Source of the DNA: Halopelagius inordinatus
Lineage (GTDB): Archaea; Halobacteriota; Halobacteria; Halobacteriales; Haloferacaceae
Direction: 5' to 3'
Length of the DNA stretch: 64,000 nucleotides
Assembly (NCBI RefSeq): GCF_900113245.1
Contig: NZ_FOOQ01000001.1
Span: 620,001-684,000 of the forward strand
Position numbers and translations under genes: made by a program. Below the pieces are notes generated by a model. It did no database searches. It saw only the letters and a program-made list of their open reading frames with translations, and was not told where the DNA came from. This document shows, in pieces, positions 1 to 64,000 of the stretch. Positions within the stretch are counted from its first letter, which is position 1; each line of letters begins with the position of its first letter.

Positions 1-100
1 GCAGTCGACAGTCGGCATACGTGTACGTTTGCGAGCGTCCCTAAATCGCGTTCGCTCCGGAGTTCGCCGCCGCCGAACGTTCTGTTTCGTGCGCCCCAGA

Positions 101-108
101 GTTTAAGT
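101..108 (+). promoter_or_regulatory. TATA-like element for tfb
   Basis: gtttaagt lies 28-36 nt before the ATG at 137. This is the spacing expected for a leaderless haloarchaeal transcript starting at that ATG. It argues against the GTG at 107, which lies inside the element. Confidence 0.45.
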
Positions 109-136
109 GTCAGCCACCGTGGACTATATAAATGCG

Positions 137-1120
137 ATGACACGGCCCACCCGCCAGCGGGAGCGAGATGTTGAACGGACGCGATGGCAGGGCGAAAACG
201 AGAACGTCGACGACGAAGAGGAGGACGAGATCGACTTAGACGAGGTCGACGACGAGGACCTCGTTCGCACGGGCGACGGTGAACTCATCCACGAACCGAC
301 CGGCATCATAATCGAAGAAGAACAGATAGACCCCGGACCGGAGTGGCGCGCGTTCAACCACTCCGAGCGTCAAGAGAAGTCCCGCGTCGGCGCGCCGACG
401 ACCCAGACGATGCACGACAAGGGACTGACGACGACCATCGACTGGAAGGACAAAGACGCCTACGGACGGTCTATCTCCTCGCGGAAACGCTCGCAGATGC
501 ACCGCCTCCGCAAGTGGCAAGAGCGAATCCGCACGAAGGACGCGGGCGAACGCAACCTCCAGTTTGCGCTCTCCGAAATCGACCGGATGGCCTCCGCACT
601 CGGCGTCCCGCGGTCGGTCCGAGAAGTCGCGTCCGTCATCTACCGCCGCGCGTTGAGCGAGGATCTCATCCGCGGGCGGTCTATCGAGGGCGTCGCCACC
701 TCCGCGCTGTACGCCGCCTGTCGAAAGGAGGGCATCCCCCGGTCGCTCGAAGAGATATCCGAGGTTTCTCGTGTCGAACGGAAGGAAATCGGCCGAACGT
801 ACCGCTACATCTCCCAGGAACTCGGCTTGGAGATGAAACCGGTCGACCCCAAGAAGTACGTCCCGCGCTTCTGTTCGGAACTCGACCTCTCGAAGGAGGT
901 CCAATCGAAGGCGAACGAGATAATCGAAACGACCGCCGAGAAGGGACTGCTCTCGGGGAAATCGCCGACCGGGTACGCGGCCGCGGCCATCTACGCCGCG
1001 TCGCTTCTGTGCAACGAGAAGAAGACCCAACGCGAAGTCGCCGACGTCGCGCAGGTGACCGAGGTCACCATCCGCAACCGCTACCAAGAGCAGATCGAAG
1101 CGATGGGCATCCACGGCTGA
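137..1120 (+). CDS. tfb: Transcription initiation factor IIB (TFB), zinc ribbon degenerate
   Basis: General transcription factor of 327 aa. It should bridge TBP/TATA and RNA polymerase through two cyclin-like repeats, which are intact in the C-terminal two thirds (conserved [16 protein letters not shown] linker and [16 protein letters not shown]). The N-terminal zinc ribbon that normally docks RNA polymerase is abnormal. At residues 34-60, where the TFB at 57644-58696 has CPEC and CDDC, this protein has acidic residues and HEPT, with no cysteine at all. The following GPEWRAF segment is normal. I chose the ATG at 137 because a TTTAAG box lies about 30 nt upstream; a GTG at 107 would add 10 residues. 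It is monocistronic, with nreA 168 nt downstream. A specialised TFB paralogue is the likeliest role. The fold call is certain; loss of metal binding is inferred from the sequence. Confidence 0.93.
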
Positions 1121-1288
1121 GGCCCCGACTCGCTTCCGCTTTCGACCCCGCGACGCCGCCCCGTCCGGCCGAACGCTTCGACGCGACGCGACTCCGTTTT
1201 CGCCCGCGACCCCGTCGCCGCGCCGTCGGCTAGCGCGTGCGCGCGCGACAGGTTCAAACGACTGGCCGACGTAGCTTCGGCGACTAGG

Positions 1289-2554
1289 ATGCGCCTCGAC
1301 GAGTACATGGACCTCGAAGCCGAGGGCGAACGCGCGAAGCGTCGCCGCCTCGCCCAAGAGAAGTCCTACGACATCCTCGACCACCTCGAACAGTTCCAAC
1401 ACCGGTTCGAGGAGACGGTGCAGGGCGACTCGCTGTTCGGGAGCGTCTCGCCCTCCATCTTCGTCGGCACCTCGAACTACCCGAACGTCTCGACGGGCAT
1501 CCTCTCGCCGGTCGGTCACGAGGAAGACGCCGCGCAGTTCGAGACGTCCGCCGGGTGGTACGACGAGGGCGTCAGCATCGACGACGTGTTCCAACGGCGG
1601 ACGAGTCTGTTGAACTCGAATCAGACGACGAACTCGGTCGAGGTACACGACGCGTGGGACGGCTTTCTCGGCGTCCAACGCGAGGTGGCCATCGCCGACC
1701 GGCCGGTGAGCGTCGAAATCGGCCTCGACGGGACGCCGGACATCGACTTCGACGTGACCGAAAACGACATCGCGACGCCGACCGGCCCCCGCGCCAGAGC
1801 GCAGTCGGCCGACCTCGCGGAGAACCCCCACGTCCCCCGCCCGGTCGAGAAGACGCTCGAAGACGACGACTGGAACGCCGAAGGCGCGATGAACTACCTC
1901 TACCGCCGCGGATTCGACGTTTACGAGATAAACACCATCCTTTCTGCGGGCGCTCTCGGACAGGGGAAAAACAGGAAACTCGTCCCGACGCGGTGGTCGA
2001 TTACGGCCGTAGACGACACCGTCGGGAAGTTCCTTCGCGGCGGAATCCGGACGAACCCGAGCGTGAACGCCGTCGAGATTCACCGCGAGGAATTCCTCGG
2101 CAACGCCTTCTGGGTGATTCTCGCCCCCGGCGACTGGGAGTACGAACTCGTCGAACTGAAAGCGCCCGGGAGCGTCTGGAACCCCGACCCCGACGCGGGG
2201 ATGTGGCTCGCGGCCGACCGCGAGGGGTTCGAGGGTCGAACCGGATACGTAGAGGAGACCGCGGGCGCGTACCACGCGTCCCGACTCGGCGTCCTCGAAC
2301 ATCTCAGAGAGCGAGGGCGACAGGGGAAGGCACTCGTCGTCAGGCACGTCTCGGACGACTACTGGGGTCCGGTCGGCGTCTGGCAGGTCCGCGAGTCGAT
2401 TCGGAACGCCTTCGACGGCGACCACGCGGAGGCGGAGTCGTTCGCCGCCGCCGTGGGGCAGGTCGCGGAGTATCTCCCCGTTTCGCTCGGCGACCTGCGG
2501 CGAAAGTCCACGATGGCGTCGGGCCTCCAGATGAATCTGGCCGACTTCTCTTGA
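1289..2554 (+). CDS. nreA: DNA repair protein NreA
   Basis: Protein of 421 aa matching the archaeal NreA family (DUF650/DUF651), a PCNA-dependent repair factor that in Haloferax has been linked to UvrABC-dependent repair of mitomycin C damage. Visible signatures are the N-terminal SLFGSVSPSIFVG segment, the central GNAFWVILAPGDWEYELVEL block and RHVSDDYWGPVGVWQVRE near the C-terminus. The protein ends QMNLADFS (Q414, L417, F420), a terminal PIP box that would bind the sliding clamp. The N-terminus is a charged helix rich in Arg and Glu. It stands alone between tfb and a small wHTH gene on the same strand. The assignment rests on family motifs and the PIP box; no nuclease motif is evident to me. 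Confidence 0.92.
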   Translation: MRLDEYMDLEAEGERAKRRRLAQEKSYDILDHLEQFQHRFEETVQGDSLFGSVSPSIFVGTSNYPNVSTGILSPVGHEEDAAQFETSAGWYDEGVSIDDVFQRRTSLLNSNQTTNSVEVHDAWDGFLGVQREVAIADRPVSVEIGLDGTPDIDFDVTENDIATPTGPRARAQSADLAENPHVPRPVEKTLEDDDWNAEGAMNYLYRRGFDVYEINTILSAGALGQGKNRKLVPTRWSITAVDDTVGKFLRGGIRTNPSVNAVEIHREEFLGNAFWVILAPGDWEYELVELKAPGSVWNPDPDAGMWLAADREGFEGRTGYVEETAGAYHASRLGVLEHLRERGRQGKALVVRHVSDDYWGPVGVWQVRESIRNAFDGDHAEAESFAAAVGQVAEYLPVSLGDLRRKSTMASGLQMNLADFS

Positions 2555-2610
2555 CTCGCCGGATTCCCCGCTGTCCGACGCCGAACCGCGCCGTGGGACC
2601 CACGACAAAA

Positions 2611-2620
2611 GGTATAATAT
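2611..2620 (+). promoter_or_regulatory. TATA-like element for the DUF7344-like gene
   Basis: ggtataatat predicts transcription start near 2642. That lies between the possible ATG at 2626 and the ATG at 2674, so it favours the latter. Confidence 0.4.
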
Positions 2621-2673
2621 GGGGCATGGAGACTGTGCCCGTAGCGCCATCTCTCGAACGCGATTACAGACCC

Positions 2674-2991
2674 ATGGATAAGGAAGCCCGAGCACTCGGT
2701 GCGTTGGCGAACGCGCGTCGCCTACTGGTTCTGTTATCGCTCAAGGAGAACGAGACGCCGATGTCGCTCGACGCACTGGCGACGGACGTCGCGATGCGGG
2801 AGACGGACTTCCCCGACGAGGACCTCTCGGACGACCACATCGATTCGGTTCTCCTCTCGCTTCACCACGTCCACATCCCGAAACTCGTCTCCGAGGACAT
2901 CGTCGCGTTCCACGAGGACGAAGACCACGTCGCGTTGACAGCGGATATTCACGACATAGAGCGGATTCTGAACGCGGTGTTCGACGACTGA
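2674..2991 (+). CDS. Small winged-helix protein, DUF7344-like
   Basis: Protein of 105 aa with the opening ALGALANARRLLVLLSL typical of haloarchaeal mini winged-helix (DUF7344-type) proteins. A variable acidic hinge follows, then a recognition-like stretch DHIDSVLLSLHHVHIPKL, and a C-terminal strand pair (EDHVALTADIHDIERIL). It is probably cytoplasmic and DNA- or protein-binding; no target is evident. An in-frame ATG at 2626 would add METVPVAPSLERDYRP, but the ggtataatat box at 2611-2620 places the transcript start downstream of it, so I prefer 2674. The family number is recalled by resemblance. Confidence 0.8.
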   Translation: MDKEARALGALANARRLLVLLSLKENETPMSLDALATDVAMRETDFPDEDLSDDHIDSVLLSLHHVHIPKLVSEDIVAFHEDEDHVALTADIHDIERILNAVFDD

Positions 2992-3033
2992 GGCCGACGC
3001 CGCCTCGTCCGGCGAACGACGGCGAGGCGTCGA

Positions 3034-3483
3034 TTACTCCGAATCGAGGTTCGCGTACGCCTCTTCCGCGAGCTCGCCGGTTCGCTCGATTATCTCCGCC
3101 ATCGTCTCGTCGTCGGGTGCAAGGCCCGTCAGTCGCCCGATTCGCATGATACTGACGTGGTACACCGTCTGAACGCCCGGCTTCTCTTGCCAGACGACCA
3201 CGTTGCAGGGGAACAGCGCGCCCATCCGGCCGTCGCTCGCGTCCAAGACCCTGTCCGCCACCTCGGGGTTGCACGCGCCGAGAACGTAGTACGGCTCTCG
3301 GTCCGCGTCCACCTTCTCATTGAGGAGGTCCGAGGGCGAAAACTCCGTCGCCACGCCGAACCCGGCGTCGGTGAACGCCTCGCGGACGTGTTCGACGGCC
3401 TCCTCGTGGTCCATCCGGAGCGTCGCTCGCTTCTCGCCGATGTCGTCGGAATCGAGGCTCTCGGGGTCGAACGGTAGTGCCAT
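3034..3483 (-). CDS. DUF302 domain protein
   Basis: Protein of 149 aa. The core matches the DUF302 fold: HEEAVEHVREAFTDAGFGVATEFS, then YYVLGACNPEVADRVLD, GALFPCNVVVWQ and a terminal amphipathic helix. DUF302 proteins are small alpha/beta proteins of unknown biochemistry, often proposed to bind a ligand or metal; the conserved Cys in ACNP and the FPCNV Cys are both present. The start ATG (complement of 3481-3483) gives MALPFDPESLD, a natural beginning. It lies 107 nt downstream of a CPBP gene on the same strand and may be co-transcribed with it. No signal peptide or membrane segment is seen. Confidence 0.88.
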   Translation of the reverse strand: MALPFDPESLDSDDIGEKRATLRMDHEEAVEHVREAFTDAGFGVATEFSPSDLLNEKVDADREPYYVLGACNPEVADRVLDASDGRMGALFPCNVVVWQEKPGVQTVYHVSIMRIGRLTGLAPDDETMAEIIERTGELAEEAYANLDSE

Positions 3484-3590
3484 ACTCGACGGTTCGGGCG
3501 GTACGGGCGAAAAGCTATGGGAGTGTATCGAGCGCGCACTACTGGTCGAGCGTCGTCGCGACTCTTTCTCTCGCGCGTCGAACGGGCTAT

Positions 3591-4280
3591 CTATAACGGA
3601 ATCTGCAGCCACCGGAACCACCCGACGACCCGTTCGGGCGGCAACAGGGGGTCGTGCAAGACCAACCAATCGAGGAGACAGAGACCGATTCCGTGCGCGA
3701 CGACGGAGGGGAGAATCGAGTCGCTCTCGTAGTCCACCGCGCCGAAGAGGACGTCCGTCGGCCCCGAAAGGAGGAGTTCGATGGGGGGTTTTCCGATGTG
3801 GTGGAACGCGTAGACGAGGGGGCTGATGAACACGCTCTTGAACCCGAGTTCGTCGCTGACGCCGACGCAGAGCAGTCCCCGGTAGTACGTCTCCGCCGCG
3901 ATGACGACGAGCAACTGCTTGAGAGCGTGCGGTAGGAAGTCGCCGAGTGCGGCGGTCGTTCCCCACATCGGATAGTACGCCCGCACCGAGGGGAGCGACG
4001 ACCCGACGAGGTAGAACGGGAGGACGAACAGGGCGAGAAGCGCGGTGTTTCGGAGCACCGTTCGGTCGACGCGCCACCCGAGACTGCGGCCGTGCGTGAT
4101 GGCGAGCGTTCCCGGGAAGACGACGAACACGATAAGGTCGCGGACCACGCGGTAGGTGAGGTCCGACGACGGGACGGTCCAGACCCCCCACAGAACCGTC
4201 AGGAGAAATCCGACGAGGAGGGACCGCTGGACCCACGTGAGGCGTGCGAGCGAATCGCGGAGCGTTCGATGTCCGAACAC
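3591..4280 (-). CDS. CPBP-family intramembrane protein (CAAX protease-like)
   Basis: Polytopic membrane protein of 229 aa with CPBP/ABI signatures. It has AETYYRG, corresponding to the glutamate-arginine motif EExxxR with the first Glu replaced by Ala, then FHHIG and a late VVAHGIG histidine motif. Members are intramembrane metalloproteases (Rce1-type) or related non-proteolytic proteins. The loss of one Glu leaves activity uncertain, although the second Glu and both His motifs remain. It lies upstream of the DUF302 gene on the minus strand and just after a DUF5789-like gene (16 nt), so the three may form one unit. Confidence 0.85.
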   Translation of the reverse strand: MFGHRTLRDSLARLTWVQRSLLVGFLLTVLWGVWTVPSSDLTYRVVRDLIVFVVFPGTLAITHGRSLGWRVDRTVLRNTALLALFVLPFYLVGSSLPSVRAYYPMWGTTAALGDFLPHALKQLLVVIAAETYYRGLLCVGVSDELGFKSVFISPLVYAFHHIGKPPIELLLSGPTDVLFGAVDYESDSILPSVVAHGIGLCLLDWLVLHDPLLPPERVVGWFRWLQIPL

Positions 4281-4296
4281 CGTCTGGAGGCGCCGC

Positions 4297-4578
4297 CTAC
4301 TCCGTCTCGACGGGCCCGTTCCCGACGACCGACCGGACTTCTTCGAGGAACGTCTGGCGCTTGTCGAAATAGGTCTCGTCGATTCGGTCGAGCACGTCAG
4401 AGAGCGTCTGCGGTCCGGACGGCGTCCGAATCACGGCGTCGCCCTCCTGACGTTCGACCCAACTCGCTTGCTTGGGCCACGTCAGTCGAGACGCGACTCG
4501 CGCTATCGGCTGCCCTTCGACGGGCGTCTCTTCGCCGAGTTCGACGACGGGTCCCTCGTCTTCTTCCTCGTCAGCCAT
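4297..4578 (-). CDS. DUF5789-like small acidic protein
   Basis: Protein of 93 aa resembling haloarchaeal DUF5789 proteins: an acidic N-terminus, then LTWPKQASWVERQEGDAVIRTPSGPQTLSDVLD and an FDKRQTFLEEVRSVVG helix. The function is unknown. The small helical pattern resembles a nucleic-acid-binding or regulatory module, but no catalytic residues are visible. It sits 16 nt upstream of the CPBP gene on the same strand, suggesting co-transcription. The family number is recalled by resemblance. Confidence 0.8.
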   Translation of the reverse strand: MADEEEDEGPVVELGEETPVEGQPIARVASRLTWPKQASWVERQEGDAVIRTPSGPQTLSDVLDRIDETYFDKRQTFLEEVRSVVGNGPVETE

Positions 4579-4753
4579 ACCCCGAAATTTGCCATCCCCG
4601 GCAATAATCCCTTCGACACCGTTTCAGGTCGCCGCGTACCCGCTCTGCGGGCCCCACCGCTCCCGCGGGTCACGCACCGCGGCGGGCGGCGTCTCGCAGT
4701 CGTCGTACGTCTGTCTGACGCACCGTTTTGTGGTTCGAGGTTCAAACCCCGCC

Positions 4754-5620
4754 ATGACCAGTCTCTCGGAGGTGTACCACGGGGGGGAGCGTTCGGGGCC
4801 GAGCCTCCGGCGACTGACGTTCGGACTGGGGCTTTTCCTCGTCGGCGCACTCCTCGTCGTCGCCGGAATCGTCGTCGCCTCGACGGACCTTCTCATCGGT
4901 GCCGGAACGACGCTCGGCGACGTCCGAGAACTCGGCGGCATCCTCGGCGGCGTTGGCGTCCCGGCGGTGTTCTTGGGCGTCTTCGCCGTCCTTCCGTCGG
5001 GCCGTCTGACCAAGGCCGCCGCCGTCGTCGGCGCGGCTATCGCGCTCATGGGCGTCGTCCTCTTCTCTCACGCGTACCCGTGTCAGTGGTCCGGAGCGAC
5101 CTGCGGACAGGGACTGACGGAACTGACGCTTCCCACCGTCGCCGTCTACTTCCTCGGCACCATCACCACGTTCTGGTGTCTGTTCGTCGGCGTCGCCAAC
5201 TTCAAGACGCGTAACGACCCCGGCGGAACCGCCACCGTCGAGGTGACGAAGAAAGGCGAGACGCGCTACGTCGAAGTCGAACGCTCCCGCGGCGGACTCG
5301 GCGGCATCGGCTTCCTCGGCGGCCAACCCGACGGCGACGTGGACACCCAGACCGCCGCGGCGTCGGAGAGGCAGCGTTCGGACTCCTCTCCGGCCTCCGC
5401 CGCATCGCTCTCCGACGGCGGCACGGACGCGCAGTCTCTCTCCTCGCCGATGGACTCCGCCTCCGGCGGACGACCGCAGTCGACGCCCGCAGACACCTAC
5501 TGCGGCAACTGCGACCACTTCGAGTACGTCAGAACCGACGAGGGCATCCAACCGTACTGCGGCCGTCACGACGAACTGATGGACGACATGGACCCCTGCG
5601 ACGAGTGGACGCCGCGCTGA
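4754..5620 (+). CDS. Membrane protein with C-terminal cysteine-rich zinc-binding tail (DUF7139-like)
   Basis: Protein of 288 aa with four hydrophobic segments in the first half (FGLGLFLVGALLVVAGIVVAS, ILGGVGVPAVFLGVFAVLPS, AAAVVGAAIALMGVVLF, LPTVAVYFLGTITTFWCLFVG). A soluble region with a VEVTKKGETRYVEVE strand pair follows, then a Ser/Ala-rich linker and a C-terminal CGNCDHF...YCGRH...DPCDEW module that should bind zinc. The length and this arrangement match a haloarchaeal family recalled as DUF7139. Its function is unknown. The ATG at 4754 follows a non-coding spacer that contains a TTCGAGGTTCAAACC stretch (considered and rejected as tRNA). A T5 tract follows the stop. Confidence 0.85.
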   Translation: MTSLSEVYHGGERSGPSLRRLTFGLGLFLVGALLVVAGIVVASTDLLIGAGTTLGDVRELGGILGGVGVPAVFLGVFAVLPSGRLTKAAAVVGAAIALMGVVLFSHAYPCQWSGATCGQGLTELTLPTVAVYFLGTITTFWCLFVGVANFKTRNDPGGTATVEVTKKGETRYVEVERSRGGLGGIGFLGGQPDGDVDTQTAAASERQRSDSSPASAASLSDGGTDAQSLSSPMDSASGGRPQSTPADTYCGNCDHFEYVRTDEGIQPYCGRHDELMDDMDPCDEWTPR

Positions 5621-5624
5621 ACCG

Positions 5625-5629
5625 TTTTT
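5625..5629 (+). terminator. T-tract terminator
   Basis: TTTTT starts 5 nt after the stop of the DUF7139-like gene, in a 16-bp spacer between convergent genes. Archaeal polymerase commonly terminates at short U-tracts. Confidence 0.4.
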
Positions 5630-5636
5630 CTCTCCG

Positions 5637-6119
5637 TCACTCCGCTAATCCGTCGAGTCGCTCCGCGACGTCCGTCCAGTGACTCCCCCGCCAGAACACC
5701 TGTCCGCAGTCGCGACACCGGTAGCGTCTCGCCTCCTCGGCGTCCGGCGCGTACTCCGGCACGTCATCCCCGTCGCCGACGGGGACGACGACGCCGTTGC
5801 ACGACCCACAGCGGACGGGGTCGTCGCTCAGCGTCAGGTCGTACCCCGCGTCGCGGAACTCCCGCAACTGCGCTTCGATGTCTTTCGTGCGCAGGAGGAC
5901 GCTCTCTCTCGCGCGCCGGGCGAGTTGCTCGTCTCGCGTGACGAGCGTTCGACCCTCCGTCGCGGCGCGTTCGAGGAGTCTCTCGTCGCCGGGGTCGTCG
6001 CCGCTATCGAGGACGTAGGCGGCGTCGTAGCCGCACATCCGCAGGTATCTCGCGAGTTTGCCGAGCATCGCGTCCACGAGGAGGCTCTCTTCGGGACCGG
6101 ACTCCGCGTCCCCGACCAT
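5637..6119 (-). CDS. Mut7-C RNase domain protein (PIN-like plus zinc ribbon)
   Basis: Protein of 160 aa. The N-terminal half, LLVDAMLGKLARYLRMCGYDAAYV...RTLVTRDEQLARRA, is the Mut7-C (DUF82) PIN-like nuclease core, with acidic residues D16 and the TRDEQL motif. The C-terminal half is a zinc ribbon with CGSC and CRDC pairs followed by VFWRGSHW. Family members are thought to be RNases, by homology to the C-terminal domain of nematode Mut-7. The ATG overlaps the polX stop by one base (TGATG), so it is translationally coupled to PolX as the last gene of a DUF5788-polX-Mut7C operon. Confidence 0.92.
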   Translation of the reverse strand: MVGDAESGPEESLLVDAMLGKLARYLRMCGYDAAYVLDSGDDPGDERLLERAATEGRTLVTRDEQLARRARESVLLRTKDIEAQLREFRDAGYDLTLSDDPVRCGSCNGVVVPVGDGDDVPEYAPDAEEARRYRCRDCGQVFWRGSHWTDVAERLDGLAE

Positions 6120-7867
6120 CAGTGGAGGAACGACCGGAGGTCAGAGAGGGCCCACGCGTTCACCACGTCCGCGGGTTCGCACCACCCGCGTCGGGCGGTG
6201 TGGACGCCGTACCGCACGTAACCGAGCGTGTCCGGTCGGTGCGCGTCGGTATCGACGGCGATGGCCGCACCCGCCTCGACGGCCGTCTTCGCGGGGCCGC
6301 CGTGTAAGTCGAGTCGCGCGGGGTCGCTGTTGATTTCGAGTGCGACGTCGTGTTCGGCCGCCGCCTCCGCGACCCGTCGAACGTCGATATCGAGTCCGGC
6401 CCGGTCGTTGATGAGACGGCCCGTCGGGTGACCGAGGATATCGACGGCGGGGTGTTCGACCGCCCGCACGAGTCGGTCCGTGGCCGCGTCGGGGTCTTGG
6501 TCGAGTGCGGCGTGCGGCGAGGCCACCACCACGTCCAACTCGGCCAACACGTCGTCGCTCGTCGGGATGTCGCCCTCGGCGCCGATGTTCGCCTCGACGC
6601 CGTGGAGGAGTTCGAGTTCGGCGTCGGCCGCAACCTCGCGGAGGGCGTCCATCTGTTCTCTCAGTTCGTCGTCGTCGAGTCCGACGCCGCCGACCATCCC
6701 CGGGCCGGTGGCGTGGTCGGTCACCGCGTAGTAGTCGTATCCGCGCGCCTCCGCGGCGGCGACCATCTCCTCGGGGGAGTTCCGCCCGTCGGACCAGTTC
6801 GTGTGCGTGTGCAGGTCGCCGCGGACGTCTCCGCTTTCGAGGAGTTCCGGCAGGTCGCCCTCCGAGGCGGCCTCCACCTCGCCGGTGTCCTCGCGTAACT
6901 CCGGCGGCACGAGGGGCAGGTCGAGAGCCGCGTACATCGACTCTTCCGTCTCACCGGCGACGCGTTCGCCGACTCGTTGCCCCGCGTCGGGGTCGTCCAC
7001 GTCGCTCACGTCGAAGACGCCGTACTCGTTCATCTTCAGGTCGCGTCGGATGGCGACGTTCCGGAGCTTCAGGTTGTGGTTCTTGCTCCCGGTGAAGTAC
7101 TGCAGGGCCGCGCCGTACTCCGAGGGGACGACGACGCGGAGGTCGATTCGGACGCCGTTCGCGCGGACGCTCGCTTTCTCCGGCCCGGATTCGATGACGG
7201 TCGAGACGCCGTCCCACCCGGTGAACGCCTCCACGACGGCGTCGGCGTCATCGCTCGCGACCAACACGTCCACGTCGCCGATGGTGTCGCGCCACCGGCG
7301 GATGGAGCCCGCGACTTCCACCTGCGACGCCGCCGCCTCGCCGCGGAGCAGTTCGAGCACGTCGTCCGCGAGGGGGCGGGCGTCCCCGAGACGCGCGCGC
7401 TCTTGGGCCCGCCGGGCGAACGCGACGTTCGAGAGGATATTCTCCTCCGTCTTCGGTCCGAACCCTTTGACCTCGCGAATCTCGCCCGCTTCGGCGGCGG
7501 CCTCCAGTTCGTCGAGCGTGGTGATTCCGAGCGTCTCGTACAGCGTTCCGACCGTCTTCGGTCCGACGCCCTCGACGCCCGTCAGCGCCTGTATATCGAC
7601 CGGCATCTCGTCGCGCAGTTCGACCAACTCCGCTATCTCTCCGGTCTCGAAGTACTCGACGACCTTCGAGGAGATGGCGTCGCCGACGCCGTCTATCTCC
7701 TCTACGGTCTCTTTACCCTCCGCGGCGAGTCCCTCTATCGGTCGGCCGTGCGCGCGGATGTTGTCCGCGGCGCGGCGGTAGACGTTCGGTTTGTACTCGA
7801 CGCCGTCGGCTTCGAGTCGGTCGGCGAACTCCTCGAACAGGGCGGCCACCTCCGCGTTCCGACTCAC
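6119..7867 (-). CDS. polX: DNA polymerase X family protein with PHP domain
   Basis: Protein of 582 aa with the bacterial/archaeal PolX layout. An N-terminal 8-kDa-like HhH domain (HhH motifs near 96-108 and 133-144) is followed by a nucleotidyltransferase palm with GSIRR and GDVDVLV catalytic Asp residues (about 187-204), a fingers/thumb region with FTGSKNHNLKLR (about 258-270), and a C-terminal PHP phosphoesterase beginning DLHTHTNWSDG (H353, H355). It is expected to fill gaps in base-excision repair, with PHP-borne 3' exonuclease or phosphatase activity. The start is GTG, overlapping the upstream DUF5788 stop by 4 nt. The downstream Mut7-C gene is coupled by TGATG. Intact and full length. 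Confidence 0.95.
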   Translation of the reverse strand: MSRNAEVAALFEEFADRLEADGVEYKPNVYRRAADNIRAHGRPIEGLAAEGKETVEEIDGVGDAISSKVVEYFETGEIAELVELRDEMPVDIQALTGVEGVGPKTVGTLYETLGITTLDELEAAAEAGEIREVKGFGPKTEENILSNVAFARRAQERARLGDARPLADDVLELLRGEAAASQVEVAGSIRRWRDTIGDVDVLVASDDADAVVEAFTGWDGVSTVIESGPEKASVRANGVRIDLRVVVPSEYGAALQYFTGSKNHNLKLRNVAIRRDLKMNEYGVFDVSDVDDPDAGQRVGERVAGETEESMYAALDLPLVPPELREDTGEVEAASEGDLPELLESGDVRGDLHTHTNWSDGRNSPEEMVAAAEARGYDYYAVTDHATGPGMVGGVGLDDDELREQMDALREVAADAELELLHGVEANIGAEGDIPTSDDVLAELDVVVASPHAALDQDPDAATDRLVRAVEHPAVDILGHPTGRLINDRAGLDIDVRRVAEAAAEHDVALEINSDPARLDLHGGPAKTAVEAGAAIAVDTDAHRPDTLGYVRYGVHTARRGWCEPADVVNAWALSDLRSFLH

Positions 7868-8310
7868 GGGCGGCCACCCCGACGCTTACTGCTCGCGTCG
7901 TCGCGGCCCAGCGCCTGCTTCAGGAAGTTCATCCAGCGCTTTTGGTCCGCCGTCTCCTGCATCTGCTCCTCTTTTTCGAGGTCCTTCGGGCGGAGTTGTT
8001 CGAGGGCGTTCAGCGCCCGGTCGATGCCGATGATGCTCTCGACGAGTTGCTCGCCCTCTTCGTAGCTCACCTCGTTGTCCTCGACTTTCTGGAGGCGTTC
8101 GAGGCGTTCTCGCCGGAGGTTTCGCTTCGCCTGCTCGACTCGCTCTCTCTCGCCGTCGGGAATCGTGTCGCGGCGCTTTATCTCGAAGACGAAGCTCTGC
8201 AGTTCCACCTCTTCGCCCTGTACGTCGATGGCGTCCGGGATGTCCGCGCCCACCGTCGCCCCCTCGCGGTTGGCGCGTTCGAGTAACTGCTTTCGCTCGA
8301 ACTCTTTCAC
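7864..8310 (-). CDS. DUF5788-like coiled-coil protein
   Basis: Protein of 148 aa, first gene of the polX operon. The start is GTG at 8310 (VKEFERKQLLERANREGATV). The reading frame stays open upstream, but that translation looks random and Pro/Arg-rich. A short beta region (GEEVELQSFVFEIKRRDTI) is followed by a long charged helix (RERVEQAKRNLRRERLERLQ) and a second helical part (EEGEQLVESIIGIDRALNAL), ending in a Lys/Arg-rich tail. It resembles a haloarchaeal family recalled as DUF5788, of unknown function. The 4-nt overlap with polX (GTGA) implies a link to DNA repair. Confidence 0.8.
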   Translation of the reverse strand: MKEFERKQLLERANREGATVGADIPDAIDVQGEEVELQSFVFEIKRRDTIPDGERERVEQAKRNLRRERLERLQKVEDNEVSYEEGEQLVESIIGIDRALNALEQLRPKDLEKEEQMQETADQKRWMNFLKQALGRDDASSKRRGGRP

Positions 8311-8625
8311 GGGTATCGCCTCGGTGTACGGCCGCGCGGCACTTCGCTCCTTCGCCCTCCGCAGTCGGGGGTGAGACGGCGGCGAGACGCGGAGACGAGA
8401 CCGGAGAGTCGGAGCTACACCGTCGGCTTCTTCCGGAGAGGCCGGATCCGACTGACGACCGGTTTCTCCGCACCGAACGGGCCGGACTCCCGTGTATCGC
8501 GTTTCGGCGCGCATCTCCCGATCCGGTGACGGTATCGACGGCCTCCGCATGCAGTCCGTCGTAGCCGACGGCAGGCGTTCGGAAGTAGAAGAACCTTCTT
8601 ATGCGTAACCCCGGTACGGAACCCT
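8311..8625. other. 315-bp divergent spacer, no gene seen
   Basis: The spacer separates the DUF5788-polX operon (minus) from the phosphatase-superfamily gene (plus). Open frames across it give low-complexity Arg/Pro-rich translations with no family resemblance. The only element I can support is the TATA-like box at 8596-8603. It may hold the minus-strand promoter, but no clear box is placed for it. Confidence 0.4.
8596..8603 (+). promoter_or_regulatory. TATA-like element for the AP-superfamily gene
   Basis: ttcttatg is centred about 27 nt before the ATG at 8626, consistent with a leaderless transcript. Confidence 0.4.
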
Positions 8626-9975
8626 ATGGGTCTGTTCGACCGACTGCGCGGTAAGGACGAACCGCGCGTCGCCTTCATCGGCATCGACGGCGTCCCGTTT
8701 AGTCTCCTCTCTGAGAACCCCGACGAGTTCCCCAACATGGCTCGTCTCGCCGACGAGGGGAGCGCAGGTGAGATAGAGAGCATCGTCCCCCCCGAGTCGT
8801 CGGCCTGTTGGCCGGCGCTGACGACCGGCGTCAACCCCGGCGAGACGGGCGTCTACGGCTTCCAAGACCGCGAGAACGGGTCGTACGACACGTACGTCCC
8901 CATGGGTCGCGACGTGCAGGCGACGCGCCTCTGGGACCGCGTCACCGAGGCCGGGCGCAACGCCACCGTGATGAACGTGCCCGTGACGTTCCCCCCGCAG
9001 CGAAACGTCCAGCGCATGGTCTCTGGCTTTCTCTCGCCCAGCGTCGACAAGGCCGCCTACCCCGACGAGTTCCGCGACCAACTCGACTCGATGGACTACA
9101 TCATCGACGTGAACGCGAAACTCGGGCACAAAGACGACAAAAGCGAGTTCGTCGAGAACGCTCACAAGACGCTCGACAGGCGGTTCGACGCGTTCTCGCA
9201 CTACCTCCAACAGGACGACTGGGACCTCTTTTTCGGCGTCTTCATGACGACGGACCGAGTCAACCACTTCCTCTTCAAGGATTACGAACGCGACGGCGAG
9301 AACAAGGAGGCGTTCGTGGAGTTCTACAAGAAGGTCGACGACTATCTCGGCCAGATTCGCGAGATGCTCCCCGAGGACGTGACGCTCGTCGTCGCCTCCG
9401 ACCACGGCTTCACCTCGCTCGACTACGAGGTTCACTGTAACGCGCTCCTCGAAGAGGAGGGGTGGCTCTCCTACGAGGACGACGACCACGAACAGCTTGC
9501 CGACATCTCCGACGACACCACGGCGTACTCGCTCATCCCCGGCCGGTTCTACATCAACCTCGAAGGCCGCGAACCGCGCGGTGCGGTCCCCGAAGACGAG
9601 TACAAGAAACGCCGCGACGAACTGAAAGAGATGCTCGAAACCCTCGAAGGCCCGGACGGCAACAAGGTCGCCGCCCGCGTCGTCGAGAAGAAAGACGCGT
9701 TCCGCGGCGACCACGACGAAATCGCGCCCGATCTCGTCGTCATCCCGAACAACGGCTTCGACCTCAAGTCCGGATTCAAGGGCCACGACGACGTGTTCGG
9801 GCAGGGCCCGCGAAACGGCATGCACAGCTTCGACGACGCGTCGCTCTACATCGACGACTCCGACGCGAGCATCGAGGACGCCAACCTCTACGACATCGCA
9901 CCGACGGTTCTCGACCTGATGGGAGTCGAGTACGGCCGCCCCGACTTCGACGGCGCGAGCCTCCTCAACCAGTAA
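8626..9975 (+). CDS. Alkaline phosphatase superfamily protein (type I phosphodiesterase/nucleotide pyrophosphatase-like)
   Basis: Protein of 449 aa. It starts with RVAFIGIDGVPFSLL, the first metal-binding Asp of the alkaline phosphatase superfamily, followed by SSACWPALTTGVNPGETGVYGF with the predicted nucleophile in the TTG block. Later metal motifs are TTDRVNHFLF, VVASDHGF (Asp-His) and GMHSFDD (His). No signal peptide or membrane segment is visible, so it should act in the cytoplasm on a phosphodiester or phosphoester; related haloarchaeal proteins occur near sulfate or glycan genes, but the context here gives no substrate. It is monocistronic, convergent with cetZ after a 64-bp spacer. 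Confidence 0.9.
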   Translation: MGLFDRLRGKDEPRVAFIGIDGVPFSLLSENPDEFPNMARLADEGSAGEIESIVPPESSACWPALTTGVNPGETGVYGFQDRENGSYDTYVPMGRDVQATRLWDRVTEAGRNATVMNVPVTFPPQRNVQRMVSGFLSPSVDKAAYPDEFRDQLDSMDYIIDVNAKLGHKDDKSEFVENAHKTLDRRFDAFSHYLQQDDWDLFFGVFMTTDRVNHFLFKDYERDGENKEAFVEFYKKVDDYLGQIREMLPEDVTLVVASDHGFTSLDYEVHCNALLEEEGWLSYEDDDHEQLADISDDTTAYSLIPGRFYINLEGREPRGAVPEDEYKKRRDELKEMLETLEGPDGNKVAARVVEKKDAFRGDHDEIAPDLVVIPNNGFDLKSGFKGHDDVFGQGPRNGMHSFDDASLYIDDSDASIEDANLYDIAPTVLDLMGVEYGRPDFDGASLLNQ

Positions 9976-10039
9976 TCGACGGCGCGGTTCGACTCCGACG
10001 CGCTCGAACGAGAACGGACAACAGGGACGCCGCGGCGTC

Positions 10040-11125
10040 TCAGAGCAGGTCTTCGAGTTCGTCGTTCTGCCACGCCTCCGCCGGGTCGCCCCGCTGTTTT
10101 TCGGTTTCGGCCGCCTTCTGGGCTTCCTTCGCGCGCTCCATGAACTGCTGTAGCCTGTCGGAGCGTTCGACGCCGCCGAGGAGGACGAGCGACGCGATTC
10201 GATCGCTCTGAAGCGGGAAGTCGCCCCCGCGGACTTGGCGGCTCCCCGTCTCGTCTTCGAGCCATCGCCGGGCGCGTTCGACGCCTTTGCGCGGTATCTG
10301 ATCGGGGACGCCCGCGACGACGAGGAGGGCGGCGTCGGCTCTGCTCGCCTCAGGCAGACTCGTCCCCGTCATGAGCGCGCGCCGCGTCGTGCTCATCACC
10401 GTGTTTATGTTCCCCTCGGCGGTGTCGGCGGACTCGCCGGACGCGTATCCGAGCGCGGCGACGCCGCCGGAACGGAGCGTGTTGATGACCTCCGAGGAGT
10501 CGACGACGCTCTCGCCGACGCCCTCTACGGCCTCGCCCGAGGCGAAGAGCAGGCCGACTCGCTGGGCTATCTCTCGGTTGATGGCGTCGAACCCCTCGCC
10601 GAGGCTCTCGCCGGAGGAGCGGAACGCGTCGTTGTCGACCAACAGAAGCGAGTCCGCCTCGCGCGCGACGGTCTTCAGCGACCGACCGGCGTTCACCTGA
10701 TACATCGCGCCCGCGTTCCGCCCGGGGAGGACGCCGAGAGCGTAGACGGGCACGTCGTAGATGCGCTTGAGTTCCTTCACGAGCACCGGCGCGCCGCCGC
10801 TTCCGGTCCCGCCGCCGAGTCCGGCGACCACGAAGATGGCCTCCGCTTCGGCCGTGATTCGCCCTTCGAGGGACGCGAGCACTTCCTGGCTGTCGGACTG
10901 CATGACCTCCGCGCCGAGTTCGTTGTCGCCGCCGACGCCGTGGCCCTTCACTCGGTCCTGTCCGATCAACACCGTCTCGAACGGGAGTTCTTGGAGGTCG
11001 GCTTCCGCGGTGTTGACTGCGAGAGTTCCGAGGACTGCCTCGAAACCCATTCGGGAGTCGAAATCGGCCAGTTCCCGGGTGAGCTTTCCACCCGCCTGCC
11101 CGACACCAATTAGGACGGTCTTCAT
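10040..11125 (-). CDS. cetZ1: CetZ tubulin-like GTPase (CetZ1-type)
   Basis: Protein of 361 aa of the FtsZ/tubulin superfamily. It has an N-terminal GVGQAGGKL nucleotide-contacting loop, LAVNTAEADL, the signature VVAGLGGGTGSGGAP (GGGTGSG at 104-110), YALGVLPGRNAG and NDAFRS. In Haloferax, CetZ1 controls rod development and motility and acts as a cytoskeletal filament in the cytoplasm. The C-terminal tail (EKQRGDPAEAWQNDELEDLL) is short and acidic, as in many tubulin-like proteins. The gene is divergent from a type IV pilus/secretion-like cluster, and I recall the same neighbourhood for Haloferax cetZ1. The ATG at 11125 gives MKTVLIGVGQAGG; a longer open frame upstream is a shadow. CetZ membership is certain, subtype 1 is probable. 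Confidence 0.93.
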   Translation of the reverse strand: MKTVLIGVGQAGGKLTRELADFDSRMGFEAVLGTLAVNTAEADLQELPFETVLIGQDRVKGHGVGGDNELGAEVMQSDSQEVLASLEGRITAEAEAIFVVAGLGGGTGSGGAPVLVKELKRIYDVPVYALGVLPGRNAGAMYQVNAGRSLKTVAREADSLLLVDNDAFRSSGESLGEGFDAINREIAQRVGLLFASGEAVEGVGESVVDSSEVINTLRSGGVAALGYASGESADTAEGNINTVMSTTRRALMTGTSLPEASRADAALLVVAGVPDQIPRKGVERARRWLEDETGSRQVRGGDFPLQSDRIASLVLLGGVERSDRLQQFMERAKEAQKAAETEKQRGDPAEAWQNDELEDLL

Positions 11126-11170
11126 ACCCACCGCTTGCTGTTGGAGACCTTCAACCTTCCCCACCTGTCG

Positions 11171-11177
11171 TTTAAGT
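11171..11177 (+). promoter_or_regulatory. TATA-like element in the cetZ-pilus divergent promoter
   Basis: tttaagt, centred 27 nt before the ATG at 11201 (leaderless). Read on the other strand the overlapping sequence is gacttaaac, about 48 nt before the cetZ ATG, so one element may serve both directions. Confidence 0.5.
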
Positions 11178-11200
11178 CTGATGACGAGGCCAGTCGGCGC

Positions 11201-11704
11201 ATGGCTCGAAACTCGACGCACGACGTGGACGCGCTCGCCTCCCGTCTCGACGCCGTCGAACGCGCGGTGACGACGGACGACGGAACAGTTCCCCCGGCAG
11301 ACGTCCACCGGTCCGAACGTGACGACGCCGCCGCGGCCGACGCGGCCGACTCGCGCGACAGAGAGGTGGCCGACGGTGTCGATGCCGAACTCGAAGCGTT
11401 GCGAGAGCGCGTCGCGACGCTCGAAGCGGAACTCGACGCCGTGCGCGGCCTCCTCGGCGGCGTGCAAGCCGTCGATGAGTCGGTCGAACGACGGGCGGAC
11501 GCCGCCCTCGCGAAGGTCGAACGCCTCGAATCGTCGATGGCCGAGGAGTCCGGCCTCGTCGTCGAACGCCTCCCGGTAGACGAGATTTCCGACGACGCGA
11601 GACCGAGAGAGAACGACGCGAAGACGGCGGCGACGGACCGAACGTCTGCGACCGAAAGAGACGAAGCGAACTCCCTCGCGGCGCGCCTGCGCGAGGCGCT
11701 CTGA
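11201..11704 (+). CDS. DUF7310-like coiled-coil protein
   Basis: Protein of 167 aa, strongly acidic. A coiled coil at about 55-110 (ELEALRERVATLEAELDAVRGLL, with heptads continuing to KVERLESSM) lies between disordered acidic segments. There is no signal or membrane region, so it is cytoplasmic. It is the first gene of the pilus/secretion-like cluster, divergent from cetZ, with one base between its stop and the next start. It resembles a family recalled as DUF7310. A scaffold or adaptor linking the ATPase machinery to another cytoplasmic component is an inference from position and coiled coil alone. The ATG at 11201 is supported by a TATA-like box 27 nt upstream. Confidence 0.85.
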   Translation: MARNSTHDVDALASRLDAVERAVTTDDGTVPPADVHRSERDDAAAADAADSRDREVADGVDAELEALRERVATLEAELDAVRGLLGGVQAVDESVERRADAALAKVERLESSMAEESGLVVERLPVDEISDDARPRENDAKTAATDRTSATERDEANSLAARLREAL

Positions 11705-11705
11705 G

Positions 11706-12167
11706 GTGATTCGCCTCCTCTTGGCCGCCGCGGTCACCGCCGCGCTTCTCGCAACCGCGCTCCCGGCCGTCGAAGACGCCCGCACGGAGCGCGTGGCGGC
11801 GAGTCTCGACGCCGACGCCGAGCGGGTGGTCCGAGCGACCGAATCGCTCGCGTACGGCGAAGACCCGACGCAGTCGCTCTCGACGGCCCCGCGGCGAACC
11901 GTCCGTCTCTCTCTCCCCGCGCGTTCGTGGACGGCCGCGGACCTCTCGTACGTCGCCGTCGGCGGCAGACCCGAAGAGACGGAGTCGCGTCCCGTCCTCA
12001 CGTACGCGTTCTCCGGCGGACGGGAGACGGAGCGACGACTGTCGCTTCCGGTCCCCCTCCGAACGCCCGACGGACCGGTCGTCCTCCGAGACTCCGGGAC
12101 GCACACCCTCTCGATTTCGCTTCTCTCCGAATCCGAAGCGCCTGTCGTCGTCGTTCGGTCGGTCTGA
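11706..12167 (+). CDS. Membrane-anchored DUF7311-like protein
   Basis: Protein of 153 aa with a GTG start one base after the preceding stop. An N-terminal hydrophobic helix (residues 1-22, IRLLLAAAVTAALLATALPAV) is followed by ARTERVAASLDADAERVVRATESLAYGED and a beta-rich exterior domain (RRTVRLSLPARSW, VLTYAFSGGRE). This N-terminal helix followed by an amphipathic helix resembles pilin-like and minor pseudopilin anchors, but there is no clear class III signal motif. It is probably outside the cytoplasmic membrane as an accessory to the ATPase and membrane protein encoded next. The family number is recalled. Confidence 0.83.
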   Translation: MIRLLLAAAVTAALLATALPAVEDARTERVAASLDADAERVVRATESLAYGEDPTQSLSTAPRRTVRLSLPARSWTAADLSYVAVGGRPEETESRPVLTYAFSGGRETERRLSLPVPLRTPDGPVVLRDSGTHTLSISLLSESEAPVVVVRSV

Positions 12168-12188
12168 GAGACGAACCCGCTCCGGAGG

Positions 12189-12195
12189 TTTATAT
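12189..12195 (+). promoter_or_regulatory. TATA-like element for the secretion ATPase
   Basis: tttatat is centred 27 nt before the ATG at 12219. It indicates a separate leaderless transcript for the ATPase and GspF-like pair, although the upstream gene ends only 51 nt earlier. Confidence 0.55.
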
Positions 12196-12218
12196 GCGGA
12201 GAGGCGGCCAGCCACCCC

Positions 12219-14216
12219 ATGCCAGTTGACTTCGACGCCGGTCTGGACCTCGTCGACGTCGCCAGACGGAGTCTGGCGGGCCGCCGAGGGTCCCTCGTTG
12301 ACGCCGCTACCGCGGGGTTCGGAGCGATGCTCTCGGACGGCTCCCCCGATGAGGGCTGTCGGTGCGAACCGCGTTTCGAGACGCCCGCCGGACGTGCCGG
12401 ACGCCGCACCGCGGAACTCGTCGTCGACGCCGACGACTGCCCCGGCGAGGGTGACCTCGCCTCGAATCCCGATTGCCGCGCCACCGTCGTCGGGGCGTTG
12501 GCCGACCGAGACGCCGACGTCGTTCGAACGGTCGCCGACGGCGTCAGTCGGACGTACGAGGACGCCGCCGCCGGACTGCTCCTCTCTGCCGGCCGGTTCG
12601 TCGAACGCGTCCGGTTTCACGACGAGACGCTCGCGGCCCGCGCCGAACGCGACCCGTTGGGCGCGGCGCGGGAGGCGGCCGGACGCGCCGGCGCAGTCGG
12701 TCGCATCGTCGCCGAGACCGGTCTGGAGGAGGGTGCGGCGAGAGCGGACGGCTACGGCGACGCGCTTCGACCCGCGGTCGGACCGTCCGTCGCCCGGTCG
12801 CGGGTCAGAGTTCGCCCGCCCGCCGACGCGTCGCTTCTCGACCGGCGCGAACTCCCGTCGGGCGCGACCGTTCGCCTGTACGATACGCCCGAGGGGACGC
12901 GCTACCACCTCACACCCGTCGCGCACTCGCTCGATTCGTCCGCGGCGGCGACGCTCGCGGCGGCGTACGACTGCCTCGCCCGCGGCCGCGTCGAGGGCGG
13001 GTCCCGCGCGCCGGGACGCGCCGTCCGCCACGTCGCGGACGATTCGACGCCCGTCGAGACGCTGACCGACGTGCTCCGGCAGTACACCCGCGGAAACGGC
13101 GTTCTCGATGACCTGTTTTCGGACCCGCGAGTCACGGACGTGGCGGCGTCGGCACCGGTCGAAGAGAACGCCGTCCGGGTCACCGTAGACGGCGAGCGAC
13201 TGCGGACGAACGTGCGACTGACGGCGGACGGCGCCGCCGCCCTCGCCTCGCGGTTTCGACGCGCCAGCGGGCGGGCGTTCTCGCGTGCGACGCCCGCACT
13301 CGACGCCGCGGTGACGCGACCGGACGGAACGAAAGTCCGCGTCGCCGGTGTCACTGCGCCCGCGAGCGACGGCATCGGGTTCTCGTTTCGCGCTCACGGC
13401 GACGACGCGTGGACGCTCCCCGGACTCGTCGCCGCGGGGACGCTCTCGGCGGACGCGGCGGCGCTTCTCTCCGTCGCGGCCGAACGGGGGTCTGCGGCCC
13501 TCGTGGCAGGGACCCGCGGGGCGGGGAAGACGACGCTTCTCGGCTCTCTCCTGTGGGAACTCCCCGCCGCGACGCGTCTCGTCACCGTCGAAGACACTCC
13601 GGAACTCCCCGTCGAAGCCCTCCGCGAGAACGGCCGTGACGTGCAACCGCTCACCGTCGAACTCGACGGCGGCGCGGGGTCGTTCTCGCCCGACGACGCT
13701 CTCAGGACCGCGCTCCGACTCGGCGACGGCGCTCTCGTCGTCGGCGAGGTCAGAGGCGAGGAGGCCGGGACGCTGTACGAGGCGATGCGCGTCGGCGCGC
13801 ACGGCAACGCCGTCCTCGGGACGATACACGGCGACTCCGCGGCGGCCGTCCGCGAGCGAGTCGTCTCGGACCTGGGCGTCCCCGAGTCGGCGTTCGGCGC
13901 GACGGACCTCGTGGTGACGTGCGCCCGCGACGGCCCGGACAGACGCGTCGAGCGAATCGAGGAGGTCCGTACCGGCGGCGAAGGCGTGCGATTCGAGACG
14001 CTGTACGCGCCGGGCGCAGACGGACTCGACGCGACGGGCCGCGTCTCCCGCGGCGACAGCGCACTCGTGGACTCTCTGGCGAAGTCCGAAGAGGCGTACG
14101 CGGACGTTCTCGACGCCCTCGACGGACGCGCGGCGCGCATCGAACGACTCGCCGAGACGGACCGCACCCGTCCCGAGGACGTCCGGACCGCGTACCGCGG
14201 ACGGGAGGTGAACTGA
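12219..14216 (+). CDS. Type II/IV secretion system ATPase (GspE/PilB/VirB11-like)
   Basis: Protein of 665 aa. The motor domain carries Walker A GTRGAGKT (431-438), an Asp box VTVEDTPELP, Walker B ALVVGEVRGEE and a His box GTIHGDSAAA (from 534). It should hydrolyse ATP in the cytoplasm to assemble a pilus-like filament or drive secretion. The N-terminal region has four cysteines (C47, C49, C74, C86) in a CxC...C...C pattern that could bind a metal. The middle region (PVETLTDVLRQYTRGNGVLDDLFSDPRVTDV) is the usual N2-type domain. The GspF-like membrane partner follows one base later. A TATA-like box 27 nt upstream supports the ATG. Which filament it powers is unknown; the exported proteins downstream are the obvious candidates. 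Confidence 0.93.
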   Translation: MPVDFDAGLDLVDVARRSLAGRRGSLVDAATAGFGAMLSDGSPDEGCRCEPRFETPAGRAGRRTAELVVDADDCPGEGDLASNPDCRATVVGALADRDADVVRTVADGVSRTYEDAAAGLLLSAGRFVERVRFHDETLAARAERDPLGAAREAAGRAGAVGRIVAETGLEEGAARADGYGDALRPAVGPSVARSRVRVRPPADASLLDRRELPSGATVRLYDTPEGTRYHLTPVAHSLDSSAAATLAAAYDCLARGRVEGGSRAPGRAVRHVADDSTPVETLTDVLRQYTRGNGVLDDLFSDPRVTDVAASAPVEENAVRVTVDGERLRTNVRLTADGAAALASRFRRASGRAFSRATPALDAAVTRPDGTKVRVAGVTAPASDGIGFSFRAHGDDAWTLPGLVAAGTLSADAAALLSVAAERGSAALVAGTRGAGKTTLLGSLLWELPAATRLVTVEDTPELPVEALRENGRDVQPLTVELDGGAGSFSPDDALRTALRLGDGALVVGEVRGEEAGTLYEAMRVGAHGNAVLGTIHGDSAAAVRERVVSDLGVPESAFGATDLVVTCARDGPDRRVERIEEVRTGGEGVRFETLYAPGADGLDATGRVSRGDSALVDSLAKSEEAYADVLDALDGRAARIERLAETDRTRPEDVRTAYRGREVN

Positions 14217-14217
14217 C

Positions 14218-15945
14218 GTGGTCGCCGACGCCGAGTTGGCGGCGGTCACAGACCGTCTGGCGCGGGCGTACCCGTGGCCCGTGACGGCCGGAGACGACCT
14301 GCGGCGTGCGGTGGCGTTTCTCGACTTCGAGTCCGACGCCGAGACGGTCGTTCGGGCGGGGTACGTCGCTTCGGTTCCGGTCGCTCTCTGCGCCTTCGTG
14401 GGAGCGACGCTTCTCACACCGGGGTTTCCCGCCGTCACGCGACTTTTGCTCGCCGTGACGGGTGGGCTCGCGGCGACGCACGCCGTCCACCGACTTCCCG
14501 TCGGACTGGCGGCGCTTCGGCGGACGCGAGCACTCGGCGAGACGGCCGACCTCGTGGGGCGCGCCGCCCTCCGGATGCGACTCGAACCCGCCCCGGAACG
14601 GGCCGCCGCGTTCGCCACGCGCACGGGCGACGGCCCCCTCGCTTCGAGTCTCGAATCGCACGTCCGGCGAGAGCGAGGGACGCCCGACTCGGCGTTGGAG
14701 TCGTTCGCCGCGGAGTGGTCGCCGTGGTTCCCCGCACTCGACCGCGCCGTCTCGCTTCTCTTGACCAGCGCCGACGCTCCCGAGGGCGAGCGGAGTCGGT
14801 CGTTAGACCGGGCTCTCGAAGCGATTCTCGACGGAACGCACGACGAGATGGCCGACTTCGCCGCGACGGTCCGCGGTCCGACGACGGCGCTGTACGCCTT
14901 CGGCGTTCTCCTCCCTCTCACACTCGTCGGCGTCCTCCCGGCCGCGAGGGCCGCGGGAATCGTCTTTCCCGCGAGCGCGTTCGTCTTCGTCTACGACGTG
15001 GTCCTCCCTCTCACCGTCGTCGCGGCCAGCGCGTGGTTGCTCGTCCGCCGTCCCGTCGCCCTTCCGCCGCCGCGCGTCGACGGCGACCATCCGGACGTGG
15101 GCGCCGGCCCGTGGCGCGGACTCCTCGCCGGAGCCGCGGGCGTCGCCGTCGGATGGGTGGGGGGCGGAGCGGTCGCCTCGTGGGCCTCACCCGTCGCCGC
15201 CGCGGGGTTCGGCCTCGGCGCGGCGCTCGCGGCCCACTACTACCCGATGGCTCGGGTTCGCCGTCGCGTCCGCGACGTGGAGTCCCGACTGGACGACGCG
15301 CTCTACCTCGTCGGCCGCCGCGTCGACGACGGGACGGCCGTCGAGACGGCTGTCGAAGCCGCCGCGGACGACATCGACGGCGCGACGGGTGACCTGCTCT
15401 CCGAGGCCGCCGGGGTTCGGAGCCGACTCCGCGTCGGCGTCCGCGAAGCGTTCTTGGGCGAGTACGGGGCGCTCGCGGACGTCCCGAGTCCGCGAACCCG
15501 GGGTGCGGCCGCGCTCCTCGCCGTCGCCGCGAGCGAGGGCCGCCCGGCGGGCGGGGCGGTAGTCGCCACCGCGGACCACCTCCGCGACCTGCGGAGCGTC
15601 GAACGGGAGGCGCGGCGGCAACTCGCCTCCGTCACCGGAACGCTCGGGAACACCGCGGCGTTCTTCGCACCACTCGTCGCCGGCGCGACGGTGGCGATGG
15701 CGGCCCGCATGGCCGAGACGGACCTCTCGCTTTCGGGCGAGGCGACGACGGCGCTCTCGACGGCGACGCTCGGCCTCTCGGTGGGCGCGTACGCGCTCTG
15801 TCTTGCCGTCCTCCTGACGGCGCTTTCGACCGGACTCGACCGGGGACTCGACCGAACGCTCGTCGGCTACCGCGTCGGCCTCGCACTCCTCGCGGCCACG
15901 GGGTCGTACCTCGCGTCGTTCTCCGGTGCGTCGGTACTGTTCTGA
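14218..15945 (+). CDS. Type II secretion/TadC-like multi-pass membrane protein (GspF family)
   Basis: Protein of 575 aa, GTG start one base after the ATPase stop. It contains two repeats of the GspF/TadC pattern: a cytoplasmic helical domain followed by paired membrane helices. Examples are YALYAFGVLLPLTLVGVLP, VVLPLTVVAASAWLL, LAGAAGVAVGWVGGGAVAS, and at the C-terminus FFAPLVAGATVAMAARM and LGLSVGAYALCLAVLLTALST. The second cytoplasmic domain, DDALYLVGRRVDDGTAVETAVEAAA, is typical of haloarchaeal PilC/ArlJ homologues. It is the membrane platform on which the ATPase acts. Confidence 0.9.
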   Translation: MVADAELAAVTDRLARAYPWPVTAGDDLRRAVAFLDFESDAETVVRAGYVASVPVALCAFVGATLLTPGFPAVTRLLLAVTGGLAATHAVHRLPVGLAALRRTRALGETADLVGRAALRMRLEPAPERAAAFATRTGDGPLASSLESHVRRERGTPDSALESFAAEWSPWFPALDRAVSLLLTSADAPEGERSRSLDRALEAILDGTHDEMADFAATVRGPTTALYAFGVLLPLTLVGVLPAARAAGIVFPASAFVFVYDVVLPLTVVAASAWLLVRRPVALPPPRVDGDHPDVGAGPWRGLLAGAAGVAVGWVGGGAVASWASPVAAAGFGLGAALAAHYYPMARVRRRVRDVESRLDDALYLVGRRVDDGTAVETAVEAAADDIDGATGDLLSEAAGVRSRLRVGVREAFLGEYGALADVPSPRTRGAAALLAVAASEGRPAGGAVVATADHLRDLRSVEREARRQLASVTGTLGNTAAFFAPLVAGATVAMAARMAETDLSLSGEATTALSTATLGLSVGAYALCLAVLLTALSTGLDRGLDRTLVGYRVGLALLAATGSYLASFSGASVLF

Positions 15946-15957
15946 CTCCTGCGAGGG

Positions 15958-15965
15958 TTTATATA
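15958..15965 (+). promoter_or_regulatory. TATA-like element for the exported-protein genes
   Basis: tttatata is centred 27 nt before the ATG at 15988. It gives the four exported-protein genes their own leaderless promoter, starting 12 nt after the GspF-like gene stops. Confidence 0.6.
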
Positions 15966-15987
15966 CTGGAGGGCGACCAGCGCCTCC

Positions 15988-16467
15988 ATGCTCGACGTTC
16001 CCCTCGACTCGTTGTACGCGTGGTTCGGACTGTCGCTCGCGAGTGTCGCACTCGTCGGCGCGGTTGCGGGTCTCCCGACGACGCCGCCGCCGAACGCCGC
16101 GGACGCCGCGACGACCGTAGACCGGGTGGCGGCGGCCGAATACGACGCGACGGCCGAACATCCGCTCGACGCCTCGGCCGTCAGAATCGAGAGTCGCCGC
16201 ATCTCGCTTCGGAACGACGCCGGAACCGCGCACGCGACGTTCGGGTTCGGTCCCGTGACGCCGGTTCCGGCGAGCGACTCGCCGCTTCGGGCGGTGCTCC
16301 ACGGCACCCCGCCGGAGGACGCGTTCGACTCTCCGAGGGCGTTCCAGCAGGCCGTGGTGGACGCTCGCGCCGAGTCCGACGACGCGGCGTGGCGAGAGGT
16401 GGACCGCACGCTCGTCGTTCGCCGCACCTCCTGGGAGGGAGTCGATGTCGTACTCGTGGACGCCTGA
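15988..16467 (+). CDS. Exported single-TM protein, DUF7283-like
   Basis: Protein of 159 aa. An N-terminal hydrophobic helix (residues 9-30, LYAWFGLSLASVALVGAVAGLP) is followed by a Pro/Ala segment, TTVDRVAAAEYDATAEHPL and a beta-rich extracytoplasmic domain. The layout, a TM anchor then an amphipathic helix then a globular head, is pseudopilin-like. Unlike the next gene product there is no clear Arg-Gly-Gln type class III processing site. It is the first of four overlapping genes (it overlaps the next by 23 nt) and has its own promoter. The family number is recalled; a role as a pilus or secretion subunit is inferred from context. Confidence 0.85.
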   Translation: MLDVPLDSLYAWFGLSLASVALVGAVAGLPTTPPPNAADAATTVDRVAAAEYDATAEHPLDASAVRIESRRISLRNDAGTAHATFGFGPVTPVPASDSPLRAVLHGTPPEDAFDSPRAFQQAVVDARAESDDAAWREVDRTLVVRRTSWEGVDVVLVDA

Positions 16468-16855
16468 GGGCGAACCGCGGGGGCAGACGTCTCCGCTCGC
16501 CGCTCTCGCGGCCCTCTTTGCGGTCTGTACCGGCGTGAGCATCTACGTCGTCGCACTCGGCGGGGCCGTCCCCGTCGGCGACGACAGGGCGTACGCGGAC
16601 TCGACGCTTCACCGCGTCTCCGGCGAACTCTCCGACGGCGGCGTCGTCGACCCGTCGACGCTCGACTCTGCGCGGTCTGCGGCACCCGCGGGGCGGCAGC
16701 TGAACGTCACGCTCACGGCCGGTGACCGGCGGTGGGCGACCGGTCCGCGCCCGCCGACCGGAACGCGGACCGACGCGGCGAGTCGCACGACGAGCGTCCG
16801 TCTCGGCCCCGGTTCGGTCGCTCCCGGCCGCCTCCGCGTCGAGGTGTGGCGATGA
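16445..16855 (+). CDS. Prepilin-like protein, DUF7285-like
   Basis: Protein of 136 aa whose N-terminus has a good archaeal class III (prepilin) signal: PEGEPRGQTSPLAALAALF, with R12-G13-Q14 preceding a hydrophobic helix to about residue 40. PibD-type peptidase should cut after Gly13, leaving Gln-Thr at the mature end, as in haloarchaeal type IV pilins. The remainder is a small polar domain. The start overlaps the preceding gene by 23 nt and the stop overlaps the next ATG (ATGA). This is the strongest sequence evidence that the cluster builds a type IV pilus-like structure. Confidence 0.85.
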   Translation: MSYSWTPEGEPRGQTSPLAALAALFAVCTGVSIYVVALGGAVPVGDDRAYADSTLHRVSGELSDGGVVDPSTLDSARSAAPAGRQLNVTLTAGDRRWATGPRPPTGTRTDAASRTTSVRLGPGSVAPGRLRVEVWR

Positions 16856-17721
16856 ACGCCGCCGTCGACGCCGCCGTCTGTCTCCTCCTCGTCGGAGCGG
16901 CCGTCTTCGGCGTCAGCACGGTTTCCGACCCCGTCGAAACCGGCGATTCGGCCCGGACCGACGCCGTGGCCGAATCGCTCGCGACGAGTACCACGACGGT
17001 GACCTACGCGCTCCGTCCGGGGACGGGTCCTGTCCGGGGCACGCCCGCGGCGTTCCCCCGCGAGAACGGCTCTGACTTCCGCCGGACGACGCACGGGACG
17101 TTCGCGGGCCTCCTCGCGCGGGCCGCAGTCGACACCGCGGGGTTCGACGACGACTCTCTGACCGGGTCGCGCGACGACTTCCGGCGGGCCGTCAGAGAGG
17201 CGACGGCCGGCTCTTTCGAGACTTCGAACCTCAGAATCGACGCGGAGTGGCGGCCGTACCCCGGGTCGCCCGTCGGCGGCCGCGTCGGCGTGGGGACGGA
17301 ACCGCCGGAGACGGCGAGGGTCCACGCCGCGACGCTCTCGGTGCCGAGCGGCGCCGACCCCGTGCCGGTGGCGGCGGACGACTTCGAGACGCTCGGTCTC
17401 GCCGTCTCCGAACGCGTCGTCGAAACGCTCGTCCCCCGCGAAACTGCGATTATCGCGCTTCGCGGCGACTACCCCTCCTCCGCGCTAATGTGGCACCGTT
17501 ACGGCCGTCTCGGCGAGGAACTCGGCGTCTCCGTCGAACGCGACCTCCGCGCGGAGAACGCGACGGCGTCGAACCGTCGCCTCGCGGACGCCCTCGCGCC
17601 GAGAGTGGAGTCCGACCTGCGCGACCGGTTCGACTCGCCGTCGGAGGCGGCGTCTGCCGTCGACGTCCATCGGGTTCGAATCGTCGTCCGCGCGTGGGAG
17701 TCCGAAGGGAGGGTCGCCTGA
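16852..17721 (+). CDS. Exported single-TM protein, DUF7284-like
   Basis: Protein of 289 aa beginning MNAAVDAAVCLLLVGAAVFGVS, an N-terminal hydrophobic helix, with a large extracytoplasmic domain that carries several N-glycosylation-type Asn-X-Ser/Thr sequons (for example NGS near 67). The ATG at 16852 overlaps the upstream stop (ATGA), and the downstream start overlaps this stop (TGATG), so all three are translationally coupled. It resembles a family recalled as DUF7284. No enzyme motif is seen; structural role inferred from position. Confidence 0.85.
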   Translation: MNAAVDAAVCLLLVGAAVFGVSTVSDPVETGDSARTDAVAESLATSTTTVTYALRPGTGPVRGTPAAFPRENGSDFRRTTHGTFAGLLARAAVDTAGFDDDSLTGSRDDFRRAVREATAGSFETSNLRIDAEWRPYPGSPVGGRVGVGTEPPETARVHAATLSVPSGADPVPVAADDFETLGLAVSERVVETLVPRETAIIALRGDYPSSALMWHRYGRLGEELGVSVERDLRAENATASNRRLADALAPRVESDLRDRFDSPSEAASAVDVHRVRIVVRAWESEGRVA

Positions 17722-20700
17722 TGCGCCTCGCTGACGACGACCGGGCGCGCGTCCCGTTCGCCCTCGTAGGCGTCCTCCTCCTCGTCACCAGTTCGACGTA
17801 CGCGGCGTCGATAGCGACGAGCGGTCCCGGTGCCGCGGACCGGTCCGTCGACGAAGCGATGGACCGCGTCGACGCGGAGACGACCACCGCGCTCCGGACG
17901 GCGACGCGCGACGCCGCACTCGCCGCCGCACGGAACCCGGTGACCGACAACTCCTCGACCGCCGTCGGGAAGGCGCTGGGCGAAAACCGGACGTTCCGCC
18001 GGTATCTACGCCTCCGAATCTCGCTGGCCGCGGCGGAGTCGCTTCGCGCGGTCGAACACGCGCGCGGCGACGTGACCGCGAACGCGACGCTTCCGACGCC
18101 GACAGGCGTGGCTTGTCGAGCCGCCGGACGCTGTCCGGCGACCCCGACGAACGAGTCGTCTCTCGGAGAGGCGATACGACGCGTCTCTGTCGCCGAGGCG
18201 GCGAACGGAACCGCGCTCTCTGTCACCGTCAGAGACGTCTCGCTCACCGCCCGGCGCGACGGGCGAGTCGTCGCCGAGGAGTCGGTCACGCGCACGGTGA
18301 CGGTGTCCGTCCCCGTTCTCGGCCTTCACGACCGAACCGCCGACTACCAGCGCCGACTCGACGCGAATCCCCTCGAAGCGCCGGGACTCTCCCGACGGGC
18401 GACGGCGGGACTCCTCGGCGTCGCGCAGGCCCGAGGGGCCGCGCAGTACGCCGGAGCGCCGATTCAGAACGTCCTCGCGAACCGCCACGTCGAACTCTCG
18501 ACGAACGCCGGTCTCCTGACCGCCCAACGGGCCGCCTTCGGGCGGACGGACCCCGACGCCCGCCGCGGCGTCCGCCGCGCGACCGCTCGAACCGGACTCA
18601 TGGACGTGCTGAAACCCGTCGCCGGCGGCGACGCGGCGACGGTCGTCGCCGACGAAGCGGCCGACGCGGCGGTCCCGCCCGCGTCCGAGAACTCCACGAT
18701 ACCGACCGCCGCGCCGCGGTCCGCAGACGAGACGCTTCGGGTGGACGTGGGGTCGACGGCCGACGAAGCGTTCGTCGCGTTCCTCCGCGGCGAGGGCGAA
18801 CGCCCCGGGTTCGACGAGGTTCGTCGCCACGGCTACCGGGCGCGGGTAGACGTTCGGAACGACGTGACGACCGAACGGGACGGCTCCCGACCCGCGCCGG
18901 ACGCCCCCGGACGGGTCTGGTCGCTGGCCTCGCAGGACACCTCCCGCGAGACGCGCGTGGAGTCGGTGGACGGAGGGACGGTATCGCCGCGAACCGGCCC
19001 GGGCGAACGAGCCTTCGACACTGCCGTTCGTCGCGTCGTCGTCGAACACCGCGTCGAGCGGACGTGGAGACATCCGAACCGGTCGTCGCGCGGCACCGAG
19101 GCGACGTGGACCGACAGTTACCGGGTCGAGATGACCGTCGTCGGCTCGCTCACCTCGGTTCCCGGCCCGGACCGACGGGTCGCTCCGCTCTTCGAACGCG
19201 GCGGCGCGGTGGGCGGGCCGAACCTGCGAGCCATCCCCGATACCGCCGCCGACGCTCTCGCGAACCGCGGCGGCGCGGACGCCGTCGCCCGCCGTGCGGT
19301 CGGCGACGACGCATCGGCGGCGACGACTGTCGACGGCCGACGGCCGGAACGACTTCGCGCGTGGGCGTACGACGACGTCGCCTCCCTCCGCGAACGGGTT
19401 CGGAACGTCGCCGTCGAACCGCCCGCCCGCGCCGTCGCGACCGGACGCGTCAACCCGGCGGCCCGACTGGCGACCGCCGTCAGAGAGCGTCGCGCGTCGC
19501 TCGTCGACGCCCCCGATACCTACGACGGGGCGGCCGACCGCGTCCGCGTCGCCGCGCGTGCGGCGTATCTGAACCGGCTCCTCGCGGCCCTCGACGACCG
19601 AGCGAACCGGACCGCGACCAGAAACGACGGCATCGAGGCGGCCCTCGACGCTCGCGGCGTCGACGCCGACCGGGCGAACCGCATCGCGGCCAACCGCACG
19701 ATACGGACGCCGGACCGCAGAAAACAGGGGAGTGCGGGGTCACCAGCCGGACCGACGACGTTCGTCCCCGACGGCGACCCGGCGTACCTCACGCTCGACC
19801 CCGTCGCGGGTGACCGCGTGGACGGCGTCGGAGACGAGACGCGCTACTACCCCCTCGCGGCGCGGAACAGCAACCTGTTTTCGCTCCCGTACGGCGACGC
19901 CTCGGACGTCGTCGCCGACGCCCTGTTGGGCTCCGGCGAGTCGGTGTCGCTCCGAACCGCGGGACGCGCAGTCGTCGCCGCGAACCGGACGCTCGCAGTC
20001 GAGAGCGACGAAACGCTCGAACGTCGCCGCGACGCGCTCCAACGGAAGACCGAAGACTCGTTCCGCGCGGTCCAGTCTCGGGCCGTCGAGACGCTGGGCG
20101 CGGAGACCGACCTCCCGGAAGACGACCGGCGACTGGCGGTGACCGCCGCCTCAGAGAGGTGGGACGGAACGGGGCGCCGCGCCGTAGCCGCCGCAAACGG
20201 GTCGTTCGCGGCGGCCGTCGCCGCCGAAGCCGAACCGGCCGACCCGACGGACCGAGACCGAATCGAGACCGCGCTTCGCGTCGATATAGCCGCCGCGGCG
20301 ACGGATGCGGACGTTCGCGTACCGGAGCGCGCGACCAACCGAACCGTCTCGCGGACGCGCCGACTCGGGACCGAACTCCTGAAAGACGCCGCGGAACGCG
20401 GGACCGAACGCGCCGTCGAGCGCACCGCACAGAAGTACGCGAACACGTCGCTCGGCGGCACCCCCGCGGGACTCCCCCTCTCGCCGACGATGAGTCCGTG
20501 GGTGGCGACGACCAACCTCTGGGTCGTCGAGACGCGCGGCGAGTACGCGCGCTTTACCGTCTCCGCGGACCGCGGCGGCGCGACGCCGGTCACCTACGTC
20601 CGGGACGGACGCGCCGTTTCGCTCGACGTGGACGGCGACGGAGTGAGAGAGACGCTCGGGCGCAGCGAGCGAATCGGGTTCGACGTCCGAACCGTCGTCC

Positions 20701-20834
20701 CGGTGGTCGTCCCCGCGGGGCGACTCGGCGTCGGCGACAGAGACGGCAACGCGATAGAGGAGTCGCCCGCGTGGACGGGCGAGAACCCCGGACCGGGATG
20801 TGAGACGCCGACCGGCCGGTGTCCGAGAGAGTAA
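17721..20834 (+). CDS. Large exported protein, DUF7286-like
   Basis: Protein of 1037 aa, the last and largest member of the cluster. It has an N-terminal cytoplasmic stub rich in charged residues, then a hydrophobic helix (residues 11-30, VPFALVGVLLLVTSSTYAAS). The very long exterior domain is Arg-, Asp- and Ala-rich, with many Asn-X-Ser/Thr sequons (NSST, NRTF, NATL, NGTA, NRT repeats). The absence of other membrane helices makes it an anchored surface protein. A Ca-like acidic loop (DVDGDGVRET) occurs near the C-terminus. It overlaps the upstream gene by one base (TGATG). It could be the tip, adhesin or cargo of the apparatus; this is inference from size and position. Confidence 0.85.
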   Translation: MRLADDDRARVPFALVGVLLLVTSSTYAASIATSGPGAADRSVDEAMDRVDAETTTALRTATRDAALAAARNPVTDNSSTAVGKALGENRTFRRYLRLRISLAAAESLRAVEHARGDVTANATLPTPTGVACRAAGRCPATPTNESSLGEAIRRVSVAEAANGTALSVTVRDVSLTARRDGRVVAEESVTRTVTVSVPVLGLHDRTADYQRRLDANPLEAPGLSRRATAGLLGVAQARGAAQYAGAPIQNVLANRHVELSTNAGLLTAQRAAFGRTDPDARRGVRRATARTGLMDVLKPVAGGDAATVVADEAADAAVPPASENSTIPTAAPRSADETLRVDVGSTADEAFVAFLRGEGERPGFDEVRRHGYRARVDVRNDVTTERDGSRPAPDAPGRVWSLASQDTSRETRVESVDGGTVSPRTGPGERAFDTAVRRVVVEHRVERTWRHPNRSSRGTEATWTDSYRVEMTVVGSLTSVPGPDRRVAPLFERGGAVGGPNLRAIPDTAADALANRGGADAVARRAVGDDASAATTVDGRRPERLRAWAYDDVASLRERVRNVAVEPPARAVATGRVNPAARLATAVRERRASLVDAPDTYDGAADRVRVAARAAYLNRLLAALDDRANRTATRNDGIEAALDARGVDADRANRIAANRTIRTPDRRKQGSAGSPAGPTTFVPDGDPAYLTLDPVAGDRVDGVGDETRYYPLAARNSNLFSLPYGDASDVVADALLGSGESVSLRTAGRAVVAANRTLAVESDETLERRRDALQRKTEDSFRAVQSRAVETLGAETDLPEDDRRLAVTAASERWDGTGRRAVAAANGSFAAAVAAEAEPADPTDRDRIETALRVDIAAAATDADVRVPERATNRTVSRTRRLGTELLKDAAERGTERAVERTAQKYANTSLGGTPAGLPLSPTMSPWVATTNLWVVETRGEYARFTVSADRGGATPVTYVRDGRAVSLDVDGDGVRETLGRSERIGFDVRTVVPVVVPAGRLGVGDRDGNAIEESPAWTGENPGPGCETPTGRCPRE

Positions 20835-20903
20835 CGGAGAGACGCCGCGCACGCGGACGCCGACAGGACAACGGTTTTGGGTGCGCGGCGGCGAATCGTT
20901 GGT

Positions 20904-21335
20904 ATGCTCTACGACGCGGTGGACGACCCGGCGTCGCGTTCGACCGACGAGTTGCGGGAAGCCTACGAGACGCAGATACGGCGCGCGATCGAACGCGTCG
21001 GCGTCGAGACGGCGGCCGAACGCACCGGCGTCGACCGCGCGGCCGTCGAAACGGTCGCGGGCGGCCCCGCGCCCGATCTCCGCCTCGAAGACGCGGCCGA
21101 ACTCGTCGCACTCGACGGCGACGCGCCGGACGCAGAGACCATCGTCCTCGAAATCCGCGACCACCTGCTTTTGGGGATGACCACCGGCGTCCTCGACGTG
21201 GACACCATCGCCTCGAACGTGGACCTCGACCTCTCCGGACAGGAGATTCAACAGACCATAGAGGGCCGTTCGGGGATGACGCTCCGCCAACTGGCGGCCA
21301 TCCAGCGCTTCATCGAAGAGCGCAACGACCGATAG
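20904..21335 (+). CDS. DUF5791-like protein
   Basis: Protein of 143 aa, all-helical appearance: ELREAYETQIRRAIERVGVETAAERTGVD, then LRLEDAAELVALDGDAPDAETIVLEIRDHLLLGMTTGVLDVD and RQLAAIQRFIEERN. The first part resembles a helix-turn-helix (TAAERTGVDRAAVETV), so it may bind DNA or another protein. It resembles a haloarchaeal family recalled as DUF5791. It abuts the next gene with no spacer, so the two form an operon. A T-rich box (cggttttggg) 27 nt before the ATG supports the start. Confidence 0.82.
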   Translation: MLYDAVDDPASRSTDELREAYETQIRRAIERVGVETAAERTGVDRAAVETVAGGPAPDLRLEDAAELVALDGDAPDAETIVLEIRDHLLLGMTTGVLDVDTIASNVDLDLSGQEIQQTIEGRSGMTLRQLAAIQRFIEERNDR

Positions 21336-22241
21336 ATGGTGCGAGTCGTCGTCCTCGGGTGCGGCTACGTCGGCCTCGAACTCGGTCGGCAGTTGGTCGA
21401 CGAGGGGCACGAAGTCACGGGCGTCAGACGCTCCGAGTCGGGACTGGAGACCGTCGAAGACGCCGGACTCGACGCCCGCCGCGCCGACGTGACCGACCCG
21501 GACAGCCTTCGGGATTTGCCGGACGCAGACTGGGTCGTCTTCACGGCCAGTTCCGGCGGGCGAGGGGCCGACGCCGCCCGGGCCGTCTTCGTCGAGGGGG
21601 TAGAGAACGCGATTGCGGAGTACGGCTCTCGGGAGTCGCCGCCGGACCGCCTCGTCTACACGTCTTCGACCGGCGTCTACGGCGACCACGACGGCGACTG
21701 GGTCGACGAGGAGACGCCGTTGGACCCGACGACGGAGAAGACGGCCGTGTTGGCGGAGGCCGAACGCGTCGCCCGCGAGACGGCGGGGGAGACCGGAATC
21801 GACGGCACCGTCGCCCGCTTTGCGGGTCTGTACGGCCCCGACCGCTACCGCCTCGACCGGTATCTCTCCGGGCCGGTCACCGAGGGCTATCTCAACATGG
21901 TCCACCGCGACGACGCCGCCGGGGCCGTCGCGTTCCTCCTCGCCGAGGACGCCGCCCGCGGGGAGGTAGTTCTCGTCGCGGACGACGAACCGGCCGACAA
22001 ATGGACGTTCGCCGACTGGTTGGCCGACGAGTGCGGCGTCTCTCACCCGTCAAAGCGAACGAAAGAGGAACGCCTCTCTGCGGGTGACCTCTCGGAGGCG
22101 GCGACGCGGCGTATTCGGACGAGCAAGCGGTGCTCGAACGAGAAACTCCGAGAACTGGGCTACGAACTCCGGTATCCGACCTACCGAACGGGCTACCGCG
22201 ACGCCATCGACCGCTTCCGCGCGGACGCCGACGGGACGTAG
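21336..22241 (+). CDS. NAD-dependent epimerase/dehydratase-like SDR protein
   Basis: Protein of 301 aa with an extended short-chain dehydrogenase fold. The Rossmann motif VVVLGCGYVGLELG is close to GxGxxG. Further signatures are RADVTDP (adenine contact), VFTASSGG, YTSSTGVYGDHDGDW in the active-site region, VARFAGLYGP and NMVHRDDAAGAV. The usual YxxxK pair is not obvious: the segment after YTSSTGVYG has TEKTAVLAEAE rather than YgxsK. It resembles the YeeZ-like atypical SDRs, whose substrates are unknown. It starts on the base following the DUF5791 stop. Confidence 0.87.
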   Translation: MVRVVVLGCGYVGLELGRQLVDEGHEVTGVRRSESGLETVEDAGLDARRADVTDPDSLRDLPDADWVVFTASSGGRGADAARAVFVEGVENAIAEYGSRESPPDRLVYTSSTGVYGDHDGDWVDEETPLDPTTEKTAVLAEAERVARETAGETGIDGTVARFAGLYGPDRYRLDRYLSGPVTEGYLNMVHRDDAAGAVAFLLAEDAARGEVVLVADDEPADKWTFADWLADECGVSHPSKRTKEERLSAGDLSEAATRRIRTSKRCSNEKLRELGYELRYPTYRTGYRDAIDRFRADADGT

Positions 22242-22324
22242 TCTCCCGTTCGAGTTCGAATTCTGTCGTCTCTCGTCCGACGAAACGAGGGAATATTCAT
22301 GGCGGTGGGTTCTGAGGTAGACCT

Positions 22325-23518
22325 ATGGGCGCGAGGGTGGGGGCTGTTCCCTTACAGGATACGGGACAGATACTCGAGGCGGTCCAGGCGCTGTTCGGGG
22401 CGCATCCGGAGTTAGTCGCCGCTCTCCTCGTCGGGGCGATCGCTCTCGTCGGCGGCTTGTACGCCATCCTCTGGTTCAAGCGGCCGATGGGGACGAACTT
22501 CTTAGAGCAGTTGTCCCAACTCGACGAAGTCGTGGTTCTCATGCATCCGAACCCCGATCCGGACGCGATGGCGACGGCCATCGGCACCGCCTGCCTCGCA
22601 GAACAGGTCGACACCGACGTCCGAATCCAGTACACCGGACAGATACGCCACCAGGAGAACCGCGCGTTCGAGACGGTGTTGGACCTCGATTTAGAGCCGA
22701 TAGACCACGTCACTGACCTCGCCGCGGAAGCGATCATCCTCGTGGACCACAACCGACCGCGCGGGTTCGCCGGTGCCGACGGCGTCCTCCCGTTCGCCGT
22801 CATCGACCACCACCCCGGCGAGGGGACGGGCGAACACTTCACCGACGTTCGGACCGACTACGGGGCCTGTTCGAGCATCGTCGCGGAGTACTTCCGGGAT
22901 ATCGGCGCGAAACCCGTCCCGCCGGACCGGCACGCGAGCGAAATCGACGCGGAGTACACCATTCCCTCGAACGTCGCCACCGGGATGATATACGGCATCC
23001 TCACGGACACGAACCGCCTCACTTCGGGCTGTTCTGAGGGGGACTTCGCCGCCGCGGGCTATCTCTACCCCGGCGTCGACGAGGACGCGTTGAACCGCAT
23101 CGCGAACCCCGAAGTCTCGACGGAGGTGCTCGACCTGAAAGCCCGTGCAATCGCCGGACGCGACGTTCGCGGCCCCTTCGCGGTCAGCGACATCGGGACG
23201 CTCTCGAACGTTGACGCCATCCCGCAGGCGGCGGACGAACTCATCCAACTGGAGGGGGTGACCGCAGTCGTCGTCTGCGGCGAACGCAACGGCACGGTGT
23301 ATCTCTCCGGTCGGTCGCGAGACGACAGAGTCCACATGGGCCGGATGCTCGAACACGCTCTCGACGACGTTCCGGGCTCTTCTGCGGGCGGACACGCCCG
23401 AATGGGCGGCGGTCAGATTCCGCAACGCGGCGGTACAATCCAGACCGACGGCGGGTCTGACCTCGACCGGTCGATGCTGGTCGAGCGACTGTTCTCCGCG
23501 CTCTCGGGCGACATCTGA
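22325..23518 (+). CDS. Membrane-anchored DHH/DHHA1 phosphoesterase
   Basis: Protein of 397 aa. A single hydrophobic helix at about residues 30-50 anchors it. The DHH domain then gives MHPNPDPDAMATAIG, LVDHN and VIDHHPGEG motifs, which bind Mn, and the C-terminal DHHA1 domain ends with GGHARMGGGQIP (substrate-binding GGH). Related enzymes degrade small nucleotides such as pAp, nanoRNA or cyclic di-AMP. The combination of TM segment and DHH/DHHA1 recalls GdpP-type enzymes without the PAS and GGDEF parts, so hydrolysis of cyclic di-AMP, which haloarchaea make, is possible but unproven. A TATA-like aatattc occurs about 30 nt upstream. Confidence 0.88.
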   Translation: MGARVGAVPLQDTGQILEAVQALFGAHPELVAALLVGAIALVGGLYAILWFKRPMGTNFLEQLSQLDEVVVLMHPNPDPDAMATAIGTACLAEQVDTDVRIQYTGQIRHQENRAFETVLDLDLEPIDHVTDLAAEAIILVDHNRPRGFAGADGVLPFAVIDHHPGEGTGEHFTDVRTDYGACSSIVAEYFRDIGAKPVPPDRHASEIDAEYTIPSNVATGMIYGILTDTNRLTSGCSEGDFAAAGYLYPGVDEDALNRIANPEVSTEVLDLKARAIAGRDVRGPFAVSDIGTLSNVDAIPQAADELIQLEGVTAVVVCGERNGTVYLSGRSRDDRVHMGRMLEHALDDVPGSSAGGHARMGGGQIPQRGGTIQTDGGSDLDRSMLVERLFSALSGDI

Positions 23519-23589
23519 GCGGCGACGGCCGGTCCGTCCGTCGCAGAAAAGCCGCAGGTCGTTTACCCGCCCGTCGCGTAGCCCCCGTC

Positions 23590-24684
23590 ATGGCGACGAA
23601 AGAGGGAACGTGGGGGTACCGAGAGCGGTTCGGAGACGCCTTCGGGCGGACGTACTTCCGACGGTTCGGCCCGGGAGTCGCCTCCAGCATCGGCGTCGGG
23701 ACGTACCTCGGCGACGCGACGGAGGCGGCGGACGGCCGGTACCGCGCGGCGTTGACGGCGGCGTTCGACTCGGGTGTCAACCTCGTCGATACGGCGATAA
23801 ACTACCGCTGTCAGCGGAGCGAACGCGTCGTCGGCGAGGCTCTCTCCGAGGCGGACGCGGACAGAGACGAAGTCGTCGTCGCCACCAAGGGCGGGTTCGT
23901 CCCGTTCGACGGCGAGAGACCCGACGACCCCGGGGCGTACGTCCGCGACGAGTTCGTTCGCACGGGCGTCGTCGAGGCGTCCGACCTCGCGCGCGGGAGT
24001 CACGCCGTCTCGCCCGAATTCCTCGACGAGATGCTCGACCGGTCGCTCTCGAACCTCGGACTCGATAGCGTGGACCTCTACTACGTCCACAACCCCGAGA
24101 CGCAACTCGAAGCGCGGAGCCGAGAGGCGGTGTACGACCAGTTAGAAGCCGCCTTCGAGACGCTCGAACGGCGTCGCGCCGACGGCGATATCGGCGCCTA
24201 CGGCGTCGCGACGTGGGACGCCTTCCGCGTCCCCAGAGACCACGACCGATATCTCTCCCTCCCCGAAGTCATCTCGCGCGCCGAATCCGCCGCCGACGCG
24301 GTCGGTACCGACGACGCCGGACTCGCCGCGATTCAACTCCCGTTCAACGTCTCGATGGCGGACGCGTTCACCGTCGAAGCGCACGCTCACCCGACGGAAG
24401 CGGGCGACGTGAGCGCGCTCTGGTACGCCCACGAGGCCGGTCTCGACGTGGTGACGAGCGCGACGCTCGGTCAAGGAGAGTTGGCGGGAGGGCTCCCGTC
24501 CGCCGTCGACGCGGAACTGTCCGGCGACACCGCGGCGCAACGCGCGGTCAACTTCGCGCGAAGCGCCCCCGGCGTCAAAACCGCGCTGGTCGGGATGGGC
24601 TCTGCGGACCACGTCGCAGAGAACGTCGCCGCCGGGACGTTCGACCCGTTGGGCGCGCGCGCGTTCGACGCCGTCTTCGAGTGA
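23590..24684 (+). CDS. Aldo/keto reductase
   Basis: Protein of 364 aa of the aldo/keto reductase TIM-barrel family. The catalytic tetrad is visible: Asp in NLVDTAINY, Tyr in the same block (NYRC), Lys in VVATKGGF, and His in YYVHNPE. The C-terminal TALVGMGSADHVAEN stretch matches the NADPH phosphate-binding region. Substrate unknown; cytoplasmic. A TTTACC box centred 27 nt before the ATG supports leaderless expression. It is convergent with the small zinc-finger gene, with no spacer. Confidence 0.93.
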   Translation: MATKEGTWGYRERFGDAFGRTYFRRFGPGVASSIGVGTYLGDATEAADGRYRAALTAAFDSGVNLVDTAINYRCQRSERVVGEALSEADADRDEVVVATKGGFVPFDGERPDDPGAYVRDEFVRTGVVEASDLARGSHAVSPEFLDEMLDRSLSNLGLDSVDLYYVHNPETQLEARSREAVYDQLEAAFETLERRRADGDIGAYGVATWDAFRVPRDHDRYLSLPEVISRAESAADAVGTDDAGLAAIQLPFNVSMADAFTVEAHAHPTEAGDVSALWYAHEAGLDVVTSATLGQGELAGGLPSAVDAELSGDTAAQRAVNFARSAPGVKTALVGMGSADHVAENVAAGTFDPLGARAFDAVFE

Positions 24685-24855
24685 CTACCGGAGCTCTTTC
24701 CACTCGGTTTCGCACTCGGGGCAGATGCGGACCGAGAACACCTCGTCCGGGTCGTTTTCTTTCTTCAGCGACTCGCCGCACTCTCCGCACGTGAGTCGCC
24801 CGTACGTATCCTTGTCCAACTCCCCCGCCCTGAGCCCCTTCCGCGTCGATTTCAT
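24685..24855 (-). CDS. Zinc-finger microprotein (HVO_0758-like)
   Basis: Protein of 56 aa with two cysteine pairs, CGEC and CPEC, spaced about 20 residues apart, preceded by a basic N-terminus (MKSTRKGLRAGEL). It matches the haloarchaeal zinc-finger microproteins such as Haloferax HVO_0758 (recalled). One zinc ion should be bound; the role may be regulatory through nucleic acid or protein binding. The ATG lies at 24855, and the stop immediately abuts the convergent aldo/keto reductase stop. Confidence 0.85.
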   Translation of the reverse strand: MKSTRKGLRAGELDKDTYGRLTCGECGESLKKENDPDEVFSVRICPECETEWKELR

Positions 24856-24993
24856 ATCGTCTCCGCGTTTGTAAGCAGAGGGTAAAAAGACCCCGGCGAG
24901 AGGACGGATTGGCGAACCCGCCTCGGCACGGCGATAGCGGCCTCCTGCGGGGGGTATCCGAACACTTGAACTGTCCGGCGTCGGATACCGTTC

Positions 24994-26226
24994 GTGCCAC
25001 GAGGACGACTGTTCGGAACGCTCTGTTCGTTGGTGTTTTTGGTCAACCTCGCACGGGTGGTGTTCGCGCCGTTGCTCGAAGAGTTCATCACCGTCTTCGC
25101 CATCGGCGAGGGCACCGCGGGACTCATCGCCACTCTCGTGTGGGTCGGAAGCGCGCTTCCGCGCATCCCCACCGGATGGGTGCTCACGCGCGTTCCCCGC
25201 CACAAGGTGGTCCTCGGAACCGGAGTCGTCCTGACTGCGGCGGCGACGTTCACCGCCTTCGCGAACTCCGTCGTCACCGTCGCCGTCGGCGCACTCCTCA
25301 TGGGACTTGCCTCGGGCGCGTACTTCGTCTCTGCGAATCCGCTGGTGAGCGAACTCTACTCGAGTCGCGTCGGGCGCGCGATGGGCATTCACGGCACGTC
25401 GAGTCAACTGGCATCCGTCGTCGCCGCGCCGTTCGTCACGCTCGTACTGGTCGCGTTCACCAGTTGGCGCGTCACGTTCGTCTGCATCGCCGTCGCGGCG
25501 TTCGTCGTCACCCTCGCGCTCTACTGGACCGCAAAGCGAACCGACCTCCCCGAGGCGGGGTCCGAAGACAGAGACCTGTTCGGGGCCGCGCGCTCGGAGT
25601 GGCGCATCGTCCTCGTCGGCGTCGCCATCCTCGGCTGTACGGGGTTCGTCTGGCAGGGGCTCTTCAACTTCTACGAACTGTACATGGTGACGAAGGGACT
25701 CCCGAGTTCGACGGCCAAGAGCATGCTCACCGTCGTCTTCGCCGCGGGCGTCCCGGCGTACTTCCTCTCGGGACGCCTCGCGGACCGACTCCCGCGGATT
25801 CCGTACCTCCTCGGCATCCTCGTCGCGTTCGTCGCGGGCGTCCTCGTCCTCACGCGGACGAGGGGGCTGGTTCCGCTCCTCGTCGTCACGGCGTTCGTCG
25901 GCTACACCATCCACAGCCTGTTTCCCGCACTCGATACCTACCTGCTCGAAACGCTCCCCGACGAGACCCGGTCGTCGGCGTACGCGGTGTACTCCGGCGG
26001 CATGATGGTCCTGCAGGCGGGCGGGTCGTCGGTCGTCGGCGCACTCCGCGAGGGGGAGACGGCGTACGCGTTCGTCGCCGCCGCGGCGTCGCACGTCCCC
26101 TTCCTCGCGCCCCTCCCCGCGGGCGGACTCGCCTACGACGCCATCTTCTCCGCGTTCGCGTTGGGTCTCTCCGTCGTCGTCGGGTCGCTTCTCGTCCTCC
26201 ACCGCGGCGGCAGACTCCCGCAGTAA
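24994..26226 (+). CDS. Major facilitator superfamily transporter
   Basis: Protein of 410 aa with about 11-12 hydrophobic segments. The MFS loop 2-3 motif is GWVLTRVPRHKVVLGTG, and the equivalent in the second half is GRLADRLPRIPYLLG. The 12-TM arrangement with a central loop (KRTDLPEAGSEDRDLFG) is typical. The substrate cannot be told from sequence. The start is GTG at 24994 (MPRGRLFGTLCSLV). A T6 tract 30 nt after the stop may terminate it. Confidence 0.9.
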   Translation: MPRGRLFGTLCSLVFLVNLARVVFAPLLEEFITVFAIGEGTAGLIATLVWVGSALPRIPTGWVLTRVPRHKVVLGTGVVLTAAATFTAFANSVVTVAVGALLMGLASGAYFVSANPLVSELYSSRVGRAMGIHGTSSQLASVVAAPFVTLVLVAFTSWRVTFVCIAVAAFVVTLALYWTAKRTDLPEAGSEDRDLFGAARSEWRIVLVGVAILGCTGFVWQGLFNFYELYMVTKGLPSSTAKSMLTVVFAAGVPAYFLSGRLADRLPRIPYLLGILVAFVAGVLVLTRTRGLVPLLVVTAFVGYTIHSLFPALDTYLLETLPDETRSSAYAVYSGGMMVLQAGGSSVVGALREGETAYAFVAAAASHVPFLAPLPAGGLAYDAIFSAFALGLSVVVGSLLVLHRGGRLPQ

Positions 26227-26255
26227 CCCGCCGGGCGAACGTCCGTCTCCTCGCC

Positions 26256-26261
26256 TTTTTT
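26256..26261 (+). terminator. T-tract after MFS gene; also a possible promoter box
   Basis: TTTTTT lies 30 nt after the MFS stop. The same T-rich stretch is centred about 29 nt before the glycosyltransferase ATG at 26288, so it could also act as its TATA-like element. Confidence 0.35.
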
Positions 26262-26287
26262 GGTCCGTCACTCCTCACCTCCGCCCG

Positions 26288-27385
26288 ATGGAGTACGTTC
26301 AGGAGCGGGTGACGACGCTGCACGACCTGACGGGACCGGTCCCCGACGCCCCGACGGACCGCGCGGCCGTCGTCGTTCCGATGACCGAACGCGAGTACGC
26401 CGGGCTCGCGGCCGAACGCGTGCTTTCGGAACTCGAACGCGTCGACCCCGCGCGGGTGGTCGTCCCCCTCCGCGCGCCCGCGGAGAAGGCGGGACGATTC
26501 CGCGAGTGGTTGACGGAGTTCGACCTGCCGATAGAGGTGCTCTGGTGCGACGGCCCCCGAGTCGCAGACGCTCTCGCCGAACACGGCCTCGACGGGCCGC
26601 GGGGGAAGGGACGGGACGTGTGGTTGGCGCTCGGCCGCGCCGCCGCGGAGAAGTACGTCGTCGTCCACGACGCCGACACGAAGACGTACGGCCGGTCGTA
26701 CGTCTCCCGATTGCTGTTTCCCCTCGCACGGGGGTACGATTTCTCGAAGGGCTACTACGCCCGCGTCGAGGACGGCAGACTGTACGGTCGGCTGTTCCGA
26801 CTGTTCTACGCCCCCTTGGTTCGCGCACTCGCTGACGCGCACCCCGCGCCGTTCCTCCGCTATCTCGACTCGTTTCGCTACGCACTCGCGGGCGAGTTCG
26901 CCGCGACGAGCGAGGTGGCCCGGCGGATTCGCGCGCCGCGGTCGTGGGGACTCGAAGTCGGAACGCTCGGCGACGCGTTCGACGCCGCCGGGTTCGACGG
27001 CACCGCACAGGTGGACTTGGGCGCGTACGAACACGACCACCGCGCCGTCGGCGGGCCGACCGGACTGTCGGACATGAGCCGTTCCGTCGGCGAGACGCTT
27101 CTGCGGTGCGTCACCGAACGCGGCGTCGAACCCGACTTCGCGACGCTCCCGGCCCGGTACCGCGAGACTGCGCGCCGACTCGTCGACCAGTACGCCGCCG
27201 ACGCCGCGTTCAACGGCCTTCGGTTCGACCGCGAGAGCGAGAGAGAGCAGGTCGAGGTGTACGCCGACGCCGTCTGCGACCCCGGCCCGGCGGACGACCG
27301 CTTACCCGCGTGGACGGAGACCGACGTAGACCCCGACGCGGTCGCGGAGTGCGCTCGCGCCGACCTCCGGGAGGCGTCGGAATGA
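26288..27385 (+). CDS. GT-A fold glycosyltransferase, glucosyl-3-phosphoglycerate synthase-like
   Basis: Protein of 365 aa. It shows GKGRDVWLALGRA and VVVHDADTKTYG, the nucleotide-sugar and metal-binding (DAD) motif of GT2/GT81-type enzymes. Further blocks are GYDFSKGYYARV, a Tyr-rich patch and a WGLEVGTLGD acceptor-side motif. These resemble glucosyl-3-phosphoglycerate or mannosyl-glycerate type synthases that build compatible solutes, but the donor and acceptor are not proven. It is cytoplasmic, without TM helices. It overlaps the following gene by 4 nt (ATGA). Confidence 0.85.
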   Translation: MEYVQERVTTLHDLTGPVPDAPTDRAAVVVPMTEREYAGLAAERVLSELERVDPARVVVPLRAPAEKAGRFREWLTEFDLPIEVLWCDGPRVADALAEHGLDGPRGKGRDVWLALGRAAAEKYVVVHDADTKTYGRSYVSRLLFPLARGYDFSKGYYARVEDGRLYGRLFRLFYAPLVRALADAHPAPFLRYLDSFRYALAGEFAATSEVARRIRAPRSWGLEVGTLGDAFDAAGFDGTAQVDLGAYEHDHRAVGGPTGLSDMSRSVGETLLRCVTERGVEPDFATLPARYRETARRLVDQYAADAAFNGLRFDRESEREQVEVYADAVCDPGPADDRLPAWTETDVDPDAVAECARADLREASE

Positions 27386-27924
27386 CCGAAACGGAGGCGC
27401 TCTACGACGACCTGGCGGGCATCGTCGACCTGTTCGGTGCGCTCTCTCGGTCGGAACTCGAACGGGCCTTGGACGAACTCGCGTTCAAACAGGGGCGGGA
27501 CGCCGACGCGGATGCGCTCTCCGATGCCGTCGACGGCGCGATTCGGGACTACTACCTCGTCGCGTTCGACGGCGATTCGGACGCCGCGGACGACACGGAC
27601 GATACGAACGCGACGGCGGAACTGCTGGCGGCGGGCCCCGTCGCCTTTCCCTCTCTCCCGCCGAACGCCGAGGACCTCCCGCACATCCTCGACGTGCCGG
27701 ACCGAGACGTACAGAGCGAGGCCGTCGCCGCGGCGACGGCGGACCGACTGCGGGACGAAGTCGCGGACGCGGTGGCCGACGGGTCGAACGGCCCGCCCGA
27801 CGAGGAGACGCGCGACAGACTCCGTTCGCTCCTCGACGTGACGTACGACGTGGAAGCGTGGGCGGGAGACTCCGTCGAAATCGGCGACGTGCGGTCGGAA
27901 CTCGACGCCGCGTTGGACGACTGA
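27382..27924 (+). CDS. Conserved acidic haloarchaeal protein (DUF7109-like)
   Basis: Protein of 180 aa, very acidic. The N-terminus (LYDDLAGIVDLFGALSRSELERALDELAFKQG) looks like a helical regulatory or HTH region. The remainder (PSLPPNAEDLPHILDVPDRD, then RDRLRSLLDVTYDVEAWAGDSVEIGDVRSELDAAL) suggests a second helical part. The function is unknown. It is translationally coupled to the glycosyltransferase upstream (ATGA). The family number is recalled from resemblance only. Confidence 0.8.
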   Translation: MTETEALYDDLAGIVDLFGALSRSELERALDELAFKQGRDADADALSDAVDGAIRDYYLVAFDGDSDAADDTDDTNATAELLAAGPVAFPSLPPNAEDLPHILDVPDRDVQSEAVAAATADRLRDEVADAVADGSNGPPDEETRDRLRSLLDVTYDVEAWAGDSVEIGDVRSELDAALDD

Positions 27925-28034
27925 CCGGCGACCGACTCCGGCGGACGACGTGGAGACGTCGGACCGCGACGAACCGGCGAGAGCGGCCGGTTTCGGAGGG
28001 CTAAGGCTATGGTCCCTCGCCCGTTGGAACGGAC

Positions 28035-28634
28035 ATGGACCTCTCGCGGCTGTCGTCGCACGTCGCCGAGGCGGTTACCGACGCGGAACGGCAGGCGGCC
28101 GTCGTCGCGCCGGTTCTCGTCCGCGACGACGAGGACCACGTGCTGTTTACGAAGCGCGCGGACCACCTCGGCGAACACCCCGGACAGATGAGCTTTCCCG
28201 GCGGCGGCCGCGAACCGAGCGACGACTCGCTTCGAGCGACCGCGCTCCGAGAAGCCGACGAGGAGATCGGTCTCCGCGCGTCGGAAGTGGACTTTTTCGG
28301 CCGTCTCGACGACATCCGAACCGTCACCGACTACTCCGTGACGCCGTTCGTCGCACGCATCCCCGACAGGACGTACGACCCCGACGAACGCGAAGTCGCC
28401 GAAATCGTCGCCCTCGCGGAGTCGGACCTCACGGACTACTCGAACTACGAATCCGAACACAGAGACCACCCCCACTACGGCCCTATCCGGCTTCACTTCT
28501 TCCGCGCCGACGGCTACACAGTCTGGGGCGCGACGGCGCGGATGCTCGTCCAACTGCTCGAACTCACGACGGAGTGGGAGATGCCGCCGGAACCGGACCG
28601 GGTCGTCGACCCGGACGCCGACTACCCGGTGTGA
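28035..28634 (+). CDS. Nudix hydrolase, CoA pyrophosphatase-like
   Basis: Protein of 199 aa with an intact Nudix box: GGGREPSDDSLRATALREADEEIGL, where the READEE glutamates bind the metal. LVRDDEDHVLFTKRADHLGEHPGQMSFPGG before it and GRLDDIRTVTDYSVTPFVARI after it are characteristic of the CoA-diphosphatase (NudL) subgroup. It is probably cytoplasmic, hydrolysing CoA or another nucleoside diphosphate derivative. A ctaaggc box 27 nt upstream supports the ATG. It is convergent with doxX, with an A6 run in the 37-bp spacer. Confidence 0.9.
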   Translation: MDLSRLSSHVAEAVTDAERQAAVVAPVLVRDDEDHVLFTKRADHLGEHPGQMSFPGGGREPSDDSLRATALREADEEIGLRASEVDFFGRLDDIRTVTDYSVTPFVARIPDRTYDPDEREVAEIVALAESDLTDYSNYESEHRDHPHYGPIRLHFFRADGYTVWGATARMLVQLLELTTEWEMPPEPDRVVDPDADYPV

Positions 28635-28671
28635 ACCGGGTCGCCGTGGCGCGGTGAAAAAAGCGGACTCC

Positions 28672-29208
28672 TCAGCCGAGGAGGTACTTGAGCACGCGGT
28701 TCTCCCGGACGATATCCGTCCGTTCGAGGAGGGCGTCGAGGCCGAGGACGCGGCCCGCGCCGAGGACGCCGAGGGTCACGAACAGCACGAGACCCATCAG
28801 GTCGCCGTTGACCAGTCCGTGCGCCCAGTCCGCGTTCCCGAGGTAGAAGAATACCATCAGGAACGCCCCGAAGAACGAGGCTAACCGGACGAGTGCGCCC
28901 ACGACCAATCCCAGACCGATGAGCGCCTCACCGACGGGGACCATGAAGTTCGTGAATTCGAGGAGCCACGGCGTCTGGGCGGCCCACACCAGAAAGCCGT
29001 GGATGGGGCTCGCGGTGGCGTTGAGCATCCACCCCGAGGCGTCGAACGCCTCGGGCGCCATGAGTTTGCCCACGCCGGAGTGGAGGAACCAGTACCCGAC
29101 GACGATGCGAAGTACGGCGGTCCAGTAGCCCGCGAGGGTTCCACCGAGTTCGAAGTCGAGGGCGTTCGAGAGGTCGATTCCCGCGTCGGTGTGTTGCGTA
29201 GTGGACAT
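28672..29208 (-). CDS. DoxX family membrane protein
   Basis: Protein of 178 aa with four predicted membrane helices (VLRIVVGYWFLHSGVGKL, IHGFLVWAAQTPWLLEF, GEALIGLGLVVGALVRLASFFGAFLMVFFYLGN, GLVLFVTLGVLGAGRVLGL). The GKL/WFLHSG and GEALIGLGL motifs are typical of DoxX/SURF4-like proteins, some of which are subunits of thiosulfate:quinone oxidoreductase, though most are uncharacterised. The ATG at 29208 has a 224-bp divergent spacer upstream. No partner subunit gene is adjacent. Confidence 0.88.
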   Translation of the reverse strand: MSTTQHTDAGIDLSNALDFELGGTLAGYWTAVLRIVVGYWFLHSGVGKLMAPEAFDASGWMLNATASPIHGFLVWAAQTPWLLEFTNFMVPVGEALIGLGLVVGALVRLASFFGAFLMVFFYLGNADWAHGLVNGDLMGLVLFVTLGVLGAGRVLGLDALLERTDIVRENRVLKYLLG

Positions 29209-29432
29209 CGTCCCTCACCTCACATCTGTACGTTGGTCGGGAAGACCGTTGTAAGTGGACGCCGGTTCCAAGAACCTGGGAACTGGTCGGTCGGACCCCG
29301 GTCCTCGCAATACGTGTCCCCGAGCGACAGGGTTATCTCTCCGGGTTCGGTACGAGAGTGTACATGGTCGCACAGACGATGGATCGCGTTCCGCGACGAC
29401 GATAACCCCATTCTCGTGAGTAGTGATAGCCG

Positions 29433-30221
29433 ATGTTGACCGGAGAGCGTAGCGTCTCGCAGACGGGTCTCGACGCCGTGGCCCTGAAGCCGAAAGAGTG
29501 CGACGTACTGGCGGGTCTGGACGTCCCCGTCGATACCGTCGCGGTGGACTACGAGGGCAGAGAGTACCGTCCGAGCGCCGACGTTCTGCGCGAACTGGCG
29601 GCGGACAAGGAGGTCAGACTAACGATACCCGTCCGCGCGGACGGGTTCGACCCCCTCGGCGACGACGCCCTCTGGGACGAGGTGCCCGACTCGGTTCGCC
29701 GCATCCTCGTGGCGGGCCACTCGGCGTATCTCTCGGAGGCGGAGTCGCGCCGCGCCGTCGCGCCGAGACTCGGCGCGGGCGTCGAACGCGCCCCCGACGC
29801 GTGGGTCGGTACCGCGGGCGTCGAGCGAATCGCCCTCGCCGCCGGCGGCACCCAGTACGAGCTGCTCTCTCGCACCACCGCCCGCGACCTGCGCTCCCTC
29901 CGCGCGGCCGGATACGACGGCGAGGTGGCCGTCTACGCGCCGACCGTCCTCTCGGAGGACGAAGACGAGATACTCGACGGCGTCGGCGCGTACGCCGCCC
30001 GGAGACCCCCCGTCGACGCCGCGCTTCCGGACGGCGCGGCGACCGACGCGGACGCCGCGGGACGCGCCCGCGAGGTGCTCTCGAAGGCCGTCAGAGACTA
30101 CGGCCTCGTCGGCACCGCGGAGACGGTCAGAGAGCAGGTGACCGAACTGAAAGAGGCGGGCGCGGACGTCGTCGTCGGCTACCCCGCCCGCGGCGTCGAG
30201 TCGTTCGCCGAGTCGCGGTAG
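29433..30221 (+). CDS. DUF7388-like protein with luciferase/Mer-like C-terminus
   Basis: Protein of 262 aa. Its C-terminal part, YGLVGTAETVREQVTELKEAGADVVVGYPARG, closely resembles the end of F420-dependent luciferase-like (Mer family) TIM-barrel enzymes. The first part (VDTVAVDYEGREYRPSADVLRELAADKEVRLTIPVRADGFDPLGDD) is consistent with a shortened alpha/beta barrel. It resembles a haloarchaeal family recalled as DUF7388. A complete cofactor-binding site is not evident, so enzyme function is uncertain. A gataacc stretch at 29401 lies about 29 nt before the start. Confidence 0.78.
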   Translation: MLTGERSVSQTGLDAVALKPKECDVLAGLDVPVDTVAVDYEGREYRPSADVLRELAADKEVRLTIPVRADGFDPLGDDALWDEVPDSVRRILVAGHSAYLSEAESRRAVAPRLGAGVERAPDAWVGTAGVERIALAAGGTQYELLSRTTARDLRSLRAAGYDGEVAVYAPTVLSEDEDEILDGVGAYAARRPPVDAALPDGAATDADAAGRAREVLSKAVRDYGLVGTAETVREQVTELKEAGADVVVGYPARGVESFAESR

Positions 30222-30346
30222 CGAACCCGACACCGCAGACGGCGACGTCCCGCCCTACGTACGGGGTGAGACGGTCGCTCGGGGGAAGCCGCCGTGCGGA
30301 GGAGAAATACCGTACAGAGAGGAGAGTGGACCGTCGGACGGGCGGG

Positions 30347-30865
30347 TTACGCGTCGTCGAGACTGTTCGAGTCGGGTTCGTCGGCGTCTACCGTCTCGCC
30401 GCCGCTTTGTGCGACCGTCTCCTCGACGGACGACAGTTCGTACTCTTCGCCCTCGCTTTCTTCGGTCACGTCCACCTCGTGGGCGTCGTCGTCTTTCGGA
30501 ATCTCGACGCGGAGCGTCCCGTTTGACGCCAGCGTCGCCGTGGCCTCCGTGGCGTCGACGGACGCGCCGTCGGGCAGTTCCGCGGACCCGTCGAGCGACA
30601 GTCCGCGGCCCGGGAAGCGCATCTCGAACCCCTCGTGGAAGTCGCGGAACCGGTCGATTCGGACCTGCACCTCGTCGTCGAGGAACCTGACCTGCAGGTC
30701 GCTTCGCTGGACGCCGGGGGCGTCGAAGACGACGAGGTACGCGTCGTCGGATTCGAGCAGGTCGTACGGGATGGGTTTGCGCTCTTGGACGCGCCCGACG
30801 CCGCGTCCGATTCGTTCGAGGACGCTTTTCGCCGCCGACTCGCCGAACTCTTTGAGTCCGCTCAT
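30347..30865 (-). CDS. Hsp20/alpha-crystallin small heat shock protein
   Basis: Protein of 172 aa. The alpha-crystallin domain spans about 33-125: PIPYDLLESDDAYLVVFDAPGV, DDEVQVRIDRFRD, then ATATLASNGTLRVEIPKDD with the consensus A-x-x-x-n-G-x-L near its end. The acidic C-terminal tail is typical of haloarchaea. The N-terminus (MSGLKEFGESAAKSVLERIG) forms an oligomerisation helix. It should act as an ATP-independent holdase in the cytoplasm. Its ATG overlaps the stop of the upstream zinc-finger microprotein by 4 nt (ATGA), an uncommon pairing. Confidence 0.92.
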   Translation of the reverse strand: MSGLKEFGESAAKSVLERIGRGVGRVQERKPIPYDLLESDDAYLVVFDAPGVQRSDLQVRFLDDEVQVRIDRFRDFHEGFEMRFPGRGLSLDGSAELPDGASVDATEATATLASNGTLRVEIPKDDDAHEVDVTEESEGEEYELSSVEETVAQSGGETVDADEPDSNSLDDA

Positions 30866-31020
30866 AGCTGAATCTCTTCGAGCGTTCTGCTCTCTTGGCA
30901 GTACGGGCAGACGAAATCCCCGACGCCCACGTCGTCGGGCATGTCGTAGGTGTAGTGAAGTTCGAACATATCCATCTCGCAGTCCCCGTTTTCACACTTC
31001 ACTTCGAGGGTCGCAGGCAT
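30862..31020 (-). CDS. Small zinc-binding protein upstream of hsp20 (DUF7559-like)
   Basis: Protein of 52 aa read from the ATG at 31020: MPATLEVKCENGDCEMDMFE, then LHYTYDMPDDVGVGDFV, CPYC and a short tail ending EEIQL. The paired cysteines (C-x4-C and C-x2-C) form a likely zinc knuckle in a beta-rich microprotein. It resembles a haloarchaeal small zinc-finger family recalled as DUF7559. The stop overlaps the hsp20 start (ATGA), so the two are translationally coupled. Its function is unknown; a link to protein quality control follows from position alone. Confidence 0.8.
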   Translation of the reverse strand: MPATLEVKCENGDCEMDMFELHYTYDMPDDVGVGDFVCPYCQESRTLEEIQL

Positions 31021-31134
31021 ACTCGAACGTTGTTACGCCACGATGATAAACACGCGGGCTTCGGTCGCCTCCGCCGCGGATTGTCGGTTCCGGCGGGCCT
31101 CCGGGCGGCCGGTTTCGGTCGTCCCGACGGGCGG

Positions 31135-31767
31135 TCAGAACTCGTCGGACTCCGACGCCACGGCGGAGACGGGACGCGGCGGGTCGGGGCTCTCCGGCGG
31201 GGGCCGAAGTTCGAGGCGGTACCACCCGACGTCGCGCCACGCGCCGAGTTTGTAGCCCGCCGCCGGGAAGTCCGCGAGGTGGTCGAAGCCGTACGCCTCG
31301 TGGAACGCCTCGCTCTCGGGGTTCGGCAGCCCCAGAACCGCGTAGGCGGAGACGTATCCCTGTCTCCGCAGGGTGTCGAACAGTCTGTCGTACAGTCGTC
31401 GCCCGACGCCGCCGCGGTGGTGCGTCGGGTCGACGTAAATCGACGTCTCGACGCTCCACTGGTAGGCGGGCCGGTCGCGGACCGGCGTCGCGTAGGCGTA
31501 TCCGAGAATCGACCCGCCGCCCTCGGCGTCGGTTTCGGACGCGGTCCGGTCGCCCGCCGACGGTTCTTCGGCGACGAACCACGGGTACGCGTCGCCCTCG
31601 CGCGTCGTCCGAATCTTCTCGCGCAGGTCCGATACCGACGGCGGTTCGAGCGTGAACGTCGCGGGCGTCTCGCGGACGAACGGCGCGTAGATGTCCCGAA
31701 CGGCGGCGGCGTCCTCGGGCCGGGCGAGGCGGAGGCGCGGGGCGTCGGAGACCGACTCGTCGCTCAT
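31135..31767 (-). CDS. GNAT acetyltransferase, phosphinothricin N-acetyltransferase-like
   Basis: Protein of 210 aa from the ATG at 31767. It opens with RLRLARPEDAAAVRDIYAPFV and carries the acetyl-CoA site VDPTHHRGGVGRRLYDRLF (motif A, R/Q-x-x-G-x-G/A pattern). AVLGLPNPESEAFHEAYGF follows as motif B, which places it with the phosphinothricin/methionine sulfoximine acetyltransferase subgroup. The acceptor is unknown. The shorter start is preferred over an upstream ATG at 31815, because a TATA-like ggtttag on the minus strand (centred near 31794) lies 27 nt upstream. Confidence 0.88.
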   Translation of the reverse strand: MSDESVSDAPRLRLARPEDAAAVRDIYAPFVRETPATFTLEPPSVSDLREKIRTTREGDAYPWFVAEEPSAGDRTASETDAEGGGSILGYAYATPVRDRPAYQWSVETSIYVDPTHHRGGVGRRLYDRLFDTLRRQGYVSAYAVLGLPNPESEAFHEAYGFDHLADFPAAGYKLGAWRDVGWYRLELRPPPESPDPPRPVSAVASESDEF

Positions 31768-31840
31768 ACCCGACGGTGCGGCGGTGCGGCCTAAACCTCT
31801 CTCGGTTCCGGTCACGCGGTGCCGCCCGAGGTAGTCACGG

Positions 31841-31847
31841 TTTTACG
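31841..31847 (+). promoter_or_regulatory. TATA-like element for radical SAM gene
   Basis: ttttacg is centred about 27 nt before the ATG at 31870 (leaderless). Confidence 0.45.
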
Positions 31848-31869
31848 CGTTCGCACCCTCCGTTCGGAC

Positions 31870-33597
31870 ATGACAGACCCGGCCGACATCTCCGTGACAC
31901 TCGTCGACGGGTACGTGGACGAACCGGCGCATTTCGGCGTCCCGCCCTACATCTCGACGTATCCGCGCTTCACCGCGGGGGCCCTCGTGGACGCCGGCGT
32001 ACCCGAGGAGAACGTCACCTACCACACCATAGACGAACTCCGCGAGGAACGCTCGAAGTGGGCGGACGTGGCCGACGCGGACCTGTTCGTCTACATCGGC
32101 GGCATGACCGTCCCCGGAAAGTACGTCGGGGGGACGCCCGCCGAACCCGACGAAGTCCGGAAACTCGCGTGGGCCGCCGACGGGACGACGCTGATGGGCG
32201 GTCCCATCCGGTTCGGCGTCGGCGAGGAGAACGCCGGCGCACAGGAGATGGAACGGCAGGACCTCGACTACGACTTCCTGGCGATGGCCGACGTGGAGGC
32301 GGCGGCGTACGACTTGGTCGATAGTGGACTCGAAGGCTTCGACAACCGCTACCGCGACAACGAGGAACTCGACCGCTGGGCCGCGAAAGGCGCGTTCGTC
32401 GTCGAACAGCATCCGAACCACCCCGACTACCTCATCTGCGAGATGGAGACGTCCCGCGGGTGCGCCTACCGGTGTTCGTTCTGTACCGAACCGATGTACG
32501 GCAACCCCGCGTTCCGCTCTGCGGACTCGGTCGTCAGGGAGGTCGGAAACCTCTCGGATAGGGGAGCGAAACATTTCCGACTCGGCCGACAGGCGGACAT
32601 CCTCGCGTTCGGCGGCGACGGCGAAGCGCCGAACCCCGACGCCCTCCGTCGCCTCTACGGCGGCATCCGGGAGGTGGCCCCGAATCTGGAGACGCTCCAC
32701 CTCGACAACATGAACCCCATCACGGTCGTGAAGTGGCCCGAGGAGTCCCGCGAGTGCATCCGAATCATCGCCGAGCACAACACGCCGGGCGACACCGCGG
32801 CGTTCGGCCTCGAATCCGCGGACCCCGTCGTTCAGGAGGCGAACACGCTCAACGTCACCGCAGACCAGTGTTTCGAGGCGGTGAAGATAGTCAACGAGGA
32901 GGCGGGATGGCGGCCCGGCGAGTCGCCCGCCGACGCGCCGACGCACGGCCCCGACGCGACGAACCGCCTGCCGAAACTCCTGCCCGGTATCAACCTGCTT
33001 CACGGACTGAAGGCCGAACGCGAGGAGACGTTCGAACACAACAAGCGCTTTCTCCACCGCGTCTACGACGCGGGTCTGATGGTCCGCCGCATCAACATCC
33101 GGCAGGTGATGGCGTTCGAGGGCACCGAGATGGCGGAGTCGGGCGCGGACATCGCGAAGGGCCACAAGAAACTGTTCCAGACGTACAAAAAGGAGGTTCG
33201 CGAGGAGATAGACCGCCCGATGCTCGAACGTCTCGCCCCGGCGGGGACGGTGCTTCCGGACGTCCACTTGGAGTACCACCAAGACGGCAAGACGTTCGGC
33301 CGACAACTCGGCACCTACCCCCTCTTGGTCGGCATCCCGGGCGAACGCGAACTCGGCCGGACCATCGACGTCTCCGTCGTGGACCACGGGTACCGCTCCG
33401 TCACCGGCGTGCCGCACCCTCTCGACCCCAACGAGGCGTCGATGGACGAACTGACGGCCATCCCCGGCATCGGCAAGCGAACCGCGGGGGACATAGTCAT
33501 CGACCGACCGTACGACTCCGCGGAGGACGTGGCCGCGACGGACGTGGATTTCGGCCCCTACACGAGAGAGTACCCGACGGAACGGCGCGCGGACTGA
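31870..33597 (+). CDS. Radical SAM protein with B12-like N-terminal domain and C-terminal HhH
   Basis: Protein of 575 aa. The N-terminal 190 residues (VTLVDGYVDEPAHFGVPPYISTYPRFTAGAL, then LFVYIGGMTVPGKYVGG) resemble a cobalamin-binding-like Rossmann module, though no DxHxxG is seen. The radical SAM core starts at CAYRCSFC (CxxxCxxC), which ligates the 4Fe-4S cluster that cleaves SAM. The C-terminus has ELTAIPGIGKRTAGDIV, a helix-hairpin-helix for nucleic acid binding. This suggests an RNA- or DNA-modifying enzyme, in line with TRAM-containing relatives, but the reaction is unknown. It is convergent with a TRAM-domain gene across a palindromic spacer. Confidence 0.9.
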   Translation: MTDPADISVTLVDGYVDEPAHFGVPPYISTYPRFTAGALVDAGVPEENVTYHTIDELREERSKWADVADADLFVYIGGMTVPGKYVGGTPAEPDEVRKLAWAADGTTLMGGPIRFGVGEENAGAQEMERQDLDYDFLAMADVEAAAYDLVDSGLEGFDNRYRDNEELDRWAAKGAFVVEQHPNHPDYLICEMETSRGCAYRCSFCTEPMYGNPAFRSADSVVREVGNLSDRGAKHFRLGRQADILAFGGDGEAPNPDALRRLYGGIREVAPNLETLHLDNMNPITVVKWPEESRECIRIIAEHNTPGDTAAFGLESADPVVQEANTLNVTADQCFEAVKIVNEEAGWRPGESPADAPTHGPDATNRLPKLLPGINLLHGLKAEREETFEHNKRFLHRVYDAGLMVRRINIRQVMAFEGTEMAESGADIAKGHKKLFQTYKKEVREEIDRPMLERLAPAGTVLPDVHLEYHQDGKTFGRQLGTYPLLVGIPGERELGRTIDVSVVDHGYRSVTGVPHPLDPNEASMDELTAIPGIGKRTAGDIVIDRPYDSAEDVAATDVDFGPYTREYPTERRAD

Positions 33598-33620
33598 GAG
33601 AGAAGGGACAAGAGGCTCTA

Positions 33621-33776
33621 CCGCGCCGAGCGAACGAAGTGAGCGAGGCGCGGCCCTTTTTGTCGCCAGAACGCTTTGCGTTCTGGCTGAACAGCCAGAA
33701 ATCTCCGATTTCTGGCGATGGTCGAGCTTTTTGCGAGGAGTGGTCGCGCTGTGCGCGACCCGACGACGCAAAAAGG
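33621..33776. repeat. Composite inverted repeat between convergent genes, probable bidirectional terminator
   Basis: The spacer contains five perfect inverted repeats. The outer arms cctttttg (33655-33662) and caaaaagg (33769-33776) flank three hairpins with 3-nt loops: 33665-33687 (10-bp stem gccagaacgc, loop ttt), 33694-33716 (10-bp stem gccagaaatc, loop tcc) and 33742-33760 (8-bp stem ggtcgcgc, loop tgt). A further arm pair, ccgcgcc/ggcgcgg, sits at 33621-33653. T5 tracts appear for both strands. The layout matches the element at 60235-60501. Confidence 0.75.
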
Positions 33777-33779
33777 TCG

Positions 33780-34193
33780 TTAGAAGTCTTCTTCGATGAC
33801 TTCGCCGACTGCGAAGTTGGATTTGACTTCCGTGACCTCTATCTTGACTCGGTCGCCGACCTGAGCGCCGGGGACGATGATGACGTACCCGCGTTCGACG
33901 CGAGCGATGCCGTCGCCCTGCTTCCCGATGTCCTCTATCTCGACGTACCGGAGTTCGCCGACTTCGACCGGCGGTTGCGGTTCTGCCGACGTACCGCTCG
34001 GTTCCGTCGTCTCTTCGTCCTCCGTTGCTTCGCGAGAGATGAGAGCGACACGGTACGTCTCGCCGGGTTCGACTATCCCGGCGTCGATTTCGCGCTTCGG
34101 AACCTCGACGACGTACCGGTCGTCCTCCGCGCGGACGTCAGTGTTGAACAGACACAGGAGTTTATCTGAGATTTCCACCGTATAGACCTCCAT
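33780..34193 (-). CDS. TRAM domain-containing RNA-binding protein
   Basis: Protein of 137 aa. The C-terminal TRAM domain (about 78-135) reads VEIEDIGKQGDGIARVERGYVIIVPGAQVGDRVKIEVTEV. TRAM is a beta-barrel RNA-binding fold found in tRNA-modifying enzymes; stand-alone archaeal TRAM proteins have been proposed to act as RNA chaperones. The N-terminal domain (MEVYTVEISDKLLCLFNTDV...YVVEVPKREIDAGIVEPGETYRVAL) is a short beta segment. The linker is Glu/Thr-rich. It is convergent with the radical SAM gene. Confidence 0.9.
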   Translation of the reverse strand: MEVYTVEISDKLLCLFNTDVRAEDDRYVVEVPKREIDAGIVEPGETYRVALISREATEDEETTEPSGTSAEPQPPVEVGELRYVEIEDIGKQGDGIARVERGYVIIVPGAQVGDRVKIEVTEVKSNFAVGEVIEEDF

Positions 34194-34241
34194 ACATTCG
34201 TCACTAGCGAACGTTAAATGTGTACCGCTGCTAACACGCGT

Positions 34242-34925
34242 TCAGTCCTCTACGCGCGACCCGTCGGGGCGTTTCGCGCCCTCCGAATCGTGGACGACGA
34301 CCTCGCCCGGACCGGTTTCGACGGGCGAGAACTCGTCTCTGACGCCGATGGCTTCCTCTAACTCCCGCACCGCCCGCGTCTTCAGCGCACTCGCCAGTTC
34401 CTCGGCGTCCTCTCGGGAGATGTCGCGCCCGAGTCCTTCGCACTCGTGTGCGCGGACCATCCCCGCTTCATCCACTGCCTCTCCCATTGGTTGACTCGTC
34501 CCGCCGAGGGCGACGCTGAACGGGTACGTCTGACAGATGAGCGGTCGGTCCTCGTGGACGCCGCAGGCTCCCGTCCCCGAGTCGTCCTCCTCGTAGAACG
34601 CGCAGTCGCCGCAGGCGTCCGTCTGAAGCGCCCACTCGAACGTTTCTCCTTCGGGTCCGTCACCGCCGTCCGTCAGTCCGAACGGCATCGGGCGGGCCAC
34701 GTCGCGAAAGTCGTACTCCGTCGCGTCGGTCAGGCGGCGAACCTCGTCCGGGAACACCGTCGCCGTGTGGGCGTCTCTCTCGTCGCCCTCGCCGTGTCCC
34801 TTACAGCACGCGCCGCACCGAGTGCACTCGAAGCCGATGGACTCTATCGCGTCCGCGAGGTCCGAGACGTCGAGTTCTCTCGCGCGTTCGAGTTCCGCTT
34901 CGAGCGTCGGTTCGCCGTCGTTCAC
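34242..34925 (-). CDS. YkgJ-family cysteine cluster protein
   Basis: Protein of 227 aa with a GTG start at 34925 (VNDGEPTLEAELERARELD); the open frame extends upstream without family resemblance. The metal cluster motif CTRCGACCKGHGEGD, then ACGDCAFYEEDDSGTGACGVHEDRPLICQTYPF, is the YkgJ/UPF0153 signature, where cysteines bind zinc or iron. It is acidic and cytoplasmic. It sits 77 nt downstream of the metallo-beta-lactamase gene on the same strand, possibly co-transcribed. The function is unknown. Confidence 0.85.
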   Translation of the reverse strand: MNDGEPTLEAELERARELDVSDLADAIESIGFECTRCGACCKGHGEGDERDAHTATVFPDEVRRLTDATEYDFRDVARPMPFGLTDGGDGPEGETFEWALQTDACGDCAFYEEDDSGTGACGVHEDRPLICQTYPFSVALGGTSQPMGEAVDEAGMVRAHECEGLGRDISREDAEELASALKTRAVRELEEAIGVRDEFSPVETGPGEVVVHDSEGAKRPDGSRVED

Positions 34926-35002
34926 GTCCGGTGGTCGGTCGCGCGGCGGGAAAACGCCCTCGGTCGGTGCGTCCGAGTCCGGCGGGGCGACTCCGTCGCC
35001 CG

Positions 35003-35800
35003 TCAGACCGGTTCGATGCGCCCCGTCTCCCGGTCGTAACGAACCCGGCGTTCGGCGGCCAACTTCTCGACGTGCGCGACGACGGTGGCCCGCGCCAAGT
35101 CGCGCACGCCCGTCAGGTCCTTCCCGTAGGCGGCGTCGAGGACGGCGGCGACGTCCGACGCGCCCGCCCGAATCGCGTCGAGGACGCGGCGCTCCCTGTC
35201 GAGGCGGTGTCGAATCAGGCGTTCGCACGTCGCCCGCGGGTCGGAGACGACCGGTCCGTGCCCCGGAAAGAGCGCGTCGGGGTCGCGGGCGTACAGGCGG
35301 CGCAGGGCCACGAGGTACGCGCGCACGTCACCTTCGGGCGCGCCGACGACGACGCTCCCCTCCGCGGCGACGAGGTCACCGGCGACGATTCCGGCGTCCG
35401 TCTCGAAGGCGACGTGGTCGGAGGCGTGGCCGGGAACGTCGAGGACGGTCACGCCTCCGTCTCCGACCGGTATCCGGTCTCCCTCCGCGAACGTCCGGTC
35501 GGGTTCGACACCCGTCGCCGCCGTGAACCGGTCCGTTCGCCCCCGGCGCGCCCACACCGCGGCGTCCGTCTCCGCGGCGTAGTCGGCGACGGCACCGACG
35601 TGGTCCGGGTGGGTGTGCGTGACGGCGACGTGGTCGACGCCCGCCGCGCGCACCGCCTCGTCCAAAGCCTCGGTCCGACCCGCGGGGTCGACGAGCAGTG
35701 AACTGCCCGCCGGAGGTCCTTCGCCGACGAGGTACGCGTTCGTCGCGCCAGTCGGCGCGCGCGTCTCGACGGGAACGGAGAAGCGTCGGATGGGAGTCAC
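35003..35800 (-). CDS. Metallo-beta-lactamase fold hydrolase (glyoxalase II/LACTB2-like)
   Basis: Protein of 265 aa. The zinc ligands are in VAVTHTHPDHVGAV (HxHxDH), VLDVPGHASDHVAFE, IVAGDLV and the later FPGHGPVV. A C-terminal winged-helix-like tail (RRVLDAIRAGASDVAAVLDAAYG) is seen in the LACTB2 group of RNases and hydrolases. It is cytoplasmic. The start is GTG at 35800. It is followed by the YkgJ gene on the same strand. The substrate is unknown. Confidence 0.9.
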   Translation of the reverse strand: MTPIRRFSVPVETRAPTGATNAYLVGEGPPAGSSLLVDPAGRTEALDEAVRAAGVDHVAVTHTHPDHVGAVADYAAETDAAVWARRGRTDRFTAATGVEPDRTFAEGDRIPVGDGGVTVLDVPGHASDHVAFETDAGIVAGDLVAAEGSVVVGAPEGDVRAYLVALRRLYARDPDALFPGHGPVVSDPRATCERLIRHRLDRERRVLDAIRAGASDVAAVLDAAYGKDLTGVRDLARATVVAHVEKLAAERRVRYDRETGRIEPV

Positions 35801-35921
35801 GACTCCCAGTTCGGAGCGTCGGGCGAAAATCGTGGTGGTGCGTCGCGGCCGTCGGCGGTGGCTTGGTCGGTTTCCGAGACGGCGGCCGCGACCGTTCGCG
35901 CCGAGAGAGTGCGGCGGGTGT

Positions 35922-36194
35922 CTACGTGTTGAGGAAGTAGACCTGCTTGCGCGCGTCCTTGAAACTGTAGCGAGAGCCGACGAGGTCGGCGTCTTCGAGG
36001 CGGTTCAGCGCGTAGCGGACGGTGCGGTCCGGAAGGAGAGACTCCTCTGCGAGTTGTCCCTGCGAGAGGGGTGCGTCGCTCTCGAGAACTTTCGCGACGA
36101 GTTTCGCGCTCGGGGGGAGTTCGCGGAGGCGTTCGCGGAATTCGGACTCCGAAAGAGGGTCCTCACGGGTGGTCTCTGCGGTACTGGTGCTCAT
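35922..36194 (-). CDS. Small MarR/TrmB-type winged-helix regulator
   Basis: Protein of 90 aa. The winged helix is complete: LRELPPSAKLVAKVLES, LSQGQLAEESLLPDRTVRYALNRLEDADLVGSRYSFKDARKQVYFL, with helix 3 PDRTVRYALNRLEDA and a beta-wing. It is a DNA-binding transcriptional regulator of MarR/TrmB type. The ATG at 36194 is preferred over the upstream ATG at 36218, because a tttacc box on the minus strand, about 27 nt upstream, fits it. The 138-bp divergent region ahead of the flavoprotein gene contains a palindrome that may be its operator. Confidence 0.88.
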   Translation of the reverse strand: MSTSTAETTREDPLSESEFRERLRELPPSAKLVAKVLESDAPLSQGQLAEESLLPDRTVRYALNRLEDADLVGSRYSFKDARKQVYFLNT

Positions 36195-36258
36195 ACCTAC
36201 CTGAACAGCTAACTTCATGGTAAAGGTTGGCTACAAGTGTGACAATACAATGCAGACA

Positions 36259-36286
36259 CCTTATACACACTGACATATGTATAAGG
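36259..36286. promoter_or_regulatory. Inverted-repeat operator candidate
   Basis: ccttatac (36259-36266) and gtataagg (36279-36286) are perfect inverted arms with a 12-nt centre. The site lies in the divergent region between the wHTH gene and the F420/FMN-type gene, overlapping a TATA-like tgtataag. The pairing of this operator with the small regulator is inferred. Confidence 0.5.
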
Positions 36287-36332
36287 TCGGTCCCAAGAAC
36301 AGCTTTGGTCGCAGAGAGAGAACCGAAGCAGC

Positions 36333-36725
36333 GTGATTCCCGAATCGCACCGCGACATCTTCGAGAGGAAATCGTTCGCCCACCTCGCGACGGTTATGCC
36401 CGACGGGACGCCGCACGTCACGCCCGTGTGGGTCGGTCACGAAGACGGCGAGTTCGTTCTCGTGAACAGCGCGCGCGGCCGACGGAAGGTCAAGAACGTG
36501 GAGGCGAACCCCAACGTCGGCGTCTCCGTCCTCGACCCGGACGACCCGTACCGGTACGTCTCCGTCCGCGGCGAGGCCACCCTCGACGATGAGGGTGCGG
36601 TCGAACACATCGACGAACTCGCCCGGCGGTATATGGACGTCGAGGAGTACCCGAACAAAGACGACGAGGAGGGCGCCCGCGTCATCGTCCGCATCTCCAC
36701 GGAGAACGTCGTTACGAGCGGCTAA
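36333..36725 (+). CDS. PPOX-class F420/FMN-dependent oxidoreductase (pyridoxamine phosphate oxidase-like)
   Basis: Protein of 130 aa with the split-barrel FMN/F420-binding fold. It begins with a GTG start (MIPESHRDIFERKSFAHLATV), then VMPDGTPHVTPVWV, NSARGRRKVKNVEANP and VSVRGEATL, all diagnostic of the PPOX F420-binding class. It probably uses deazaflavin F420, which haloarchaea make, in an oxidoreduction. It is divergent from the small winged-helix regulator, whose palindrome overlaps its likely promoter. Confidence 0.9.
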   Translation: MIPESHRDIFERKSFAHLATVMPDGTPHVTPVWVGHEDGEFVLVNSARGRRKVKNVEANPNVGVSVLDPDDPYRYVSVRGEATLDDEGAVEHIDELARRYMDVEEYPNKDDEEGARVIVRISTENVVTSG

Positions 36726-36824
36726 GCGGGGAGGTCCACGGTCGATAACCGGAGGCACCGGACCGACGCCGTCTCGACTACATCCAGTACGGTTTTAGTC
36801 CGCGGGTGAGCAAGACAGGGTAGT

Positions 36825-37538
36825 GTGAAAGGAAAGGAGTGGTACCAGGCCGACGACGTCGCCCAGGAGTACGACTCGAAGCGGTTCTCCCGCGGCGGGC
36901 GACTCATCGACCACCGGGAGAAGAGAGCGGTGCTCGACGCACTCGGTCCCGTCGAGGACAAAGACGTCCTCGAAATCGCCTGCGGGACCGGTCGATTCAC
37001 CGTGATGCTAGCCGAACGGGGCGCGAACATCGTGGGACTGGACATCTCTCGCGCGATGATGACGCAGGGCCGCGAGAAGGCGCGCCGCGCGGGCGTCGAA
37101 GACCACGTCGAGTTCCTCCGCGGAGACGCCGCGCGACTTCCGTTCCCGGACGACCACTTCGACGCCGTCTTCGCGATGCGGTTTTTCCACCTCGCGGACA
37201 CGCCGGCGAAGTTCCTCGCGGAGATGAAGCGCGTCTCGAAGGAACTCGTGTTCTTCGACACGTTCAACGACACGAGCGCGCGAGTGGTCTACAACTGGCT
37301 CTTGCCGATGGGGTCGCGACTCTACGGCGACGACGAAGTCCGCCGACTGCTCGACACCGCGGGCCTCTCGTTCACCGACGTGCGGAGCGACTTTCTCCTT
37401 CCTTACGGCTTCTACCGAAAGATTCCGAACGGAATCGCGGGCGCGTTCCGAGAGGCCGACACCTCGCTCGGAGAGACGAGCCTCGGGCGGCGACTCGCTT
37501 CCGTCTCTTACTGGCGGGCCACCGTCGGCGACGAATGA
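36825..37538 (+). CDS. Class I SAM-dependent methyltransferase
   Basis: Protein of 237 aa with a GTG start. The Rossmann motif I is VLEIACGTGRFTV (residues 48-60), then IVGLDISRAMMTQGREKAR, FLRGDAARLPFPDDHFDAV and AEMKRVSKELVFFDTF. This is the UbiE/Coq5-like small-molecule subset, with the substrate unspecified. A gttttagtc box centred 27 nt upstream supports the GTG start. A 159-bp spacer separates it from the glycosyltransferase gene and contains an 8-bp stem-loop. Confidence 0.9.
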   Translation: MKGKEWYQADDVAQEYDSKRFSRGGRLIDHREKRAVLDALGPVEDKDVLEIACGTGRFTVMLAERGANIVGLDISRAMMTQGREKARRAGVEDHVEFLRGDAARLPFPDDHFDAVFAMRFFHLADTPAKFLAEMKRVSKELVFFDTFNDTSARVVYNWLLPMGSRLYGDDEVRRLLDTAGLSFTDVRSDFLLPYGFYRKIPNGIAGAFREADTSLGETSLGRRLASVSYWRATVGDE

Positions 37539-37585
37539 CGCCGGGCCCGCGAGCCTCGGGCCGGACGCTTCTGTTCGAGTAGCGA

Positions 37586-37611
37586 GATAGTGTCCGCAGA
37601 AGTACACTATC
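37586..37611. repeat. 8-bp stem-loop after the methyltransferase gene
   Basis: gatagtgt (37586-37593) pairs perfectly with acactatc (37604-37611), leaving a 10-nt loop. There is no T-run after it, so it could be an operator or a processing structure rather than a terminator. Confidence 0.45.
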
Positions 37612-37666
37612 CCGAAAGCGAGTGTCCGTCCGATTCGGCTCCCCGTCGGCGGGGTTCGAGCGGAGA

Positions 37667-37674
37667 AATTTAAG
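37667..37674 (+). promoter_or_regulatory. TATA-like element for glycosyltransferase gene
   Basis: aatttaag, centred 27 nt before the ATG at 37698, indicates a leaderless transcript separate from the methyltransferase gene. Confidence 0.55.
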
Positions 37675-37697
37675 TTCCCGCGCCGCTACCGACCGGT

Positions 37698-38600
37698 ATG
37701 GAGCTCTCGGTAGTCGTCCCGACACTGAACGGTCGGGACCGCCTCGCGACCAGCCTCGACGCGCTGGCCGAGCACGCACCCGACGCCGAGATAATCGTAG
37801 TCAACGGTCCGTCCGCCGACGGGACCACGGGCATGGTGCGTGACCGAGACGACGTGGACGTGCTCGTCGAGATATCCGACCGGACGCTGAACGTCGCGCG
37901 CAACGCCGGCATCCGCGCGGCGTCGGGCGACGCGGTCGCTCTCCTCCGATACGACCTCGCGGTCGAAGAGCGGTGGTGCTCGGCGGTCGCGGAGGGCCTC
38001 GAAGACGCCGACGCGGTCACCGGGCCGACGCACCAGACGCTCCGCGCCGGGATGACGACGGAGTCCGCGGAACGAACCTCCGTCTGCGGCCGCGAGGTGA
38101 CGTACTTCAACGGCGGCAACGTCGCGTTCCGGGCGGACGTCCTCGACAGACTCGACGGGTTCGACGAGTATCTGGAGACCGGGGGCGCTCGGGACGCGTC
38201 GCACCGACTCGCGGGACTCGGCTACGAGGTGGAGTGGCGACCGGAGATGTGCGTCCGAACCGAGTACGAGTCGGACGGCGGCGTCGCGGAACGAGACTGG
38301 GGCTGGAAGTACCGCGCGCTCTCGTACCGACTCGCCAAGAACTACGGCGCGCGCCCGTCCGTCGTGGCTCGCACGCTCTCGCACGCCGGACGCGACGCGT
38401 TCGCGTCGGCGAGAGACGTGGTCCGCGGTGACGCCTCGCCGACCGGGTGGTTCGGGACGGGCAGAGACGTCTTCGTCGGGATGGCCACCGGGTCGTCGGA
38501 CGGGTTGGTCGCGCGGGCCCGAGACCGGTCCGCGACGCGGAATCCCCACGGCTGTTCGAAGCGTGCGGACCGGGCCGTCGCGAAGTACGACCGGCGGTAG
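37698..38600 (+). CDS. Family 2 glycosyltransferase
   Basis: Protein of 300 aa. It opens with MELSVVVPTLNGRDRLATSL, the GT2 nucleotide-sugar fold, then IIVVNGPSADGTTGMV and RNAGIRAASGDAVALLRYD. The conventional DxD appears to be changed: the corresponding region reads RYDLAVE. The middle block FNGGNVAFRADVLDRLDGFDEYLETGG is the typical acceptor region. It is probably involved in surface glycan or lipid glycosylation; no TM helix. The donor is unknown. Confidence 0.88.
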   Translation: MELSVVVPTLNGRDRLATSLDALAEHAPDAEIIVVNGPSADGTTGMVRDRDDVDVLVEISDRTLNVARNAGIRAASGDAVALLRYDLAVEERWCSAVAEGLEDADAVTGPTHQTLRAGMTTESAERTSVCGREVTYFNGGNVAFRADVLDRLDGFDEYLETGGARDASHRLAGLGYEVEWRPEMCVRTEYESDGGVAERDWGWKYRALSYRLAKNYGARPSVVARTLSHAGRDAFASARDVVRGDASPTGWFGTGRDVFVGMATGSSDGLVARARDRSATRNPHGCSKRADRAVAKYDRR

Positions 38601-38601
38601 G

Positions 38602-39429
38602 TCAGTCCTCGCCCGGACCGAGTTCGGGGACGACGCGCGCGGGATTTTTCGAGAACGCTCGTCGCATCGCGTCTTCGGAGACGTCGAGCGTCAGAATCTC
38701 CATGACGCCGACGTTCGGGTGCGTCTCGGGGACGCCGCTTCCGAACAGCACCCGGTCCGGATGTTCGAGGAGCGCGCGCTCTAACACGTCGCGGTAGCGG
38801 ACGAAACTCGTGTCGAGGTAGAGTTCGTCGTGGTCGTCGAGCATCTCTATGGCCTCGTTCATCAGGTCGCGGTCGAGCGGGAACCCGCCGAACCCGGCGA
38901 GTATAACCGGTAGGTCGCGCCGGAGGATGGTCTCCGCCGCCACGGCGGGCGGGAAATCCGCGCCCGCGTGCACGAGGAGGGGAAGCCCCACGTCCTCCAA
39001 CCGGTCGAACGTCTCCTCGTCGGGGAGGCCGTCCACCGCCGGCGCGAGCGTGAACCCGTAGAATCGGTCGTCGTAGCCGTACTTCTCGACGTCCTCGGGG
39101 TCGGCGTGCGACTCCGACCGCGACGCCGTGAGATTGCGGAGGCGCGCGGCCGTCCGACTGCTCGGGTCACGCGGCCCGTCGATGCGCGCGAACGCCAAGA
39201 ACGGCCGGTCCACGCTCAGTCGAGCGACGGCGTTGTTCGCGCGGAGGTACCCCATCCCCTCGGGCCGACGCCCCGGCGAGACGACGGCTTTGACCACGCC
39301 CGCCTGATGTAGTTCCCGCTCTAACCGCTCTGGCCCCACCTCTCGCCCCCGGGTCGATACCGACTCCCCGTCGGGGTCGAGTCGGGCGTGGACGTCCACC
39401 ACCCGAAACCCGTGTTCCAGCTCCAACAT
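38602..39429 (-). CDS. Metal-dependent hydrolase-like TIM-barrel protein (amidohydrolase superfamily)
   Basis: Protein of 275 aa. The amidohydrolase-like pattern is partial: FRVVDVHARLDPDG, where the classic DxHxH keeps only one His, then LPLLVHAGADFP (barrel His), PVILAGFGGFPLDR, LYLDTSFVRY and RVLFGSGVPETHPN (where a GSD/P motif would sit). The first metal motif being VHARL rather than VHxH suggests altered or lost metal binding. The ATG at 39429 (MLELEHGFRVVDV) is preferred over 39477 because a TATA-like element on the minus strand (atatttg, near 39457) is 27 nt upstream. Its stop is next to the glycosyltransferase stop (convergent). Confidence 0.83.
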   Translation of the reverse strand: MLELEHGFRVVDVHARLDPDGESVSTRGREVGPERLERELHQAGVVKAVVSPGRRPEGMGYLRANNAVARLSVDRPFLAFARIDGPRDPSSRTAARLRNLTASRSESHADPEDVEKYGYDDRFYGFTLAPAVDGLPDEETFDRLEDVGLPLLVHAGADFPPAVAAETILRRDLPVILAGFGGFPLDRDLMNEAIEMLDDHDELYLDTSFVRYRDVLERALLEHPDRVLFGSGVPETHPNVGVMEILTLDVSEDAMRRAFSKNPARVVPELGPGED

Positions 39430-39554
39430 GTTCTCTCGGAACCTCCACGAGTTCAAATATCTTGTAGATTGCACCACTCGCGGAAATTCCTCGGTTCTGC
39501 GCGCTATGCTGTCAAACCGCCGAACTAACTGAAACGAGGGCTCGGAGTGAGGGT

Positions 39555-39563
39555 GTATTTAAA
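39555..39563 (+). promoter_or_regulatory. TATA-like element for the HalOD1 gene
   Basis: tatttaaac predicts a transcript start near 39586, giving a leader of about 31 nt before the ATG at 39617. Confidence 0.5.
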
Positions 39564-39616
39564 CGGGTTGCGGGGTCAACTGCTAGAGTGAGGCTCGGCG
39601 CATCCTACCGTTGAGT

Positions 39617-39925
39617 ATGTCAGAAACGCAGAGGTCAGGGTTACGGACGCAGACGACCGTCCACGGGAGAGAAACCGTCGTGGACGCCGCCGACTACGAC
39701 ACGGTTTCGATGGCCATCGTCGCCGCCGTCGCCGCCGCCGAGGGCGTCACCGCAACGGCGCTCCCGCCTCTGTACGACGCGGGCATCGACCCCGACGCGG
39801 TGAACGAACTGTTCGGCGGGTCGCGGACGCACGTCGAGAGCGTCTTCTCGTTTACCTACTGCGACTACGTCGTCACGATTACGAGCAACGGCGGCGTGAC
39901 AGTCGAGACGTACCGGGCCATCTGA
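39617..39925 (+). CDS. HalOD1 output-domain protein
   Basis: Protein of 102 aa made up almost wholly of a HalOD1 domain (SMAIVAAVAAAEGVTATALPPLYDAGIDPDAVNELF, then FTYCDYVVTITSNGGVTVE). HalOD1 is a haloarchaeal signalling output domain of unknown action, often C-terminal in response regulators; here it is stand-alone. There is no receiver domain next to it. An in-frame TTG at 39611 is a weaker start. The thermosome gene follows with its own promoter. Confidence 0.85.
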   Translation: MSETQRSGLRTQTTVHGRETVVDAADYDTVSMAIVAAVAAAEGVTATALPPLYDAGIDPDAVNELFGGSRTHVESVFSFTYCDYVVTITSNGGVTVETYRAI

Positions 39926-39994
39926 ACGGCCTCTCGACGGCCGAAGCGACGAGTGAGTCCTGGCCCCGTCGTGCGATTCCGCCGCACTATCCGA

Positions 39995-40009
39995 CGAAAT
40001 CTATTTATA
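39995..40009 (+). promoter_or_regulatory. BRE/TATA promoter of the thermosome gene
   Basis: cgaaat (BRE-like, 39995-40000) immediately precedes tatttata (40002-40009). It predicts a transcript start near 40032, about 15 nt before the ATG at 40047. A CGAAA-type BRE with a strong TATA box is usual for archaeal chaperonin and heat-shock promoters. Confidence 0.65.
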
Positions 40010-40046
40010 GAACCGCAAGCGTCTGGAACGGTGAGGTTTCATAACT

Positions 40047-41618
40047 ATGGCGACACGTATGCAGCAACCACTGTACATTCTCGCGGGCGGGAGCAGCCGA
40101 ACCGGCGGCCGGGCCGCCACGGACTCGAACATCCGCGCCGGGAAGGCCGTCGCAAGCGCCGTCCGGACGACGCTCGGCCCCCGCGGGATGGACAAGATGC
40201 TCGTCGACTCCTCCGGTGACGTCGTCATCACCAACGACGGTGCGACCATCCTCCAGGAGATGGACATCGAACACCCGGCGGCGCAGATGATCGTCGAAGT
40301 CGCCCAGACCCAACAGAAGGAAGTCGGCGACGGCACGACGACGGCCGCCGTCCTCACGGGCGAACTTCTCGTCCACGCCGAGGACCTCCTCGAACGGGAC
40401 CTTCACCCAACCGTCGTGGTGGAGGGCTACACCGAGGCCGCGCGCCTCGCACAGGAGGCCATCGACGAGCAACTGTTGGCCGTCGAACTCGACGACGAAC
40501 TCCTCGAACAGGTCGCGGAGTCGTCGATGACCGGGAAAGGCACCGGCGACGTGACCGCGGACGTCCTCGCCGAACACGTCGTCAGAGCGGTCCGGATGGT
40601 CCACGAGGGCAACGGGACGTTCGACCGCGACGACGTTCGCATCGCCGCGCGCACCGGGTCGTCCTCCTCTGCGACCGAACTCGTAGAGGGCGTCGTCGTG
40701 GACAAAGACCGCGTCAACGACGGCATGCCCGCGCGCGTCGAAGACGCCACGGTGGCCGTCGTCGACGTGAAACTCGACGTCCGAAAAGGCGAGTTCGACA
40801 CCGAGTACAACATCACCTCCATCGACCAACTCGACGCCGCCATCAGAGCCGAGGACGACGAACTCCGAGGCTACGCGAAGACGCTCGCCGACGCGGGCGT
40901 GGACGTGGTGTTCTGCACGAAGTCCATCTCGGACCGCGTGGCGAACCACCTCGCCGACGAGGGCATCCTCGCGTTCGAGAGCGTGAAGAACGCCGACGCC
41001 CGCGCCGTCGCCCGCGCGACGGGCGCAAAGCGTCTCGGGTCGGTCACCGACCTCGATTCCGCGGACTTCGGCCGTGCCGACGCCGTCTCGACGCGGCGGT
41101 TCGGCGACGACGAACTCACCTTCGTGGAGGGCGGCGCGGCGGCGAAGGCCGTCACGCTGTTCCTCCGCGGCGGCACCGACCACGTCGTGGACGAACTCGA
41201 ACGCGCCGTCAACGACGCCGTCGACGTCGTCGTCGCGGCCATCGACGCGGGCGGCGTCGTCCCCGGCGCGGGCGCGACGGAAATCGCAATCGCCGACCAC
41301 GTCCGTTCCGCGGCGGCGGGCATCGAGGGGCGCAAGCAACTCGCCGTCGAGGCGTACGCCGACGCCGTCGAGGCACTCCCGCGCACCCTCGCCGAGAACA
41401 CCGGCATGGACCCCATCGACGCCCTCGTGGACCTCCGCGCGCGCTACGAGAGCGACGGCGTCGCCGGTATCATCTCGTCCGGTCGAACCGGCGAAATCGG
41501 CGACCCCGTCGAACACGGCATCATCGACCCCGCCGCGGTCAAGCGCGAAGCCGTCGATTCGGCGACCGAGGCGGCGACGATGATCGTCCGCATCGACGAC
41601 GTCATCGCCGCGAAGTAA
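40047..41618 (+). CDS. cct3: Group II chaperonin (thermosome) subunit
   Basis: Protein of 523 aa. Chaperonin signatures are [30 protein letters not shown], the ATP motif [10 protein letters not shown], and [16 protein letters not shown]. It forms double-ring ATP-dependent folding chambers in the cytoplasm. The C-terminus ends [15 protein letters not shown] and has no GGM-rich tail, as in the Haloferax Cct3 subunit of the same length (recalled); this makes it a paralogue specialised relative to the main Cct1/Cct2. A strong promoter with BRE precedes it. The genes for other subunits are not in the window. Confidence 0.94.
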
Positions 41619-41762
41619 TCGCGTCCGCCCGACATCGCCTCTCTCCGCTTCGCTGTCGGGTTCCGTCTCCCACTTTCGATTTTCGCTTCCCGCTCTCGTC
41701 GTCCGACTGTCTCCACCGCCGGTCACCGAGTCTTTACTCCGGAGGCGAACGAACTGTCGCCC

Positions 41763-42266
41763 ATGCCGGACGTCACCGTCCGCGACGCGACCGTAGACGA
41801 CGTTCCCGCCATCCGGCACGTCGCCGAACGCGGGTGGGACGCCGCCTACGACGACGTCCTCTCGCGGGAGACTATCGACGCCGCGATGGCGCGGTGGTAC
41901 TCCCCGGAGGCGGTCAGAGCGTTCGTCGAACGCGAGGGCGCGGCCTCTCTCGTCGCCGAACGGGACGGCGAGGTTGTGGGATACGCGACGGGCGGACTCG
42001 GCGACGAAGAGACCGTCACCACTCTCAGCGCGGTTTACGCCGACCCCGAACACTGGGGAGAGGGAGTCGGGACGGCCCTCCTGGACAGGTTTGAGCAGTT
42101 CTGTCGAAAGCGGGGGTACGACGCGTTCGAAATCAGGGTGCTCGCGGAGAACCGCGTCGGGCGGTCGTTCTATCGGTCGCGCGGGTACGACGTCGTCGAA
42201 ACCGGGGAGACGGACCTGTTCGACGAGAGGGTCCGCGAGTGTCTCTTTCGGGGCCGAATCGAGTGA
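41763..42266 (+). CDS. GNAT family N-acetyltransferase
   Basis: Protein of 167 aa. It starts VTVRDATVDDVPAIRHVAERGWDAAY and has motif A VYADPEHWGEGVGTALLDRFEQFC (acetyl-CoA pyrophosphate loop) plus VLAENRVGRSFYRSRGYDVVE (motif B). A cytoplasmic acetyltransferase of unknown acceptor. A TTTACT box centred 27 nt upstream supports the ATG. It is convergent with the SAM-hydrolase gene. Confidence 0.9.
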   Translation: MPDVTVRDATVDDVPAIRHVAERGWDAAYDDVLSRETIDAAMARWYSPEAVRAFVEREGAASLVAERDGEVVGYATGGLGDEETVTTLSAVYADPEHWGEGVGTALLDRFEQFCRKRGYDAFEIRVLAENRVGRSFYRSRGYDVVETGETDLFDERVRECLFRGRIE

Positions 42267-42275
42267 GGCGGCCGC

Positions 42276-43055
42276 TCAGGACTGAAACCGGAAGCGGACG
42301 TCGTCGCCGGGTGCGAGGCCGAACGCCTCGTCGCCCCGGCCGCGGTTCACGCCGCACTCGACGTAGCCGTGACTGCCGACGGTGACGAGTCTCTCGCCCG
42401 GTTCGACGGCGGCGTACGCCGTCTCGACGGGCGCGTCCGTCCCGTTCGCGGAGACCGTCTCGCCGGTTCGCCCGCCGAGGAACTCCCCGGGGACGTTCGT
42501 AATCGCGTTGCCGAAGTCGTCCACGACGAGAACCTCGCCGCGGGCCGCGTCGCCGTCTACGGTCGCAGTCGGGAACCGGAGGTCACACACCTCCTCGTCG
42601 GGGAGGGGAACGACGGCGGAGAGCGATTCCACGGCGTCCGCGCCGACGTCGTGGACGGCCGCCGCGGCGGGGGCGAACACGTCCCGACCGTGGAACGTCG
42701 TCGAGGCGGGGTCGTCGTACTCGTACTCGAACCACTCGGGGTCGGCGTCTGTCTCGGCGGCGATTCGGCGCGCGACGGGACGGAGGACGCCGTTGTCCGG
42801 GCCGACGAAGGCGTGGTCGCCGACGCGTCCGACCACCGCCGCGCGGTCGGTGCCGACGCCGGGGTCGACGACGACGAGATGAACCGCGGGCGGGAAGTAC
42901 GGAAGCGTCTCTCGCGTCCAGAAGGCGGCCGCGCGAACGTCCTGTCGCGGCAGGTCGTGCGAGACATCGACGAGGCGGGCGTCCGTCGCAGAGAGGATGA
43001 CTCCCTTCATCGCCGCCGGGTACGGCGACCCGAAGTCGGAGGCGAGCGTTATCAT
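42276..43055 (-). CDS. SAM hydroxide adenosyltransferase (DUF62/chlorinase-fold family)
   Basis: Protein of 259 aa of the SAM chlorinase/fluorinase/hydroxide adenosyltransferase family. Visible features are ITLASDFGSPYPAAMKGVI, VHLVVVDPGVGT with the conserved Asp and Gly, FVGPDNGVL, and the C-terminal beta domain VVDDFGNAITN. Archaeal members hydrolyse S-adenosylmethionine to adenosine and methionine rather than halogenating. It is 7 nt downstream of nadM, forming a two-gene operon. Confidence 0.92.
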   Translation of the reverse strand: MITLASDFGSPYPAAMKGVILSATDARLVDVSHDLPRQDVRAAAFWTRETLPYFPPAVHLVVVDPGVGTDRAAVVGRVGDHAFVGPDNGVLRPVARRIAAETDADPEWFEYEYDDPASTTFHGRDVFAPAAAAVHDVGADAVESLSAVVPLPDEEVCDLRFPTATVDGDAARGEVLVVDDFGNAITNVPGEFLGGRTGETVSANGTDAPVETAYAAVEPGERLVTVGSHGYVECGVNRGRGDEAFGLAPGDDVRFRFQS

Positions 43056-43062
43056 CGGTCGC

Positions 43063-43605
43063 TCACTCGGGGTCCGGCCCCCCGTCGGAGTCGCGCCCGT
43101 CGGAGTCGGTGTCGCTGACGCGTTGGATGCGCTCGATACCGCCGATTTCGTCGATGACGCCCACCACCGGTTCGGGGACGAGACTCCGCCACTCCTCGCC
43201 GTTCATCATCCGGTTGCGGAGTTCGGTTCCCTGCAGGACGCCGCGGTTGAACATCGGCGACTGTCGAACCTCGACGCCCGCCTCCTTGAACAACTGGATG
43301 ACGAGCGGGTTGTTCGAGTAGGCGACGTCGAACGCGGGCGACATGCTCTGGACGTGACTGACCCACACGGAGTTTCGCTCTAAGTCCTCTATCGGGACGG
43401 CGTACGTCGTGATGTCGAAGTCGACGACCGACTTTGCGACCATCATGATTCGCTCGCCCGCCGTGAAGGGGTTTCGCGTCGAGTGGGAGTCGCCCGCGCT
43501 TCCGATGCCCAAGACGAGTTCGTCTACTTCCGTGGCGATCTCTTTGACCATCTGGTGGTGCCCGTTGTGGTATGGCTGAAAGCGGCCGATGTAGAACCCC
43601 CGCAT
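43063..43605 (-). CDS. nadM: Nicotinamide-nucleotide adenylyltransferase
   Basis: Protein of 180 aa of archaeal NMNAT type. It contains GRFQPYHNGHHQMV (residues 7-20), whose HNGH is the HxGH nucleotidyltransferase motif, plus GSAGDSHSTRNPFTAGERIMMV and VWVSHVQSM. FNRGVLQGTELRNRMMNGE corresponds to the second ISSTxxR-like site. It makes NAD from NMN and ATP in the cytoplasm. It is the first gene of a small operon with the SAM hydrolase. Its acidic C-terminal tail is an addition common in haloarchaea. Confidence 0.95.
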   Translation of the reverse strand: MRGFYIGRFQPYHNGHHQMVKEIATEVDELVLGIGSAGDSHSTRNPFTAGERIMMVAKSVVDFDITTYAVPIEDLERNSVWVSHVQSMSPAFDVAYSNNPLVIQLFKEAGVEVRQSPMFNRGVLQGTELRNRMMNGEEWRSLVPEPVVGVIDEIGGIERIQRVSDTDSDGRDSDGGPDPE

Positions 43606-43773
43606 GGTCGGCTTTTCCCGCGCCTCATTTATAAAGTGCCCGAGTCGTCCGAAACCAGCTAATTACCCGCGAAGCCGTCTGAACCCTCCGTTTAGTTGGG
43701 TGGTCCGGCGGTCGAGCTCGGGGAGAAAGTATATCAGTCGAGCGGCCTTCGATTATAGTAGCGACACAGTTCT

Positions 43774-43854
43774 ATGAGTACCAGGCACTCGACCGGCAGA
43801 CGACTGGACGAGAGCGCTGCTCCTCAGGAACTGGAAAGCGTAATGGTCAGTTAG
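43774..43854 (+). CDS. Putative leader ORF before lonB
   Basis: A 26-codon ORF from an ATG at 43774 (MSTRHSTGRRLDESAAPQEL, continuing ESVMVS) stops with TAG only 6 nt before the lonB ATG at 43861. A possible TATA-like agtatatc at about 43726-43734 predicts transcription from near 43758, so the ORF would be in the lonB leader. It has no family resemblance. Leaders of about 100 nt are unusual in this window, where most transcripts look leaderless. Speculative. Confidence 0.25.
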   Translation: MSTRHSTGRRLDESAAPQELESVMVS

Positions 43855-43860
43855 ACTACT

Positions 43861-46020
43861 ATGAGTAACGACACCGACACCGACGACAACCTTCCGGAGG
43901 AGGAGGAGGAGCGTATCTCCGAGGATACCTCCGACTCGTCGTCCGACGACGAGGTGTTTCCGGAGGCCGGACCCGACGACGGGGCCGAAGTCGACGACGG
44001 AACCGAAGTCGACGACGTCCCAGCACCGGCCGACCAGACGCAGTCTGGTGAGGTCGACGAGGGGGGAACCATAGACGACCTCGGTAGCGAAGTCGAGGTC
44101 ACGGCCGACGTCGCCGACGACATCGACGAGAACGACCTTCTGGGCGGCCTGCAGATAGACTCCACCGAGGAGATAGAGGTCCCCGACAGGCTCGTCGACC
44201 AAGTCATCGGACAAGAGCACGCTCGCGACGTCGTCATAAAGGCGGCAAAGCAGCGTCGCCACGTCATGATGATCGGCTCGCCCGGTACGGGCAAGTCGAT
44301 GCTCGCGAAGGCGATGGCCGAACTCCTCCCCAAAGAGGAGCTTCAAGACGTCCTCGTCTACCACAATCCCGACGACGGGAACAACCCGAAGGTACGCACC
44401 GTCCCCGCCGGAAAAGGCGACCAGATAGTCGAGGCCCACAAGGAGGAAGCCCGCAAGCGAAACCAGATGCGGTCGTTCCTCATGTGGATAATCATCGCTA
44501 TCGTGCTCGGCTACTCGCTCATCATCGCCGGGCAGATTCTGCTCGGCATCCTCGCGGCGGGGGTCATCTACCTCGCGTTCCGCTACGGGTCGCGAGGCAG
44601 CGATTCGATGATTCCGAACCTCATCGTGAACAACGCGGACGAGACGGCCGCGCCCTTCGAGGACGCGACCGGTGCCCACGCGGGTGCGCTCCTCGGCGAC
44701 GTGCGCCACGACCCGTTCCAGTCCGGCGGCATGGAGACGCCGAGTCACGACCGGGTCGAACCGGGTGCCATCCACAAGGCCAACAAGGGCGTGCTGTTCA
44801 TCGACGAGATAAACACGCTCGACATCCGCAGCCAACAGCACCTGATGACGGCGATTCAGGAGGGCGAGTTCTCCATCACGGGCCAGTCCGAGCGCTCTTC
44901 GGGCGCGATGGTCCAGACCGAACCCGTCCCGACCGACTTCATCATGATCGCCGCGGGTAACCTCGACGCGATGGAGAACATGCACCCCGCGCTCCGTTCC
45001 CGCATCAAGGGGTACGGGTACGAGGTGTACATGGACGACACCATCGAGGACACCCCGGAGATGCGCCGCAAGTACGTGCGCTTCGTGGCCCAAGAGGTCG
45101 AGAAGGACGGCCGCCTGCCGGACTTCTCCGCGGAGGCGATAGAGGAGACCATCCTCGAAGCCCGCCGCCGCGCCGGTCGGAAGGGACATCTCACGCTCGA
45201 ACTCCGCAACCTCGGCGGCCTCGTCCGCGTCTCGGGCGACATCGCCCGCGGGCAGGACGCGGACGTCGTGACGCGAGAACACGTCCTTCAGGCGAAGGGC
45301 CGCAGTCGCTCCATCGAGCAGCAACTCGCGGACGACTACATCGAACGCCGCAAGGACTACGAACTGCAGGTCGCGGACGGCTACCAAGTCGGCCGCGTCA
45401 ACGGTCTCGCGGTCATGGGCGAAGACTCGGGCATCATGCTCCCCGTGATGGCCGAAGTCACGCCCTCGCAGGGACCGGGCGAAGTCATCGCCACCGGGCA
45501 ACTGAAGGAGATGGCACAGGAGGCGGTCGACAACGTCTCGGCCATCATCAAGAAGTTCTCCGACGAGAACATCTCCGAGAAGGACATCCACATCCAGTTC
45601 GTCCAGGCCGGACAGGGCGGCGTCGACGGCGACTCCGCCTCCATCACCGTCGCGACGGCGGTCATCTCGGCGCTCGAAGGCGTCGGCGTGGACCAGTCGC
45701 TCGCGATGACCGGCAGTCTGTCGGTCCGCGGCGACGTGCTTCCCGTCGGCGGCGTCACCCACAAGATAGAGGCCGCCGCGAAGACCGGATGCACGCGGGT
45801 CATCATCCCCGCCGCGAACATGCAGGACGTGATGATCGAGGACGAGTACCGAGAGATGGTGGAGATAATCCCCGTCTCCCACATCAGCGAGGTTCTCGAC
45901 ATCGCCCTCGAAGGCGAAGCCGAGAAGGACTCGCTCGTGGACCGCCTCAAGAGCATCACCGGGTCGGCTCTCGCGCCCGAAAACCAGATCTCCGGGCCGT
46001 CCAGCCCGAACCCGCAGTAA
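43861..46020 (+). CDS. lonB: ATP-dependent membrane protease LonB
   Basis: Archaeal LonB of 719 aa. The acidic N-terminus is followed by an AAA+ module with Walker A GSPGTGKS (139-146). Inserted in it are two adjacent hydrophobic helices at about 205-245 (FLMWIIIAIVLGYSLIIAGQ and ILLGILAAGVIYLAF), which anchor the hexamer in the membrane, the archaeal LonB hallmark. Walker B is GVLFIDEIN, and the peptidase domain has DGDSASITV (Ser592) and THKIEAAA (Lys635) as the catalytic dyad. In Haloferax, LonB is essential and controls carotenoid synthesis and envelope composition. A possible uORF lies in its leader, and a CPBP gene follows 6 nt later. Confidence 0.96.
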   Translation: MSNDTDTDDNLPEEEEERISEDTSDSSSDDEVFPEAGPDDGAEVDDGTEVDDVPAPADQTQSGEVDEGGTIDDLGSEVEVTADVADDIDENDLLGGLQIDSTEEIEVPDRLVDQVIGQEHARDVVIKAAKQRRHVMMIGSPGTGKSMLAKAMAELLPKEELQDVLVYHNPDDGNNPKVRTVPAGKGDQIVEAHKEEARKRNQMRSFLMWIIIAIVLGYSLIIAGQILLGILAAGVIYLAFRYGSRGSDSMIPNLIVNNADETAAPFEDATGAHAGALLGDVRHDPFQSGGMETPSHDRVEPGAIHKANKGVLFIDEINTLDIRSQQHLMTAIQEGEFSITGQSERSSGAMVQTEPVPTDFIMIAAGNLDAMENMHPALRSRIKGYGYEVYMDDTIEDTPEMRRKYVRFVAQEVEKDGRLPDFSAEAIEETILEARRRAGRKGHLTLELRNLGGLVRVSGDIARGQDADVVTREHVLQAKGRSRSIEQQLADDYIERRKDYELQVADGYQVGRVNGLAVMGEDSGIMLPVMAEVTPSQGPGEVIATGQLKEMAQEAVDNVSAIIKKFSDENISEKDIHIQFVQAGQGGVDGDSASITVATAVISALEGVGVDQSLAMTGSLSVRGDVLPVGGVTHKIEAAAKTGCTRVIIPAANMQDVMIEDEYREMVEIIPVSHISEVLDIALEGEAEKDSLVDRLKSITGSALAPENQISGPSSPNPQ

Positions 46021-46026
46021 CGGCGG

Positions 46027-46884
46027 ATGCCCGACTGGGCGATGTTCGCGGCGTTCGCGGGCCTCGTCACGTCGGCGCTTCTCTTACTTTCTCACGCCTC
46101 TCGGGGCGTTATTTCGCACGACGACGCCGAGAGGGCCGCCTCCGCCGAGACGGGCGTTCGGCCCCGCGAACCGACCGGCGACGAGACGCGGTCGGACGAC
46201 CCAGACGAGTTCGTCGCGACGCCGCGACTCCGATACGGGCCGCAGTCGCCGACCGACGAGACGGAGGACTCAGGCCCCTCGACTGCGCTTCTCCTGTTGA
46301 ACGTGGCGGTATCGCAGGGGCTTTTCGCCGCTCTCCTCCTCGGCGGCGCGTGGTTCTCCGACATCCCGGCGGGGGCGTTCGGCGCGGGCCTCGACAGTCT
46401 CACCCCGTGGCACGCCCTCCTCGGAACCGGCTTCGGCGTCGCACTCTACGCGGCGAACGAACTCGGCGCGGCGGCGGGCGAACGGTTCGGCCTCGGCGGA
46501 AGCGAGCAACTCCGCGAATCTCTCGCCCCGGAGACGGCCCGCGGGTGGGCGGTGCTTCTCCTCTGTGTGCTCCCCGTCATCGCGGGGTTCGAGGAACTGT
46601 TGTTCCGCGGCGCACTCGTCGGCGTCGTCGCCGCCGGGTTCGACGTCTCCCCGTGGGCGATGGCCGTCGTCTCGTCTGTCGCCTTCGCACTCGGGCACGG
46701 CGCGCAGGGCCGCGTCGGCGTCGTCGTCACCGGCGTCCTCGGGTTCGTCCTCGCGGCGGGATTCGTCCTGACCGGGAGCCTCCTCGTCGTCTTCGTCGCG
46801 CACTACCTCGTCAACGCCCTCGAATTTGTCGTCCACGAGGGGTTAGAGTGGGAGTGGGTCGGCGGGCGAACGGACCGTCGCTGA
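46027..46884 (+). CDS. CPBP intramembrane protease, adjacent to lonB
   Basis: Polytopic membrane protein of 285 aa. After an N-terminal TM and an acidic loop there are CPBP motifs: AGFEELLFRGALVG (EExxxR), SSVAFALGHGAQG (FxxxH) and a final VAHYLVNALEF (His-x3-Asn type). All catalytic elements look intact, unlike the CPBP protein at 3591-4280. It follows lonB by 6 nt, so the two membrane proteases are probably co-expressed. The substrate is unknown. Confidence 0.9.
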   Translation: MPDWAMFAAFAGLVTSALLLLSHASRGVISHDDAERAASAETGVRPREPTGDETRSDDPDEFVATPRLRYGPQSPTDETEDSGPSTALLLLNVAVSQGLFAALLLGGAWFSDIPAGAFGAGLDSLTPWHALLGTGFGVALYAANELGAAAGERFGLGGSEQLRESLAPETARGWAVLLLCVLPVIAGFEELLFRGALVGVVAAGFDVSPWAMAVVSSVAFALGHGAQGRVGVVVTGVLGFVLAAGFVLTGSLLVVFVAHYLVNALEFVVHEGLEWEWVGGRTDRR

Positions 46885-46958
46885 CGCGGCCGCCCGACGA
46901 GAGCAGCCCCGAACCGGCGCGTTCTCCGACTTCGTCGGCGAATTCGCGGACGGCAAGC

Positions 46959-46966
46959 GTTTATAC
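46959..46966 (+). promoter_or_regulatory. TATA-like element for histidine kinase
   Basis: gtttatac is centred 27 nt before the ATG at 46989 (leaderless). Confidence 0.55.
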
Positions 46967-46988
46967 TGTTTTGGGAATACCTGCACCT

Positions 46989-49769
46989 ATGGGGACTCCT
47001 GGCTCGACCCCGGACGTCACGCGGGAGGAAGTCAGACGCTTCTTCGCGCGATTAGACAGGCCGTCTACCCCGGTGACCGCCGCGACCGTCGCAGAGGAAC
47101 TGGACTGTCCTCTACGGACGGCACAGCGCGTGCTCGAAGCACTCGCCGGTCGCGACGAACTCGAATCGACCGAGATAGAGACGGGAACCCGCGTCTGGTG
47201 GCGACCCGACGGCGAGTCCGGACGAACGGAGTTTCGCGCCTTCGTGAGCGCGGTCGAAGACTACGCGATTTTCGTACTCGACCCGGACGGAACCGTCGCC
47301 AGTTGGAACGACGGAGCCGAACGGATCAAAGGCTACGCGGAAGACGAAATCGTCGGCGAGCATTTCTCCGCGTTCTACACCGACGACGACGCCGACGACG
47401 GCGTGCCCGAAAAGAATCTCGACGCCGCGGCCGCGGCGGGCCGCGTCGAAGACGAGGGGTGGCGCGTCAGGAAAGACGGGACGAGGTTCTGGGCGAACGT
47501 GACGATAACCGCCATCCGAGACGACGACGGCGCGCTTCGGGGGTTCACCAAGGTCACTCGCGACATGAGCGAACGGCGCGAGTACGAACAGAAACTCCGC
47601 CGCGAACGCGACCTGACCGAACAGATATTCGAGACGACGCCGGTACGCATCGGTGTCTTCGACGCCGAGGGGCGACTCGTTCGAGCGAACCGACGCATGC
47701 TCGACCACCACGGCATCGACGCCTCGGACCTCCCCGACTTCCCCCTCGCGTCGATAGACGGCTACGACGCCGACGGAGAGCCGATTTCGGCCGACGAGTG
47801 GCCGTGGCGTCGGGTCGCCGAGACCGGCACGCAGGTCTCGGGGTTCGAGTGTCAGGTCGACGCGGACGATGGCGACCGCCGGTGGCTCTCTATCAACGCC
47901 GTCCCGTTGGATGCGGAGGCGGGCGGCGCCGACCGAGTCGTCGCCGCCGTCGAAGACGTCACGGAGCAAAAAGAGCGCGAGCGACGACTCGAACAGCAGA
48001 AGACGGACCTCGAAACGGAGTTGAGCGACATCCTCGGTCGCATCTCGGACGCGTTCTACGCGCTCGACGACGAGTGGCGGTTCACGCATCTCAACGACCG
48101 AGCGGCCGACATCATGGAACGGTGCAGCCAGGAGGTGCTCGGTCGGAAGATATGGGAGGTGCTCCCCGACGCGACTGGCGTCTACCGGGCCCCGTTCCGG
48201 CGGGCGATGGAGACCCAAGAGCCGGTCACCTTCGAGACGTACTCCGAGGGGGCCGACGCGTGGTTGGAGTTCAACGTCTACCCCTCCGAGTCGGGGCTCT
48301 CTATCTACTTCCGCGACGTCACCGACCGCAAAGAGCGCGAGCGAACGCTCTCGAAGTACGAGGCCATCGTCGAGACGGTCGACGACGGCATCTACGTGAA
48401 AGACGACGACGGCTACTTCACGATGGTCAACGAGGCGTACGCGGACCTCACCGGCTACGACCGCGAGGAACTCGTCGGCGCGCACTCCTCGCTCGTCGTC
48501 GACGAAGCCACCATCGACCGAGCAGACGAACAAACGCGGCGGGCGGCCGACGGCGAGGAGGCCGACACGACGGTGGAAGCGATGATTCGGACGGCCGACG
48601 GCGACCGCGTCCCCGCGGAAGCGACCTTCGCGGCGATAGAGACGGCCGACAGAACCGAGCAGATCGGCGTCGTCCGAGACATCTCGGACCGAAGAGAGTA
48701 CCAACGGAAGATAGAGGAGAGCGAACGCCGCTATCGGACGCTGGCCGAGAACTTCCCGAACGGCGCGGTGGCCCTCTTCGACGAGAACCTCCGGTACACC
48801 GCCGCCGGCGGCCAACTCTTGAAACGGGAGGGAGTCGACCCCGAAGAGCGCATCGGACAGAGCATCTTCGACATCTATCCGGACGACCTCTTAGCGGAGG
48901 TCGAACCGTACTTCCACGCCGCCCTCGACGGCGAGCGAGACTCCTTCGAGGTGGAGTACGCTGGCCGACAGTTGTCGAACTACATCCTCCCGGTGGGCGA
49001 CGGCGACGACGGAACCGACGCGGGGATGCTCGTCGTCCAGGACGTCACCGAACGCCGAGAGTACCAACGACAGCTCGAACGGTCGAACGAGCGCTTAGAG
49101 CAGTTCGCGTACGCGGCGTCTCACGACCTACAGGAACCGCTCCGAATGGTGTCGAGCTACCTCCAGTTGGTAGAGCGGCGGTACGCCGACGCACTCGACG
49201 ACGACGGGCGGGAGTTCATCGACTTCGCCGTCGACGGGGCAGACCGGATGCGAGATATGATAGAGGGGCTGCTCCAGTACTCGCGCGTCGAGACGCGGGG
49301 GGATGCCTTCGAACCGACCGACCTATCGGCGGTTCTCTCGGACGTCTGCGACGACCTTCAGATTCAGATAGACGAGAGCGACGCCGAGATTACGCTCGAA
49401 TCGCTGCCCCGCGTGCGGGGCGACTCGAACCAACTTCGGCAGGTGTTTCAGAACCTGCTCGACAACGCAATCGAGTACAGCGGCGACGAACCGCCGCGGA
49501 TTCGCGTGTCGGCCGAACGCGAGGGCGCGTACTGGCGCGTCTCCGTCAGCGACGAGGGCATCGGCATCGACCCCGCAGACGAGGAACGCGTCTTCGACGT
49601 CTTCCAGCGACTCCACAACCACGACGAACACTCCGGTGCGGGCATCGGACTCGCACTCTGTCAGCGCATCGTCGAACGCCACGGCGGCGACATCTGGGTC
49701 GATTCGGACCCCGGCGAGGGCACGACGTTCTCGCTTACCCTCCCGGCGGCAGACGAGACAGCGGAGTGA
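46989..49769 (+). CDS. Multi-PAS sensor histidine kinase with N-terminal winged helix
   Basis: Protein of 926 aa, cytoplasmic with no TM helix. It starts with a winged-helix module (residues 10-72, TREEVRRFFARLDRP, VAEELDCPLRTAQRVLEAL, ending RVWWRP), then about five PAS domains ending in repeated (E/D)RxEY or DRKERER PAC tails. The HisKA dimerisation domain has AYAASHDLQEPLRMV (His712). The HATPase domain has N-box QNLLDNAIEYSG, G1 DEGIGID and G2 GAGIGLALC. It should phosphorylate a response regulator, but none is encoded nearby. The DNA-binding-like N-terminus on a kinase is notable and suggests direct contact with DNA or another regulator. Supported by a TATA-like box 27 nt upstream. Confidence 0.92.
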   Translation: MGTPGSTPDVTREEVRRFFARLDRPSTPVTAATVAEELDCPLRTAQRVLEALAGRDELESTEIETGTRVWWRPDGESGRTEFRAFVSAVEDYAIFVLDPDGTVASWNDGAERIKGYAEDEIVGEHFSAFYTDDDADDGVPEKNLDAAAAAGRVEDEGWRVRKDGTRFWANVTITAIRDDDGALRGFTKVTRDMSERREYEQKLRRERDLTEQIFETTPVRIGVFDAEGRLVRANRRMLDHHGIDASDLPDFPLASIDGYDADGEPISADEWPWRRVAETGTQVSGFECQVDADDGDRRWLSINAVPLDAEAGGADRVVAAVEDVTEQKERERRLEQQKTDLETELSDILGRISDAFYALDDEWRFTHLNDRAADIMERCSQEVLGRKIWEVLPDATGVYRAPFRRAMETQEPVTFETYSEGADAWLEFNVYPSESGLSIYFRDVTDRKERERTLSKYEAIVETVDDGIYVKDDDGYFTMVNEAYADLTGYDREELVGAHSSLVVDEATIDRADEQTRRAADGEEADTTVEAMIRTADGDRVPAEATFAAIETADRTEQIGVVRDISDRREYQRKIEESERRYRTLAENFPNGAVALFDENLRYTAAGGQLLKREGVDPEERIGQSIFDIYPDDLLAEVEPYFHAALDGERDSFEVEYAGRQLSNYILPVGDGDDGTDAGMLVVQDVTERREYQRQLERSNERLEQFAYAASHDLQEPLRMVSSYLQLVERRYADALDDDGREFIDFAVDGADRMRDMIEGLLQYSRVETRGDAFEPTDLSAVLSDVCDDLQIQIDESDAEITLESLPRVRGDSNQLRQVFQNLLDNAIEYSGDEPPRIRVSAEREGAYWRVSVSDEGIGIDPADEERVFDVFQRLHNHDEHSGAGIGLALCQRIVERHGGDIWVDSDPGEGTTFSLTLPAADETAE

Positions 49770-49811
49770 GAGCGCGCGGTGTCACCTCCGCCGACATCCA
49801 CGACGACGAAC

Positions 49812-49819
49812 CTTTTACT
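49812..49819 (+). promoter_or_regulatory. TATA-like element for small membrane protein
   Basis: cttttact is centred 27 nt before the ATG at 49843. Confidence 0.4.
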
Positions 49820-49842
49820 GTCCGGACCTCCCCACTTCGAGC

Positions 49843-50172
49843 ATGGCAGGCACTCGGCAGACGGCGATACAGGCAATCTTGGTGGGCTACCTCGCGCTTC
49901 TCGTCGTGGCTATCGTCACCGGAAACCCCCTCGCGAACGTCGCGGTCAACCTCGGGTTCGCGGTGGTGGCTCTCTACTTCGGATACACCGTCTACGAAGA
50001 CGAACGCCCCGATATCGACCCGCGGGTGCGTCTCGTGACCGCTACCGCGTTCGTCCTCGCGGGAATCGCACAGTTCGTCGCCGTCGCGACGCAGGCGGCC
50101 GAAGCCGACATCGCTTCGTCGGCGCTGTTCGTCGTCGGGTTCATCGGGTACATCGTCCTCCGTCGGGCCTGA
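49843..50172 (+). CDS. Small four-TM membrane protein
   Basis: Protein of 109 aa with hydrophobic helices at about 8-25 (AIQAILVGYLALLVVAIVTG), 30-48 (NVAVNLGFAVVALYFGYTV), 63-82 (LVTATAFVLAGIAQFVAVA) and 91-107. Short polar loops, one with an acidic EDERPDIDPR segment, connect them. I do not recognise a family, and no ligand-binding residues are evident. The ATG is supported by a TATA-like box 27 nt upstream. It follows the histidine kinase by 73 nt and could be a partner, but nothing in the sequence shows it. Confidence 0.75.
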   Translation: MAGTRQTAIQAILVGYLALLVVAIVTGNPLANVAVNLGFAVVALYFGYTVYEDERPDIDPRVRLVTATAFVLAGIAQFVAVATQAAEADIASSALFVVGFIGYIVLRRA

Positions 50173-50179
50173 CCGGCCC

Positions 50180-50632
50180 TCACGCGGACTCGACGTCTCG
50201 GAGGCGACGCGCGACGTCCGGGGGGGCACCGCCCGGCGCGTCGCGGACGCGGTGGTCCGGGATGAAGAGCGGAACCGGGTTCTCCGAGAGCGCGGTTCGA
50301 ACCGTCCGTAGGTCTTCGTCTTCCTCGTCGTCGAGTCCGGCGAGTCGCGCGACGCGTCCGAGCGTCACCGTCTCGCCGTACGGCAGTTTTCTGACGGCGT
50401 CGAGAACGTCTCGCTGTTCCGTCGGCACGGTGAGTGCGACGGTCACGTCGTCGAAGTGGTCGGACTCGCCGTCGAGATAGTCGAAGACGCGGTCCAAAAG
50501 CGGGTGGTCAGTCTCGGCGTCCGACGGTGCATGCTCCGGAAACGAGACGTTGATGACCCGACCGCTCGCGATACCAATCTGCACAGTTCGCCCGAGTGTC
50601 TCCGACTCGCGGGCGTAGACGCCTGCATCCAT
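50180..50632 (-). CDS. Ogt/ATL-like protein without the catalytic cysteine
   Basis: Protein of 150 aa homologous to the O6-alkylguanine-DNA alkyltransferase DNA-binding domain. LPYGETVTLGRVARLAGL and TVRTALSENPVPLFIP match the family, including an Arg at the usual finger position (R112). The active-site PCHR motif reads PDHR here (D126 in place of Cys). Such proteins cannot accept an alkyl group. In bacteria and yeast, cysteine-lacking ATL proteins bind alkylated DNA and recruit nucleotide-excision repair. The N-terminal ferredoxin-like part (TVQIGIASGRVINVSFP) is shortened. The gene is divergent from trpC. Confidence 0.85.
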   Translation of the reverse strand: MDAGVYARESETLGRTVQIGIASGRVINVSFPEHAPSDAETDHPLLDRVFDYLDGESDHFDDVTVALTVPTEQRDVLDAVRKLPYGETVTLGRVARLAGLDDEEDEDLRTVRTALSENPVPLFIPDHRVRDAPGGAPPDVARRLRDVESA

Positions 50633-50682
50633 GGGCGTCGCTTCTCCGCCGTCGGCCTTGAACCTTGACGACGACGCGCAAG

Positions 50683-50690
50683 CCTTATGT
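50683..50690 (+). promoter_or_regulatory. TATA-like element for trpCBA
   Basis: ccttatgt is centred 27 nt before the ATG at 50714. Just downstream, tgtgca and tgtaca lie 14 nt apart and form an imperfect symmetric pair, which could be a regulatory site. Confidence 0.45.
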
Positions 50691-50713
50691 GCAAATGAGT
50701 CCGTTAATGTACA

Positions 50714-51487
50714 ATGATGGACGCTAGTGAGGACGAACTTGCGCCCGAGGTGCGGTCCATCCTCGCGGCCGCACGCGACAGGCCGGGCGGGGAGACGCGG
50801 GTCAGCGTGGACGCGCGGTCGTTCCCCGACGCGGTGGCCGCCGCGGAGGCCGAGGGGCGCGTGCCCCTCGTCGCGGAGGTGAAGCCGACCAGTCCGACGA
50901 CGGAGGGAACGAGAGGCGACGACCCGGTCGAACTCGCCCGCGAGATGGTCGACGGCGGGGCGACTGCGCTGTCGGTCCTGACCGAACCGGAGCATTTCGG
51001 CGGGTCCGCCGAGAACCTCCGGCGGGTCCGCGAGGCGGTGGACGTGCCCGTCCTCCGGAAGGATTTCCTCGTCAGCGAGGCGCAACTCGACGCCGTGGAG
51101 GCCGACGTCGTCCTCCTCATCGCGCGGTTCGTCGGCGACGACCTCTCGGAGTTACTGGCGGCGGCGCGCGAACGCGGCTTTCAGGTTCTGGTCGAGGTCC
51201 ACGACCGAGCGGAACTCGCCCGCGCACTCGACGCGGGCGCGGACATCGTCGGCGTGAACAACCGCGACTTAGCGAAGTTGGACGTCGACCTCGAAACGTT
51301 CGAGAGCGTCGCGCCCCACGTCCCCGACGACGTGACGCTTCTCGCAGAGAGCGGCGTATCGACCGTCGAGGACGTCCGACGGATGCGCGCGGCGGGCGCG
51401 GACGCCCTCCTCGTCGGCACGGCCATCATGGACGGCGACGTGCGAGCGAACACCGACCGATTCACCACAGCGGAGATATCTGAATGA
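50714..51487 (+). CDS. trpC: Indole-3-glycerol phosphate synthase
   Basis: Protein of 257 aa, TIM-barrel enzyme that closes the indole ring (CdRP to indole-3-glycerol phosphate). The catalytic residues are present: VAEVKPTSP (Glu55, Lys57), LRKDFL (Lys116), [10 protein letters not shown] (Glu), NNRDL (Asn) and AESGVS (Glu-Ser). It is the first gene of the trpCBA operon; its stop overlaps the trpB start (ATGA). The second ATG at 50717 is an equally possible start. The DE(V)KPTSP variation of the canonical EIKRASP is within family range. Confidence 0.95.
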
Positions 51488-52731
51488 CGGAGACAACGAC
51501 AGACGGCAAGTTCGGCGAGTACGGTGGTCAGTACGTCCCCGAAGCGCTCATGCCCGCGATAGCGGAGTTGACCGACGCCTACGAGCGCTACGTGCTGGAG
51601 AACGAAGACGGCTTCATGGACGAGTTCCGGCGTCGCCTGCGCGACTTCGGCGGGCGACCGACGCCCACGCAACACGCAGAGCGACTGTCGGAGCGATACG
51701 GCTGCGACGTCTACCTGAAACGGGAGGACCTCCTCCACGGGGGCGCGCACAAACTCAACAACGCCCTCGGACAGGTCCTCTTGGCGAAGTACATGGGCAA
51801 AGAGCGAATCGTCGCGGAGACGGGCGCGGGCCAACACGGGACGGCGACGGCGATGGCCGCGGCGCACCTCGACATGCCCTGCGAGGTGTACATGGGTCGG
51901 CGCGACATCAACCGCCAACGACCCAACGTCTTCCGGATGCGACTCAACGGCTCCGAGGTGACGCCCGTCACCGTCGGACGCGGCACCCTGAAGGAGGCGA
52001 TAAGCGAGACGATGCGCGACTGGGCGACGAACGTCGAAGACACCCACTACGTCATCGGGTCGGTCGTCGGCCCGCATCCGTTCCCGGCGATGGTTCGGGA
52101 CTTCCAGTCCGTCATCTCCGAGGAGGCCCGAGAACAGATGCGCGAGAAGACGGACGGTCTCCCCGACTCCGTCATCGCCTGCGCTGGCGGCGGGTCGAAC
52201 ACGATGGGCGCGTTCGCCGAGTTCGTCGGCGACGAGAGCGTCGGACTCTACGCCGTCGAGGCGGGCGGCGACTCCCTCTCCGTGGACGAGGAGGCGGGCG
52301 TCGCTCCGAACTCCGCGTCGCTCTCGACGGGACGCGAAGGCGTCCTCCACGGCGCGCGCACGAAGATTCTTCAGGACCGAGACGGCCAGATTATGGAGTC
52401 ACACTCCGTCTCCTCGGGACTGGACTACGCGGGCGTCGGCCCGGAACTCGCACACCTCGTGGACGAAACTCGGGTGACCGCGGTGAACGTCGACGACGAC
52501 GCGGCGTTGACGGCGTTCCACCGCCTCTCACAGACCGAGGGCATCATCCCGGCACTGGAGTCCGCCCACGCCTTCGCGTATCTCGAAGAACACCACGAGG
52601 AGTTGGGCGATTCGGTGTTGGTGAACCTCTCCGGTCGGGGGGACAAGGACCTCGAATCCGTCATCGAGGAGACGGAGAAACGAGATATCGACATCGCGCC
52701 CGACATGACCGAGTTCGCGGGGGGGTTCTAG
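51484..52731 (+). CDS. trpB: Tryptophan synthase beta subunit
   Basis: Protein of 415 aa. The PLP-binding Lys is in [12 protein letters not shown] (K90), with phosphate loop [15 protein letters not shown] and monovalent-cation region [19 protein letters not shown]. It makes tryptophan from indole and serine and forms an alpha2-beta2 complex with TrpA. It opens with [13 protein letters not shown], typical of TrpB1 (the TrpA-partnered form). Coupled to trpC by a 4-nt overlap, and its stop is followed immediately by the trpA ATG. Confidence 0.96.
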
Positions 52732-53574
52732 ATGGCGAACGACGCCCTCGAAGCGGCCTTCGCGGACGGCCCGGCGTTCGTCCCGTATCTGGCGGCCGGT
52801 GACCCCGACTACGACTCGTCGCTCGAGTACGTCGAAGCACTCGCGCGCGGCGGCGCGGACGTCATCGAACTCGGACTGCCGTTCTCCGAACCCGTCGCCG
52901 AGGGACCGACCATCCAAGACGCGGTCGTTCGCTCGTTAGAGGCGGGGATGACGCCCGCCCGCTTCTTCGAGTTCGTCGAGGACCTGGACGTGGACGTGCC
53001 ACTCGTCTGCATGACGTACTACAACCTCATCTACCAGTACGGGGACGAACAGGGGCCGCGTCCGTTCGTCGAGAAGGCCGCCGACGTCGGCCTCTCGGGG
53101 TTCGTCGTCCCTGACCTGCCCGCGGAGGAGGCAGACCCCCTGCGCGAGGCCTGCGACGAGTTCGGGTTGGACCTCGTGTTCATCGTCGCGCCGACGACGC
53201 GCGGCGACCGACTCGACAGGATGATGCAGCGAGTGTCGGGGTACGTCTACGTGCAGGCCCGACTCGGCGTCACGGGCGCGCGCGACGACGTCTCCGGGCA
53301 GACCGAACAGAGCCTCGACAGACTCGAAGCGTACGACGTACCGAAGGCGGTCGGATTCGGAATCAAGACCGGCGACCACGCGGAACGAATCGTCGCCGGC
53401 GGCGCGGACGGCATCATCGTCGGAAGCGCCCTCGTGGACATCGTCGCGGAGGGTCACGAGAACGGCGACGACGCCGAAACGGTCGCCGAACGACTCGAAT
53501 CGCTCGCTCGCGAACTGAAAGCGGGCGCCGAACGTGGGTTCGCGCAACGTGCGCCCCAAGCGGAACGCACATAA
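52732..53574 (+). CDS. trpA: Tryptophan synthase alpha subunit
   Basis: Protein of 280 aa, TIM barrel that splits indole-3-glycerol phosphate into indole and glyceraldehyde 3-phosphate. The block [21 protein letters not shown] holds the two catalytic acids: Glu46 (equivalent to E. coli Glu49) and Glu57 at the position where most enzymes have Asp60. Loop 6 reads [13 protein letters not shown], and the phosphate sites GFGIK and [11 protein letters not shown] are normal. It starts on the base following the trpB stop. Confidence 0.95.
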
Positions 53575-53604
53575 CCCGAGGTTGCCACAGTCTCACACAA
53601 TACA

Positions 53605-54399
53605 ATGCACGCAGGACTCGACGCACGACTCGAACGCATCTCGACAGACGGACGATACCTCGTCGTCCCGATGGACCACGGAATCACGCTCGGGCCCGTC
53701 AAGGGCCTCGTAGAGTTGGAAACGACGGTAGACGCCATCACGCGCGGCGGCGCGGACGCCGTCCTCACGCAGAAAGGCGTCGCCCCGCGCGTCCACCCCA
53801 ACAAAAACGGAAAGGGCTACATCGTCCACGTCAACGGGTCGACGGTCATCGGCCCCGACGAGAACGACAAACGCATCACGGGGTCCGTCGAGGAGGCCCT
53901 TCGCTCGGGCGCGGACGCCGTCTCCTTTCACATGAACGTCGGTTCGGAGCACGAACCCGACCAGATGACGCAACTCGGCGAACTGACCGAGAAGGCTCAC
54001 CGCTACGGCGTCCCCGTCCTCGCGATGAACTACGCGCGAGGGTCGGGAATCGACGAACACGACGCCGAGAGCCTCGCGCACGCGGTGCGACTCGCGGAGG
54101 AACTCGGCGCGGACGTGGTGAAGACGGCCTACAGCGGTGACGGCGACTCCTTCGAACGCGTCTGTCAGGCGACGCGCCTGCCGGTCATCATCGCGGGCGG
54201 CAGTCGCGGCACGGACAGAGACACGGTCGAGATGGTCCGCGGCGCGATGGACGGCGGCGCGGCGGGCGTCTCGATGGGACGCTCTATCTTCCAACACGAC
54301 GACCCCGAAGCGATTACGCGCGCGGTGAGCGCCGTCGTCCACGAGGACGCAGACACGGAGAGCGCACTCCGCGAGGCCGGACTCGGCATCGAAGCGTAA
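53605..54399 (+). CDS. aroA': 2-amino-3,7-dideoxy-D-threo-hept-6-ulosonate synthase (archaeal shikimate step 1)
   Basis: Protein of 264 aa of the class I aldolase (DhnA-like) family. LVVPMDHGITLGP contains the conserved Asp, and the Schiff-base Lys lies in ADVVKTAYSGDGDSF. GGSRGTDRDT and GVSMGRSIF bind phosphate. In archaea lacking DAHP synthase it condenses a sugar phosphate and aspartate semialdehyde to the ADH precursor of dehydroquinate. It is 30 nt after trpA and partners AroB' (55149-56333), so the trp and shikimate genes form one supply route to chorismate and tryptophan. Confidence 0.92.
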   Translation: MHAGLDARLERISTDGRYLVVPMDHGITLGPVKGLVELETTVDAITRGGADAVLTQKGVAPRVHPNKNGKGYIVHVNGSTVIGPDENDKRITGSVEEALRSGADAVSFHMNVGSEHEPDQMTQLGELTEKAHRYGVPVLAMNYARGSGIDEHDAESLAHAVRLAEELGADVVKTAYSGDGDSFERVCQATRLPVIIAGGSRGTDRDTVEMVRGAMDGGAAGVSMGRSIFQHDDPEAITRAVSAVVHEDADTESALREAGLGIEA

Positions 54400-55148
54400 A
54401 CTCGGTCGCTCCGTCTCTAATTTTCGCCGCGGAGTCGCGAACGCGGACCCTGCGGCCGAGTGGTTCTGGTTCTCGCTCTCCAGTGCCGTCTCGTCGCTTC
54501 CGGTAGTGGCACGTCTCGGTCCGAGAAGCCTCCGCACCGATTGCCGCCGGTCTCCCGGCTGAACCCGATTTCGTATCGTTCTATCCGGTTTATTCAGACG
54601 CGAGAACGCCGACCCGACGTTCGACCGAACGCCGACGTACACCCTCCGAAACGCGCGTCCGTAGCGTATTCGACTCTCGACCGGGGCGACGCGCGGAGTT
54701 CGGGTCTCGATACGCGAGGAGGCGGATTTCTGCCCGACTCTACCGCGGGCGAACGTTGCGTGGTCTCTGTCGCGCGCGCGGATTCGGACTCTTCGCCGAC
54801 GACCCGAGAGTACGGGGCTGAACCGTCGACTCACGACTCGCGTGCGTCGGTCTCGTTTCGCCGCGCTCTCCATCTCGAAATATCGCCGACGGTCCGGCAG
54901 ACGACTTCGTCGAGACGAGTGTCGACCCTGCACCGGGCTACCGCCGCCGAAATTTTCGAACGGGACCTCTCGCACGTTCGGTTCCGCGCACGGCAGATCC
55001 GTCCACCGAGACCCCTCGCGGACCGAACCCCAGGAAGTAAACTCCCGAACGCTATATCGAATACCCTTCGCCGCTCGGCGGACCCGTCGCTCGGCAATTC
55101 TGTTGAGAGTCGCCACGTTCAAGCCCTACTGACGAGTCAGTCCGCACA
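54400..55148. other. 749-bp spacer with no credible gene
   Basis: Between aroA' and aroB'. Open frames on both strands are rich in Arg/Ser and show no family resemblance. I see no tRNA or rRNA and no transposase remnant. An attttcg T-run follows the aroA' stop (54420-54424), and the probable aroB' TATA-like box gttcaag is at about 55117-55123. A tttatt box (near 54590) could start a transcript, but no product is apparent. Confidence 0.5.
55117..55123 (+). promoter_or_regulatory. TATA-like element for aroB'
   Basis: gttcaag is centred about 29 nt before the ATG at 55149. Confidence 0.35.
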
Positions 55149-56333
55149 ATGACTCGGAGCGTCTGGCTGAAAGCCGACGATGCCGTCGGCGACTGGGAGA
55201 CGAGGAAGCGACGAATCACCGCCGGACTCGAAGCGGGCGTCGATTGGGTGCTCGTAGACGAGGCGGACGTAGAGCGCGTCCGTTCGCTCGGCGACGTGAA
55301 GGTGGCCGCCTTCCGAAACGAATCGGACGTCAGCCTCGTCGACGACGTAGAGGCGGCCGAAGACGAGACGCACGACGCGGACGCCGACGCGTACGTCGTC
55401 GGAAAGGGCGGCGAGGGCGACGGCACGGTGGACCTCCCATCCGATTTCTCGGGCTCTGCGGACCTCACGACGCTCCGCCGCGGCGACGAGAGAGCGAACG
55501 GCGCGTACGTCCGCATCCTCTCGAAGGACCACGAGTCGTTCGCGGAGGAGGCGGCCCGGAACGCCGACCACACCATCGTCGTCGGCGAGGACTGGACGAT
55601 AATCCCGCTCGAGAACCTCATCGCCCGCATCGGCGAGGAGACGGAACTCGTCGCGGGCGTCACGTCAGCCGAAGAGGCCAAGACGGCGTTCGAGACGCTC
55701 GAAACCGGTTCCGACGGCGTCCTCGTCGACAGCGACGACCCCGACGAGATTCGCAAGACGGTCGAGATACGCGACGAGGCCGAACGCGAGACGCTCGACC
55801 TCCGGTGGGCGGAGGTGTCCGCCGTCGAACGCACCGGGATGGCAGACCGAGTCTGCGTCGATACGGGTAACCTAATGGAACACGACGAGGGGATGCTCGT
55901 CGGCAGCATGGGACGGGGCCTCTTTTTCGTCCACGCCGAGACGGCGGAGTCGCCGTACGTCGCCTCCCGGCCGTTCCGCGTCAACGCCGGTGCGGTCCAC
56001 GCCTACGTCCGGACGCCAGACGGCGGAACGAAGTATCTCTCGGAACTGAAAAGCGGCGACGAGGTGCAGGTCGTCGATTCGAACGGCCGGACGCGCGAGG
56101 CTATCGTCGGGCGCGTGAAGATAGAAAAGCGGCCGATGTTCCGCGTCGAAGCCGACGTCGAGGGCGACAGGGTCGAGACGCTTCTGCAGAACGCAGAGAC
56201 GATCAAAGTCCACACGCGCGAGGGCCGAACCGCGGTGACCGACCTCGAACCGGGCGACGAGATTCTCATCTACTACGAACAGACCGCTCGCCACTTCGGG
56301 GAAGTCGTCGAAGAGAGCATCATCGAAAAGTAA
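55149..56333 (+). CDS. aroB': 3-dehydroquinate synthase II (archaeal type)
   Basis: Protein of 394 aa of the archaeal DHQ synthase II family. It opens MTRSVWLKADDAVGDWETRKRR, has a middle NADHTIVVGEDWTIIPLENLIARIG, and GMADRVCVDTGNLMEHDEGMLVGSMGRGLFFVHAE. It converts the ADH product of AroA' to 3-dehydroquinate using NAD. Acidic insertions (VEAAEDETHDADADA) enlarge it, as in other haloarchaea. A membrane zinc-ribbon gene and aroD follow, both on the opposite strand. Confidence 0.95.
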   Translation: MTRSVWLKADDAVGDWETRKRRITAGLEAGVDWVLVDEADVERVRSLGDVKVAAFRNESDVSLVDDVEAAEDETHDADADAYVVGKGGEGDGTVDLPSDFSGSADLTTLRRGDERANGAYVRILSKDHESFAEEAARNADHTIVVGEDWTIIPLENLIARIGEETELVAGVTSAEEAKTAFETLETGSDGVLVDSDDPDEIRKTVEIRDEAERETLDLRWAEVSAVERTGMADRVCVDTGNLMEHDEGMLVGSMGRGLFFVHAETAESPYVASRPFRVNAGAVHAYVRTPDGGTKYLSELKSGDEVQVVDSNGRTREAIVGRVKIEKRPMFRVEADVEGDRVETLLQNAETIKVHTREGRTAVTDLEPGDEILIYYEQTARHFGEVVEESIIEK

Positions 56334-56342
56334 GCGAGTCGC

Positions 56343-56783
56343 CTACTTCGTTTCCGCGCCGTCTAGGTCGGCCAGTTCGATCTTCTCCACGTCGATGGGG
56401 CGCGAGTTCAGTTCCGCCGCGCACCACGGACAGAACGCCACCTGCAGATCGAGTTCGCCGCCGCACCGAGGGCACCGCGGCCCCGAGTCGTCCTGCCGAC
56501 CGCGCGCGGCGACGTAGTAGGCGTCGACCGTGCTGAGAAACAGCAGTGCGAACACCGGCCCGGTCACCTCCGTCGGGAGGGCCGTCGGGTCGGACATAGA
56601 CACCGCCGCGGGGTCCGCGAACGCGAACACGAGGCCGACGCCGATAGCGATGACGACCGTGAACCACGCGACTGCTCTGCGCCACCGTCGGAGGTAGACG
56701 TGACCGGCACCAGCGATACCGACGCTCGCACCGAGTACGCCCACGAGGGCGGCGACCAGTGCTCGCCGACGTGTGTCCGTCAT
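56343..56783 (-). CDS. Membrane protein with C-terminal zinc ribbon (DUF7575-like)
   Basis: Protein of 146 aa. Three hydrophobic segments (ALVAALVGVLGASVGIAGAG, AVAWFTVVIAIGVGLVFAF, VTGPVFALLFLSTVDAYYVA) precede a zinc ribbon at about 104-122 (CPRCGGELDLQVAFCPWC). The C-terminal tail is acidic. A related domain is recalled as DUF7575; the function is unknown. It lies 9 nt from the aroB' stop (convergent) and 26 nt downstream of aroD on the same strand. Confidence 0.82.
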   Translation of the reverse strand: MTDTRRRALVAALVGVLGASVGIAGAGHVYLRRWRRAVAWFTVVIAIGVGLVFAFADPAAVSMSDPTALPTEVTGPVFALLFLSTVDAYYVAARGRQDDSGPRCPRCGGELDLQVAFCPWCAAELNSRPIDVEKIELADLDGAETK

Positions 56784-56809
56784 GTGGTGCCTCGATGCGG
56801 TCCCGCCGC

Positions 56810-57514
56810 TTAAGTGTCCGGTTTTCTTTCCAGTTCTCCGACGAGTCGAGAGAGCGTCTCTAGGGCGTACTGTCCCGGTGCCGTCGCGTCGGCGGGTTGA
56901 ACCGGCGCGTAGCCGATTTTCGACCCGTAGACGGGGGCGACGGCGCGGGTGTGTCGGCCCGCCTCGCCCATCGCCATCGTCGCAACGGTGTCACCCCACG
57001 TCGTCGCGGCGTTCGTCGCGTCGAGGAGGCGCAGGGCGTCGTGGTCGTCCGTCGCCGTCACCGCGACTTTCCCCACGTCGCCCACCGTGGCCGCCCGGTG
57101 GAGTTTCGCGCGGAGTTCCGAACTGGCGGGCGTCCCCTCGAAATCGTGGAACGAGGCGACGACCGACGCGCCGGACTCTCGAACTCGCTCTGCGGCCGTC
57201 TCCCCCCGAGGCGTGAGCAGACTGTCGAGTTCGATATCGACGGCCGCCACCGCGTCTCGTTCGGCCGCCCGTTCGAGCGTCGCCAGTCGTTCGTCGTCGC
57301 CGTCGTCGCAGTCGCCGCCCTCCCAGGCGGCGCGGTTCGTCGCGACGAGGGGAACGTCGGCGTCGTACGCGTCGAGAGCCGATTCGGGGTCGGACGCCGC
57401 GAGGTCCATCCGGAACTCCACGGCGTCTGCGTGTTCCTCGACGGCGGGGTCCGTCGCGTCCGAGAGGTCGGCGGTACACGCCGCGAGGACGAACGAGTCG
57501 AAAGAGAACTGCAT
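56810..57514 (-). CDS. aroD: 3-dehydroquinate dehydratase, type I
   Basis: Protein of 234 aa of the class I TIM-barrel dehydratase family. Glu and Arg of ADAVEFRMDL bind the substrate, the catalytic His is in VVASFHDFEGTP, and the Schiff-base Lys is in VGKVAVTAT. It turns 3-dehydroquinate into 3-dehydroshikimate. A GTTTAG box on the minus strand (near 57540) lies 27 nt before the ATG, giving leaderless expression separate from aroB'. Along with aroA' and aroB' this provides the first three shikimate steps next to trpCBA. Confidence 0.95.
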   Translation of the reverse strand: MQFSFDSFVLAACTADLSDATDPAVEEHADAVEFRMDLAASDPESALDAYDADVPLVATNRAAWEGGDCDDGDDERLATLERAAERDAVAAVDIELDSLLTPRGETAAERVRESGASVVASFHDFEGTPASSELRAKLHRAATVGDVGKVAVTATDDHDALRLLDATNAATTWGDTVATMAMGEAGRHTRAVAPVYGSKIGYAPVQPADATAPGQYALETLSRLVGELERKPDT

Positions 57515-57643
57515 ACCCGAAGACGTGCGGGCGACGACTAAACGCTTGCCCGGCGGGAGAAATCGGCCGGATTCGGTGGGGAACTCGCCCGGCGGTCGCT
57601 CGGAGGAGTAGATAAAACGACGTATCGAAACGGCGTCGTCGGT

Positions 57644-58696
57644 TCAGGCCAGACCGAGACTCTCCTCGGCTTCGAGGAGTTCGTGGTACCGGTTGCGGAT
57701 GGTGACTTCGGAGATGTCCGCGACGTCGCTGACTGCGGCCTGCGTCGTCTTCTCGTTCGTGAGGAGGGCGGCGGCGTAGACGGCGGCGGCCGCGAGGCCG
57801 ACCGGCGACTTCCCGGAGTGGACGCCCTTCTCTTTTGCGTTCTTCAACAGTTGACGCGCGCGCATCTTCGACTCGTCGGAGAGTCCGAGTTCCGAGGCGA
57901 AGCGCGGGACGTACTGTTCCGGGTCGGCGGGCTTGACTTCCAAGGAGAGTTCCCGCGCGATGTAGCGGTACGTCCGTGCGACTTCGCTCTTTTCGACGCG
58001 AGAGACTTCCGTAATCTCGTCGAGCGAACGCGGGACGCCGGCCATCCGCGCGGCGGCGTACGTACAGGACGTGGCGACGCCCTCGATGGACCGTCCGGGC
58101 AACAGGTCGTCGTCGAGTGCGCGGCGGTAGATGACCGACGCCGTCTCGCGGACGTTCTCGGGAAGGCCGAGTGCGGAGGCCATGCGGTCTATCTCGCCGA
58201 GCGCCTGTTTGAGGTTGCGCTCTTTCGAGTCTCGGGTGCGGAAGCGCTCGTTCCACTTGCGGAGACGCTGCATCTTCTGACGCTGGTTCGACGACAGCGA
58301 GTTCCCGTACGCGTCCTTGTCGCGCCAGTCGATGTTGGTCGAGAGACCCTTGTCGTGCATCGTGTTCGTCGTCGGCGCGCCGACGCGGGACTTGCTGTCT
58401 TTCTCTTGGGCGTCGAACGCGCGCCACTCGGGACCCCGGTCCACGGAGTCTTCGGTGATGACGAGTCCGCAGTCGTCACAGACGGTCTCTCCGTGTTCGT
58501 CGTCGGTGATGACGTTGCCGCCGCACTCGGGACACGACAGTTCCTCGTCGGTCGTCTCCGATTCCGTCTCGGATTCGTCCGTCTGTCGCCCCCACTTCTC
58601 TCCCGCGGAGTCGGCACTGCGTTCGTCGCCGGTCCGCTCTGTCGGTTCCTCTCTCGTTCTCGCAGTTCTGCGAGTGAAGGTGCTCTTCTCGCTCAT
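57644..58696 (-). CDS. tfb: Transcription initiation factor IIB (TFB), canonical
   Basis: Protein of 350 aa. It has a disordered acidic N-terminus (residues 1-50) and an intact zinc ribbon (CPEC and CDDC: C55, C58, C73, C76). The B-finger/linker [37 protein letters not shown] follows, then two cyclin repeats ([56 protein letters not shown]). It should recruit RNA polymerase to TATA promoters. It is highly similar in its core to the TFB at 137-1120, which lacks the ribbon cysteines. Divergent from the BtuF-like gene. Confidence 0.95.
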   Translation of the reverse strand: MSEKSTFTRRTARTREEPTERTGDERSADSAGEKWGRQTDESETESETTDEELSCPECGGNVITDDEHGETVCDDCGLVITEDSVDRGPEWRAFDAQEKDSKSRVGAPTTNTMHDKGLSTNIDWRDKDAYGNSLSSNQRQKMQRLRKWNERFRTRDSKERNLKQALGEIDRMASALGLPENVRETASVIYRRALDDDLLPGRSIEGVATSCTYAAARMAGVPRSLDEITEVSRVEKSEVARTYRYIARELSLEVKPADPEQYVPRFASELGLSDESKMRARQLLKNAKEKGVHSGKSPVGLAAAAVYAAALLTNEKTTQAAVSDVADISEVTIRNRYHELLEAEESLGLA

Positions 58697-58858
58697 TGGT
58701 ACAGCGACGAATGCCTCGGCGCGGAAACACGGCTTGAAAAAGCCCGAGGCGGTTCGTATCCCATAGAGCGAGCAAGACTACATAAGACGTTCGGAATCAC
58801 CTTCGAATACGCGACGTACAGCGCTCCACCCACCCGTTTGTGAACGGTTGTCGTTCAT

Positions 58859-58869
58859 GTTTATATAAC
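58859..58869 (+). promoter_or_regulatory. TATA-like element for the BtuF-like gene
   Basis: gtttatataac predicts transcription from near 58890, about 26 nt before the ATG at 58916. Confidence 0.5.
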
Positions 58870-58915
58870 ATTACCGTCGCGTAACTCCTTTGCGCTCACA
58901 CGTCCGAGAGCGGGT

Positions 58916-59680
58916 ATGGAAGACGACCCGGAGAGCGAACGCGGTGGAGACGGGCCGCGCGTCGTCTCACTCGCCCCGAGTGCGACGGCGACGCTCTCGG
59001 CGATGGGTGCCGATGACCTCGTCGTCGGCGTCACGGCGCACTGCGAGACGGAGAGGCCGGTCGTCGGCGGGTGGTTGAACCCCAACTACGACCGCATCGC
59101 GGAGTTGGACCCGGACCTCGTCTGCACCAGCGACGGCCTCCAAGCGGACGTTCGCGACGAACTCGTCGGGCGCGGATTCGACGTCTGCCACGTCGAACCT
59201 GACGGACTGGACGCCGTCGTCGACTCCTTCGAGACGGTGGGGCGCGCGGTCGGACGCCCCGACGCGGGGGCCGAACTCGCGGCCGACGCGCGGGGGCGCC
59301 TCGACGGCGTCCGGCGGTCGGTCCCCGACGAACGCGACGGGCCCCGCCCGGTCGTCTACTGCGAAGAGTGGTCCGACCCTCCGATGGCGGCGGGCAACTG
59401 GGTCCCCGAGGCGGTGGCGACGGCGGGCGGACGCTACCCGTTCGTCTCGCCCGGCGAACGCTCTCGGGAGGCGTCTCGGTCCGCCGTCGAGGCGGCCGAC
59501 CCCGACCACGTCGTGTTGCACGTCTGCGGGCGCGGCGACCGGGTGGACCCGGAGTCGTTCCGAACGCGCGGGTGGAACGTCGACGCGGAGATTCACGTCC
59601 TCGACGACGACCTGTTGAACCAACCGAGTCCGCGACTCATCGAGGGAATCGAGACGCTTTCCGCTCTCCTCTCGGAGTAA
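58916..59680 (+). CDS. BtuF/cobalamin-binding-like protein without a signal peptide
   Basis: Protein of 254 aa with the helical-backbone metal-receptor fold: RVVSLAPSATATLSAMGADDLVVGVTAHCE, IAELDPDLVCTSDG, WVPEAVATAGGRYPFV. It resembles BtuF and related vitamin B12 binders. No signal peptide or lipobox is present; the N-terminus is MEDDPESERGG. It may be a cytoplasmic binding protein or act without an ABC transporter, as no transporter gene is adjacent. The start has a leader of about 26 nt after a strong TATA-like box. Confidence 0.85.
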   Translation: MEDDPESERGGDGPRVVSLAPSATATLSAMGADDLVVGVTAHCETERPVVGGWLNPNYDRIAELDPDLVCTSDGLQADVRDELVGRGFDVCHVEPDGLDAVVDSFETVGRAVGRPDAGAELAADARGRLDGVRRSVPDERDGPRPVVYCEEWSDPPMAAGNWVPEAVATAGGRYPFVSPGERSREASRSAVEAADPDHVVLHVCGRGDRVDPESFRTRGWNVDAEIHVLDDDLLNQPSPRLIEGIETLSALLSE

Positions 59681-59728
59681 TTCGACGAAACCGACACGCA
59701 CATCCCGTCCGACGGGGAACCGGCGGGT

Positions 59729-60235
59729 ATGCGAGTCGCAGTCGGAAGCGGAAATCCGGTGAAGTGCGACGCGACGGAACGCGCACTCGACGACGCGGAC
59801 GTGTCGTCCGTCCCGGTCCCCTCGGGCGTCTCGGAGCAACCGACGGGTATCGCGGAGACGCGGACCGGCGCGGAGAACCGCGCCGTCGCCGCCCTCGAAT
59901 CGGGCGACTACGACTTCGGCGTCGGAATCGAGGGCGGCGTCGCCTCGTTCGAGGGTTCCGCGGACCTCTTTTTGGTGATGTGGGCGGCCGTGACCGACGG
60001 CGAGGCCACGGGATTCGGCGCGGGGCCGAGTCTCCGCCTCCCCGGCCGCATCGCCGACCGAATCCGCGAGGGCGAGGAACTCGGACCGGTGATGGACGAC
60101 GTTCTCGGCACCGAAAACGTCGCGAAGAAACAGGGCGCGGCCGGGGCGTTCACCGGCGGTCGGATGTCGCGGACGGACGCGCTCGAATCTGCGGTGACCG
60201 CGGCGTTCGCGCCGTTTTCGAGCGGGCTATACTAA
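59729..60235 (+). CDS. yjjX: Inosine/xanthosine triphosphatase (DUF84, YjjX-like)
   Basis: Protein of 168 aa. MRVAVGSGNPVKCDATERAL and GIAETRTGAENRAV, then YDFGVGIEGGVA and FLVMWAAVTDG, are diagnostic of the YjjX/DUF84 family (SGNPVK motif), which removes non-canonical ITP and XTP from nucleotide pools. Cytoplasmic. Its stop begins a large nested palindrome shared with the convergent aglD gene. Confidence 0.92.
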   Translation: MRVAVGSGNPVKCDATERALDDADVSSVPVPSGVSEQPTGIAETRTGAENRAVAALESGDYDFGVGIEGGVASFEGSADLFLVMWAAVTDGEATGFGAGPSLRLPGRIADRIREGEELGPVMDDVLGTENVAKKQGAAGAFTGGRMSRTDALESAVTAAFAPFSSGLY

Positions 60236-60501
60236 CCCACCTTTTTCGCTGCGAGCCGACTTCGCCGGCTCTCGGCAAAAGCTGGACCAAACGCACTCCT
60301 TCCTCACTTTGGGCGGCTCCGCCGCCCTCCGTTCAGTCGTCGGCCCGCTCGTTCGCTTCGGTCGCTCGCGGTACGTCGGCGTAGAGCATCCGCGAGCGAA
60401 GCGAGCGGTTCACCGACGGAGCCGCCGAAGGCGGCGAAGTCGGCCTTTTTCCCTCCAGGTTTTTGGAGAGGGTGCGTAGCACCCTCTGCAAAAAGGTGGG
60501 T
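60235..60501. repeat. Nested palindromic spacer between convergent genes, probable bidirectional terminator
   Basis: The outer arms acccaccttttt (60235-60246) and aaaaaggtgggt (60490-60501) are perfect complements. Inside are gccgacttcgcc (60255-60266) with ggcgaagtcggc (60433-60444), a hairpin gggcggc-tcc-gccgccc (60311-60327), a pair tcgctcgcgg/ccgcgagcga (60362-60399), a hairpin gccgcc-gaa-ggcggc (60421-60435, loop gaa) and a hairpin agagggtgc-gta-gcaccctct (60467-60487). The 3-nt-loop hairpins and poly-T/poly-A arms match the element at 33621-33776. Confidence 0.8.
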
Positions 60502-60503
60502 GT

Positions 60504-62351
60504 CTAGTCGTCGAGTCTCGCCGCCCCGTCGGGGGACTCTCTGACGTCGCGCGTCTCTTCGACGGCCGTCGTCAGAGAGACGTTCAGTCCGATCATCGAG
60601 GCGTACCCGCCGACGAGGGTGACGATGTTCTTCAACGCGTGGTCCAACACCGCCGCGCCGATGGCGATGGATGGTCCCACGTCGGTCAGGCCGATGACGA
60701 GCAGGGTGAACGCGCCCTCGTAGAGGCCGACGCCGCCCGGCGAGAGGGGAAGCACCTTCGCGAGGTTGCCGACGCTGACGGCGAAGAAGCCGACTGCGAG
60801 GAGTTCGACGAGTCCGAGTCCGGGGTCGAACGCCGCGAGGATGATGACCGCCGTGATGACGTCGAGCGTCCAGATGACGACGCTCGACAGGCCCACGCGG
60901 GCGAACCCGCGTCGCGTCCCGGCGACGGTCTGTAAGTCGCTCGCGAACCGTTCGACGACGCCCGCGACGTACTCCGCGTAGGAGTCGGAACTCGCCCGGC
61001 GGACGAGTGCGCCCGCGAAGTTGCTGTCGGACCGCGCGGTGAAGGCGATGACGGCGACGGCGACGACGGCGGCCAGACCGACGAGTGTCGCGACGACGAC
61101 GGCGACCTGTCCGGCCTCCTCCGCGCCGACGAGTGTCTCCGCGAGTTCCGCCGTCTGCCCGGTGACGGTGTACCCGACGAGGACGATACCTGCGAGTCCC
61201 GCGATGGTGAGGAGGTCGAAGACGCGTTCGGCCGCGAGCGAGGCGAATCCCGTCGGATAGGGGATTCCCCGCCGCGCTTTCACCACGTACGCGCGGATGA
61301 GGTCACCCGCCCGCGCGGGGAAGACGAGGTTCCCGGTTTGGCTGACGAACACCGCGCCGGTGAGAAAGCCCGCCTTCTCCCGGTAGCCCAACTCTTCGAG
61401 GATGTCGCGGTAGCGGATTCCGCGGACCGGCCACGAGAGGAGGTAGACGACGGTGGCGACGGCGACGAACGCCGCGTCGGCCTGTCGCACCTCCGAGACG
61501 ACGGCCCCGAAGTCGATGTACTGCGTCATGAGGAGCATCGCGACGACGGTGAGAACCGCACCGGCGACCAACGCGACGCGGCGCGTGATGCGGGGGCGAA
61601 CCGCCAGTTGCCACCACGTGCGGAGTATCTGGCTCCCCATCCCGAACACGTCCCGGACTAAATCGACCTTCGTGTCGCCTTTCGGCGTCCAGTCCACGGC
61701 GAACTCCTCGACCGCGAACCCCTCGCGTTGGGCGCGGACGAGCATCTCGGTGTCCCAAAACCAGTGTTCGTCTTCCACGTCGTCGCGGAGCGTCTCGAAC
61801 ACCTCGCGGGAGAACGCCTTGAACCCGCACTGGTGGTCTCGGAGGTCCGACCGGAGGAACGTGCGCACGAGGCCGTTGTACGCGCGACTCGGAACGCCGC
61901 GCTTTGCGGGTCGCGACGCCACGTTCTCGGGCATCCACCGCGACCCGGTGGCAACGTCGCAGTCGCCGGACCGGACCCGTTCGACCAGTTCTTCGAGATG
62001 TCGCATGTCCGTCGCGAGGTCGGTGTCGAAGTAGACGAGCACGTCGCCCGTCGCCGCCGCGAAGGCGTGTTCGAGTGCCCCGCCGCGACCCAGTCGTTCG
62101 TCGCTGTGGAAGTGCCGGACGCGGGCGTCCTCGTCGGCCATTCGCTCTGCAATTTCGGGCGTTCGGTCCGAACAGCCGTCTTCGGCGACGATGACCTCGA
62201 ACGCGTCGGCGGGGAGGAACCGAGAGAGCGCCGAAACTGTCGTCTCGACGGTCCGTTCGATAGTGTCCTCTTCGTTGTATGCAGGGAGGACGACGCTCAC
62301 CTCGGCGGTTACGGAAGCGTCGACCGCGTCCCCTGCGGTCGGACGACTCAT
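60504..62351 (-). CDS. aglD: AglD-type glycosyltransferase fused to flippase-like membrane domain
   Basis: Protein of 615 aa. The GT2 domain (about 17-235) has VSVVLPAYNEEDTIERTVE, VIVAEDGCSDRTPEIAER and the metal-binding YFDTDLATD (D109, D111). The C-terminal half, from about residue 265, contains multiple TM helices and a lysylphosphatidylglycerol synthase/flippase-like (UPF0104) region (VSQTGNLVFPARAGDLIRAYVVKAR and LPLSPGGVGLYEGAF). In Haloferax, AglD participates in late steps of S-layer N-glycosylation through a dolichol phosphate-linked sugar. The ATG at 62351 is supported by an aaaatac box on the minus strand 27 nt upstream; an open frame extends upstream without homology. Gene order relative to shikimate genes recalls Haloferax. 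Confidence 0.9.
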   Translation of the reverse strand: MSRPTAGDAVDASVTAEVSVVLPAYNEEDTIERTVETTVSALSRFLPADAFEVIVAEDGCSDRTPEIAERMADEDARVRHFHSDERLGRGGALEHAFAAATGDVLVYFDTDLATDMRHLEELVERVRSGDCDVATGSRWMPENVASRPAKRGVPSRAYNGLVRTFLRSDLRDHQCGFKAFSREVFETLRDDVEDEHWFWDTEMLVRAQREGFAVEEFAVDWTPKGDTKVDLVRDVFGMGSQILRTWWQLAVRPRITRRVALVAGAVLTVVAMLLMTQYIDFGAVVSEVRQADAAFVAVATVVYLLSWPVRGIRYRDILEELGYREKAGFLTGAVFVSQTGNLVFPARAGDLIRAYVVKARRGIPYPTGFASLAAERVFDLLTIAGLAGIVLVGYTVTGQTAELAETLVGAEEAGQVAVVVATLVGLAAVVAVAVIAFTARSDSNFAGALVRRASSDSYAEYVAGVVERFASDLQTVAGTRRGFARVGLSSVVIWTLDVITAVIILAAFDPGLGLVELLAVGFFAVSVGNLAKVLPLSPGGVGLYEGAFTLLVIGLTDVGPSIAIGAAVLDHALKNIVTLVGGYASMIGLNVSLTTAVEETRDVRESPDGAARLDD

Positions 62352-62375
62352 TGCTCTGTCATGGCCCTCCCGCGG

Positions 62376-62386
62376 GTATGTATTTT
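62376..62386 (-). promoter_or_regulatory. TATA-like element for aglD
   Basis: aaaatacatac on the minus strand is centred about 27 nt before the ATG at 62351 (leaderless). Confidence 0.45.
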
Positions 62387-62579
62387 CTGTCTTCGTATCC
62401 GGCGGATGAACCGGTGCACAAGCCCTGAATGTCTCGATTACGATACTGTTAGACGACCGTACCTGCTCCATACCGTCGTTCCCAACGTGGGGGTCGTCGG
62501 GGCCGAAGAATCGCACGACGGAGGCGTGTTAAGCACTCGTACCAAACCCCTCATACCCTCCTACCGTCTTGCGAGAAGT

Positions 62580-62822
62580 ATGAGCACCACCGCTTCTGCC
62601 CCGACGACCGACCTCAGCGACAAACAGCGACGTATCCTGCGGTACCTCGAAACGAACGCGCCGGAGCAGATGTACTTCAAATCCCGCCTCATCGCCGAGG
62701 ACCTCGGTCTGTCCGCGAAAGAGGTCGGCGCGAACATGCGAGCGCTTCTCTCCGACGAGTTCGACGTGACGGTCGAAAAGTGGGGCTACTCCTCGGGGAC
62801 GACGTGGAAAGTGACCGTCTAA
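62580..62822 (+). CDS. Small winged-helix protein (DUF7123-like)
   Basis: Protein of 80 aa. A compact winged helix: LSDKQRRILRYLETNAPEQ, KSRLIAEDLGLSAKEVGANMRALLSDE and the wing FDVTVEKWGYSSGTTWKVTV. A probable DNA-binding regulator resembling a haloarchaeal family recalled as DUF7123. A cctcatacc box centred 27 nt upstream supports the ATG at 62580. It is divergent from aglD (228-bp spacer), so it could regulate that gene, though nothing in the sequence proves it. Confidence 0.85.
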   Translation: MSTTASAPTTDLSDKQRRILRYLETNAPEQMYFKSRLIAEDLGLSAKEVGANMRALLSDEFDVTVEKWGYSSGTTWKVTV

Positions 62823-62937
62823 GCCCACATTAACTGACCGTACCACCGCGATACGGCGAACCGCGCTCCGCCGTCGCGGGAATTTCGTCGTTCGTCGCCT
62901 GTATATGCCAGCACCGTCGCTCTCGCGCGGACGCTCG

Positions 62938-62942
62938 TTTTT
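62938..62942. terminator. T-tract between convergent wHTH genes
   Basis: TTTTT lies in the 151-bp spacer between the DUF7123-like gene and the convergent regulator. It is 116 nt after the first stop, so its role is uncertain. Confidence 0.25.
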
Positions 62943-62973
62943 CGGATAATATCGGACGAAAGCGACGCCGCCG

Positions 62974-63600
62974 TCAGGGGTCGAACCGAATTATCTGTGC
63001 GGCGTCACCGGCGAACTCGGCGGCGTCGGGGCCGAACGAGTCCGCGTACCGGATGAGGAGGGTGATGAGCGTCTCGGGGCGACGCACGGCGTACCCGTTC
63101 TCGCGCGAGAGCAGACCGGCCTCGTCGAGTTCTCTCGCGTACGTGCTCACCGTCGCGCGCGACACGTCGAGGCGGTCTGCGAGGTCGGACCCCGTGGCGT
63201 CCGGGTCGCGGAGCAGTTCGATCACCATCCCGCGCGCCGTCGAACGACGCAGATAGCCGAGCGACGCCTGTTCGAACTCGCTGAACCGCCCGGTCGGGAA
63301 GAACCGTTTGTAGTCGCCGTCGCGCCGGGACTCGACGACGCCCTCTTCGAGGAGATGTCGCAGGTGATACTGCGTCTCACCGGTCCCTAGCTTCAGGTCG
63401 TCGCGAACTTTCGAGAAATGCGCACCCGGCGTCGCGGCCACGTATCCGACGATAGCGTCCCGCGCGTCGCTTCCGGATTCGGCCGGTTCGTCCCCACTTC
63501 CGTCGTCGTCTCCCAACCCGACGAGCGGCGTCGCGGCCCCGAACGCCGCGAACCGTCGCAGCGTGGCCCGTTTTTCTTCGTCCACCCCATTTTCTGCCAT
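62974..63600 (-). CDS. Tandem winged-helix transcriptional regulator
   Basis: Protein of 208 aa with two HTH modules. The first (ARDAIVGYVAATPGAHFSKVRDDLKLGTGETQYHLRHLLEEGVVES) is a MarR/ArsR-like winged helix. The second (ARGMVIELLRDPDATGSDLADRLDVSRATVSTYARELDEAGLLSRENGYAVRRPETLI) is a second wHTH. The N-terminus (KRATLRRFAAFGAATPLVGLGDDDGSGDEP) has a short hydrophobic patch but no clear TM helix. The C-terminal IRYADSFGPDAAEF region is typical of haloarchaeal regulators of this sort. Targets unknown. Confidence 0.88.
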   Translation of the reverse strand: MAENGVDEEKRATLRRFAAFGAATPLVGLGDDDGSGDEPAESGSDARDAIVGYVAATPGAHFSKVRDDLKLGTGETQYHLRHLLEEGVVESRRDGDYKRFFPTGRFSEFEQASLGYLRRSTARGMVIELLRDPDATGSDLADRLDVSRATVSTYARELDEAGLLSRENGYAVRRPETLITLLIRYADSFGPDAAEFAGDAAQIIRFDP

Positions 63601-63693
63601 CTGTACTACCTGGAGTAGGGACGGTCGGGTGCAAAAGCGCTTCGCTCCGGTCGTAGTGAGGCGTTAATACGTTCCATTTCGTGACTTTCAGCC

Positions 63694-64000
63694 TTATTCG
63701 AGCTCTCGTTCGACCTCCGTGTCTTCGTCGGAGTCGGGATTCGCCGCCGCGTCCGCCCCGTCGTCGACGACTTCGTCGGAGTCGCGGATGTCCGCTTTGT
63801 CCTCCGCGTCCGCCTCGGTGATTATCTCGTCGGCGCTCTTTATATCGGGGTCGGAGCCCTCCTTTATCGCTTGGGCCTCCTGTTCGAGTTCTTCGACGTC
63901 CATCTCGGCGGCTTGGTCTATCTGGCCGAGAATCTCTTCGATGTCGTCTAAGCCGATGAGCTCTCGGGTTTCGGCGTCGAAGTCGAGGCTGTCGAGACCG
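63694..64000 (-). CDS. Acidic protein, 5' end beyond the window
   Basis: Minus-strand frame open to the window edge; the last 101 codons are visible, and the product is C-terminal only. It reads GLDSLDFDAETRELIGLDDI, then EEILGQIDQAAEMDVEELEQEAQAIKEG, and an acidic tail of Asp/Glu repeats. It is helical and charged, with no recognised domain in the visible part. An internal ATG at 63903 would give a 69-aa protein, but the preceding residues continue the same style, so I treat it as partial. The function is not recognised. Confidence 0.6.
   Translation of the reverse strand, partial: GLDSLDFDAETRELIGLDDIEEILGQIDQAAEMDVEELEQEAQAIKEGSDPDIKSADEIITEADAEDKADIRDSDEVVDDGADAAANPDSDEDTEVERELE

Follow-up and report, generated by a model that had tools for sequence, protein, structure and literature searches.

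A PilB2–PilC2 gene module and its exported DUF7286 protein beside cetZ2 in haloarchaea: gene content, co-occurrence and repeated uncoupling

Type IV pilus loci with a tubulin-like neighbour have been described in haloarchaea. Makarova (2016) reported an FtsZ-family gene in the subclade 4F pilus loci of Halobacteria, together with a coiled-coil cytoplasmic protein (arCOG07564) unique to this subclade, and proposed stand-alone PilA-type pilins as its possible major pilin (PMC4858521). Brown and Duggin (2023) identified the tubulin-family gene as cetZ2, lying beside a pilB2/C2 regulon whose neighbours include an epimerase, in Haloferacales and Halobacteriales; covering 41 species, they proposed a relatively recent, mobile-element-like acquisition and described an unrelated pil locus of Thermococcales that also carries a CetZ (PMC9856176). 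Thus, the cetZ2–pilB2/C2 association, published in 2016 and 2023, is already known. In Halobacterium salinarum, Losensky and colleagues found the pil-2 genes to be co-transcribed, with three predicted prepilins and an 8.5-fold increase of pilB2 in attached cells (PMC4292770), and deletion of cetZ2 in Haloferax volcanii has so far only altered the length and roundness of cells in early biofilm (PMC10606840). We found no papers under the DUF names or under six H. volcanii locus tags assumed for the cluster.

Here, we analyse this locus in a 64,000-nucleotide stretch of Halopelagius inordinatus DNA (the window) and in related genomes. What is new is a 240-genome survey that ties PilB2 to the large exported protein DUF7286 but not to CetZ2, which separates two questions joined in the literature, the role of the PilB2 machine and the role of CetZ2, and names DUF7286 as the obligate partner of the machine. 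The reading we favour, at a probability of roughly 55%, is that the cluster is the haloarchaeal PilB2–PilC2 (pil-2; subclade 4F) machine, whose own minor-pilin-like proteins would make up a short type IV (pseudo)pilus and for which CetZ2 would be a facultative spatial organiser.

Gene content and likely transcription layout of the cetZ2 locus

Re-calling the window placed all ten genes of the locus where an earlier note on this DNA had put them, and Pfam assigned CetZ, DUF7310, DUF7311, T2SSE, DUF7283, DUF7285, DUF7284, DUF7286 and then DUF5791, bearing out each of the DUF7310, 7311 and 7283-7286 families that the note had named. On the minus strand, cetZ2 (10040..11125, 361 aa) encodes a tubulin-like GTPase with a tubulin GTPase domain, a CetZ C-terminal domain (E=3e-65) and a conserved C-terminal peptide (NDELEDLL in the window copy). 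Judged by sequence, it is a member of the CetZ2 subfamily, clustering with CetZ2 rather than with CetZ1 or others. CetZ scores are bimodal, at 539-667 bits for the CetZ2 class compared to at most 408 for other CetZs, and the window value is 649. Against the PDB, the CetZ profile scored 606 with 4b45 and 411 with 4b46, which we take to be H. volcanii CetZ2 and CetZ1, respectively.

The divergent, plus-strand module comprises eight genes whose order is constant in most loci. It starts with DUF7310 (11201..11704, 167 aa, 72 bits), a cytoplasmic protein of a coiled-coil family that may correspond to arCOG07564, and DUF7311 (11706..12167, 153 aa, GTG start, 149 bits), which has a single N-terminal transmembrane (TM) helix. 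The PilB2 secretion ATPase (12219..14216, 665 aa) and the PilC2/TadC-like multi-spanning membrane protein (14218..15945, 575 aa) follow, and then the exported proteins DUF7283, DUF7285, DUF7284 and DUF7286. The small cytoplasmic protein DUF5791 (20904..21335, plus strand) lies downstream, and a sugar epimerase (21336-22241), a DHH protein and a phosphodiesterase flank the locus; the cetZ subfamily, the kind of regulon and the flank functions are those of the described cetZ2–pilB2/C2 regulon (PMC9856176).

In the window PilB2, a secretion ATPase of the VirB11 family, the catalytic motifs are intact: Walker A (GTRGAGKTT), GEVRGEE and GTIHGD are conserved, and both the nucleotide motifs and the N-domain cysteines C74 and C86 are invariant in 18 orthologues. 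Its best scores are against TadA-type models (TadA family, 6e-36), and its profile matched the archaeal secretion ATPase 2oap, CpaF (1e-29) and FlaI in the PDB. The earlier label of a GspE-type ATPase needs correction, since the protein is nearer to TadA/CpaF and the archaeal VirB11 type than to bacterial GspE. The PilC/TadC membrane partner is recognised weakly, through T2SSF matches in 11 of 18 orthologues (best 3.6e-5); the window copy alone had no Pfam match and a PilC profile search of PDB sequences found nothing. In-frame stops inside many PilB2 matches had raised a suspicion of recoding, which we rejected as the four that were checked are natural gene ends.

The locus shares with subclade 4F a VirB11-type ATPase with a cysteine-bearing N-domain, a TadC partner, an FtsZ-family neighbour and, putatively, the coiled-coil protein (PMC4858521), but it has no PilA-family pilin. 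Whereas the H. salinarum pil-2 unit, with pilB2, pilC2 and three predicted prepilins, carries an in-frame stop in pilC2 of R1 and an insertion in pilB2 of NRC-1 (PMC4292770), the otherwise similar window copy is intact. The resemblance to the bacterial Tad/CpaF pilus lies in the ATPase and does not extend to the Flp pilin or to TadE/F/G, for which Pfam gave no match within the cluster.

Three promoters proposed in the earlier note are supported by their conservation. TATA-like TTTAAG (11171..11176), TTTATAT (12189..12195) and TTTATATAC (15958..15966), all on the plus strand, each begin exactly 30 bases 5' of an ATG, those of DUF7310, the ATPase and DUF7283. We surveyed 122-139 related genes for a hexamer with at least five A/T in six at -36 to -24 (controls 3-6%) and found it before DUF7310 in 68% of 123 loci (control 5%), before PilB in 40% of 127 (3%) and before DUF7283 in 88% of 137 (6%), the only enriched positions inside the module; frequencies before DUF7311, PilC, DUF7285, DUF7284 and DUF7286 were only 2-5%. 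The element is also enriched before cetZ (70%) and DUF5791 (44%). Because the enrichment marks these starts and not the downstream genes, the transcription layout is likely to be cetZ / 7310-7311 / pilB-pilC / 7283-7285-7284-7286, and within the last of these units reading frames overlap or touch. The 75 bases between the cetZ and DUF7310 starts (11126-11200) hold one common A/T-rich element, which may be a two-way promoter.

Prepilin-like N-termini and predicted structures of the exported proteins

A prepilin peptidase requires a small residue before the hydrophobic stretch of its substrate, and an arginine at +1 is unusual for a prepilin motif. Prepilin-like R[GA] sites occur in 136 of 142 DUF7286 ORFs, 99 of 139 DUF7285 ORFs and 59 of 139 DUF7284 ORFs. 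In DUF7285 (16445..16855, plus strand, 136 aa, 130 bits) an R[GA]Q-type site lies ahead of the TM helix, and the window copy has the canonical N-terminus PRGQTSPLAAL. DUF7286 (17721..20834, plus strand, 1037 aa, 1169 bits), a large surface protein, begins with DDRARVPFALVGV in the window and has a near-invariant R-[GA]-R-[VI]-P-F-A across its relatives. DUF7284 (16852..17721, plus strand, 289 aa, 301 bits) has an N-terminal TM helix; its motif, R[AG]xST..D in the 59 ORFs, is absent from the window copy and many relatives. Neither DUF7283 (15988..16467, plus strand, 159 aa, 193 bits), with one N-terminal TM helix, nor DUF7311 has a prepilin motif. The earlier count of one prepilin motif among the four exported proteins is consequently too low, since prepilin-like N-termini are found in at least two (DUF7285 and DUF7286) and, in many relatives, in DUF7284 as well. 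The genome has one match to the archaeal prepilin peptidase (PF06847), which would serve their putative processing, the signal being canonical in DUF7285 and non-canonical at +1 in DUF7286.

The same genome encodes four Pilin_N proteins, all outside the locus, within which Pfam found no Pilin_N or PilA-type major pilin. This bears on a second possibility, that the anatomy is as we propose and the function is not adhesive, the structure being a secretion-type pseudopilus (type II secretion-like, or Tad-like and acting on contact between cells) for the export or presentation of proteins. The lack of a dedicated major pilin in the locus, and an exported set of minor-pilin-like proteins of which one is very large, are in keeping with it; however, stand-alone PilA-type pilins such as those proposed for subclade 4F (PMC4858521) could provide the major pilin, and nothing in the cluster was recognisable as an effector or substrate gene. 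We regard this function as possible, if somewhat less than probable.

Predicted structures were obtained with confidence for DUF7284 (pLDDT 89.6, pTM 0.84; alignment of 43 sequences) and with fair confidence for DUF7286 (pLDDT 83.0, pTM 0.71; 55 sequences). When searched against the PDB with Foldseek, one library with one program, neither matched at E <0.001 (best E 0.47 and 0.09, respectively) and no type IV pilin fold was recognised, an apparent difference from subclade 4F pili; a DUF7286 profile search of PDB sequences found nothing. A kinship between DUF7284 and DUF7286 was considered and rejected, since hhalign shows no relation. The lack of any observed filament of this system, the arginine at +1 in DUF7286, the missing site in the window DUF7284 and the absence of a pilin fold in the Foldseek search count against the reading we favour. 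A more radical interpretation would be an envelope structure unlike known archaeal pili, in which new-fold exported proteins (DUF7284 and DUF7286) surround a type IV motor and are positioned by CetZ2 filaments. If true, it would be a cytoskeleton-guided surface machine, and we think it rather improbable.

Relatives of DUF7285-DUF7284-DUF7286 also occur in four loci (L202, L203, L205 and L208) of non-haloarchaeal genomes of the same phylum, with no PilB2 or CetZ in 19 kb. In two of them (L202 and L203, methanogen-side genomes), all three proteins have a similar motif, and in L202 the triad adjoins other prepilin-like ORFs. At L204 and L210, two or three consecutive stand-alone ORFs match DUF7286 only in its C-terminal part.

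Co-occurrence, uncoupling and in-place loss

DUF7286 is present in 187 of 242 haloarchaeal genomes. In the 240 haloarchaeal genomes searched for CetZ2, PilB2 and DUF7286, it accompanies PilB2 in 178 of 178 cases; 7 genomes have DUF7286 only, none PilB2 only and 55 neither. Five of the seven were inspected and comprise four with relics or fragments (G012, G056, G067, G124) and one with an intact gene (G045), where a genome search found no PilB2 match anywhere. For CetZ2 and PilB2 the pairing is looser: 163 genomes have both, 37 CetZ2 only, 15 PilB2 only and 25 neither, an odds ratio of 7.3 when kinship is ignored, and complete modules are found in genomes with no CetZ2 (for example, at L058, L067, L069 and L074). 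The parts of the machine travel together, with CetZ2 as an optional partner.

Where both genes are present, cetZ2 and pilB2 lie within 8 kb in 111 of 163 genomes; among the remaining 52 are genomes in which separate contigs carry the two genes, and a few of these cases may reflect a broken assembly. As this adjacency is kept across many genera and several families, the link is not limited to close relatives, the outcome that the earlier note had named as a refutation of its proposal.

On a tree of 88 PilB2 orthologues, the linked state is clustered, with 13 changes compared to 24 for shuffled labels; well-supported branches make at least 10 of the 13 unavoidable. Draft assemblies may account for some rows being wrongly scored as unlinked. 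One clade (L177, L178, L181) has the full eight-gene module with neither cetZ nor DUF5791 nearby. These three loci and L212 (G005, G058, G052 and G120, respectively) form a second module subfamily, with PilB2 at about 770-810 bits in the genome search and no adjoining cetZ or DUF5791, and G058 carries one unlinked module as well as one linked to cetZ2.

Three lineages retain relics between cetZ2 and DUF5791. L182, L183 and L184 keep fragments of DUF7286, chiefly from its C-terminal region, and L214 keeps DUF7310 and a DUF7311 cut down to 75 aa. The intact linked cluster is present in other members of the same genus groups, and in L185, L186, L188 and L192-L194 cetZ2 is directly beside DUF5791 and the machine is not beside cetZ2. 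Together, the position of the relics, the intact clusters of the same genus groups and the side-by-side arrangement elsewhere argue for loss of the machine in place with retention of cetZ2 in the relic lineages, rather than for recent insertion everywhere, and say nothing on the date of first assembly. This history of repeated in-place loss and uncoupling differs from that proposed for the cetZ2–pilB2/C2 regulon (PMC9856176).

The module can also be split over two loci (L179 and L180 in G046, L079 in G045, L073 and L082 in G173 and G123), with 7285-7284-7286 beside cetZ2 and PilB-PilC elsewhere, or the reverse. In L195 (G171) and L189 (G024), DUF7310-DUF7311 are still beside cetZ2 and PilB to DUF7286 are elsewhere in the genome.

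Proposed roles of the PilB2 machine and of CetZ2

The constant PilB2–DUF7286 pairing is the strongest functional clue and suggests that the ATPase exists to handle DUF7286 and its small partners. In the simplest interpretation, DUF7286 would be exposed on a short filament or pseudopilus. A PilB2 hexamer docked on PilC2, perhaps regulated by the coiled-coil DUF7310, would push prepilin-like subunits (DUF7285, DUF7286 and, ancestrally, DUF7284) out of the membrane after their trimming by the archaeal prepilin peptidase of the genome. The subunits would assemble into a short filament or pseudopilus, the large DUF7286 being its tip or exposed functional part, and DUF7283 and DUF7311 would be membrane accessories. 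CetZ2 would be no structural part, and would act near the membrane as a cytoskeletal organiser of where or when the machine is built in those lineages that keep the adjacency.

The earlier note had suggested a coupled system of cytoskeletal GTPase and filament machine. CetZ does adjoin a machine of the type IV filament kind, with its ATPase, PilC and prepilin-like proteins, and the divergent arrangement conserved in 111 genomes would fit an obligate coupling that makes CetZ2 a working component. Tight coupling is not supported: each partner is found in genomes lacking the other, adjacency has changed at least ten times, and a whole module subclade is unlinked, one of its members being the second copy of a genome whose other module is linked. 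Since complete modules exist in genomes lacking CetZ2, it is not an essential part, and we consider obligate coupling highly unlikely.

A serious rival holds that CetZ2 and the machine are merely neighbours, the module sitting between cetZ2 and DUF5791 by history while CetZ2 acts independently in cell shape. The adjacency changes, the genomes with one partner only and the relics in place beside an intact cetZ2 all agree with it, as does the CetZ2 tail, which we had considered as a feature specific to linked genomes and rejected because the C-terminal peptide is equally conserved in clusterless genomes. That conservation, together with the 15 PilB2 genomes lacking CetZ2, also counts against the reading we favour and makes a direct interaction between CetZ2 and the machine conjectural. 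Against mere neighbourhood stand the adjacency kept in 111 genomes of several families, the odds ratio of the pair and the CetZ in the unrelated Thermococcales pil locus (PMC9856176), and we hold it to be less likely than not. A facultative organising role for CetZ2 is plausible, as the conserved adjacency is seen in the majority of genomes carrying the two genes. The natural contrasts (machine with no CetZ2, CetZ2 with no machine, and relics) make that role testable in Haloferax volcanii. Two loci (L088 and L096) have a second CetZ-family match beside cetZ2, in the opposite orientation.

Follow-up and report, generated by a model that had tools for sequence, protein, structure and literature searches.

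A double-hairpin element within a putative bidirectional terminator spacer of Halopelagius inordinatus and its in-frame relatives in haloarchaeal genes

The spacer between two convergent genes of Halopelagius inordinatus is probably a two-way T-tract terminator cassette that received a small, palindromic, mobile-like double-hairpin element (DHE). It was found in a 64,000-nucleotide stretch, hereafter the window, of a genome of 3.53 Mb in 14 contigs (G000). The DHE is an insertion of 58 nt at positions 33662-33719, strand-neutral and with ends ambiguous by one base. Its layout is GTC, a 10-bp hairpin with a 3-nt loop, TGAACA, a second 10-bp hairpin with a 3-nt loop, and GAT. Related copies are dispersed, orthologous sites are found filled and empty, copies are inserted in frame within protein-coding genes, and their stems covary.

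The spacer opens at the 3' end of a radical-SAM gene on the plus strand (31819-33597; PF04055, E 3.6e-9), whose C-terminal helix-hairpin-helix motif matches just below the curated cut-off. The gene on its other side is an open reading frame for a TRAM-domain protein on the minus strand (33780-34193; PF01938, E 5.9e-16), and the spacer lies between the 3' ends of the two. The radical-SAM protein is nearest to those of Halogeometricum limi (89%) and H. pallidum (90% identity) among the loci returned. Rfam at gathering thresholds gave no family within the window.

Two 10-bp hairpins starting with GCCAGAA and closed by 3-nt loops, a third hairpin of 8 bp with a 3-nt loop, and a pair of bracketing tracts had been described in the first-pass annotation, and all of them are present. 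Hairpin 1 of the DHE is GCCAGAACGC-ttt-GCGTTCTGGC (33665-33687) and hairpin 2 is GCCAGAAATC-tcc-GATTTCTGGC (33694-33716). The third hairpin, GGTCGCGC-tgt-GCGCGACC (33742-33760), belongs to the cassette; all three are strand-neutral. The brackets are CCTTTTTG at 33655-33662 and CAAAAAGG at 33769-33776. The former holds the first plus-strand T5 tract, the putative terminator of the radical-SAM gene. On the minus strand, the stop codon of the TRAM gene is followed after 5 nt by a T5 tract (CTTTTT; 33770-33774), the putative terminator of that gene. Two features had been overlooked. A fourth, GC-rich stem, CCGCGCC (33621-33627) with GGCGCGG (33647-33653), is terminator-like in sequence and fold on the plus strand, stands directly upstream of the first T5 tract, and is kept in the spacers of H. 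limi, H. pallidum and genome G001. A second plus-strand T5 tract (GAGCTTTTTGC; 33728-33732) is kept in H. limi and H. pallidum and reads GATTTTTGC in G001.

The hairpins, loops and tract brackets of the spacer exceed chance. The RNA fold of 33600-33800 has an energy of -101.8 kcal/mol, whereas 200 dinucleotide shuffles give -71.4 +/- 4.6 (z -6.7), and none of the 200 folds as low. When up to two mismatches are allowed, the window holds two copies of the pattern GCCAGAA-N9-TTCTGGC, where 0.06 would be expected. GCCAGAA-N5..15-TTCTGGC is present at seven places in the genome, and its backward reading at none. An overall surplus of 3-nt-loop hairpins was discarded as an explanation: in a 464-kb sample of G000, consisting of the window and 20 further stretches, 51 such hairpins with stems of at least 8 bp were observed against 30 expected, a modest excess, and no more than 7 of them lie within 60 nt of an A5 or T5 tract.

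Read from the TRAM stop codon, the cassette consists of a few nucleotides, CTTTTT, about 9 nt, the 8-bp hairpin with its 3-nt loop, about 9 nt, and AAAAAG. The same plan recurs behind other genes of G000 and G001, often as stop-CCCACCTTTTT, in 36 rows over the loci examined, a count that takes the two strands and nested starts separately. Both arms of the cassette hairpin vary among the copies, as in GGTCGCGC/GCGCGACC, GGTGCGCC/GGCGCACC and GGTTCGCTC/GAGCGAACC, and its position is constant. In the accessible sections of a study of Haloferax volcanii (PMC7237163), a T stretch is a tested intergenic terminator, and hairpins lie upstream of 503 termination sites, one tested hairpin giving 59% termination. 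By analogy, it is likely that the spacer acts as a two-way T-tract terminator. Like the T-stretch terminators of those sections, it places a T tract just past the stop codon, at the gene 3' end; unlike them, the cassette is two-sided, with a hairpin of variable stem between the T- and A-tracts. A second two-way cassette, with a 9-bp hairpin and a 3-nt loop and without a double-hairpin insert, is located at 60445-60500 of the window.

Across four orthologous spacers, the DHE site is filled in the window and in H. pallidum, and empty in H. limi and G001. At the empty sites nothing stands between the flanks (CTCTTTTTGGTCGAGC in H. limi, CTTTTTGGTCCAGA in G001); these were taken directly from the sequences because MAFFT misplaced several parts of the spacer. 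At another position of its spacer, H. limi carries a related 57-nt unit of its own, with 44 of 51 consensus letters, where the best background score is 34 in the 464-kb sample and 30 and 29 in reversed and complemented controls. H. pallidum carries two further 10-bp hairpins behind the DHE, which make up a second double-hairpin unit judged on structure alone (30 of 51 consensus letters, near background). The hairpin array was present in none of the spacer loci read, seven from Halobellus and five of ten from Haloferax (L023 read in part). The terminator of a NifU-domain gene shows another such difference, being empty in G000 and filled in G001. From these comparisons the double-hairpin unit appears to come and go independently of the terminator cassette. 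A terminator-only reading of the two GCCAGAA hairpins was rejected, given the empty sites. The first-pass annotation had treated the spacer as a single unit with far more structure than a simple terminator needs. The surplus is borne out, as a T-tract cassette plus a two-hairpin insert, and the hairpins and tracts are real; the spacer is not one unit, since the T-tracts and the third hairpin recur behind other genes and the GCCAGAA hairpins are absent at the site in two of the three other orthologous spacers. Similar elements, for which the annotation had proposed a search, were found both in the genome and in relatives.

In the 464-kb sample, pairs of 3-nt-loop hairpins whose loops start 22 nt apart number 13, against 1.0 expected under a fourth-order Markov model, and the other loop distances from 14 to 59 give 0 to 4 pairs each. 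These pairs define a 45-nt unit, whose whole-genome pattern has 34 matches on both strands and none backwards. Twenty-five units of this class align without gaps. Their two stems are paired in 94.5% of cells, compared with 79.1% after shuffling and 24-39% in slid controls, and all 16 stem pairs show changes on both sides. A covariance model gave 101 matches in G000 at E <= 0.01, corresponding to 56 places after strand merging with the training copies included, and 38 places at 1e-6. The family architecture comprises two near-perfect stems with 3-nt loops in 45 or 57/58 nt, the stems being 8 bp in the 45-nt units and about 9-10 bp in the long ones, and inverted ends GTCGCC/GGCGAC.

The DHE of the window belongs to the long class. 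Its loop distance of 29 is not enriched in the 464-kb sample (one pair, the window's own, against 0.5 expected); the long class thus rests on whole-genome patterns, namely the seven places against none described above and the first hairpin of the window unit, which has 20 matches per strand against 5 for the control at up to two mismatches. Thirteen long-class copies were examined, and 12 long-class units align with few gaps. Five 58-nt copies (the window, L005, L009, L095 and L097) stand in terminator spacers, as do the 57-nt copies L228 and L230. The 57-nt copies L003, L007, L229 and L233 lie within reading frames, open and in phase 0; the context of L232, also 57 nt, is not assignable to spacer or frame, and L231, of 55 nt, has stops in frame and breaks the frame. 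The first-hairpin stem of the window unit is identical to one within a shikimate kinase gene. At otherwise equal stems, the window has the loop tcc, and L005 and L009 have its reverse complement gga. The alignments suggest that the long unit is the 45-nt unit with about three nucleotides added per arm, and the 51-nt model matches may be read likewise.

Copies inside protein-coding genes are inserted predominantly in one phase. Phase 0 was found at 61 of the 65 inspected 45-nt places with a callable coding frame; assuming that the places are independent, a binomial calculation with a chance of one third gives a probability of about 1e-24. By set, the 20 new places examined in G000 gave phase 0 in 18 of 19 decidable cases, the 29 from other genomes in 27 of 27, and the 23 training places in 16 of 19, after one, two and four ambiguous places, respectively, had been dropped; phase 2 was called at three training places and one new place. 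As a heuristic, the element was masked and the frame was called from GC by codon position in its flanks. The counts include L271, L272, L274, L297 and L151, where the frame locator took a poor register (5-6 mismatches), and L168, which is phase 2 in the main count and phase 0 in a separate look. One phase-0 place, L270, has an internal stop. The in-frame copies add about 15 residues with the approximate peptide DVAERSSAxRQTQSGD. Selection acting once a copy has inserted, or a choice of insertion site, may underlie the phase bias.

Orthologues without the inserted residues were found for five proteins from two genera. In an aminotransferase-IV protein, 15 residues are missing from three of three relatives. 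The insert of an alpha-amylase-family enzyme is missing in all four loci compared (two in G001, one G000 paralogue and one in G002), in a GH13 alignment that is padded by a neighbouring paralogue and in which the empty G002 locus (L177) lacks two further residues. A shikimate kinase (TIGR01920, a fragment below the whole-protein cut-off) has 34 residues that are missing from three of three relatives; this insert is a tandem of a 45-nt and a 57-nt unit, and the orthologues show a 102-nt gap. In another genus, a phosphoesterase carries 15 residues in one of five genomes and a membrane protein with no Pfam match carries its insert in two of four, with gap edges varying by one or two residues in both comparisons. 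No solved structure matched the phosphoesterase fragment. In MerA of Halorubrum trapanicum (WP_096396473.1), the insert corresponds to a 15-residue gap against the solved mercuric reductase 5x1y. GAC stands on both sides of the insert in the aminotransferase, the phosphoesterase and one membrane-protein copy, and this flanking pair is absent at the shikimate kinase and the window terminator, so that target duplication is inconsistent. MITEs are recognized by terminal inverted repeats shared with a transposon and by a constant target duplication. A histidine-kinase site (L155) was not counted among the empty-site cases, since inserts are present at this position in its relatives as well. At this NxVEHG site, variable inserts with repeated VEHG are seen in several genera (L175, L188, L178, L183 and L173), and it is possibly a hot spot of related units.

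Candidate members of the family are widespread in haloarchaea. In a class-wide scan with stricter filters and 26 candidates scored per genome, the covariance model had a match at E <= 1e-4, the model E-values being rough, in 193 of the 242 haloarchaeal genomes, and 61 of the 74 genera were represented. A narrower DNA pattern matched in 30 of 145 genomes, and the backwards control gave none among the genomes listed; G000 has 34 and other genomes one to four each, and some of the matches with three mismatches may be chance. Among 72,556 plasmid records, one 45-nt unit as query gave two matches, both haloarchaeal, and the window unit gave six half-length matches (E 0.1-0.3), all haloarchaeal. Four of these six were read, and hairpin pairs were found in Haloferax mediterranei pHME132 and in Haladaptatus. 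The pHME132 record (L330) has five matching places; at the one inspected (about 1001-1130), a tandem of two long units, with the stems CCAGAACGC and CCAGAAATC as in the window, lies at the 5' end of what is annotated as an IS6-family transposase. One exact pattern had no match in viral contigs, which is weak evidence because the pattern is narrow.

It is unlikely that the spacer in its entirety forms a single elaborate two-way terminator or 3'-end protector, in which the GCCAGAA hairpins would stop the polymerase or block decay. The T5 tracts on both strands, the strong fold and the copies of the long unit in several terminator cassettes are consistent with such a device, as are the Haloferax volcanii hairpins in the sections cited above (503 sites, 59% termination by one; PMC7237163). 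However, the cassette is complete without the GCCAGAA hairpins at that site in H. limi and G001, and a terminator role is implausible for the relatives of the unit because they lie in frame inside genes.

Two further explanations dispense with a mobile element. Template switching at quasi-palindromes could make perfect hairpins in place, the likeness of the units arising only from composition and codon usage; this would account for stems that are perfect despite changes on both sides and for the reverse-complement loops tcc (window) and gga (L005 and L009) at equal stems. We consider it improbable to a high degree, as stem and spacer letters are common to unrelated loci and genera. The shared letters, the fixed 22-nt loop distance and the exact 45- and 102-nt gaps in orthologues need template copying. 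Still less credible is selection at the protein level, with coding copies evolved as hydrophilic linkers and the hairpins as a by-product. It would explain the phase and peptide common to the coding copies, whereas compensatory changes in all 16 stem pairs would be unexpected, and long-class units also stand in spacers.

An inserted, mobile-like DHE is thus the preferred explanation; active transposition and arm-to-arm correction would be parts of it. The units would be copied to new places by trans-acting machinery or by hairpin-driven template switching. Genic copies in one phase would add a short hydrophilic peptide that is tolerated, and correction between the arms would keep the stems paired while their sequence drifts. 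The reverse-complement loops would fit flipping or correction between arms. The window unit would be carried by the terminator as a passenger and may have a secondary influence on the 3' end of the RNA. The comparisons revealed neither a transposition event nor a donor. A search of G000 gave no Y1_Tnp (PF01797) transposase; as a control, PF01797 was recovered from 5 of 14 known genomes, including Haloferax volcanii. RAYT/IS200-type mobilisation from within G000 was therefore rejected. We lean towards a broader view, that haloarchaea as a class carry undescribed, transposase-free mobile palindromes that remodel proteins. Their sizes of 45, 51 and 57 nt would keep the frame, their symmetry would give the same tolerated phase in either orientation, their stems would be arm-corrected, and the spacer copies would be the same element freed from the frame.

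REPIN/RAYT systems consist of short palindrome pairs dispersed in a genome, with a GTAG tag and a Y1 tyrosine transposase. The DHE units are likewise dispersed short palindrome pairs, but the aligned units have no GTAG tag and G000 has no Y1_Tnp gene; for these two reasons the family is not a REPIN/RAYT system. The double-hairpin elements of organelle genomes are also paired hairpins dispersed as units. In-frame palindromic insertions are best known from Rickettsia. The Rickettsia palindromic elements (RPEs) are described, in the available part of PMC10969869, as in-frame palindromes of about 150 bp in unrelated genes with a recurrent peptide. Units of the DHE family share the in-frame position in unrelated genes and the recurrent peptide; compared with this description, they differ in being archaeal, 45 or 57/58 nt long and composed of two 3-nt-loop hairpins. 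The CGTC-REPs, as far as the consulted part of PMC3733652 describes them, are palindromes without a dedicated transposase, commonly dimeric, with intragenic copies and others near the 3' ends of convergent ORFs; they have loops of 4-5 nt, stems of 8-9 bp and CGTC at one end. The DHE family resembles this description in its paired palindromes, in copies inside ORFs and near convergent gene 3' ends, and in the lack of Y1_Tnp (PF01797) in the genome, and differs in loops of 3 nt. CGTC is often found at the unit end, where the preceding base is C, and TGTC is found at the window copy. Words beginning with 'halo' are absent from the text of the CGTC-REP paper. The family appears by analogy to work like RPEs or CGTC-REPs with a different loop size and architecture, and it is filed as neither, since its loops do not have the CGTC-REP size and its units are much shorter than RPEs.

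The haloarchaeon Haloquadratum carries transposase-free repeats, namely MITEs, PATEs and SMRs. According to the accessible part of PMC3119063, SMRs have inverted ends without target duplication and target other mobile elements, with lengths of about 110 bp for SMR-A and of 80 bp for the shortest SMR-B, and PATEs relate to IS605 ends. The DHE family is similarly haloarchaeal, transposase-free by the PF01797 search and equipped with inverted ends, and its units are shorter than SMRs as described there. PMC3990103, in the part available, concerns CRISPR and inteins. The open-access literature, with most subscription papers outside the scope of the search, yielded no haloarchaeal description of such elements. 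A second case of in-frame palindromes, in a group with genetic tools, would open dispersal without an own transposase to testing, along with the predominance of a single reading phase and the tolerance of proteins for such inserts. For annotators, some 15-residue inserts of haloarchaeal proteins and some terminator hairpins may be derived from mobile elements.

Further units were observed in the window. A covariance-model match at 31532-31575 is weak (E 1.3e-4) and may be chance. The 45-nt unit at 18098-18142 lies in a long open frame and was called phase 2, against the phase rule. Another 45-nt unit, at 12258-12302, is in phase 0 inside a 543-codon open frame and was recovered by both the genome pattern and the covariance model. 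Elsewhere in the genome, at L270 (G000 C2:448244-448333), a 57-nt unit and two 45-nt model matches form an uninterrupted chain of three units.
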